Positions 1-29,248 of a stretch of DNA of 29,248 bases are shown here, one piece after another. Made by a program: the position numbers and the translations under genes. The notes beneath the pieces are model-generated. The model searched no databases. It saw only the letters and a list, made by a program, of their open reading frames with translations, and was not told the origin of the DNA. Source of the DNA: a virus; the IMG/VR virus record IMGVR_UViG_3300007735_000580, positions 1 to 29,248 of that record; one strand, given 5' to 3'. Position 1 is the first letter of the stretch. Every line of letters starts with the position of its first letter.

Positions 1-352
1 GTTACGGGGCTTGACGCGGCAGGGGGGCTGCCTTTACGCTTCAAGTGCGAAGTGAGCGTGGACGAGATTCTGACGGACTGTTCTAGTCCTGTCAATCACC
101 CCTCCACGCCGACTTGCTCGGGCACTCTGGTCGGGGAAACAACGCACAGAGTCACCTTAAACCTAGATCGGGGCAGCCAGCCTCTAGGTGCGCGGCGTCA
201 GTCGGGAAGCGCAAATGGCAACGGGGCAACCCGTGAAAAGTAGCCGACAGCGGATGGCTCCGTCAGTCATCAACACCGCACGATCCACCATAGGCGTATT
301 CCGTCTATGCCGTGCGGATTCACCATCAGTCATCAGGGTATAAGAGGGGAAT
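1..352. other. Left-edge region without a recognisable gene; several short hairpins
   Basis: One frame stays open from the window edge to a TAG at 241-243, so the tail of an upstream gene is possible, but the translation (ending in Gly/Asn/Arg-rich sequence) resembles nothing I know. The rest is non-coding by appearance. It holds an exact 7-bp inverted repeat ACCTAGA/TCTAGGT (161-167/183-189), a 5-bp stem capped by a GCAA tetraloop (221-234), a two-part stem CCGCAC/GTGCGG plus CATAG/CTATG (276-317), and a 10-bp direct repeat TCAGTCATCA at 263-272 and 326-335 that brackets that stem. This could be a leader or control region for the rightward genes. No tRNA-like arm set was found. Confidence 0.4.
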
Positions 353-949
353 ATGCAAGACCTAGACGTAGCAGCATGGGAACGGTGGAAGGCATATCGG
401 ACGGCGATACGCAAACCGATCAAACCAGCCTCAGAACACGCCATGCAGATGAAACTGGCGAAGTACGGCGCTGACCAAGATGCGGTCGTGAACCAGTCGA
501 TCAGCAACCAGTGGCAGGGGTTGTTTGACCTCAAGGTGTCAAAGCCTGCGCCGGGTGAAAAGCCGGTCAAGACTGACAAGCAAATTGCCGCTGACAACGA
601 ACGCTGGCAGCAGATGCAAGATCGTTGCGGCAGAGAGTGGGATCGTCACCTTGCCGAACCTCTCGCCAAACTTAAATTGGCCGATGCGTTGCTTGCACGC
701 TACATGGTGCGGCAGGATGAAGTGGGCCACGACGAACGGATGGAATGGCTACGCGAGCAGATGGCTGGGCTGCTGCGGGAGGCGAACGCAGCAAAAGTGT
801 ACGCTGACCCGCATTTGCGCTCGACGGTGTGGCAGGTGTTTGGTGACCGAGGGATAGCGAGGTTGAAGCAACGTGCAGCCGCTGAACAAACGAACACGGG
901 TATGGTGGCAAATATGGCTGGGGCGGTGTATCAACGAGGCCCGCTGTGA
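353..949 (+). CDS. Conserved phage protein, replication-associated type
   Basis: A 198-residue soluble protein. The start is ATG with a good AGAGGGG ribosome site just upstream. Around residues 38-62 it reads as a short segment ending ISNQWQGLFDLK, a pattern I associate with the C-terminal part of phage helix-turn-helix/DnaT-like replication proteins (usually 'SIANGWQGLF'). The remainder is Arg/Glu/Ala-rich and probably helical. No catalytic motif is seen. Its stop overlaps the GTG of the next gene (GTGA), so the two are co-translated. If the family memory is right it helps load the replication machinery, but the N-terminal DNA-binding domain of those proteins is absent here. Function is therefore an inference. 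Confidence 0.6.
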   Translation: MQDLDVAAWERWKAYRTAIRKPIKPASEHAMQMKLAKYGADQDAVVNQSISNQWQGLFDLKVSKPAPGEKPVKTDKQIAADNERWQQMQDRCGREWDRHLAEPLAKLKLADALLARYMVRQDEVGHDERMEWLREQMAGLLREANAAKVYADPHLRSTVWQVFGDRGIARLKQRAAAEQTNTGMVANMAGAVYQRGPL

Positions 950-1677
950 TCCCCTCGGCAGCGATGTTCCACAAGGACTATCAGGACTTCAGCCCCGAAA
1001 AACGGCTAGAGGTGCAAAAGTTACTGCAACAGTTGATGGGGCACCTCGGCGCAAACGCCGGAAACGACTGCACCTTGCACGACGACCTGTTCGTGTGGTT
1101 CCGAAACCTGTTTTTCACGACTGACCCCCGATTTGACGCCGCGTGCGGTAGCCTCAATTTCGTCCTACGCGCACGCCTCTGGCGGATCTACACGCTGTGC
1201 TGGGCCTGTGAGCAGGCGCTGGACAAAGGCGACATTGTGGACATCGGTACCTACGACGGGCGGGCGCTGGAGGTTGTGCTGCGGTACCAGATGGTGCTGC
1301 CCGCCGTCCACGCTTACGACCTGTTCGACAACGTGCCCGAGGAAGCCCGCAAGGCTGACCATGGCCCCGACCTTTACGAGCAGGTATGCCAGCGCCTCGC
1401 GCCCTTTAACGCTATTGTGCATAAGGGCGACATCCGCAACATCACCGCCCTGCCCGAGCAAATCGGGTTCTGCCAGATTGACCTCAACAATGCCGAGGCC
1501 GAGGGGTATATTTTCCCACTCGTATACGAACGCCTCCAGCCCGGCTCCATCGTCGTTTTCGATGATTACGGGTTCCGCCGATACCGCGAGTCAGCCCTGA
1601 CGCACCAACGGTTTCTGAAGGGCAAGGAGCAGGTGTTGGAACTGCCGACCGGGCAGGGGTTGCTGGTCAAGCGATGA
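946..1677 (+). CDS. TylF/MycF-like class I SAM-dependent methyltransferase
   Basis: A 243-residue protein with a Rossmann methyltransferase core: SAM-binding motif I VDIGTYDGR (98-106), an acidic DLF after strand 2 (125-127), IDLNNAEAE (178-186) and DDYG (206-209). The Asp in IDL and the DDYG pair match the metal-binding acidic residues of the TylF/MycF family, which O-methylate sugars on macrolides and occur in glycan clusters. The start is GTG 946 (GTGA overlap with the previous stop); ATG 964 is an alternative. Its stop overlaps the next start (ATGA). With two glycosyltransferases nearby it may methylate a phage-made glycan; the acceptor is unknown. The fold assignment is firm, the substrate is inference. 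Confidence 0.75.
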   Translation: MIPSAAMFHKDYQDFSPEKRLEVQKLLQQLMGHLGANAGNDCTLHDDLFVWFRNLFFTTDPRFDAACGSLNFVLRARLWRIYTLCWACEQALDKGDIVDIGTYDGRALEVVLRYQMVLPAVHAYDLFDNVPEEARKADHGPDLYEQVCQRLAPFNAIVHKGDIRNITALPEQIGFCQIDLNNAEAEGYIFPLVYERLQPGSIVVFDDYGFRRYRESALTHQRFLKGKEQVLELPTGQGLLVKR

Positions 1678-1997
1678 GGTACGCCGCCCGCCGCGACGGT
1701 AACGCTGGCGTCATCCTCGACGCTTTACGCAAAACCGGGTTCACGGTCATGGACTTTAGCCTAGCCGGCCAAGGCATCCCCGACGCCCTCGTGACCCGGG
1801 CGCTGCCAGACGGCACCCCGTGGGTGTGCTGGGTAGAGGTCAAGATGCCCAAAGGACGCCTTAAAACCGCGCAGGAAGCGTTTAGGGACGTTTTTGAGCC
1901 AAGGGGCGAGCATTACGTCGCCCGTGACGCAGAGGCTGCTATACGCGAACTACACGCCCGGTACACCGCCGCGATTAAGCCGGAGCAACTCCGTTAA
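1674..1997 (+). CDS. VRR-NUC/Holliday-resolvase-like PD-(D/E)xK nuclease
   Basis: A compact 107-residue nuclease-type protein. The PD-(D/E)xK core is clear: GIPDALV with Asp37, WVEVKMPKG with Glu55 and Lys57, then a Gln67 in KTAQEAF, the arrangement of VRR-NUC and small resolvase-like phage nucleases. The C-terminal YVARDAEAAIREL matches the usual closing helix of this family. It would cut structured or branched DNA during replication or before packaging. It starts by ATGA overlap with the methyltransferase, and its last 23 bp overlap the end of the convergent glycosyltransferase gene on the other strand. Family confidence is good; the actual DNA substrate is not visible. Confidence 0.75.
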   Translation: MRYAARRDGNAGVILDALRKTGFTVMDFSLAGQGIPDALVTRALPDGTPWVCWVEVKMPKGRLKTAQEAFRDVFEPRGEHYVARDAEAAIRELHARYTAAIKPEQLR

Positions 1998-2652
1998 GCA
2001 ACGCCTTGCGCTGGCCCTTGTAGTGGGTGATGGCGGGGCGGGGGTAGACGTTGGACGCCTCGGGCAGGCAGGCAAACTCGGACTCGGGCAGGTAGGTCAC
2101 CCACGACGTTGGCAGCGAGCCGACGTAATCCCGTAAAACCTCTTGGTCGCCGTACCAGCGTTTGAACTTGGGCGGCAGGGCGGCATAAGTCTCGGCCATC
2201 GCCTCCCACGCACCGCTGCTCGCCGTGATCGTGCAGCAGCCGAGGATCGGGTACACCTCGTCCAGCGTCTTGCCCGCATACTCGCTGTAGTCCTGCCCGC
2301 GCTGGTGGATGTTGAACATCGCGTCACGGTTGAACGAACGGCGGCAGGCGGCGATGTGATGGTCGTCTAGCAGCAATTCGACGTTGATCGGTTTATTTAC
2401 GATCATGTCGGTGTCCATGTACATCGCAGGGTCGGTTAGCCCCAGACCGGCAAACGCTTGGGTACGCCAGAGCATGAGGTATTCGCGGTCGCCATCGGTC
2501 GGGGCCGTCCACGTTACGCCCGGCACGGTGCGGGTGTCGTGGTCAGTGACCTGCACGATTTCGGCGGTTGGGTTGTGCCGCCGCAGTGATTCCACCATCC
2601 GCGCCGGCATGGCGAGGTCTGGGCCAACGTGGAAAAACACAAAAGTTGACAT
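1975..2652 (-). CDS. GT-A glycosyltransferase, GT8-like
   Basis: The only leftward gene in the left two-thirds of the window. The 225-residue protein has the GT-A metal motif DTD (80-82, in MYMDTDMIV), an acidic WYGDQ (167-170+) typical of the acceptor/catalytic loop, and HYKG (210-213), which matches the C-terminal metal-binding His of GT8 enzymes. I chose ATG 2652; a GTG 12 codons upstream is open too, and neither has a strong ribosome site. It transfers a sugar from a nucleotide sugar; the acceptor could be a virion protein, host surface glycan or modified DNA base. Its opposite orientation within a rightward operon suggests a separately acquired, separately controlled cargo gene. Confidence 0.75.
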   Translation of the reverse strand: MSTFVFFHVGPDLAMPARMVESLRRHNPTAEIVQVTDHDTRTVPGVTWTAPTDGDREYLMLWRTQAFAGLGLTDPAMYMDTDMIVNKPINVELLLDDHHIAACRRSFNRDAMFNIHQRGQDYSEYAGKTLDEVYPILGCCTITASSGAWEAMAETYAALPPKFKRWYGDQEVLRDYVGSLPTSWVTYLPESEFACLPEASNVYPRPAITHYKGQRKALLNGVAPA

Positions 2653-2671
2653 GGTTGCAACAATAACAGTG

Positions 2672-2680
2672 TGTGATAAT
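2672..2680 (+). promoter_or_regulatory. Candidate extended -10 promoter for the block from 2700
   Basis: TGTGATAAT (TGn plus a five-of-six -10 hexamer) lies 20 bp before the ATG at 2700 and ahead of a GGAGG ribosome site. No convincing -35 is present at 16-18 bp, as is allowed for extended -10 promoters. A new rightward promoter is needed here because the leftward glycosyltransferase gene interrupts the rightward transcript. Confidence 0.35.
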
Positions 2681-2699
2681 CTCGTCACGCGGAGGTTCT

Positions 2700-3068
2700 A
2701 TGTCGCACAAGGACGCAGCAGAATTCGTCGGGGTATTGCTACATAGCAGCACGGCCACCCACTTTCTGCACCTGCAGACGGCCTCCTACGCCGCACACAA
2801 GGCGTTGGGCCACTACTACGAGAACATCGTGGATTTGGCCGACAAGTACGCCGAGGCGTATCAGGGCCATTACGGCATCATCCCGCTCGACGACTACCCC
2901 GAGGGGTTCAAGGTACAAAAGGACGCTGCCGCCTACGCCGAAAGCCTGCTGAAGTTCGTAAAGGGCATCCGCAGCGACCTGCCGAAAGACACCGACCTGC
3001 AGAACATTGTGGACGAAATCGTGGGCGAAATCGCCAGCCTTGTCTACAAATTGGAAAGGTTCAAGTGA
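2700..3068 (+). CDS. DUF5856-type, ferritin-like helical phage protein
   Basis: A 122-residue all-helical protein. The GGAGG ribosome site six bases upstream fixes ATG 2700 rather than the GTG at 2673. The pattern LLHSSTATHFLHLQT, then AAHKALGHYYENIVDLADKYAEAYQG, matches my recollection of DUF5856, a family seen in environmental and T4-like phages and predicted to resemble Dps/ferritin four-helix proteins; the His and Glu/Asp residues could bind metal but no full ferroxidase site can be verified by eye. It is followed with no gap by the ART-like gene (TGA then ATG), so both are probably made together. Biochemical role unknown. Confidence 0.65.
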   Translation: MSHKDAAEFVGVLLHSSTATHFLHLQTASYAAHKALGHYYENIVDLADKYAEAYQGHYGIIPLDDYPEGFKVQKDAAAYAESLLKFVKGIRSDLPKDTDLQNIVDEIVGEIASLVYKLERFK

Positions 3069-4274
3069 ATGGCCGCTGACCGCAGCCGCCTTGCCGCTGC
3101 CCTCGCCTACAAACAAGCCGAGGAAGAACGCCGCCGACGTATGTTGGAGTCAATCCCGACGCCGGCTGGCACAACTCCCGCCCAACCTGCCCCGCAAGCA
3201 GACTTCCGCACCAACCTAGAAAACTTGTCCATCGGGTTAGGCGAAGGGTTGACCAATCAATTAGAAGGCATCAAGGGCATCGTCACCGACCCTGTAGGCA
3301 CCGCCAAAGGCGTCTACGAAGCCGGCAAAGCCGTTGTGCGCGACCCTGCCATCATCGCCAGCGCGTTACGCCAGATGGGCCAGAAAGCCATGAGCGGCCC
3401 GTTAGGCGCAGGCGAAGTCATTGGCGAAATGCTCGGCCCTCGCAAAACCGGCCCTGTCATGGCGGAACTGGACGTCTACCACGGCACCCCGCACCGCTTC
3501 CCGGCTACAGAAGCCAACCCGCTCGGTGAGTTTGACGCCAGCAAAATCGGCACGGGCGAGGGCGCACAGGCTTACGGGCATGGCGTGTACCTTGCCGAAT
3601 CGCCGGGAGTGGCTGAAAGTTACAAAAAAGTGCTGACGGACAAAAAAAGCGCAGATTTATGGACGGACGAATTACGGCAACAACTACCCCAATCGCTTAC
3701 AAAAAAAGAGTTTGAGCGATTTTCTGATTTGAATGCGAAATTGTCCAAAAACGGCAGTCTTTCCTCACAGGAAATGGAAGAATGGCGAAAGTTTAAGAAC
3801 TTGCAACAAGAATATGATGATGCAGTTGGTCGATTGCAGCCTCGCGGCTCCCTCTACAAAGCCGACCTCCCCGACGAAATGATTGGCCGTATGCTGGATT
3901 GGGATAAGCCTATAAACCAGCAATCCGCAGCAATTCAAGGCGCTTTGAAATTTGAGGTTGTCAAAGACCCAGAATTTGCTCAAGGTTTAAGTGATTCAAA
4001 GTGGCTTCTTAAACTGAACAACAAAGTCATAAACGGATATGACACTCGCAAAGAAGCAATAATGTCTGCAAATGAATCTACTGCCGGGCAGATTTTTAAT
4101 ACCATGAATCAAGTGCAGTCACCTTCAAAAGTTGCAGAGTTTTACAAAAACGCAGGAATCCCCGGCATCAAGTACCTAGACGCAGGTAGCCGAGGCCAAG
4201 GCGGCAGCGGTACCCGCAACTTTGTCGTATTCCCCGGCGAAGAAAAGAAAGTTAAAATCCTAGAGAGAAAATAG
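3069..4274 (+). CDS. ADP-ribosyltransferase-like (ART) phage protein
   Basis: A 401-residue protein in two parts. Residues 1-135 are helical and Gly/Ala-rich (LGEGLTNQLEGIKGIV and following), similar in feel to the putative ejection proteins later in the window. From residue 136 there is an ART-like domain: VYHGTPHRF supplies the His of the H-Y-E group and AYGHGVYLAESP the Tyr; the C-terminal NFVVFPGEEKKVKILER end is typical of phage and polyvalent-protein ART domains, in which the catalytic Glu lies late, but I cannot place it surely. It would transfer ADP-ribose from NAD to a host target. The middle (about 3610-4150) is more A-rich than its flanks and has three runs of 6-7 A. Start directly after the previous stop. 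Confidence 0.7.
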   Translation: MAADRSRLAAALAYKQAEEERRRRMLESIPTPAGTTPAQPAPQADFRTNLENLSIGLGEGLTNQLEGIKGIVTDPVGTAKGVYEAGKAVVRDPAIIASALRQMGQKAMSGPLGAGEVIGEMLGPRKTGPVMAELDVYHGTPHRFPATEANPLGEFDASKIGTGEGAQAYGHGVYLAESPGVAESYKKVLTDKKSADLWTDELRQQLPQSLTKKEFERFSDLNAKLSKNGSLSSQEMEEWRKFKNLQQEYDDAVGRLQPRGSLYKADLPDEMIGRMLDWDKPINQQSAAIQGALKFEVVKDPEFAQGLSDSKWLLKLNNKVINGYDTRKEAIMSANESTAGQIFNTMNQVQSPSKVAEFYKNAGIPGIKYLDAGSRGQGGSGTRNFVVFPGEEKKVKILERK

Positions 4275-4276
4275 TT

Positions 4277-4456
4277 ATGCCAAGCAAGTCACAAAAACAA
4301 GCCCGCCTCATGGCCGCAGCCGCACACGATCCAGCCTTCGCCAAGAAGGTTGGCGTACCGATGAAGGTGGCTAAAGAGTTCAATAAGGCCGACAAGGGCG
4401 GAAAGCTTTTGAAGAAGGCCATGAAGAAGAAGCCAAAGGGCGGCCTCCTCGCTTGA
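4277..4456 (+). CDS. Small basic phage protein (59 aa)
   Basis: A short, strongly basic protein starting MPSKSQKQARLMAAAAHDP and ending in a Lys-rich GGLLA tail. The N-terminal 'MPxKSxxQxRLM' and the later 'KVAKEFNKADKG' are typical of a widespread family of tiny phage proteins encoded just before capsid genes; function is unknown to me. The start is ATG two bases after the ART stop. Its TGA overlaps the TTG start of the next gene (TTGA). Basic charge suggests nucleic-acid or scaffold contact, which is inference. Confidence 0.7.
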   Translation: MPSKSQKQARLMAAAAHDPAFAKKVGVPMKVAKEFNKADKGGKLLKKAMKKKPKGGLLA

Positions 4457-4722
4457 GCGAGCGCAACCCCTACATCGACGCCCGTAAGGGGCAAGACGCC
4501 AAAGACCTCCTCGAGAACCCGATTCTTGTGGAGGCTTTTGCCGTCTTGGAGGGCGAGTACCTCAAGGCGTGGCGCCAAAGCAAACCGGCAGACCAAGAAG
4601 AGCGCGAGCGTCTATGGCTCGCCGTCGGCATCCTTGAGGAAATCAAGCGCCACCTACGCATCGCGGTTGAGAACGGCGCGATGGCAAAACGCGATATTGA
4701 CAAGATCAGCGGCAGGAAATAG
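4453..4722 (+). CDS. Conserved phage protein upstream of scaffold (89 aa)
   Basis: An 89-residue helical protein: RKGQDAKDLLENPILVEAF, then WRQSK, then ERERLWLAVGILEEIKRHL. Proteins of this size and pattern are common next to phage scaffold/capsid genes but have no assigned function that I know of. The start is TTG overlapping the previous stop, the only start that keeps the whole conserved N-terminus. It sits 26 bp before the scaffold gene. A packaging or head-assembly role is plausible from position only. Confidence 0.65.
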   Translation: MSERNPYIDARKGQDAKDLLENPILVEAFAVLEGEYLKAWRQSKPADQEERERLWLAVGILEEIKRHLRIAVENGAMAKRDIDKISGRK

Positions 4723-4748
4723 CCGCTTGAATCCCGCACAATAGAAGT

Positions 4749-5717
4749 ATGAGCGAAACCGGCACGGGTGTACCCCCGGGAAGCGTACAAAGCACGCAGG
4801 ATGTTTTTGAGCAGATGCTCGCCGCTGATGAAGGCGAAAACGAGCAGCAAGAGACTGAAGGCGTGGGTGAGGTGCTTGAGGCGGAGGCCAGCGAGTCCGA
4901 CGCCGAGAGCGATGAGCAAACCGAAGGCGACGAGGATGCCGAAGAGGCGCCACAGTCGGGCCAGACATTCCGCGTCAAGGTTGACGGGGAAGAAGTCGAG
5001 GTTCCGCTGGATGAGCTGCTGAAGGGCTACTCCCGCACCGCGGATTACACGCGCAAGACGCAGGCAATAGCGGAGGCCAGGAAACAGGCCGAAGCAGAGG
5101 CTGCGATGGCGCGGGAAGAGCGGCAACGGTATGCGCAGACATTGGAGGCGCTTGACGCGACACTCCGGCAGCTGCAACCGCCCGAGATTGACTGGGACAG
5201 GCTCTATCAAGAGAACCCGGTTGAGTGGGTGAGACAGCGCGAGGTGATGCGGTCAAGGCAGGAACAGGCCAACTGGGTGCAGGCCCAGAAGCAGGCGCTG
5301 GTGGAGAAGCAGCAGGCCGAAGAGCGCATCGAGACAGAAAAGACCCTCGAAAGCGAACGAAGCAAGTTGCTTGAAGCATTGCCAGAGTGGCGCGACGTTG
5401 AGAAGGCTCGCGCCGAGAAGGCAAAGATCGTCAGTTATGCCACCGAAAGACTCGGCTTTACGGTCGAAGAGATTTCGGACATTTATGACGCTCGAGCCGT
5501 GGTAGCACTTCGCAAGGCCATGCTCTTTGACGAGCTGATGAGCAAACGCGATCAGATGCGTCCAAAGATCATGCAAAAGGCTAAGCCGATGAAGGCTGGT
5601 GCCGCCTATGCTCCGCAATCCTCCAAGGTTGTTGCATCCAAGGCAGCTCTTTCTAGACTCGCAAATAGTGGCAGCCACCGCGATGCGGCTGCTGTGTTTG
5701 AACAGTTTATAGATTGA
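4749..5717 (+). CDS. Head scaffolding protein
   Basis: A 322-residue protein with an acidic, disordered N-terminus (about residues 10-75, rich in Glu/Asp/Ser), then FRVKVDGEEVEVPLDELLKG and YSRTADYTRKTQ (about 76-110), a well-known phage scaffold signature, then a long charged coiled coil to about residue 200 and a helical C-terminus. Such scaffolds line the inside of the procapsid and leave or are digested during maturation. It lies directly before the major capsid gene, 11 bp apart, the usual order. No protease gene was seen, so the scaffold may leave intact. The ribosome site is weak (AGAAG). Confidence 0.85.
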   Translation: MSETGTGVPPGSVQSTQDVFEQMLAADEGENEQQETEGVGEVLEAEASESDAESDEQTEGDEDAEEAPQSGQTFRVKVDGEEVEVPLDELLKGYSRTADYTRKTQAIAEARKQAEAEAAMAREERQRYAQTLEALDATLRQLQPPEIDWDRLYQENPVEWVRQREVMRSRQEQANWVQAQKQALVEKQQAEERIETEKTLESERSKLLEALPEWRDVEKARAEKAKIVSYATERLGFTVEEISDIYDARAVVALRKAMLFDELMSKRDQMRPKIMQKAKPMKAGAAYAPQSSKVVASKAALSRLANSGSHRDAAAVFEQFID

Positions 5718-5728
5718 GGTAATTTCAA

Positions 5729-6709
5729 ATGTCCCAGACAGCAAATACTTTCGATACCTTTGCCGCTAAGGGTATCCGTGAGTCTCTCTCCAACGTGATT
5801 TACAACATCTCGCCGGAAGAGACCCCGTTCATGTCGAACATTGGCCGCGAGAACGTCAAGAACACCTACTTTGAGTGGCAGACGGACTCGCTCGCCGCCG
5901 CTTCGACGACCAACGCGCAGGTGGAAGGTGACGACGTGTCGTCCTACGACTCGACGGCCGCCACGACCCGCATCGGCAACTACACGCAGATCAGCAACAA
6001 GACGGTTCTGATCTCGGGCACGCTCGAGAGCGTGGACAAGGCCGGCCGCCGGTCGGAGCTTGCCTACCAGCTCGCCAAGCGCTCGGCCGAAATCAAGCGC
6101 GACATGGAGTCGATCATGCTCACCAACCAGGCGGCGGCTGCCGGCTCGGCTGGTGTGTCGTCGGCTCTGCGTAAGACGGGCTCGCTACTCGCGTTCCTGA
6201 AGTCCAACACGGACAAGGGCACGGGCGGCGCTGATCCGGTTTACACGACGAAGCCGGATGCGACCCGCACGGACGCCACCAATGCCAACCTCCGCACGTT
6301 CACGGAAGCGATCCTGAAGACCGTGATCCAGAAGGTGTGGGCTGCCGGTGGCACGCCGAAGATCCTGATGGTCGGCCCGGTCAACAAGCAGCGCGTGTCG
6401 GGCTTCGCGGGTATCGCGGAGATTCGGCGCGAAGTCACGGGTAACAAGCCCGGCGTCATCATCGGCGCGGCCGATGTGTACGTTTCGGACTTCGGCGCGG
6501 TGTCGGTTGTGCCCAACCGCTTCCAGCGTGAGCGTGACGCTTTCGTGCTCGATCCTGAGTACGCCAGCGTTGCCTTCCTGCGTCCCTTCCAGACCGTCGA
6601 GCTTGCGAAGACCGGCGACGCCGAGAAGCGCATGATCGTTGTGGAGTGGGGCCTGAAGGTCAACACCGAGGCCGCGCACGGTCTCGCCGCTGACCTCACC
6701 ACGACCTGA
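5729..6709 (+). CDS. Major capsid protein, SU10-like HK97 fold
   Basis: A 326-residue protein starting MSQTANTFDTFAAKGIRE and continuing SNVIYNISPEETPFMSNIG, the N-terminal hallmark of the SU10-type/DUF5309 major capsid family (HK97 fold). Downstream, KRSAEIKRDMESIML (E-loop/spine helix region), ILMVGPVNKQRVSGFAG and the closing FQTVELAKTGDAEKRMIVVEWGLKV are all family features. It builds the icosahedral shell. The ribosome site GAGGTAA is 9 bp upstream. Codon use is strongly biased to C/G-ending codons compared with neighbours, as expected for the most highly expressed gene. A strong hairpin follows the stop. Confidence 0.92.
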   Translation: MSQTANTFDTFAAKGIRESLSNVIYNISPEETPFMSNIGRENVKNTYFEWQTDSLAAASTTNAQVEGDDVSSYDSTAATTRIGNYTQISNKTVLISGTLESVDKAGRRSELAYQLAKRSAEIKRDMESIMLTNQAAAAGSAGVSSALRKTGSLLAFLKSNTDKGTGGADPVYTTKPDATRTDATNANLRTFTEAILKTVIQKVWAAGGTPKILMVGPVNKQRVSGFAGIAEIRREVTGNKPGVIIGAADVYVSDFGAVSVVPNRFQRERDAFVLDPEYASVAFLRPFQTVELAKTGDAEKRMIVVEWGLKVNTEAAHGLAADLTTT

Positions 6710-6722
6710 TCGTAGTGGTATA

Positions 6723-6762
6723 AACTTGAGGGCGGCGGCAATGGTGCCGTCGCCCTTGAGTT
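6723..6762 (+). promoter_or_regulatory. 18-bp hairpin after the capsid gene (attenuator, processing or stability element)
   Basis: Arms 6723-6740 and 6745-6762 pair over all 18 positions with three G-U wobbles, closed by an ATGG loop. There is no following T-run, so it is not a textbook intrinsic terminator. It ends immediately before the GAGGA ribosome site of the next gene. It probably caps and protects the capsid mRNA 3' end or lowers downstream expression. Confidence 0.65.
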
Positions 6763-6771
6763 GAGGATCAC

Positions 6772-7092
6772 ATGAGTTCAACAGGAAAGCGCCTATTTGA
6801 TTACGACCCGACCACGGGTACAACAAAGTGGTGGCACTACGATGCCGACAGGGATGAGGCCAAGATTGAGACGGTCTTTGAAGTCGGCGACCTGATTGAG
6901 CGAAACAAGAACGAGTACGCCTCGACCGACGAACGGGCGAGGTGGGGCGAGTGGAGTAAGGTGGCGTCAATCCCGATGGCGCTTTTCTACCGCCTCAAAA
7001 ATGAAGGGATCGTTGACGATCCAAAGAGAATGAAGGCCTGGTTGAACGATAGAGACAACCAACTCTTCAGAACACGCGCGGGGCGTGTATGA
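6772..7092 (+). CDS. Conserved phage protein downstream of capsid (106 aa)
   Basis: A 106-residue soluble protein: KRLFDYDPTTGTTKWWHYD, then IETVFEVGDLIERNK, then VASIPMALFYRLKNEGI and a C-terminal LNDRDNQLFRTRAGRV. This 'WHYD...IET...ASIP' arrangement is familiar from hypothetical proteins located between capsid and head-tail genes in many phages; the function is not known to me. Translation uses GAGGA just below the post-capsid hairpin. It overlaps the next gene by ATGA. A head-completion or decoration role is only a guess. Confidence 0.7.
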   Translation: MSSTGKRLFDYDPTTGTTKWWHYDADRDEAKIETVFEVGDLIERNKNEYASTDERARWGEWSKVASIPMALFYRLKNEGIVDDPKRMKAWLNDRDNQLFRTRAGRV

Positions 7093-7754
7093 GCAGGTCA
7101 ATAGCGATATTGGTGCCTGCGCGTGATACGGTGATGACCTCGTTTGCCTATGATATGGCGCGAGCGATGTCGTATCACACAGCGACAACAGACGACCGTG
7201 TTCTGCTCTACACGAGCCACGGAACTCTGATCGCCTCTCAGCGTATGGAGCTTGCGCGTCAAGCACTCGAGGAGAAGGCGGACTATCTCCTCTGGCTTGA
7301 TTCAGACATGCGGTTCCCGAAAGAAACTATCGGGCACCTAATCCTGCGCGACAAGCCCATCGTGGCTGCTAACTACGCGACACGTCGCATGCCGGTAAAG
7401 CCGGTTGCGATGATGGATGCGCAGGGAAAGATTGACCGAGTGTATACCGGCCCAGAGTCCGAAGGGCTACAGCCTGTCGATTATGTCGGCATGGGCGTGA
7501 TGATGGTGAAGCGAGAGGTGTTCGAGAAGTTAGAGGCGCCGTGGTTTGCGATCCCGTACTCAACGATTGGAAATCACTACATCGGCGAAGACGTTTTCTT
7601 CTGCCGCAAGGCCAGGGAGGCCGGGTACGAAGTGCTTCTCGATCATGACCTCTCGCAGCATGTAAAGCATATCGGTACGTTCGAGTATTCCCACGAGGGT
7701 GCTTGGGCGATGAAGGAAGAGGTTGATGGCTCTAAACTCATACAGCGCGCTTAA
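7089..7754 (+). CDS. GT2-like glycosyltransferase in the head gene cluster
   Basis: A 221-residue GT-A enzyme. An N-terminal strand IAILVPARDT is followed by the metal motif DSDM (71-74, in LLWLDSDMRFP), GMGVMMVKREVFE (134-146), GEDVFFCRKAREAGY (166-180) with the catalytic-type acid pair, and His191/His194 near the end, as expected for small GT2-like phage and LPS transferases. It uses a nucleotide sugar. It is coupled to the capsid-proximal gene by ATGA and its last 29 bp overlap the adaptor gene, so it is expressed with virion proteins. That suits glycosylation of a capsid or tail protein, though no acceptor is shown. Confidence 0.8.
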   Translation: MSRSIAILVPARDTVMTSFAYDMARAMSYHTATTDDRVLLYTSHGTLIASQRMELARQALEEKADYLLWLDSDMRFPKETIGHLILRDKPIVAANYATRRMPVKPVAMMDAQGKIDRVYTGPESEGLQPVDYVGMGVMMVKREVFEKLEAPWFAIPYSTIGNHYIGEDVFFCRKAREAGYEVLLDHDLSQHVKHIGTFEYSHEGAWAMKEEVDGSKLIQRA

Positions 7755-8358
7755 AACGAGCATCGCGGACTGGCTCAACCGTGACGACCTCACGGCAGTC
7801 ATCCCCGACTTTATCTCTCTTGCTGAGTCCCAACTTGAGCGTCGCATACCGACGCAAAAGATGGTGAAGCGCGCCAACGCCACGATTGATACGCCATTCT
7901 CGGCGCTGCCGTCTGACTTTTTGTCTTGTAAGTCCTTGGTGTTGACGTCTACCGCTCCGGTTCAGCCTCTGGTGTTTCTCACCGAAGATGAACTTGATTC
8001 AAAGAAGTACGTCTACCGCACCACCGGGAAGCCGCAGTATTTTGCTCTGGTCGGAAACCAGATCGAAGTGTTGCCGGCGCCCGACACCAGCTACACGGCA
8101 GAGCTGACGTATGTGGCTACGCTTGCAAAGCTGTCTGACAGCAACACCTCTAACTGGCTGCTCGAGCGTCACCCAGACGTTTACCTGTATGGTGCGCTAC
8201 TGCAGGCTGCCCCGTACCTGCGCGACGATGAGCGCGTAGGGACGTGGGCTTCGCTTTATGATGCCGCGGTGGGCGACATTATCCTGCAAAACGAGCGGGC
8301 AGCCTTTAGCCAAGGGCGCTCTGCCATGACTGTTAAACCGACGAGGGTGATCCCGTGA
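7726..8358 (+). CDS. Head-tail adaptor, SU10-like
   Basis: A 210-residue protein beginning SYSALKTSIADWLNRDDLTAV, then IPDFISLAESQLERRI, the opening of the SU10-type adaptor family found after SU10-like capsid genes. Later PSDFLSCKSLVL, GNQIEVLPAPD and ELTYVATLAKLSD with a C-terminal helical bundle also fit. It would sit beneath the portal and link head to tail. I chose ATG 7726, three bases after an in-frame TTG, because AAGGAAGAGG lies just upstream inside the glycosyltransferase gene. It ends in a GTGA overlap with the next gene. Together with the capsid type it places the virion in an SU10-like lineage. Confidence 0.8.
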   Translation: MALNSYSALKTSIADWLNRDDLTAVIPDFISLAESQLERRIPTQKMVKRANATIDTPFSALPSDFLSCKSLVLTSTAPVQPLVFLTEDELDSKKYVYRTTGKPQYFALVGNQIEVLPAPDTSYTAELTYVATLAKLSDSNTSNWLLERHPDVYLYGALLQAAPYLRDDERVGTWASLYDAAVGDIILQNERAAFSQGRSAMTVKPTRVIP

Positions 8359-8738
8359 GTGCATTTTCAAACTATCTTGAGACCAAGATTCTTCAGCATG
8401 TGCTGACGAATACAGCCTACACGTCACCGACGACCGTGTACATCGGTCTGCATACGGCAGACCCGACTGACGCCGGAACGGGCACGGAAGTGAGCGGTGG
8501 TTCTTATGCGCGTCAGTCGTGCGCCTTTACGGTGTCTGGAGACACGGGCAGCAACACGAGCGCCATTGAGTTCCCGACCGCTACGGCGTCGTGGGGTACG
8601 GTCGGCTGGGTCGCGGTCTGGGACAACCTGTCCGGCGGCAACCTGCTGTTCCACGGTGCGCTGACCGCGAGCAAGACCATCGCGTCGGGGGACGTGTTCC
8701 GTATCCCGGCTGGCGATCTTGACATCACGTTGAACTAA
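8355..8738 (+). CDS. Phage tail/baseplate-type protein of the 'GTEVSGGSYAR' family
   Basis: A 127-residue beta-rich protein: SNYLETKILQHVL, then TVYIGLHTADPTDAGTGTEV, SYARQSCAFTV, and a closing SGDVFRIPAGDLDITLN. This is a very common small phage structural family, generally annotated as a tail fibre or putative tail protein; the exact position in the virion is unclear. The GTG start overlaps the adaptor stop (GTGA). It precedes a repeat protein and the long tail fibre, so a fibre-attachment role is plausible. Confidence 0.7.
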   Translation: MSAFSNYLETKILQHVLTNTAYTSPTTVYIGLHTADPTDAGTGTEVSGGSYARQSCAFTVSGDTGSNTSAIEFPTATASWGTVGWVAVWDNLSGGNLLFHGALTASKTIASGDVFRIPAGDLDITLN

Positions 8739-8741
8739 AGA

Positions 8742-9587
8742 ATGGCAGGCTACGGTTCCGGTTTATACGGCCGTGGCAGGTATGGCATCGACCCGAAGGA
8801 GGGCGCTGCCAGTTTAAGTGCAGCCGCGTCCGTCTCGTGCGTAGGCGTGAGGGTGCGGCTTGGTGCCGCGGCATTAAGTGGTGCCGCGACGGTTACGGCG
8901 GTGGGATTGCGCGTCAGATTTGGCGCAGCAGCACTGTCGGCATCGGCAGCACAGACGGCCAATGCGGTCATTGTCAAGAATACCGCAGCGGCCCTCAGTG
9001 CATCGGCAACGCAAACGTGCGCTGCCAAGATCGTCAAGGATGGCGCTGCGGCGCTGTCTGCGACGGCCACTCTGAGTGCAGCGGCCACCAGAGTAAGGCT
9101 TGGAGCTGCCGCGCTGAGTGCGAGTGCGTCGGTTTCTGCGGATTATCGGCGCGTCAGGCTGGCAAGTGCAGCGGTATCTGCCGCAGCAAGTGTTACGGCC
9201 GCAGCGGTTAGGGTACGACTTGGAGCCTCTGCACTCAGTGCGTCGGCCACCCAGACTGCCACGGCAAGGGTTGTCTATCTTGACAGCGCGGCACTTGTTG
9301 GCACGGCAACTGTTTCGGCGGTTGCCAACAGGGTGCAGTTTGCCTCAGCCGCCATGGCTGGCGCTGCGTCGGTAACGTGCGCAGGAAGGAAGAAGTGGGA
9401 AGACGAGAGCGACACGCCGGAGTCTTGGGCTACACAATCCGACACGGCAAAGGCGTGGAGCGTAGTGGGTGATACCGCAGAGTCGTGGAGCACGATCAGC
9501 GACACCGCAGAAACATGGACGCCGGCTTCGGACACGGCGAAAACTTGGACAGAGAAGACACACCCGGCCTATCTAGAGGCCGCTTGA
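8742..9587 (+). CDS. Two-tier repeat protein, putative tail fibre-associated
   Basis: A 281-residue protein made almost entirely of repeats. Residues 17-216 are ten consecutive units of exactly 20 residues with consensus close to RVRLGAAALSASASVSA plus three variable positions. After a short linker come five units of exactly 10 residues (224-273) with consensus DTAxxWxxxS. The N-terminus is Gly/Tyr/Arg-rich (GYGSGLYGRGRYG). Alternating Ala/Ser/Val and Arg suggests a stacked beta-strand rod or solenoid. It lies 10 bp before the tail fibre gene, so a fibre shaft or collar is likely; I know no function for it. The start lacks a strong ribosome site. Confidence 0.65.
   Translation: MAGYGSGLYGRGRYGIDPKEGAASLSAAASVSCVGVRVRLGAAALSGAATVTAVGLRVRFGAAALSASAAQTANAVIVKNTAAALSASATQTCAAKIVKDGAAALSATATLSAAATRVRLGAAALSASASVSADYRRVRLASAAVSAAASVTAAAVRVRLGASALSASATQTATARVVYLDSAALVGTATVSAVANRVQFASAAMAGAASVTCAGRKKWEDESDTPESWATQSDTAKAWSVVGDTAESWSTISDTAETWTPASDTAKTWTEKTHPAYLEAA
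8790..9389 (+). repeat. Ten 60-nt coding repeats (20-residue units)
   Basis: Unit length is invariant across all ten copies, with no insertions or deletions. Positions 5-10 of each unit (usually AAALSA) are best kept; the final three residues vary most. DNA identity between copies is modest, so the array is old or diversified rather than freshly amplified. Confidence 0.85.
9411..9560 (+). repeat. Five 30-nt coding repeats (10-residue DTAxxW units)
   Basis: Each unit opens Asp-Thr-(Ala/Pro) and has Trp at position 6 or so (ESW, KAW, ESW, ETW, KTW). The 10-residue spacing is half of the preceding 20-residue repeat, which suggests the two tiers share a structural register. Confidence 0.85.
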
Positions 9588-9596
9588 GGTAACGAC

Positions 9597-11555
9597 ATGG
9601 CTGATACGACAACCACCAACCTTGGACTGACGAAGCCGGAGGTCGGCGCGTCTGCGGATACCTGGGGCGGTAAGATCAACACCAACCTTGACCTCGTGGA
9701 CGGCATCTTCACTGGCGCCGGCAACGGCACCTCGGTTGGCCTCAACGTCGGAACCGGCAAGACGCTGACGGTCGGCGGCACGCAGAATATGTCGGCGCTC
9801 ACGGCGTCGACGGCGCTCGCGCTCGATGCCAGCAAGAACGTTGTCTCGGTGACCAACACCGGCACCGGAAACAATGTCCTCTCGGCGTCTCCGACGCTCA
9901 CTGGCACGATCAGCGGCGCGGCCGCTACGCTCTCTGGAAACCTTACGCTCTCCGGCGGCACCGCCAACGGCGTCCTGTATTTGAACGGCAGCAAGGTGGC
10001 GACGAGTGGGTCGGCGCTGGTGTTTGATGGGACGAATCTTCTTATCGGCCAAACAACAAACGCGCAAAACTACAGGCTTGTTATTAAAGGCTCTGCTGGT
10101 TCTGCTGATGATTTAGCATTTAATTCTGATGCAACTCGGTCTGAAATTCAGTCGTTTAACTCAAAGCCACTTGAATTAAATCGTCAAGGGAATAATGTCA
10201 CTATTGGATCAGCAGGTTCTGGCAACCTCGGCATCGGCACGGCGAGTCCGTCATACAAACTGCACGTTGTGGGCGGAGCCGCTATCGCAAACAGAACCAC
10301 CAGCGACACTCCCGGCAATATTTCGCTTGGAGTTTTAAGCACTTCAAGTGTGGCGACGTTTGGATGGCGAACAGACTCATCTAATAACCTGCATTTTGAC
10401 ATTTACAACGGCGCGTCATGGTCGGCAGCGTTAACGACATCTCTTGCAGGCAACCTCGGCCTCGGGGTCACGCCGAGTGCGTGGGGGGTTGGATCTTGGA
10501 GGGGATTTGAAGTTGGTGCAAGTGGCGCATTGGCGTTTACTGGGTCTGGTACTAACGATCTTTCGCTTTCTACTAATTCTTATAACAACGGTTCTAACTG
10601 GATTTATAAGTACACTGGGGACGGGGCTGCAAGATATTCAATGACGGCAACCGGTGTTCACCGCTGGTACTATGCTGGAACCGGCACCGCAGGCAACGCG
10701 ATCACGTTCACGCAGGCGATGACGCTTGATGCGTCGGGGAATTTGGGTCTAGGTGCAACTAGCATTACCGCACTTGGTAACGGGTACACAACGCAAGCCG
10801 TTCAAGGCGCTAACGGAGCCGGGTTTCGTCTTTACCAAAGCACGAACGAGCGTGGCAGGTTTTATGCCGACTCAACTGGCGCATTTGTTCAATCAGTAAC
10901 AGCCATCCCACTAGCCTTTCATACGGACTCCACCGAACGCGGCCGGTTCACGGCGGGGGGCTATTTCAAGGCGAGTAATGATGGAACCTATTACGGAAGC
11001 ACAGCCTCTTATCACGAACTTCGTCAAACAGGAACCGGAGTTGGTGTTGTTGTCAGTGCGAGCAACGCATCGTACGCAAATGATATTTTTTATATAACCG
11101 CTTCAAGAAATACCACTAACGGCAGTTTCAATTATCTCGTTTGCTACAACGATGGCAGCGCCAACTTCCGTTTGAAAATTGCCGATTCGGGCAATGTCAC
11201 CAATGTGAACGGTTCATACGGCACCATTTCCGATGCCAAGATGAAAACCGACATTGTGGATGCAGGTTCACAGTGGGACGACATCAAAGCAGTGCGGTTC
11301 CGTAAGTTCAAGATGAAGAATGACCCGACTGGCCTTGTCCAGTTTGGTCTTGTCGCGCAGGAACTTGAACAAGTGTCGCCGGGATTGGTAGACGAACACG
11401 CCGACCGTGATGCAGAAGGCAACGACCTTGGCACGACTACCAAGTCGGTGAAAACCTCTGTGCTGCTGATGAAGGCAGCGAAAGCCCTGCAAGAAGCGAT
11501 GGCGCGTATCGAATCGCTTGAGGCCGACGTAGCCGCGCTGAAGGGTGCCAAGTGA
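9597..11555 (+). CDS. Tail fibre with C-terminal S74 self-cleaving chaperone
   Basis: A 652-residue fibre. The N-terminus ([18 protein letters not shown], then [18 protein letters not shown]) is a standard virion-attachment segment. The middle carries repeated GNLGLG/GNLGIG-type segments (for example near 10220, 10450 and 10740) in a beta-rich shaft. From Ser545 the end is a peptidase S74 intramolecular chaperone: SDAKMK with Ser545 and Lys550 as the expected dyad, [11 protein letters not shown], and a C-terminal coiled coil. In known members the domain trimerises the fibre, then cuts itself off just before the Ser. The ribosome site is GAGG. AT-richer blocks inside the shaft hint at recombination of receptor-binding parts. 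Confidence 0.88.
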
Positions 11556-11824
11556 ACACAGGCTTACTAGCCCTGTTTTGCCTGCTGCAAGCCGCTGACG
11601 TTTACACGACGCTGACGGTACTCAAGCAAGGCGGGCGGGAACTGAACCCCGTGCTGGCGAAGTTGTTCACTCGCTTCGACCCGCTGGCCGTGATGGTCGG
11701 CATCAAGTTGGCGGGGGTGTGGGCGTTGTGGTACGTCAACCTTTGGTGGCTGACGCTAGCCGCTTGCTGCGTGTATGCGTATGTCGTTAATCAGAACTAT
11801 GGAGTAATGACCCGTGGACGTTGA
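11552..11824 (+). CDS. DUF5658-like small membrane protein
   Basis: A 90-residue hydrophobic protein. [17 protein letters not shown], followed by [13 protein letters not shown], matches the DUF5658 pattern, with membrane segments at about residues 2-20, 46-62 and 64-80. The start is GTG overlapping the fibre stop. Function is unknown; placed among tail genes but well before the lysis block, it could act in membrane passage or host takeover. Its last bases overlap the next small gene by 11 bp. Confidence 0.65.
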
Positions 11825-11969
11825 ACTGAAAGTCTCGCTTGAAGAATCCGTTGCCATCGTGAACCTGTTGGGGTCACTCCCGACCTCGCAGGGCGCACAT
11901 CCGCTGTGGGCCAAACTCAAGGCACAGGTTGAGCCGCATCTGCCGAAGGAAGAGAAGAAGGAGCCGTGA
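11814..11969 (+). CDS. Small conserved phage protein (51 aa)
   Basis: A short soluble protein beginning [20 protein letters not shown], then SLPTSQGAHPLWAKLKAQVE and a Lys/Glu tail. Tiny proteins with 'LPT..GA.PL..KL..Q' are frequent in phage structural regions; no function is known to me. The GTG start lies within the end of the preceding gene and the stop is one base before the next ATG, so it fits the tight packing of real genes here. Confidence 0.6.
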   Translation: MDVELKVSLEESVAIVNLLGSLPTSQGAHPLWAKLKAQVEPHLPKEEKKEP

Positions 11970-11970
11970 A

Positions 11971-12195
11971 ATGTCGGAGCAGGATCAGACCGTGGAGCTA
12001 GCCCTGCTTCGTAAAGACATGGAGCTTTTACAGAGCGACATGGCCGAGGTTAAGGGCGACCTTAAAAAGCTCGCCGACGCATGGTCTACGGCAGAGAATC
12101 TTGTTGCATTTGTGAAGTGGCTTGCGGGTCTTGCGGCGGGCATCGGTTTACTGGTCGCCTTCTTCAAGGGCTTTATTATCCCAACAAAGGAGTAA
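11971..12195 (+). CDS. Coiled coil plus membrane anchor protein (74 aa), holin- or spanin-like shape
   Basis: A 74-residue protein with an N-terminal coiled coil (ELALLRKDMELLQSDMAEVK) and one membrane segment near residues 50-68 (LAGLAAGIGLLVAFFKGF). I chose ATG 11971, directly after the previous stop. The shape matches small phage membrane proteins annotated as holin-like, but it sits far from the endolysin. It may act in DNA entry or be a membrane-bound accessory protein. No family is recognised with certainty. Confidence 0.6.
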   Translation: MSEQDQTVELALLRKDMELLQSDMAEVKGDLKKLADAWSTAENLVAFVKWLAGLAAGIGLLVAFFKGFIIPTKE

Positions 12196-12199
12196 CGCC

Positions 12200-13675
12200 T
12201 TGGCGTTAATTCCGCTCAACATCCAGCCGGGCGTATATCGCAACGGCACCGACTACCAAAGCAAGGGACGATGGCGTGACGCCTCGCTCGTGCGGTGGTA
12301 CGAGAACACCATGCGCCCGGTGGGCGGGTGGCGTAAGCGAGCCTCTGGTCAGCTCACGGGCAAGTGTCGTGGCATCCTGGCGTGGCGAAGCAACGCCAAC
12401 GCACGCTGGATCGCTTTGGGCACGCACAGCAAGCTCTACGCCATGAACGAGGCGGGCACCATAACGGACATCACGCCCGCTGGGTTTACGGCTGGCAACG
12501 CAGACGCAGTGCTGAACCTTGGGTACGGCGGAGGCCCTTACGGGCTGTTCTCTTACGGCACCCCGCGGCCCGACACCGGCACGGTGACGCCAGCCACGAC
12601 GTGGAGCCTCGATAACTGGGGCGAGTTCCTGCTTGCCTGCTCGAATGCAGACGGCAAGATCTACGAGTGGGACTTGAACACGGCCAACGACGGCGTGGCG
12701 CTAGCCAACGCCCCGGTCAGCAACAAGGGCGTTCTCGTTACCGCGGAGCGCTTTGTGTTCGCCTTGGGCGCGGGCGGTAACGCCAGAAAGGTTGCATGGT
12801 CTGACCAAGAAGATAACACCATGTGGACGCCCGCGATCACGAACCAGGCGGGCGACATTGAGCTCGAGACGGTTGGCTCTATCGTCGCCGGGAAGCGGCT
12901 TCGCGGCGTAAACCTAATCTTCACCGACGTTGACGTCCACACGGCGCAGTATCAGGGCGCGCCGTTCGTGTACGGCTTTGAGCGTATCGCCACCGGATGC
13001 GGTTTGATTTCTGCGCAGGCCGTGGCGGCCGTTGAGTCTGTCGCGTATTGGTGGTCTCCGGCGGGATTCTTTACATACGACGGCTTCGTCCGCCCGCTAA
13101 AGTGCGACGTGCTTGATTACGTCGCCAACAACGTATCTCAGGCGCAACGCTCCAAGGTGTACGCGGTCGCCAACAACCAGTTTGGCGAGGTGTGGTGGTT
13201 TTACCCGTCGGCCTCTAGCAACGAGGTTGACTCTTACGTCGCATATAACTACCGCGAGGGGCACTGGACGATTGGCTCTCTCGGCCGCACGGCTGGGACA
13301 GACCGCGGCGTGTTCAACTATCCGCTGATGGTGTCGAGCGACGGATACGTCTACGAGCATGAGGTTGGCGTGAGCTACGACGGCTCCACGCCGTATGCGC
13401 AAAGCGGCCCGATAGAGCTTGGTGGTGGGGATCGTATTATGATGGCGCGGCAGTTGATTGCGGACGAAAAGACGCAAGGCTCTGTCGGCGTGCAATTCTT
13501 GACGAGTTTTGCCCCAAACGGCTCGCAGACGACAAAAACGTATACCATTGACTCCATCTACACGCCCGTTCGATTCACCGGCAGGCAGGTGGAGATGAAG
13601 GTCACGGGGGACTCTATGACAGACTGGCGGGTTGGCATGATGCGCCTTGATGCGGTCGCGGGCGGCGAGCGATGA
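12200..13675 (+). CDS. Tail nozzle/beta-propeller-like structural protein
   Basis: A 491-residue virion protein. I place the start at TTG 12200 because AAAGGAG lies seven bases upstream and the product then begins with the family-like ALIPLNIQPGVYRNGTDYQ; longer starts run into the upstream gene. The body has repeated beta-type segments (GGPYGLFSYGT, ACSNADGKIYEWD, AFVLG-like turns, YVYEHEVGVSYDG), suggesting a propeller such as those of P22 gp10 or T7 gp12 nozzles. It would form the lower tail channel. The next gene overlaps by ATGA. Virion role is fairly safe; the nozzle assignment needs a structural comparison. Confidence 0.65.
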   Translation: MALIPLNIQPGVYRNGTDYQSKGRWRDASLVRWYENTMRPVGGWRKRASGQLTGKCRGILAWRSNANARWIALGTHSKLYAMNEAGTITDITPAGFTAGNADAVLNLGYGGGPYGLFSYGTPRPDTGTVTPATTWSLDNWGEFLLACSNADGKIYEWDLNTANDGVALANAPVSNKGVLVTAERFVFALGAGGNARKVAWSDQEDNTMWTPAITNQAGDIELETVGSIVAGKRLRGVNLIFTDVDVHTAQYQGAPFVYGFERIATGCGLISAQAVAAVESVAYWWSPAGFFTYDGFVRPLKCDVLDYVANNVSQAQRSKVYAVANNQFGEVWWFYPSASSNEVDSYVAYNYREGHWTIGSLGRTAGTDRGVFNYPLMVSSDGYVYEHEVGVSYDGSTPYAQSGPIELGGGDRIMMARQLIADEKTQGSVGVQFLTSFAPNGSQTTKTYTIDSIYTPVRFTGRQVEMKVTGDSMTDWRVGMMRLDAVAGGER

Positions 13676-14049
13676 ACCACGAAGAGGTTGAGGGTCTGGA
13701 GTACGTCACGCCGTTTCGAGAGCTTATTGAGCGTGCGCTCGCCGAAGGCTACGGGCAGATGAACTACGCCGACGTAGTGGAAGGGTTAAAGAGGGGCGAG
13801 TATCAGTTTTGGTCTTCGGAAAACTCTTGCGTCATCACGACGATTGATATTTTCCCAAGGCTAAAGCAGCTCACTGTCATCATCGGCGCGGGTGACTTGA
13901 GGGAGATTGACGAGATCATCCGCCCGGTGCTTGAAGAGTGGGCACGGCACATTAACTGCGACACGATGCTAATCATGGGACGACCCGGTTGGCAGCGTGC
14001 TCTGGAAGGCTACAAACGCACCGCGGTGGTGCTCGAGAAGAGACTATGA
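13672..14049 (+). CDS. Conserved phage protein, GNAT-like
   Basis: A 125-residue protein with QFWSSENSCVITTI, LTVIIGAGDLREI, then LEEWARHINCDTMLIMGRPGW and RALEGYKRT. The strand-turn-helix order and the 'GR.GW.R.L' ending recall GNAT-like proteins encoded near podovirus internal proteins, but an acetyl-CoA binding loop (Q/RxxGxG/A) is not evident. It joins neighbours by ATGA overlaps at both ends, so it is co-made with the nozzle-like protein and the large S74-ended protein. It may be a small virion or assembly component. Confidence 0.55.
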   Translation: MNHEEVEGLEYVTPFRELIERALAEGYGQMNYADVVEGLKRGEYQFWSSENSCVITTIDIFPRLKQLTVIIGAGDLREIDEIIRPVLEEWARHINCDTMLIMGRPGWQRALEGYKRTAVVLEKRL

Positions 14050-16340
14050 GCAATCTTTTTAAGTCCAAGAAGACAGAAACCTCGAAGACGGAGATTGACC
14101 CGCAGGTCTATAACCGCATTTTGGAGAACCTCCAGTTTGCGGAGCAGGTCGCTGCGATTCCGTATGAGCCTTACCGTGGCATGATGGTCGCGCCGTTTAC
14201 ACGCGACTACATGGCCGGCGAGGATATGACGCGGCGCATTGCTCAGGAGGGCGGATTTGTCCCAGAGATTGAGCAGGCCGCTCGAGCGGCGCAGCAGGCC
14301 CTCGGTTACCAGCCGGAGCGCATTAGCGCAGAGCGTATCGGTGCATCGCTAGCAGGTGGCCCTGAGCGCGTCAGCGCGGGCCAGGTTGGTACTCAGTTCT
14401 CAGCTAGGAACATCGGCGCCTCCCTTGCCGGTGGCCCCGAGCGTGTGAGGGCTGGCAGGGTGGCCGCGCCGGCAGCGGCGCAGCAGATTAGCGCCGGGCA
14501 GGTCGGGACTAGGTTTGCCCCAGAGCGCATCCAAGCGGAGCGCATCGGAGCCTCTCTCGCTGGCGGCCCGCGGATGGTCTCTGCCGGGCAGGTCGGCACC
14601 ACCTTTGCGCCAGAGCGCATCGGCGCTGGCCGCGTCGGCACGACGTTTTCGGCGCGTGATGTTTCTGCGCCTGGCGCCGCGCCGATGGCGCAGGCGGCCT
14701 CCTTCCTTGGGCGCGACGTGGGCGGCGACCTAAGCGCCTACATGAACCCGTACCAGCAGGGGGTAGTTGACGTCGGGCTGTCTGACATCGACCGTGCGCA
14801 GGAGCAGGCGCGGATGCAGCGCGCACAGCGTGCGACTTCGGCGCGTGCCTTTGGCGGGTCGCGTGCTGCGATTGAAGAAGGCATCGCCGCCGGCGAGGCG
14901 GCGCGTGAGCGCAATCGGTTTGTTGCCGAGCAGCGCGCGCAGGGCTTCCGAGAGGCGGCCGCGCTGCGAGAGGCGGACGTTGGCCGGCAGCAGCAGGTTG
15001 CGCTTGCCAATCAGTCGGCGGCGCAGGAAGTGATGCGACTCGCGCAGGCGGGCCAGATCAGCAACCAAGAGCGTGACATGCGCCTGGGTCAGCTCGGCCT
15101 CACGGCAGAGACGACCAACGTGCAGGCCGATCTTGAGGCGGCACGGGCCAATCAGGCGGCGCAGCAGGAGGCACAGCGCCTCGCGCTGGCCGGGCAGACG
15201 ACCAACGTGCAGGCGCAACTTGAGGCAGAGCGCGCCAACCAGTCGGCGGTGCAGGAGTACATGCGCGCCGGGTTGACCGCCGAGCAGGCGAACCAGCAGG
15301 CGCAGATGGACGCGGCTGCGCGTAACCAGCAGGCGCAGCAGGAGGCGCAGCGGCTTGGGCTTACTGCCGAGACCACGAACGTGCAGGCTGCTCTCGAGGC
15401 CGCCCGTGCGAACCAGCAGGCACAGGCCGAGCGTGAAAGGCTGGCCGCGCAGACCGGGCAGTTTAACGTGCAGTCTGGCCTTGAGGCTGCTCGCGCTAAC
15501 CAGTCGGCGGTTCAGCAGTACATGCAGATGGGCCTCAGTGCAGAGCAGGCAAACCAGCAGGCTCAGCTTGACGCGCAGCGCCTTGGCAGTCAGGCACAGC
15601 AGTTTAACGTGCAGTCCCGGCTTGAGGCGTCGCGTGCGAACCAGGCCGCCACTCAAGAGTACATGCGGATGGGCCTGTCGGCAGAGGAGGCCAACCAGCG
15701 CGCAATGATGGAGGCCGCGCAGCGTAACCAGGCCGCTGGCCTTGAGGGTGCGCAGTTCCGACTCGGCGCTGGGCGCAACCTTGCTGATTACGGCCAGATG
15801 GCGCTGCAAAATCGCTACGGCGCCGGCGCGGCCATGATGGGTTTAGGCTCTGCGCAGCAGAATCTGTACCAGCAGTTCCTCAACGCGCAGCGCGAGGAAG
15901 ACCTGCGCCGTCAGCAGTTCCCGCTCCAACAGCTTGCGATCCGGCAGGGTGCTGTTAGCGCAAGCCCATATAACGTGAGCCAGACGGGCACTGTGACAAG
16001 CCGGCCGAGCTACTGGCAGATGGCGCAACAGGTCTTCGGATCTGATGAAGACATGAAGACCAACATGAAGACCATCAAGAACCCACTCGATAAGGTCAAT
16101 CGTCTCAAAGGCATTGAATTTGAGTGGGAAGACGGGTATGGGTCAAAAGAGGGTGAGGATGAGGGCGGCGAAAAAGATATGAGCGTATCAGCACAAGATG
16201 TTGAAAAGATAATGCCGAGCGCCGTGTCACGTCGTCAATCTGACGGAATGCGCCAAGTTGGCGTTCCGCAGTTGATTGGACTCCTAACCGAGGCGGTCAA
16301 GGAGCTTGATAAAAAGGTTAGCAAGAAGGGCGGGAAATAA
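14046..16340 (+). CDS. Large repeat-rich virion protein with second S74-type chaperone end
   Basis: A 764-residue protein. Residues 1-90 are a unique head (LFKSKKTETSKTEID, PYEPYRGMMVAPFTRDY). Residues 92-206 repeat (ERIGASLAGGP, then ERVSAGQVGT). YMNPYQQGVVD at 232-242 and ATSARAFGGSRAAIEEG at 263-279 are a pair I know from many environmental phage structural proteins. Residues 345-560 are Gln/Ala-rich with about 29-residue periodicity (TNVQAxLEAxRANQ, GLTAEQANQ). From Ser666 it ends in an S74-type domain: SDEDMK (Ser666, Lys671), LDKVNRLKGIEFEW, VSAQDVEKIMP, QLIGLLTEAVKELDKK. It is probably a trimeric needle, fibre or ejection protein that cleaves itself. The start is ATG overlapping the previous stop. 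Confidence 0.75.
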   Translation: MSNLFKSKKTETSKTEIDPQVYNRILENLQFAEQVAAIPYEPYRGMMVAPFTRDYMAGEDMTRRIAQEGGFVPEIEQAARAAQQALGYQPERISAERIGASLAGGPERVSAGQVGTQFSARNIGASLAGGPERVRAGRVAAPAAAQQISAGQVGTRFAPERIQAERIGASLAGGPRMVSAGQVGTTFAPERIGAGRVGTTFSARDVSAPGAAPMAQAASFLGRDVGGDLSAYMNPYQQGVVDVGLSDIDRAQEQARMQRAQRATSARAFGGSRAAIEEGIAAGEAARERNRFVAEQRAQGFREAAALREADVGRQQQVALANQSAAQEVMRLAQAGQISNQERDMRLGQLGLTAETTNVQADLEAARANQAAQQEAQRLALAGQTTNVQAQLEAERANQSAVQEYMRAGLTAEQANQQAQMDAAARNQQAQQEAQRLGLTAETTNVQAALEAARANQQAQAERERLAAQTGQFNVQSGLEAARANQSAVQQYMQMGLSAEQANQQAQLDAQRLGSQAQQFNVQSRLEASRANQAATQEYMRMGLSAEEANQRAMMEAAQRNQAAGLEGAQFRLGAGRNLADYGQMALQNRYGAGAAMMGLGSAQQNLYQQFLNAQREEDLRRQQFPLQQLAIRQGAVSASPYNVSQTGTVTSRPSYWQMAQQVFGSDEDMKTNMKTIKNPLDKVNRLKGIEFEWEDGYGSKEGEDEGGEKDMSVSAQDVEKIMPSAVSRRQSDGMRQVGVPQLIGLLTEAVKELDKKVSKKGGK
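14319..14663 (+). repeat. Irregular coding repeats 'IGASLAGGP / SAGQVGT'
   Basis: Three copies of IGASLAGGP (residues 98-106, 123-131, 167-175) and several of (S/R)AG(Q/R)VGT alternate in this stretch. DNA copies are similar but not identical. The spacing is uneven, unlike the exact periods in the 8742 gene. Confidence 0.75.
15078..15725 (+). repeat. Gln/Ala-rich coding repeats, about 29-residue period
   Basis: GL(T/S)AE recurs at residues 351, 409, 438, 496 and 543 and (T)NVQ at 358, 387, 445, 474 and 521 of the protein, mostly in steps of 29, 30 or 58. The period and Ala/Gln/Leu composition suit a long coiled-coil rod. The GC-rich low-complexity DNA also opens a long false frame on the other strand. 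Confidence 0.75.
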
Positions 16341-16341
16341 C

Positions 16342-16629
16342 ATGAATCCTCTTGATCTTGTTCTCAAGTCATTGATGTCTGGTGGCGGGGCTGGCGCAAA
16401 CAGCGGCGTACTAGACATGTCTTTTTCTAACATTTCAAAGAACCTACTAAAAAAGCAAGGAAATATGGAAGAAGAAGACTTGAGCAGCTTTATTCGTCGC
16501 CCGAAAATGAGCGATATGAGAGGCGAATTTTCTGGCTCATCTACCCAGTATTTACCGGGTAGGTTGTATGGCGGCGCTTACAAAGCACTAGGTGGTCGCC
16601 GTGTTCTCGGCGGACTTCTCGGAGATTGA
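16342..16629 (+). CDS. Unknown phage protein between virion genes (95 aa)
   Basis: A 95-residue Gly/Ser/Met-rich protein: PLDLVLKSLMSGGGAGANSG, then MSFSNISKNLLKKQG and a C-terminal LPGRLYGGAYKALGGRRVLG. I do not recognise it. The start ATG lies one base after the stop of the S74-ended gene; a longer upstream start would overlap that gene. The composition resembles the small internal proteins of podoviruses, and the next two genes look like ejection proteins, so it may be packaged in the head. Confidence 0.6.
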   Translation: MNPLDLVLKSLMSGGGAGANSGVLDMSFSNISKNLLKKQGNMEEEDLSSFIRRPKMSDMRGEFSGSSTQYLPGRLYGGAYKALGGRRVLGGLLGD

Positions 16630-16630
16630 C

Positions 16631-17776
16631 ATGGCGACTAGATTTCAAAAGTTGATTGGCGGTCTTCTTGGTGAAGACGTTGAGAAGATGAGCGAAGAAG
16701 AGCGACGTAAGTTGGCTCGCGAGGGTAGCTTGAGCGCGATTGCCGGGATGCTTACTGGCTCTGGCCTACTTGGTGGACTTGGTGCGTATGGAACCGGATT
16801 GCAGGAAAGACGCGCTGCCAAGGAAAAATCCGACAAAGAGGCCAGAGCCGCACAAGACATTCAGCAAGCGCGTGCCGCGATTGCTGGCCGACTTGGCGCA
16901 CGAGGAGAGGATGTTGGTGAGCAGACTCAGCTCGAGGAAGTGCGCCCAATGTCTGGGATGGGGCTGCAGGGCCTCATGGCATCTGCTGCCGGCTCTGCTG
17001 CAATTCAGGCAGACCCGCAGTTGGCTGAGATGATGAAGCAGCGCACCGGGCAGCAGGTTGTCGGTGGCGCTTTGTATGATCGCGCAACTGGTCAGTTTAT
17101 CCAGCCGCCTACTGGGCCGAAGAAGGTCGATCGTGAGGTTGATGTTGGTAATGCCAAGATCGTCTTTTACAGCGACGGCTCTCAAGAAACGTTTCGGAAG
17201 GGGCTGGCGCCTACTGCGACATCTGCAACTGGTCGCCCAGAACTAAGCAAAGACGAACGCGATAGAATATATTCTGCTCGAGATAAGATTTCCGCATCTT
17301 CTGAAAGCATTGCTGCGCTTCAAGAGGCAAGGAGACTTAGTGATCTTGCTTATGAAGGGCCACTCGCTGGGGTTAGGGCAACTGGGGCCGCTGCCTTTCC
17401 TGGCAAGTTTGAGCCAGAGGGGACTCAGGAAACGATTGAATTTGACTTGCTTTTGAAGCAGCAAATTCTCCCGCAACTTAAAGAAATCTTCGGGGCGGCT
17501 CCAACAGAAGGCGAACGAAAGATCTTGTTAGAGCTGCAAGGTTCATCTTCATTGTCAAAACCAGTCAGAAACAAAATGCTCGATAGAGCAATAGAGGCTG
17601 CACAGCGGCGAATGGCTCTTAGACAACAAGAAGTTGATGATATCTTGCAAGGAACGTACTTCATGCCAGGCCGCGACGTGAAAGTTCCGGCACCCGTTCA
17701 AGCCCCGCCAGCTGGCGGCGGAAATTATATTTATGACCCACGAAGCGGAAAGATAATTCCAGCGAGGAAGCCGTAA
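16631..17776 (+). CDS. Putative internal virion/DNA ejection protein (381 aa)
   Basis: A 381-residue protein. An amphipathic and then Gly-rich hydrophobic stretch (about residues 28-55, AIAGMLTGSGLLGGLGAYGTGL) could insert in membranes, followed by an Ala/Arg/Gln coiled coil (to about 95). Later IEFDLLLKQQILPQLKEIFGAAPTEGERKILLELQGS is a pattern common in phage ejection and 'pilot' proteins. It ends in a Pro/Gly tail. GGAG precedes ATG 16631. It overlaps the next gene by one base (TAATG), so both are probably made in similar amounts. The internal-protein role is inferred from position, composition and this motif. Confidence 0.6.
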   Translation: MATRFQKLIGGLLGEDVEKMSEEERRKLAREGSLSAIAGMLTGSGLLGGLGAYGTGLQERRAAKEKSDKEARAAQDIQQARAAIAGRLGARGEDVGEQTQLEEVRPMSGMGLQGLMASAAGSAAIQADPQLAEMMKQRTGQQVVGGALYDRATGQFIQPPTGPKKVDREVDVGNAKIVFYSDGSQETFRKGLAPTATSATGRPELSKDERDRIYSARDKISASSESIAALQEARRLSDLAYEGPLAGVRATGAAAFPGKFEPEGTQETIEFDLLLKQQILPQLKEIFGAAPTEGERKILLELQGSSSLSKPVRNKMLDRAIEAAQRRMALRQQEVDDILQGTYFMPGRDVKVPAPVQAPPAGGGNYIYDPRSGKIIPARKP

Positions 17777-19446
17777 TGCCTACCGTATTCGTCGAGGGGA
17801 TTGGCCGAGTCAGCTTCCCTGACTCCATGACGACTGCGCAGATTGAGGCTGCAATCCAAAAGATGCAACCTCCGACAAAAGCGCCAGAGATGGGCGCCTT
17901 GGAGCGCTTTGGCCGTGGCGCGTTACAGTCAGTCACAGACATTGGTTACGGCGCACAGCAACTTGGCGCAGAGGCTGGCGCAGCGCTTGGTCTAGTTGAG
18001 CCTAAAACCGTGCAGCGCCTGCGCTCAGAGCAGGACGTGAGATCTGCAGAAGCGGCGCCTTACATGGATACTGGCGCTGGGAAGCTTGGGTATATGGCCG
18101 GATCCATCGGCTCTATGCTGCTGCCAGGCGCTGCTCTCGGGCGCGTCAGTGGTGCTGCTGGCCGTATCGGTCAAGGCATCACCGCCCCCAAAACTCTTGC
18201 AGGTGCAGCTGGCGTCGGAGGCACGATGGGCGCTTTGCAGCCGGTCGGGCAGGATGAGGAAAGAAAATCAAATGTAGCCACTGGTGCGATTGGTGGGATG
18301 GCCGGACAAGCTATTGCACGCGGACTATCCAGAATTGCACGGCCAAGCTCGAGCACAACCTCCCCACAAGTTGCAAAAGCAGTTAGCAGATTAGAAAGCG
18401 CTGGCGTCCCTGTTGATATTGCCGAGCAAACAGGGTCAGAAAACTTGCGAATGATTCGCAGGTTTTTGACTGACAACCCGATATCTGCAAGCAGAATGAA
18501 AAAAGGGCAAGAGGCCACGCAAACGGCATTTAATCGCGCTGCGCTCAAGCTCATCGGCGAGCAGGGCGATGCGGCAGTTCCAGAAGTGCTAGCTCGCGCT
18601 GATGACCGCATCGGCAGCGTCATGGATGACATTGCAGCGCGAAACAAGGTCAAGGTCGATGACACCATGCTTTCGGAGTTGGCGGCAATTGAGGCCACCG
18701 CTGGGATGACGCTCGATGCGGCGCAGTTGGCGCCTATTCGCGCGCAGCTCAATAACATACTCTCAAAGGTTGACAAGGATGATCGCATCTCTGGTGAGGC
18801 ATATCAGCGGATCAGAACGCTGGCCGCAGACCTTGGGCGCAATCCTGCGCTGTCCGGAGTTTCGCGCCAGTTGCGCGAGACGGTAGACTCCGCACTTGAG
18901 CGAACCGCTGGAAAGGCGGACGCGGATGCGTTGAAGCAGGCGCGCAAGCAGTACCGCAACTTGATGAAGCTGCTGGACTCTATCGGCACGTCTGAGATTG
19001 GCGATATCAGCATTCCGAAACTGGCTGCAGCCACGTCCACAAAGCGTGAGCGTGGCGCCGCATTGATGAACCGCGGTGATGCTGACATGGCACGCTTGGC
19101 GCGTAGCGCCATGACCATGCGTGATGCTTTCCCGCAGTCTGGTACGGCTCCGCGTGCAGCGCTGCAGGCTTATGGGCAGGCCTTAGCGCCAGGACTTGCT
19201 GGAGCAGGCTATGGGGCTATGCAGGGCGAGTCTCCAAGTGAGGCCGCGTCAATGGCTATCGCTGGCGGCTTATTGGGTATTGGCGCACCTGCCGCAGCCG
19301 CCCGCGCCTATCAGAATCCTGCGCTCCAGCAGTACATCATGCGTGGCGTACAAAACGACCCGCTTCGCCGTGCCATGCTCTCCAACGCGCTGCGCGGCGG
19401 GCTGACGTACGGGGCACCTGCTGGCTTGCTTACACCGGGGAAATAA
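17776..19446 (+). CDS. Putative DNA ejection/internal core protein (556 aa)
   Basis: A 556-residue protein. The N-terminus VFVEGIGRVSFPDSMTTAQIEAAI is the short beta-hairpin seen at the start of many podovirus internal core proteins. Residues about 100-180 are Gly/Ala-rich with possible membrane-active helices (MAGSIGSMLLPGAALGRV). The middle (about 190-420) is helical and charged, and the end again is Ala/Gly-rich (ALAPGLAGAGYGAM, AIAGGLLGIGAPAAA). In T7 and P22 such proteins leave the head first and form a conduit across the envelope. No transglycosylase motif was found. The start overlaps the previous stop by one base. Confidence 0.65.
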   Translation: MPTVFVEGIGRVSFPDSMTTAQIEAAIQKMQPPTKAPEMGALERFGRGALQSVTDIGYGAQQLGAEAGAALGLVEPKTVQRLRSEQDVRSAEAAPYMDTGAGKLGYMAGSIGSMLLPGAALGRVSGAAGRIGQGITAPKTLAGAAGVGGTMGALQPVGQDEERKSNVATGAIGGMAGQAIARGLSRIARPSSSTTSPQVAKAVSRLESAGVPVDIAEQTGSENLRMIRRFLTDNPISASRMKKGQEATQTAFNRAALKLIGEQGDAAVPEVLARADDRIGSVMDDIAARNKVKVDDTMLSELAAIEATAGMTLDAAQLAPIRAQLNNILSKVDKDDRISGEAYQRIRTLAADLGRNPALSGVSRQLRETVDSALERTAGKADADALKQARKQYRNLMKLLDSIGTSEIGDISIPKLAAATSTKRERGAALMNRGDADMARLARSAMTMRDAFPQSGTAPRAALQAYGQALAPGLAGAGYGAMQGESPSEAASMAIAGGLLGIGAPAAAARAYQNPALQQYIMRGVQNDPLRRAMLSNALRGGLTYGAPAGLLTPGK

Positions 19447-19449
19447 ACC

Positions 19450-19602
19450 ATGGATCTCTTCGAGATATTCACCCGCGCCTGGCCCGTAATACTGGCCCTC
19501 ATCACGCTCATCATCGTGCTGTCAAAGCTCGACCTGCGCGTGGCGGTGCTCGAGGAGAAGGTAAAGACGCTGTTTGACCTTATCAACAAGGGGCGCCCGT
19601 AA
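19450..19602 (+). CDS. Single-TM small protein at start of lysis block (50 aa)
   Basis: A 50-residue protein with one membrane helix (about 10-25, AWPVILALITLIIVLSKL) and a C-terminal amphipathic helix (VAVLEEKVKTLFDLI). GGGGA lies upstream of the ATG and its stop abuts the ATG of the holin gene. Position and shape suggest a holin partner, antiholin or spanin-like element, but no lipobox or outer-membrane anchor is visible. Not a recognised family. Confidence 0.65.
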   Translation: MDLFEIFTRAWPVILALITLIIVLSKLDLRVAVLEEKVKTLFDLINKGRP

Positions 19603-20064
19603 ATGGAAACACTGCTCGGCGGTATCTTCGGCGGCGTGCTGCGCCTTGCCCCAGAGGCGCTCAAGTTCTTTGATGCCAAGAACGAGCGCAAGCACGAGCT
19701 TGCCATGCTCGAGACGGAGATGAAGTTCGCGCAGGCCAAGGCAGAGGCCGAGATGCGCAAGACTGAGGCACAGATGACGTTGGCCGAGGTGCAGGCGATT
19801 GGTGAGGCGTTCAAGGAGCAAGCCGAGACGGCAAAATCTGCCGGCTGGTTTGTTGCCGCGCTTTCCGCTTTGGTGCGACCGCTTGTGACTTACGCCTTTG
19901 TAATCGCCTACTTTGCCGTCAAGCTTGCCACCTACCTGCTTGCCATCCAGCAGGGCGGGGACTGGAAGGACGTAATCCTCAAGCTCTGGACAGAGGATGA
20001 CGTGACCATCCTTTTCAGCATCCTTTCTTTCTGGTTCGTCTCAAGATCGCTCGAAAAGAAGTGA
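19603..20064 (+). CDS. Holin, 3-TM GTA/phage type
   Basis: A 153-residue protein: LGGIFGGVLRLAPEALKFFD, then DAKNERKHELAMLETEM and a charged helix, then membrane segments around residues 81-116 and 134-148 (VRPLVTYAFVIAYFAV; ILFSILSFWFVSRSL). This matches the 3TM phage/GTA holin family, which permeabilises the inner membrane and lets endolysin reach the wall. It sits one base before the endolysin gene, the standard lysis order. The start is ATG directly after the previous stop with AAGGGG upstream. Confidence 0.78.
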   Translation: METLLGGIFGGVLRLAPEALKFFDAKNERKHELAMLETEMKFAQAKAEAEMRKTEAQMTLAEVQAIGEAFKEQAETAKSAGWFVAALSALVRPLVTYAFVIAYFAVKLATYLLAIQQGGDWKDVILKLWTEDDVTILFSILSFWFVSRSLEKK

Positions 20065-20065
20065 C

Positions 20066-20530
20066 ATGGCAGCCAGTAATCTGGACGAGGCGCTAGAACT
20101 CGCCGCAGAGCTTTGCCGCCATTTTGAGGGGTTCAGAGGCAAGCCCTACATCTGCCCTGCCGGCTACCCTACCATCGGCTACGGAACGGTCTACAAGCCC
20201 GACGGCACCCGCGTAACCATGGACGACCCGCCTATCTCTAAGGCACAGGCCGACGAGTGGCTGCTGTCCGAGCTGCGGTCAAACTATGGCGCTGGCGTGC
20301 TCAAGGCAAGCCCAAATCTAATAAATCACCCGAAGGTGTTGGCAGCGGCCATTGATTTTGCTTACAATCTCGGCGTCCCGCGATACCGAGCCAGCACGTT
20401 ACGCAAACGAGTGGAGGCAGAGCAATGGGACGAGGCAAAGGCGCAGCTGATGCGATGGACAAAGGCCGGCGGTCGAGAACTGCCAGGGTTGGTTCGTCGC
20501 CGCAAAGCGGAAGCGAGCCTCCTACCGTAA
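20066..20530 (+). CDS. Endolysin, GH24 lysozyme (muramidase)
   Basis: A 154-residue glycoside hydrolase 24 lysozyme that cuts the MurNAc-GlcNAc bond of peptidoglycan. The catalytic triad is visible as E-x8-C-x5-T: Glu21 in HFEGF, Cys30 and Thr36 in TIGYG. Also typical are the central AAIDFAYNLGVPRYRASTL and the C-terminal GLVRRRKAEASL. There is no signal or SAR-type N-terminal membrane helix, so export should depend on the holin just upstream. The last 106 bp overlap the next gene in another frame. Length is normal for the family. Confidence 0.92.
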   Translation: MAASNLDEALELAAELCRHFEGFRGKPYICPAGYPTIGYGTVYKPDGTRVTMDDPPISKAQADEWLLSELRSNYGAGVLKASPNLINHPKVLAAAIDFAYNLGVPRYRASTLRKRVEAEQWDEAKAQLMRWTKAGGRELPGLVRRRKAEASLLP

Positions 20531-20832
20531 AGCCTAGCCGTGATGGCACCCCGCGCCATTTTCAATTAGCCGCCCACACCATAAACATCCGCATTGTCAG
20601 CCCTGGCCGCTGGAAGCACGGCAAGGGCTGCGTTGGCATTTGGTTGCCGGATCAGTACCGTATAGAAATCATCTCGAGTTGCCGAGGTTCTAATCGCGCC
20701 CAAGTCCTTTGCCACGAGGCAATACACGCCATGCTTGATATTGCTGGGCATGATGACTTGTCGCGTGACGAGCAACTGGTGGATCGTTTGGGGCACCTAC
20801 TCGCGCAGATGCTCACTACCCTCACGGAATGA
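20425..20832 (+). CDS. HExxH zinc metallopeptidase-like protein
   Basis: A 135-residue protein with CHEAIHAML (His97, Glu98, His101), a classic zinc metalloprotease motif, followed by DLSRDEQLVDRLGHLLAQML, which offers acidic third-ligand candidates. Similar small HExxH proteins are common in phages and are of unknown substrate. The ATG at 20425 has GGAGG seven bases upstream, and no start lies nearer the conserved part except ATG 20455, so the first ~35 residues (basic, Pro/Ser-rich) are read from endolysin DNA in a different frame. It overlaps the next gene by ATGA. It may aid lysis or virion maturation; this is not shown. Confidence 0.7.
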   Translation: MGRGKGAADAMDKGRRSRTARVGSSPQSGSEPPTVKPSRDGTPRHFQLAAHTINIRIVSPGRWKHGKGCVGIWLPDQYRIEIISSCRGSNRAQVLCHEAIHAMLDIAGHDDLSRDEQLVDRLGHLLAQMLTTLTE

Positions 20833-21572
20833 AACGCCACCTCATCATACCCGACGCGCAGGTTAAGCCTGGCGGCAACACTGAGCACATCAACTGGGCT
20901 GGCGAGGCGATCCTCGAGTACCGGCCGGACGTGATCGTGTGCCTTGGCGACTGGTGGGACTTGCCCTCGCTCAACAGCCACGCCGAGAAGGGCAGCGCCG
21001 AGTTAGAGGGGGCGCGCTACCAGGAAGACATCGACGCCGGGAACAAGGCCTTTAAGTTACTTGATGGCTACCTCAAGAGGTCGCGCAGCAAGACGTGGCA
21101 GCCGCGCAAGGTGTTTCTCGAGGGAAATCACGAGAACCGCGCAAACCGCGTCGCAAAAAACGATCCAAAGTGGCAGGGCATTATCGGCTCGCAGAACTGC
21201 CAGACGCTGGACTGGGAGCGGCACAAGTTCCTAAAGATCGTGGAGATCGACGGGATCGCATATTGCCACTACTTCGCCAACCCGTTCAGCGGCAAGCCCA
21301 TCGGCGGAACTATCGTCAGCCGCCTCAACAACATCGGAAAGTCATTTGTGCAGGGGCACCAGCAGGGCTTTTTGTACGCGAGCAAGCAGTACCCAGACCA
21401 TGTGAAGCATGGGCTGGTGGCTGGGCGGTTCTATTTAGAACACGAGTCGTACCGCCCAGACGACGTGCAGGCGTCGGAGTGGAACGGCCTTGTCGTACTC
21501 AACGGCGTGCGTAGGGGAGACTACGACCTAATGCCGCTGCGCATGGACTACCTGCGCCGTAAATACGGATAG
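20829..21572 (+). CDS. Calcineurin-like metallophosphoesterase
   Basis: A 247-residue phosphoesterase-fold protein: PDAQ (Asp9, with Gln11 where most members have His), GDWWD (40-44), GNHEN (99-103), His147 and GHQQ (176-179) in place of GHxH. These metal-binding motifs occur in order. Some phage members I recall also have 'PD.Q', so the Gln is likely a subfamily trait. Possible substrates include nucleotides, signalling nucleotides or DNA ends. It is the last gene of the rightward late block; the leftward operon ends four bases beyond its stop, with no terminator hairpin between them. Confidence 0.85.
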   Translation: MKRHLIIPDAQVKPGGNTEHINWAGEAILEYRPDVIVCLGDWWDLPSLNSHAEKGSAELEGARYQEDIDAGNKAFKLLDGYLKRSRSKTWQPRKVFLEGNHENRANRVAKNDPKWQGIIGSQNCQTLDWERHKFLKIVEIDGIAYCHYFANPFSGKPIGGTIVSRLNNIGKSFVQGHQQGFLYASKQYPDHVKHGLVAGRFYLEHESYRPDDVQASEWNGLVVLNGVRRGDYDLMPLRMDYLRRKYG

Positions 21573-21576
21573 CCAC

Positions 21577-21807
21577 TCACCCCTTGACTTGAATCTTCGG
21601 CCTGGCGCGAACGTGGTTGGCAAAGTTCTTGCCCTCATCAGACCATGTAACAGATTCGCACAGCTTTGCACACGCCTCGCGCTCTTCGGCGGCAACGATA
21701 GCGGCGAAGCGTTCAAGTTCAGGCCATGTAATAACACCGGATTCTTTTATCCACGCCATCGGCAACTTCGCATCCCTAGCTATGCGGATGATGTCGTTGT
21801 GGGTCAT
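21577..21807 (-). CDS. Small conserved phage protein with EREACAKLCE motif (76 aa)
   Basis: A 76-residue protein: MTHNDIIRIARDAKLP, then LERFAAIVAAEEREACAKLCESV. This 'LERFAALVAAEEREACAKVC' pattern is very widespread among small phage early proteins with no known function. AAGGAG nine bases upstream fixes ATG 21807. It is the last gene of the leftward operon and its start overlaps the previous stop (ATGA). The paired Cys residues might bind metal. Confidence 0.75.
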   Translation of the reverse strand: MTHNDIIRIARDAKLPMAWIKESGVITWPELERFAAIVAAEEREACAKLCESVTWSDEGKNFANHVRARPKIQVKG

Positions 21808-21989
21808 CGCGGTTGCTCCTTCCACAGCCTGTAATCGTACTGCTTGATCCCACGGTACACCGCCGTCGATAGATGGTAGTGCGGGACTCCCCACTGCTGG
21901 ATCAAGTCTTTGTACTTGACGTTCCTACCGTTTGCTTTTTGCTTACGGTCGAGCAAGACCTTGTATTGCTCAAACGAAATTGTAGGCAT
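21804..21989 (-). CDS. Small possible DNA-binding protein (61 aa)
   Basis: A 61-residue basic protein: SFEQYKVLLDRKQKANGRNVKY, then DLIQQWGVPHYHLSTAVYRGIKQYDYRLWKE. The second half looks like a helix-turn-helix with the 'YRGIKQYDYRLWK' tail seen in small phage regulators, but I cannot name a family. The ATG follows an in-frame TTG; the ribosome site is weak. It is separated by 66 bp from the DUF3310 gene and coupled by ATGA to the next gene. Confidence 0.6.
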   Translation of the reverse strand: MPTISFEQYKVLLDRKQKANGRNVKYKDLIQQWGVPHYHLSTAVYRGIKQYDYRLWKEQPR

Positions 21990-22055
21990 CAAAGTTCCGG
22001 CTGGCGCGACGGGGCCGGTGCTCCGAAGTGTGTATCGCGCGCCTCGTGTGGTGGG

Positions 22056-22313
22056 TCAGGCCTCTTCTATTTCTTCCAACACCTGAGCGGCACGGACTGC
22101 AAACCATGCCGCCTTTCGCAGGTCTTCCGCAAAGTCGATCTTGCGCCCTGCGCGTGAGAGGTACTTTAATGCCGACCCGTGACAGTACGCAACAAACATT
22201 TCATTGCCTAGTACGGCGTGTATGTAATCAATCGCCTCAATCAAGTCTCCGTCTGGCAGTTGCAGCTGATAGTGCCGCGGGCTTGACACCGGGTCATCTT
22301 CTCGAATCTTCAT
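22056..22313 (-). CDS. DUF3310 protein
   Basis: An 85-residue protein that fits DUF3310: PRHYQLQL, then LIEAIDYIHAVLG, then GSALKYLSRAGRKIDFAEDLRKAAWFAVRA. DUF3310 proteins are common in phage replication regions and have sometimes been called nucleotide-kinase-like, without firm proof. The ATG overlaps the stop of the exonuclease gene (ATGA), so the two are translationally coupled. Length is near the family's usual core. Confidence 0.85.
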   Translation of the reverse strand: MKIREDDPVSSPRHYQLQLPDGDLIEAIDYIHAVLGNEMFVAYCHGSALKYLSRAGRKIDFAEDLRKAAWFAVRAAQVLEEIEEA

Positions 22314-23017
22314 GCCGCCCTCTTCTTCAGTTTTTCGTTAAGGTCATGCAACGCACGCAGGTGCAGGAACGCGGGCCACGCGTCGTCGTCTAGGCTTGGG
22401 TAGAAGTGGTGGCCGAAGTCGCCGTTCTCTTTTGAGAAGCGCAGCAGATGGTATCCGCCGTCGATCTTGTTGCCGGTGCTCTCTTCGTATGCCTTCGCAT
22501 ACGCGGCTAGCTGGCACAACATCTCCGGCCACACGCTATTACTGGTCTTGAAGTCGCCAAGAACCAGCTTGCCGTTCAGTTTGCCGATGAAGTCCAGCGT
22601 ACCGCCAAAGCGGTGCGCCTCGCTAATTACGGCAACCTCGCAGTCTACGATCTCAAGTTGGGTGCCTTTCACCCAAAACTCAAAGGCCGAGTAAGCGCTA
22701 CTTGCCTGGGCGCGAAATGCCTTGGGATCAACCACGGTCTTTGCCTCAAGCGCCTTCTCAAGCACTGCTCGCGGGTCTTCTCCTTTTACCCATGCCTCGC
22801 ACATGCTATGCACGCAGGTGCCAATCGCAAGGATGTCGGAGCCTTCGTAGAGTCCAGAGGGGGCAGGATTGCCCTGCCCCTCCAAAACTCCATGCTCACG
22901 CCCTGTTTTGTATGCCCAGTTAATCAAGGCGCCAGGGTCTTTTATTTTTAAGACGGTGGTCACCGAGGGAATCTTCTTCCCGTCGGCCGCCCTGTACCCT
23001 TGTCGTGGTGTAGGCAT
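22310..23017 (-). CDS. RecB/Cas4-type PD-(D/E)xK exonuclease
   Basis: A 235-residue nuclease. The RecB-like motifs run in order: His70 in GTCVHSM, Asp142 in GGTLDFIG, Asp155 and Lys157 in LGDFKTS, and Gln169/Tyr173 in QLAAYAKAY. The N-terminus (KIPSVTTVLKI) is also typical. It probably resects DNA ends for phage recombination or helps in replication. Its partner would be the SSB-like protein encoded just upstream, two bases away; exonuclease plus SSB or annealing protein is a standard phage recombination pairing. No iron-sulphur Cys cluster is evident, which argues against a true Cas4. Confidence 0.85.
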   Translation of the reverse strand: MPTPRQGYRAADGKKIPSVTTVLKIKDPGALINWAYKTGREHGVLEGQGNPAPSGLYEGSDILAIGTCVHSMCEAWVKGEDPRAVLEKALEAKTVVDPKAFRAQASSAYSAFEFWVKGTQLEIVDCEVAVISEAHRFGGTLDFIGKLNGKLVLGDFKTSNSVWPEMLCQLAAYAKAYEESTGNKIDGGYHLLRFSKENGDFGHHFYPSLDDDAWPAFLHLRALHDLNEKLKKRAA

Positions 23018-23019
23018 GA

Positions 23020-23667
23020 TTAAAACGCCAGAGCGTCGTCGGCAAACTCTTCAGCCGCGGCGGCTGGTGCAGCTGCGGCCTTCGGGGCTGGCGCTGCAGC
23101 CTTGGGCTTGTCGATGATGCGGGCAGCGATCTTGTCCTGCACCCACTCCGGCAGCTTGTCGAACACGTCAGGGTCTGGCGCGTCGGTTGAGTAGATCAAC
23201 GCCTCACCTTCCAGTACCGGAGCAGGCATGCCCTTCGGCAGCGGCATGATGCTCGTGAGGTTGGCGTATGTTTTTTCGCCTTTAACGGAATGCGTTACAT
23301 TGATGAAGGCGGGCTTGCCGAGCACGTTGGCAAGGTCAAACCGCTTCAACTCTTCAGGCGTGAACGCCTTACCGCGCCAGCTCTGGAGCAACTGCCGCAG
23401 CGTCGCCTTCTCGTTGAGGCTCAAGCCGAGCGTGCGGGAGATCACCGCAGGGAGACTCTTAGTCTCGCCGTTCTTCGTGATCTCGACACGCTCAGAGGGA
23501 ATCTGAAAGCGAACCATTAGCGTGCGCTTCGGGGCGAACTGTCCGCCAGGTGAGGGCTGCACGCCCAAGTCCACGATCATGTCACAGACGGCTGCGTAAG
23601 CGGCAGCTTCGAGTGGCTTGCGCTCGGGATAGTTGCCGCCACCAGATGCAGAAATAATCAAGCTCAT
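23020..23667 (-). CDS. SSB-like single-stranded DNA-binding protein
   Basis: A 215-residue protein: a central beta-rich part with VRFQIPSERVEI, LSLNEKATLRQLLQSWRGKAFT and FINVTHSVKGEKTYANL, then an Ala/Pro/Lys linker and an acidic tail EEFADDALAF that imitates the SSB C-terminal protein-docking tip. Phage proteins with 'LHEKA.LR..LESWRG..F...NVTH....TYAN' are usual beside exonucleases and primases. AGGAG seven bases upstream supports the ATG. It would coat single strands during replication or recombination. The assignment rests on pattern memory and the acidic tail. Confidence 0.7.
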   Translation of the reverse strand: MSLIISASGGGNYPERKPLEAAAYAAVCDMIVDLGVQPSPGGQFAPKRTLMVRFQIPSERVEITKNGETKSLPAVISRTLGLSLNEKATLRQLLQSWRGKAFTPEELKRFDLANVLGKPAFINVTHSVKGEKTYANLTSIMPLPKGMPAPVLEGEALIYSTDAPDPDVFDKLPEWVQDKIAARIIDKPKAAAPAPKAAAAPAAAAEEFADDALAF

Positions 23668-23692
23668 GTTAATACTCCTTCGATGTTACGGT

Positions 23693-23872
23693 TCACCAGT
23701 AATCTCTACCGCCCCGTGCGGAGCGCCAGTTAGGCGGGGGAACCTGCCGCCAATTCTCGTGTAGTGTGTTGCGCGACGCGCTACGGAAGCGGCGGTCGCG
23801 CAGGTGTTCGATGATGCCGTGGATGGACCAGAGCAAAAACAAGACGAATAGGATTGCGAAAAGGATTTTCAT
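23693..23872 (-). CDS. Single-TM small protein below the DNA methyltransferase (59 aa)
   Basis: A 59-residue protein with an N-terminal membrane helix (KILFAILFVLFLLWSIHGII) and a basic, Trp/Arg-rich cytoplasmic-type tail (RDRRFRSASRN, NWRSARGGRDYW). The start overlaps the methyltransferase stop by ATGA, which strongly supports it as a gene. It is not a family I know. It could be a membrane-targeted host-takeover peptide or a link between DNA and membrane. Confidence 0.65.
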   Translation of the reverse strand: MKILFAILFVLFLLWSIHGIIEHLRDRRFRSASRNTLHENWRQVPPPNWRSARGGRDYW

Positions 23873-25056
23873 TGTGCCGTCTCTAGCTTGTTGATCTGCT
23901 CACCAATCCAGCGCATGACGGGCACCGCCATGCTGTTGCCTAGCGCCTTGTAGCGTGGGCCGTCTGGCGCCTCGTCTTTCTTACGCCATGGGATGTTCGT
24001 GTAATTGTCAGGGAAGCCTTGCAGACGCTCGCACTCGACGGGGGTGAGGCGGCGGACTTGCATCGACGGCTGCGCGATGACATTGCTTGGCCGACTTGGG
24101 CGGTTCTCACCTTCTGCTCGCAGCGTCCCAGAGACGGTGTCTTGCATCCAGTAGCCTTGCCCAGATTCACGCATCGCCACCGGCTGCGCCACCGCCATCG
24201 GGTTTTTGGCTTGCAGCGTCTGCATTAGGTCAATGTCGGTCTGCGGCACGGACATCTGTGCGCCGAAAGACACCGGAAGCAAGGCTCCCTCCTCAATATC
24301 TCGAGCGCCAAGCGCATTCATCATTCGCGCCGTTAGCGTGCCAATAATGTGCCCGTTGGCAATCGACTGATGCGTTAATTTTCCTCCGCCGCACTCGGTA
24401 TCAAGACTTCCGGCAACTGTTGGCACGCATTCTTCGTGGTTGTTGCGACTGATTCCAAAGCGCGCTGCAATTGTTCCGGCAACTTCTTGCCCCTTTTCTC
24501 TGCTCGGCGGAGTATCCCGGCGCACGCTTTCGCGCTCAAAAAGAACCTTGGCGGGACGCTGCCAGTCTCCAAGACATCCGACAACGAACACACGACGGCG
24601 GCGCTGGGCCACTCCGAACCATTGAGCGTCGAGAACTCTGTAGGCGAACCCATACCCCAGTTCGCCCAGCGCCCCGAGGAAGGTGCCAAAATCCCGTCCT
24701 CCGTTCGATGACAAGACGCCGGGGACGTTTTCCCAGACAATCCATCGAGGCCGCTGACGTTGAGCGATCGCAAGAAAGGTAAGCATGAGGTTGCCGCGTG
24801 GGTCGGCAAGTCCTTTGCGTAGTCCTGCGACGCTGAAGGATTGGCAGGGGGTTCCTCCGACAAGAAGGTCAACTGATTCAAGGTTCCACTCCTCAAACTT
24901 GGTCATGTCCCCAAGGTTGGGAACGTGCGGGTAATGATGGGCCAACACGGCAGACGGGAAAGGCTCTATGTCGCTGAACGCGACCGGCTGCCATCCCATG
25001 TGGTGCCACGCAACGGTGGCGGCTTCGATGCCGCTGCACACGGAAAGGTACTTCAC
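23869..25056 (-). CDS. DNA cytosine-C5 methyltransferase
   Basis: A complete 395-residue m5C methyltransferase: SAM-binding SVCSGIEAAT (5-14), GGTPCQSFS with catalytic Cys71, WENVPG (109-111 ENV), QRRRRVFVV (from 151), a variable target-recognition region around 190-335, and the end motifs RRLTPVECERLQGFPDNY and ALGNSMAVPV. It transfers methyl from SAM to cytosine in a short site that cannot be read here. The GTG at 25056 overlaps the stop of a tiny upstream gene (GTGA) and has GGAGG four bases off; the longer open frame is upstream coding in another gene. No restriction enzyme is nearby, so it is an orphan, likely protective, enzyme. Confidence 0.92.
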   Translation of the reverse strand: MKYLSVCSGIEAATVAWHHMGWQPVAFSDIEPFPSAVLAHHYPHVPNLGDMTKFEEWNLESVDLLVGGTPCQSFSVAGLRKGLADPRGNLMLTFLAIAQRQRPRWIVWENVPGVLSSNGGRDFGTFLGALGELGYGFAYRVLDAQWFGVAQRRRRVFVVGCLGDWQRPAKVLFERESVRRDTPPSREKGQEVAGTIAARFGISRNNHEECVPTVAGSLDTECGGGKLTHQSIANGHIIGTLTARMMNALGARDIEEGALLPVSFGAQMSVPQTDIDLMQTLQAKNPMAVAQPVAMRESGQGYWMQDTVSGTLRAEGENRPSRPSNVIAQPSMQVRRLTPVECERLQGFPDNYTNIPWRKKDEAPDGPRYKALGNSMAVPVMRWIGEQINKLETAQ

Positions 25057-25172
25057 CACTCCTCCGGATTCGCTATCGCGTAAGCCAACACAGAGACCGC
25101 GATGGCGCCGAAGACTTGGGCCAAGAATAGCCACTCCTCACGGGTGGCGTAGCCGACGATTAGATCGTACAT
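25053..25172 (-). CDS. Tiny membrane protein upstream of the methyltransferase (39 aa)
   Basis: A 39-residue protein MYDLIVGYATREEWLFLAQ followed by one membrane helix (VFGAIAVSVLAYAIA) and an acidic end NPEEW. AGGAG seven bases upstream and the GTGA overlap into the methyltransferase make it credible despite its length. Unknown family. It may couple methyltransferase translation to its own or act separately at the membrane. Confidence 0.6.
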   Translation of the reverse strand: MYDLIVGYATREEWLFLAQVFGAIAVSVLAYAIANPEEW

Positions 25173-25191
25173 GGTGCGCTCCTGTGCCGGG

Positions 25192-25398
25192 TTAGGCGTC
25201 GAGACCAAACGCCTCGGCGGCGCCAACTCGGTTGACGGCACCGAGCACCGCGTCGCAGCACTCTTCAAACGTGTCGCGCTTACTCCACGGCTGCTTGACG
25301 CCCTGGACGTACCAGACGTATCCGCCGACCACTTGGCGTGCGTAGCCGTCGATGTCTTCGAGTTCGATCTCGTAATTAGGGCAGAGGGGGCGGTTCAT
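25192..25398 (-). CDS. Unknown early protein (68 aa)
   Basis: A 68-residue acidic protein: PNYEIELEDIDGYARQVVGG, then WSKRDTFEECCDAVLGAVN. Not recognised. The ATG overlaps the upstream stop (ATGA) with a GGGG ribosome site, and 19 bp separate it from the next gene. 'DTFEECCDAV' with two adjacent Cys is the one notable feature. Confidence 0.6.
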   Translation of the reverse strand: MNRPLCPNYEIELEDIDGYARQVVGGYVWYVQGVKQPWSKRDTFEECCDAVLGAVNRVGAAEAFGLDA

Positions 25399-25664
25399 GC
25401 CGTCGCCCCGCTAAAGTGACTAATGGCCCAATCTTTCGCTATGGCGACGCGGTTCTGGCGACGCTTTCGCGGGGCCATGATCGTTGTATACAACTGACGA
25501 CCCGACGCAACATCAACCACCATGCTGTCGCCGCCGACCGTAAAGATGCGAGCGGCCAGTTTGCCGTTGACCTCAACGCCCCACGTCGCCGGTATGCGCT
25601 CGTGGGCGCCACTGCGCATAGTTGGGGCCAGACCGCCGCTTGCTAATTTGATAATTTTTATCAT
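25395..25664 (-). CDS. First gene of the leftward early operon (89 aa, unknown)
   Basis: An 89-residue protein starting MIKIIKLASGG; after that ATWGVEVNGKLAARIFTVGG, then basic RKRRQNRVAIAKDWAISHF. I place the start at ATG 25664, preceded by AAGGAG at an 11-base distance; the longer open frame runs into the control region. Unknown family; the small beta-rich middle and basic end suggest nucleic-acid contact. It is the first gene reached from the leftward promoter, a usual place for host-takeover or regulatory proteins. Confidence 0.6.
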   Translation of the reverse strand: MIKIIKLASGGLAPTMRSGAHERIPATWGVEVNGKLAARIFTVGGDSMVVDVASGRQLYTTIMAPRKRRQNRVAIAKDWAISHFSGATA

Positions 25665-25719
25665 GGTTGCTAAGTCTCCTTCTATCGCTTCTGGCCGGCA
25701 CCGTGCCGACCATGTAGCC

Positions 25720-25748
25720 AATATAGCCCAGCGCTAACCGTACTACAA
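25720..25748 (-). promoter_or_regulatory. Leftward early promoter
   Basis: Read leftward: -35 TTGTAG (25748-25743), 17 bp, -10 TATATT (25725-25720). The -35 lies inside the left copy of the 10-bp inverted repeat, so a repressor bound there would block it. Transcription would start near 25713, and the leader begins with a small CGGCA/TGCCG hairpin (25696-25708). Confidence 0.6.
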
Positions 25749-25806
25749 CCCCCCGATGTAAATATTTTTAATTCCCCTTGATAGGGTGCTATTTCTGGTT
25801 GTAGTA
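25741..25806. promoter_or_regulatory. Operator pair: perfect 10-bp inverted repeat between divergent promoters
   Basis: TACTACAACC (25741-25750) and its exact reverse complement GGTTGTAGTA (25797-25806) flank an AT-rich centre. Matching GCGCTA/TAGCGC blocks lie just outside both copies, four bases further out on the left. One copy covers the leftward -35, the other the rightward -10. The likely ligand is the Cro/YdaS-like protein encoded at 25814. Confidence 0.6.
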
Positions 25807-25807
25807 T
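25778..25807 (+). promoter_or_regulatory. Rightward promoter giving a leaderless repressor mRNA
   Basis: -35 TTGATA (25778-25783), 18 bp, -10 TAGTAT (25802-25807). The ATG of the repressor gene is only seven bases past the -10, so the transcript should begin at or within a base or two of the start codon; no ribosome site precedes it. Confidence 0.5.
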
Positions 25808-25813
25808 AGCGCC

Positions 25814-26026
25814 ATGAAGAAAAAGATCACCCCGCAGCATGCCGCGGTTATTCATGCAATCAATCTGGCTGGCGGGCAGTCCGCACTTGCCAGGCGCTTA
25901 GGTATACGCCCACAGGCGGTGCAGAAGTGGTACGTCAATGGCGTAGTCCCACCCCTGCGCGTGCTTGCCGTGGAGGCGGCAACTGGTGTATCACGCAAGG
26001 CTCTTAGGCCGGATATCTACCCATGA
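25814..26026 (+). CDS. Cro/YdaS-like helix-turn-helix repressor
   Basis: A 70-residue DNA-binding protein: AVIHAINLAGGQSALARRLGI, then RPQAVQKWYVNGVVPPLR forms a helix-turn-helix, followed by VEAATGVSRKALRPDIYP, the usual ending of YdaS/Cro-type phage regulators. It lies in the divergent control region and probably binds the TACTACAACC repeat to adjust both promoters. There is no ribosome site and the -10 is seven bases away, which suggests leaderless translation as for lambda cI. The stop overlaps the primase start (ATGA). No separate CI-like repressor or integrase is in the window. Confidence 0.82.
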   Translation: MKKKITPQHAAVIHAINLAGGQSALARRLGIRPQAVQKWYVNGVVPPLRVLAVEAATGVSRKALRPDIYP

Positions 26027-28068
26027 AGCCAGAACTCACCGCCATCGTGCCAGTCGAGCGTATCCTCGAGCTGGCGAAGAAGTACCCCGTATTCCCGTGC
26101 AGGAGAAAAGATGAAAACCAAGAAGGGCGCACGCTCAAAGCCAAAAGCCCGCTCACCCGAAACGGATTTAAAGACGCCACGCAAGACGAGGCGCAGATTC
26201 GTCGATTCTGGGCCAGTCACCCTGACGCACTCGTTGGGATTCCAACCGGCAGCCGCACCGGACTTGCCGTCATCGACTTCGATACCAGCAAGGCTGGCGC
26301 GGCTGCTCAGGACTGGCTTGCAGAAAATCAGGCGGCTCTGGTAAGCACCAAGGTACACCAGACCGGCGGCGGTAGCGGCGGCAGACATTACCTGTTCTCG
26401 ACACCTTCGGGTGTGAAAATTCGCGGCGGTGCGTCGGTTACGCTCGGCAAGGTGCGCCGCGATGGCCTCGACATCCGCGCCGAGGGCGGGTACATCATCT
26501 GGTGGCCGCTGCACTACGGGCAGAGCGGCCCGATGGGCGACATCAAGTCGCTACCGGCCGGGCTGATCGACGAGCGGCGCATGGATCTCGAGTTGCCCGC
26601 GGAGCTGGCGGCAAAACTACCGCCGAAGCCTGGCACCAGCGGGGACTTTCAGCGCGACCTGCCGCGGATCACCGAGGCGCTGTCGTTCATTGACCCGGCG
26701 CCATACGATTCGTGGCTGATGGCAGGGATGGCACTGCACTACGCCAGTGGCGGAGCCGATGACGGGCTAGAACTGTGGGACGCCTGGTCATCCGGCGGCA
26801 TCACTGGCGTGCTGCCCGCGTCGTACGCCGGGCGCGCAGACATCGAGTACCGCTGGCAGTCGTTCCACCTTGACCGCGGCGGCGGGGTCACGCTCGGTAG
26901 CCTCTTTAACGCGGCCAAGGCTGGCGGCTGGGTGTCTGTGCCAGAGGCGGTGAAGATCGGGCCACCGAAGCGGGAGGAGCCGCCAATGCAGTACGACGAC
27001 GTGCCAGAGGCGCAGGGGATGATTCGGCACGCTGAGCCAGAGCTGCCGGCGCAAAGTGTGACACCGGGTGGCATAGTCACAGGCCGTCGTCTCATCCTGC
27101 GGCCCATCGGCGAGATCGTGACCGAGCGGCGCGAGGCGACGTGGCTGATTCACAACGTACTCGAGGCCAACGTGCTGGCGGTGCTCGCAGGGCCGCGTGC
27201 TAGCTTTAAGTCGTTTATCGCCTTGGATTGGGCGATGCGCATTGCGGCGGCTGATAATCCTGTGGTCATCCTGTCGGGCGAGGGTGCCGGTTTGGGCCGT
27301 CGCGCTGAAGCATGGATGCAGGAGCATGGCAAGGGGCGCGACCTAGGTGAGCTTCGGCTCATGGCGCTGGAGTCCGTTGCCAACCTAAACGCCGAGACTG
27401 AGATGGCGATGCTCCAGCAGTCCATTGACGAGGCTGGCATACGACCGGCGCTCGTGATCGTGGACACGTTCAGCAAGTTTAGCGCCGGGCTGGACGAGAA
27501 CAGCAACCAGGAGGTTGCCGAGTATCTCTCGAAGCTCACCATCGGGCTGCGTGAGCGGTACACGGCCACGGTATTGCTCGTGGCGCACAGCGGGCACGGC
27601 GATGCCAAGCGACCACGGGGCGCCAGCGCGCTGATGGCAAACCCAGACGCTGAGTACATCGTCGAGCGGCCAGACGCGCAGGCCATGGCGGTGGCGGTTA
27701 GCCGTGAGCGGTTCAAGGACACGGCCAGCCTGTCTCCACTTGGATACGAGGCGGTGGAGGTGTCGCTCGGGCGGATGGACAAGTACGGCGAGCCGGTCAA
27801 GTCTCTGGTGATGAGGGAGGCGACGGCGCCGGGTAAGCCGGCGGTGGCTCACTCGCCCCAGGGTAAGGCACAGCGGACGATCCTTGCGGCGCTCAGGGAG
27901 CGTCAGAAGCGGTCTGATGCGCCGCTGGTTTGGACGGTCGAGGAGATGCGCCAGATAGGCCGGGAGTGTGGGGTTGCGAGGCAGTCTGTCCACGATGCGG
28001 TCGAAAAGTTGATGCTGTCACCCTTCCTGAAGGCCAGTGTAGGCGGCAGTATGCTGGGGGAACCATGA
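26023..28068 (+). CDS. Primase-polymerase fused to RepA-like AAA helicase
   Basis: A 681-residue replication protein. Residues about 15-200 form a Prim-Pol domain: VGIPTGSRTGLAVIDFD (Asp85, Asp87 metal ligands), GGRHYLF (His122), DIRAEGGYIIWWP (Asp150). Residues about 213-305 look like a PriCT-2-type domain (IDPAPYDSWLMAGMALHY). From about 375 there is a RecA-like/AAA_25 ATPase with Walker A-position GPRASFKS (390-397), Walker B LVIVDTF (477-483) and AHSGHG (521-526). The C-terminus looks like a winged helix (VARQSVHDAVEKLM). It would make primers and unwind DNA. Walker A has Phe in place of the usual Gly. It is coupled by ATGA to the repressor gene. Confidence 0.85.
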   Translation: MKPELTAIVPVERILELAKKYPVFPCRRKDENQEGRTLKAKSPLTRNGFKDATQDEAQIRRFWASHPDALVGIPTGSRTGLAVIDFDTSKAGAAAQDWLAENQAALVSTKVHQTGGGSGGRHYLFSTPSGVKIRGGASVTLGKVRRDGLDIRAEGGYIIWWPLHYGQSGPMGDIKSLPAGLIDERRMDLELPAELAAKLPPKPGTSGDFQRDLPRITEALSFIDPAPYDSWLMAGMALHYASGGADDGLELWDAWSSGGITGVLPASYAGRADIEYRWQSFHLDRGGGVTLGSLFNAAKAGGWVSVPEAVKIGPPKREEPPMQYDDVPEAQGMIRHAEPELPAQSVTPGGIVTGRRLILRPIGEIVTERREATWLIHNVLEANVLAVLAGPRASFKSFIALDWAMRIAAADNPVVILSGEGAGLGRRAEAWMQEHGKGRDLGELRLMALESVANLNAETEMAMLQQSIDEAGIRPALVIVDTFSKFSAGLDENSNQEVAEYLSKLTIGLRERYTATVLLVAHSGHGDAKRPRGASALMANPDAEYIVERPDAQAMAVAVSRERFKDTASLSPLGYEAVEVSLGRMDKYGEPVKSLVMREATAPGKPAVAHSPQGKAQRTILAALRERQKRSDAPLVWTVEEMRQIGRECGVARQSVHDAVEKLMLSPFLKASVGGSMLGEP

Positions 28069-28180
28069 TGTCCGAAAATGTCCGAAAATGTCCGAACCGG
28101 ACAATTTCGGCGGGTCAATTATGTCCGAAAATGTCCGAGTGTCCTTAAGGACACGGACATTCGGACATGACCTTCGGACA
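28068..28180. repeat. Iteron-like cluster of ATGTCCGAA motifs, candidate origin or operator
   Basis: Direct copies of ATGTCCGA(A/G) start at 28068, 28078, 28088, 28121 and 28131, the first three and last two exactly 10 bp apart. Inverted copies (TTCGGACAT or shortened) lie at 28098-28103, 28154-28160, 28160-28168 and 28173-28180. The cluster follows the primase-helicase gene. A 27-codon frame (28065-28148, ATGA overlap) runs through it but its product is only a translation of the repeats. Regular 10-bp spacing puts copies on one face of the helix, as in replication iterons and cooperative operators. Confidence 0.75.
28121..28168. other. Large imperfect hairpin with a 16-bp perfect palindrome at its tip
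   Basis: GTGTCCTTAAGGACAC (28139-28154) is a perfect palindrome. Outside it, ATGTCCG and ATGTCCGA on the left pair with CGGACAT and TCGGACAT on the right, with two short left-side bulges. The extruded form would have over 20 pairs. No T-run follows, so it is not an ordinary terminator; it is better read with the iteron-like cluster. Confidence 0.65.
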
Positions 28181-28202
28181 AGAGATCAGACAGGAGATTG
28201 AG

Positions 28203-28523
28203 ATGGACTTTGTTTCAATTGGAACGATTGATGACTGGGACGTGAGCATTTTGCCTTGGCCGTCGTATGGCGAGCATGGCGTTTGGTGGACAGTCAAGGC
28301 GAAGCACAAAGACGCTAAGGGTGCTTACTGGCTGAACTGGAATGGTAGGCGGTTCGCAGACAGTGTTCCGCTGTATAGGCTTTACGAAAGGAATCCGTCA
28401 CTGCATGAAGAACTACTCAAGAAACTTGCGGCGTGGTCTGCCGGAAAAGCGGATCCAATTAACGCAGCCCATTGCAGATACGCCACTAGCCAAGAGGATG
28501 CTCAAACAGATGGGCAAAGATGA
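28203..28523 (+). CDS. Unknown small protein after the repeat cluster (106 aa)
   Basis: A 106-residue Trp-rich protein: FVSIGTIDDWDVSILPWPSYG, then VWWTVKAKHKDAKGAYWLNW. I chose ATG 28203 because AGGAG lies seven bases upstream; an upstream ATG (28167) is inside the repeat cluster. Not a known family to me. The last third overlaps the next open frame; the C-terminal Gln/Asp-rich end looks less protein-like. Confidence 0.55.
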   Translation: MDFVSIGTIDDWDVSILPWPSYGEHGVWWTVKAKHKDAKGAYWLNWNGRRFADSVPLYRLYERNPSLHEELLKKLAAWSAGKADPINAAHCRYATSQEDAQTDGQR

Positions 28524-28635
28524 CTATCAGTTGATGAAGACATTTCAGCAGCACTTTGGTGCAAGGTTAGTCCATTACTCTGACCAACATGGCGAGGTGG
28601 GCAAGCGACCGGGGTGGGCCAATGACGCAGGGTAA
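28405..28635 (+). CDS. Unknown small protein, long overlap with previous gene (76 aa)
   Basis: A 76-residue basic protein; its best part is LAKRMLKQMGKDDYQLMKTFQQHF, then VHYSDQHGEVGKRPGW. The exact start is unclear: ATG 28405 has a distant AAGGA, and ATG 28498 (with AAGAG very close) would give 45 residues and a much shorter overlap. The dense helical C-terminus convinces me that a gene ends here. Not recognised. Confidence 0.45.
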   Translation: MKNYSRNLRRGLPEKRIQLTQPIADTPLAKRMLKQMGKDDYQLMKTFQQHFGARLVHYSDQHGEVGKRPGWANDAG

Positions 28636-28906
28636 GCTGAACCTTACCGGGCCGCTGGTCTGGGAGGAGTCCGAGAACTGGGGGAAGACGTCGGCCTGTG
28701 GTCGGTTTTCAATAAGGCACCAGACGGTCAACGGCAAGGAGGAGTTCGTGCTGTGGAGGCGCGGGGCGGACGGTAGGGTTATCCCGAAGCAGCTGGGGGT
28801 GTTCGATAACTTCGAGGCCGCGGCAGCAGAGGCTGACGAGCACAAGTACCGAGACCCTCCAAAGCGGAACGGCATATACGACTGGAGGCCGCGATGGGGC
28901 AAGTAA
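28622..28906 (+). CDS. Unknown small protein (94 aa)
   Basis: A 94-residue basic protein: LTGPLVWEESENWGKTSACGRFSIRH, then VLWRRGADGRVIPKQLGVFDNFEAAAAEAD. The 'FSI.....G...F.LWRR......LG.F..FEAA...A' layout recalls small phage proteins that adopt a WGR-like or AP2-like beta fold, but I cannot assign one. ATG 28622 follows GGGGTGG; ATG 28589 is an alternative. It overlaps both neighbours by 13-14 bp. Confidence 0.6.
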   Translation: MTQGKLNLTGPLVWEESENWGKTSACGRFSIRHQTVNGKEEFVLWRRGADGRVIPKQLGVFDNFEAAAAEADEHKYRDPPKRNGIYDWRPRWGK

Positions 28907-29248
28907 GGCGATGCCCGATCTGCCTGATCGAGAACACGGGCGGGCGTCCGCACACCTGGCACAAGACCGCGCATAAGAAGAAGGGGTACTCGCCTGAGAA
29001 GATCGCGGAGATGGTGCGGCAGACGATTGAGCAGAACCAGGTTAAGGAAATAATCTGCGACGCCGTGGACTTGGCTAGGCAGCCGGATGGCTGGCGCTCT
29101 AAGCCGAAGAAGTCCCGCAAAGAGTATCATCAGGTCTATTATTGGCGTCACGCTGATAAGCGTAGGATGCAACGACGAGAGAGTAAGACTTTGCGCAGGA
29201 GGGTGCGGCCATTGATCGCTGAACTGTGCAAGGCCGTTGACCTTGGCA
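28894..29248 (+). CDS. Partial gene at right edge with N-terminal CxxC (118 codons visible)
   Basis: Begins with ATG 28894 (GGAGG six bases upstream) and is still open at the window end. RRCPICLIENTGGRPHTWHK holds a CxxC and two His that may form a zinc site. The rest is very basic (KKSRKEYHQVYYWRHADK, then RRESKTLRRRVRP) and helical. It may be a DNA-binding or HNH-related protein, but the second Cys pair or nuclease motif that would settle this is not in view. It overlaps the preceding gene by 13 bp. Confidence 0.6.
   Translation, partial: MGQVRRCPICLIENTGGRPHTWHKTAHKKKGYSPEKIAEMVRQTIEQNQVKEIICDAVDLARQPDGWRSKPKKSRKEYHQVYYWRHADKRRMQRRESKTLRRRVRPLIAELCKAVDLG

Follow-up and report, generated by a model that had tools for sequence, protein, structure and literature searches.

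A word array at the stop codon of a phage primase-helicase gene, a probable replication origin with the C-terminal winged helix of the encoded protein as its putative reader

What is the function of a dense array of short repeated words that begins at the stop codon of a phage primase-helicase gene, and which protein reads it? In known initiators a DNA-binding domain sits on repeats, a helicase melts the DNA and a primase starts synthesis (PMC4234260). As far as the searched literature shows, most phages whose replication proteins are of the Prim-Pol/RepA-like kind have no mapped origin, and no description of arrays like the present one was found in the full text of open-licence papers. The locus lies in a stretch of 29,248 nucleotides (IMG/VR virus record IMGVR_UViG_3300007735_000580, positions 1 to 29,248), hereafter the window. 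A sequence-only reading had offered it as a candidate origin, recognised by the primase-helicase or by a small protein, or as a cooperative operator. The array is composed as follows.

28069-28180, no strand: whole array, 112 bp, nine TGTCCG words
28069-28074, plus strand: word 1, TGTCCG
28079-28084, plus strand: word 2, TGTCCG
28089-28094, plus strand: word 3, TGTCCG
28098-28103, minus strand: word 4, TGTCCG, inverted
28106-28113, minus strand: degenerate inverted site (tenth), TTCGGCGG, intact as TTCGGACG in relatives
28122-28127, plus strand: word 5, TGTCCG
28132-28137, plus strand: word 6, TGTCCG
28154-28159, minus strand: word 7, TGTCCG, inverted
28162-28167, minus strand: word 8, TGTCCG, inverted
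28175-28180, minus strand: word 9, TGTCCG, inverted
28113-28172, no strand: hairpin-forming half of the array, -20.8 kcal/mol as ssDNA, z -7.3, with the palindrome GTGTCCTTAAGGACAC at its tip

The stop codon of the rep gene is the first element of the array. The five direct copies of ATGTCCGA noticed earlier were recovered, with starts at 28068, 28078, 28088, 28121 and 28131; they form two blocks with 10-bp steps within each, the blocks being 33 bp apart. All four of the inverted copies that had been claimed hold the 6-bp core TGTCCG, but only one is an exact inverse of the 8-mer. The 16-bp palindrome GTGTCCTTAAGGACAC at 28139-28154 is indeed perfect. Several helically phased direct copies of a short word thus adjoin an initiator gene, as iterons do; no AT-rich unwinding element of the kind found in classical iteron origins was seen in the sequence of the array region, where local GC is about 55% (1-kb windows). 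The packing also exceeds chance, as had been stated: nine non-overlapping copies of one 6-mer lie within 113 bp, while the best 6-mer count per 113 bp reached 5 when the window was dinucleotide-shuffled 200 times and 4 with 2000 local shuffles, and elsewhere in the window itself it is 5. Since TGTCCG is not over-represented across the whole window (20 observed against 17 expected), the signal is the clustering. Just after the array lies a 118-aa ORF (28167-28523) without counterpart in most relatives and with a match of only about 19 residues in a few; in relatives a different small gene starts 20-30 bp after the array.

The array follows a gene whose product could itself bring together the activities of an initiator.

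26023-28068, plus strand: rep gene for a 681-aa primase-helicase, Prim-Pol + PriCT_2 + AAA_25 (RepA-like)
27823-28065, plus strand: predicted winged-helix domain (AlphaFold2), residues 601-681, putative reader of the array
27979-28014, plus strand: recognition helix RQSVHDAVEKLM, residues 653-664, which covaries with the word
25814-26026, plus strand: 70-aa YdaS/Cro-like repressor gene, overlapping the start of rep; rejected as array reader

Pfam identified Prim-Pol, PriCT_2 and AAA_25 with E-values of 5e-26, 2e-14 and 4e-26, and in PHROGs the protein falls under DNA polymerase/primase. Residues 600-681 were modelled by AlphaFold2 with a pLDDT of 80 and the order H-H-H-E-E; the full-length model is poor (mean pLDDT 52), and the same three C-terminal helices recur in it. 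Foldseek searches of the PDB with the C-terminal domain returned generic winged helices, none below an E-value of 0.001. Sequence searches against solved structures gave no match for the whole protein and none that was significant for the C-terminal profile.

The window phage has many relatives in IMG/VR, and looking for the motif at the same place in them, a check that had been proposed at the outset, gave a clear answer: an array is present in all 90 loci with enough downstream sequence, and its word varies. The single locus without an array, L024, stops 32 bp past the gene. The word is TGTCCGA in 48 loci, GTACGAA in 22, GGTCAAA in 16, TGTCCGG in 3 (two distinct proteins) and TGTTGGA in 1 (one sequence). 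The layout of sites is nearly constant, at 0, 10, 20, 29-, 53, 63, 85-, 93- and 106- for TGTCCG and at 0, 9, 18, 27-, 52, 61, 91- and 103- for GGTCAA (the minus sign marks inverted sites), and most copies switch word together, although several copies stray from the class word in L034 and in L248/257/258. As far as sequence can tell, such a change of many copies at once at fixed positions bears the stamp of a reader that recognises specific DNA sequence. Near-complete genomes hold only one such array each. No close relatives were found in plasmid and genome collections.

The word sorts with the recognition helix of the primase-helicase. In the 90 loci the helix predicts the word without exception: RQSVHD goes with TGTCCGA, RHSVHD with TGTTGGA, RSSVHE with TGTCCGG, KQSVHK/R with GGTCAAA and KTTAHA/T with GTACGAA. 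Of the 681 positions, residue 658 has the highest mutual information with the word, and the highest segment mean falls on helix 653-664. Because near-copies among related loci inflate these counts, trees were built. On the tree of the protein body (residues 6-590, in which the branch of L060 is unreliably long) the word changes at least 7 times, whereas on that of the C-terminus (residues 611-681) it changes 3 times, which is the minimum. C-terminal identity is 74-99% inside a word class and 50-56% between classes; the first 590 residues do not predict the word, and the primase body ranks relatives in an order unrelated to it. Recognition by the primase-helicase, one of the two readers first proposed, thus appears well supported, in that the place of the array is kept and its word follows the helix.

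Some pairs of relatives retain the outline of an exchange. L027 (GGTCAAA) and L012 (TGTCCGA) share about 95% identity to either side of the exchanged part. In the gene, most 60-nt bins stand at 88-100% identity until about 420 nt before its end; identity falls to 50-75% through the C-terminal domain and the array, and returns to 91-96% from +180. L026/L015 and L027/L013 show this course too. L027 and L012 also differ in the repressor region, 2.1-2.7 kb upstream, which elsewhere does not track the word. Judged from these alignments, the C-terminal domain and the array, which covary, move as one cassette between shared flanks that stay in place, a natural domain swap. The two are adjacent and one recombination tract carries both, so that co-transfer alone is no proof of contact. 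Linkage alone would account for the co-transfer, but not for the internal coherence of the words or their match to the helix.

Every array also carries a predicted hairpin. As ssDNA the whole array of the window (28069-28180) is predicted to fold into a three-way junction of -39.6 kcal/mol (z -9.0), and hairpin z values range from -2.9 to -9. Inner stems vary with their pairing mostly kept (GTGTCC/GGACAC, GAGTCC/GGACTC, GAGACC/GGTCTC, AAACCC/GGGTTT and others), and among the GGTCAAA arrays a change in one outer arm is matched in the other (CCATG/CATGG, CTATG/CATAG, TTATG/CATAA). The hairpin tip is not a word; most tips are CTNNAG (CCTTAAGG, CCTTTAGG, CCTATAGG), though not all, as CCTATGG in L043/L044 shows. 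A stem-loop whose sequence diverges while its pairing is kept therefore stands 3' of the rep gene.

Sequence shows the array with its conserved place and arrangement of sites, words that change together with the helix, an exchanged cassette and a hairpin whose pairing is conserved. From these we infer that the array is probably the iteron-plus-hairpin replication origin of the phage, one to which the primase-helicase binds through its C-terminal winged helix. The 681-aa protein would bind the TGTCCG words through this domain, and many bound copies would load the RepA-like helicase ring. The helicase would then melt the region and expose the hairpin, where the Prim-Pol domain could lay the first fork primers. 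GC skew, proposed earlier as a check on the start of replication, has its minimum 0-1.7 kb 5' of the array in five of seven genomes; it is uninformative, since the minimum coincides with the gene-strand switch and is missing in two genomes.

Other functions have to be weighed against a replication origin. As an operator for the downstream genes, bound by the primase-helicase or another protein while replication starts elsewhere, the array would be well placed between two genes of the same direction, about 20-30 bp ahead of the next gene in relatives, and its nine clustered sites would suit cooperative binding. We nevertheless consider this unlikely: there is no sigma-70-like promoter on the coding strand of the window and one weak one on the other strand, where 0.3 were expected; the word classes are not mirrored in the downstream gene; and the array stands behind the rep gene instead of in front of it, and includes a hairpin whose pairing is conserved. 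Clustered direct and inverted repeats are also a feature of partition, packaging and recombination sites, but that the array is one of these is extremely improbable, its covarying partner being the replication protein itself and each near-complete genome holding a single copy; an unsystematic look recognised no par or terminase gene beside it. Strong predicted folding and paired stem changes, together with the T's that follow the hairpin in Rhizobium phages, would suit an element that acts as RNA, either a structured intergenic RNA or a transcription terminator. This is very unlikely, as the direct copies change in concert, although RNA pairing needs no identity among them, and their 9-10 bp steps equal one turn of the DNA helix; in addition, the element has no Rfam match and the window has no terminator-like site.

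We likewise give very little weight to a reader other than Rep, be it a host protein or a small phage protein (the repressor, the SSB-like NGO0469-family protein or the product of the downstream gene). The repressor is a DNA-binding protein adjoining the rep gene, and the 215-aa SSB-like protein (23020-23667, minus strand) matches the NCBIfam entry 'phage replication initiation protein, NGO0469 family', yet no candidate sorts by word. Near-identical repressors accompany different words (L004/L042, L011/L028, L036/L045), and identity of the SSB-like protein is higher in L042 (GGTCAAA; 91%) than in most TGTCCGA phages (about 80%). Relatives ranked by the exonuclease or by the downstream-gene protein fall in an order unrelated to the word. 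Recognition by a small protein, the other reader first proposed, was abandoned on these grounds for the repressor, the SSB-like protein and the downstream protein, and a host reader would leave the covariation with the Rep C-terminus unexplained.

The early region offered further observations. The repressor is itself a variable module (L004, L011, L027, L028, L036, L042, L045), near-identical across origin words and vice versa. The 215-aa protein has an acidic tail, EEFADDALAF, with which it looks like a single-stranded DNA-binding protein, and its family name may be misleading. A DNA (cytosine-5) methyltransferase is encoded at 23869-25134 on the minus strand.

Several known systems resemble parts of the proposed origin. 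The helicase of P4 alpha belongs to SF3, and P4 has a second site, crr, besides ori. Here Pfam gives Prim-Pol and AAA_25, not a Toprim-type primase with an SF3 helicase, and each near-complete genome has one array in place of the two P4 sites; no second site like crr was found in six near-complete relatives. P4 alpha, whose primase is of the bacterial Toprim type where Rep has an AEP Prim-Pol and a RepA-like helicase, nevertheless shares with Rep a layout of primase, helicase and winged-helix domain (C-terminal here, as predicted from Pfam and AlphaFold2) on one polypeptide, and the P4 domain binds origin repeats (PMC4234260). ORF904 of the Sulfolobus plasmid pRN1 likewise combines a Prim-Pol, a helicase and a C-terminal winged helix, with a repressor gene upstream; just 3' of its rep gene lies a structure, essential in pRN1, that retains its fold although its sequence diverges, as here, and its authors left the bound sequence unidentified (PMC4234260). 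pRN1 differs in its helicase, which is SF3 and not AAA_25, and in its origin, a 100-nt stem-loop without iterons. The iterons of RSF1010 are longer than the words described here, and its RepA, RepB' and RepC are three separate proteins where the phage has one fused protein. RSF1010 oriV resembles the array in its iterons and hairpins, and in being served by a RepA-type helicase, an iteron-binding initiator and a primase (PMC4234260). SaPI Rep and SCCmec Cch2 match the reading proposed here in that the C-terminal domain of an initiator-helicase sits on short repeats immediately after the gene that encodes it (PMC7581432); their helicases belong to other families, and Cch2 has a separate primase-polymerase. 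In the PLE satellites of Vibrio cholerae, as here, the DNA-binding domain of RepA and the origin covary and are swapped as a module, and by experiment only cognate pairs replicate (PMC8263062). PLE RepA is, however, a RepA_N initiator without primase or helicase, acting on three semi-palindromic iterons of about 30 bp, and comes in two classes where we count five or more. A winged helix as origin reader was proposed earlier for other AEP primases (PMC5862659). What is new is the combination of an AEP primase, a RepA-like helicase and a predicted winged helix with a short-word iteron array and a hairpin. New, too, are how many word/helix pairs exist and that free phages exchange the cassette. 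For PLEs, which origin-directed nucleases attack, selection for a new origin address is reported (PMC8263062), and the exchange seen here suggests a like pressure.

Arrays extend beyond this family, to distantly related rep genes of cultured phages and of bacterial genomes. Of 15 deposited phage records that contain distant relatives, 8 show an array immediately behind the rep gene, with a separate word for each lineage, and 7 have none there. The words are CGGTACA in Idiomarinaceae 1N2-2, GGGGACA in Salicola CGphi29, TGAACC in Alteromonas XX1924 and PB15, TGGGACA in ct3Oc712, GCTGGAA in Roseobacter CRP-406 and GCGTGACA in Rhizobium 16-3 and RHph_X2_25; arrays after rep genes in bacterial genomes use CCCGAAA, GGCGACA, CTGACCC, GTTCCCA, GGGACAA and AACCCTC. 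In 71 loci picked by protein similarity only, 15 arrays lie in 35 kb near the rep stop (-100 to +400) and 4 in 350 kb elsewhere, an array being a word with at least 5 copies in 160 bp, under thresholds set after some loci had been seen. We tentatively propose that the locus exemplifies a replicon design based on a single gene and widespread among phages and mobile elements: directly at the stop codon of a primase-helicase gene begins an array of a word of about 7 bp, combined with a hairpin whose CTNNAG-like loop is perhaps where the primase starts. Each lineage might re-invent the word along with the recognition helix, and the two might be traded as a cassette, so that phages which are otherwise alike would carry many origin/initiator pairs blind to one another. 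The cassette offers a concrete and testable answer for a group of environmental phages. It also yields a rule, to look at the rep stop codon, by which arrays have already turned up in phages of Idiomarina, Alteromonas, Salicola, Roseobacter and Rhizobium. The five or more pairs of word and recognition helix form a natural data set for the DNA code of winged helices, and could also serve for building mutually independent replicons.

TGTCCGAAAATGTCCG, met in other isolate-derived contigs (L071, L075, L091, L094 and similar), forms no large array and is a different element, with about three words near one contig end, possibly beside an integrase gene. Dense 7-mer arrays were also seen far from the called rep stop, at L323:5007-5157 (AAACCCG, eight copies), L328:4939-5094 (CCACCGC, ten copies) and L309:4972-5123 (CGTACCA, six copies); these may be further origins or coding repeats.
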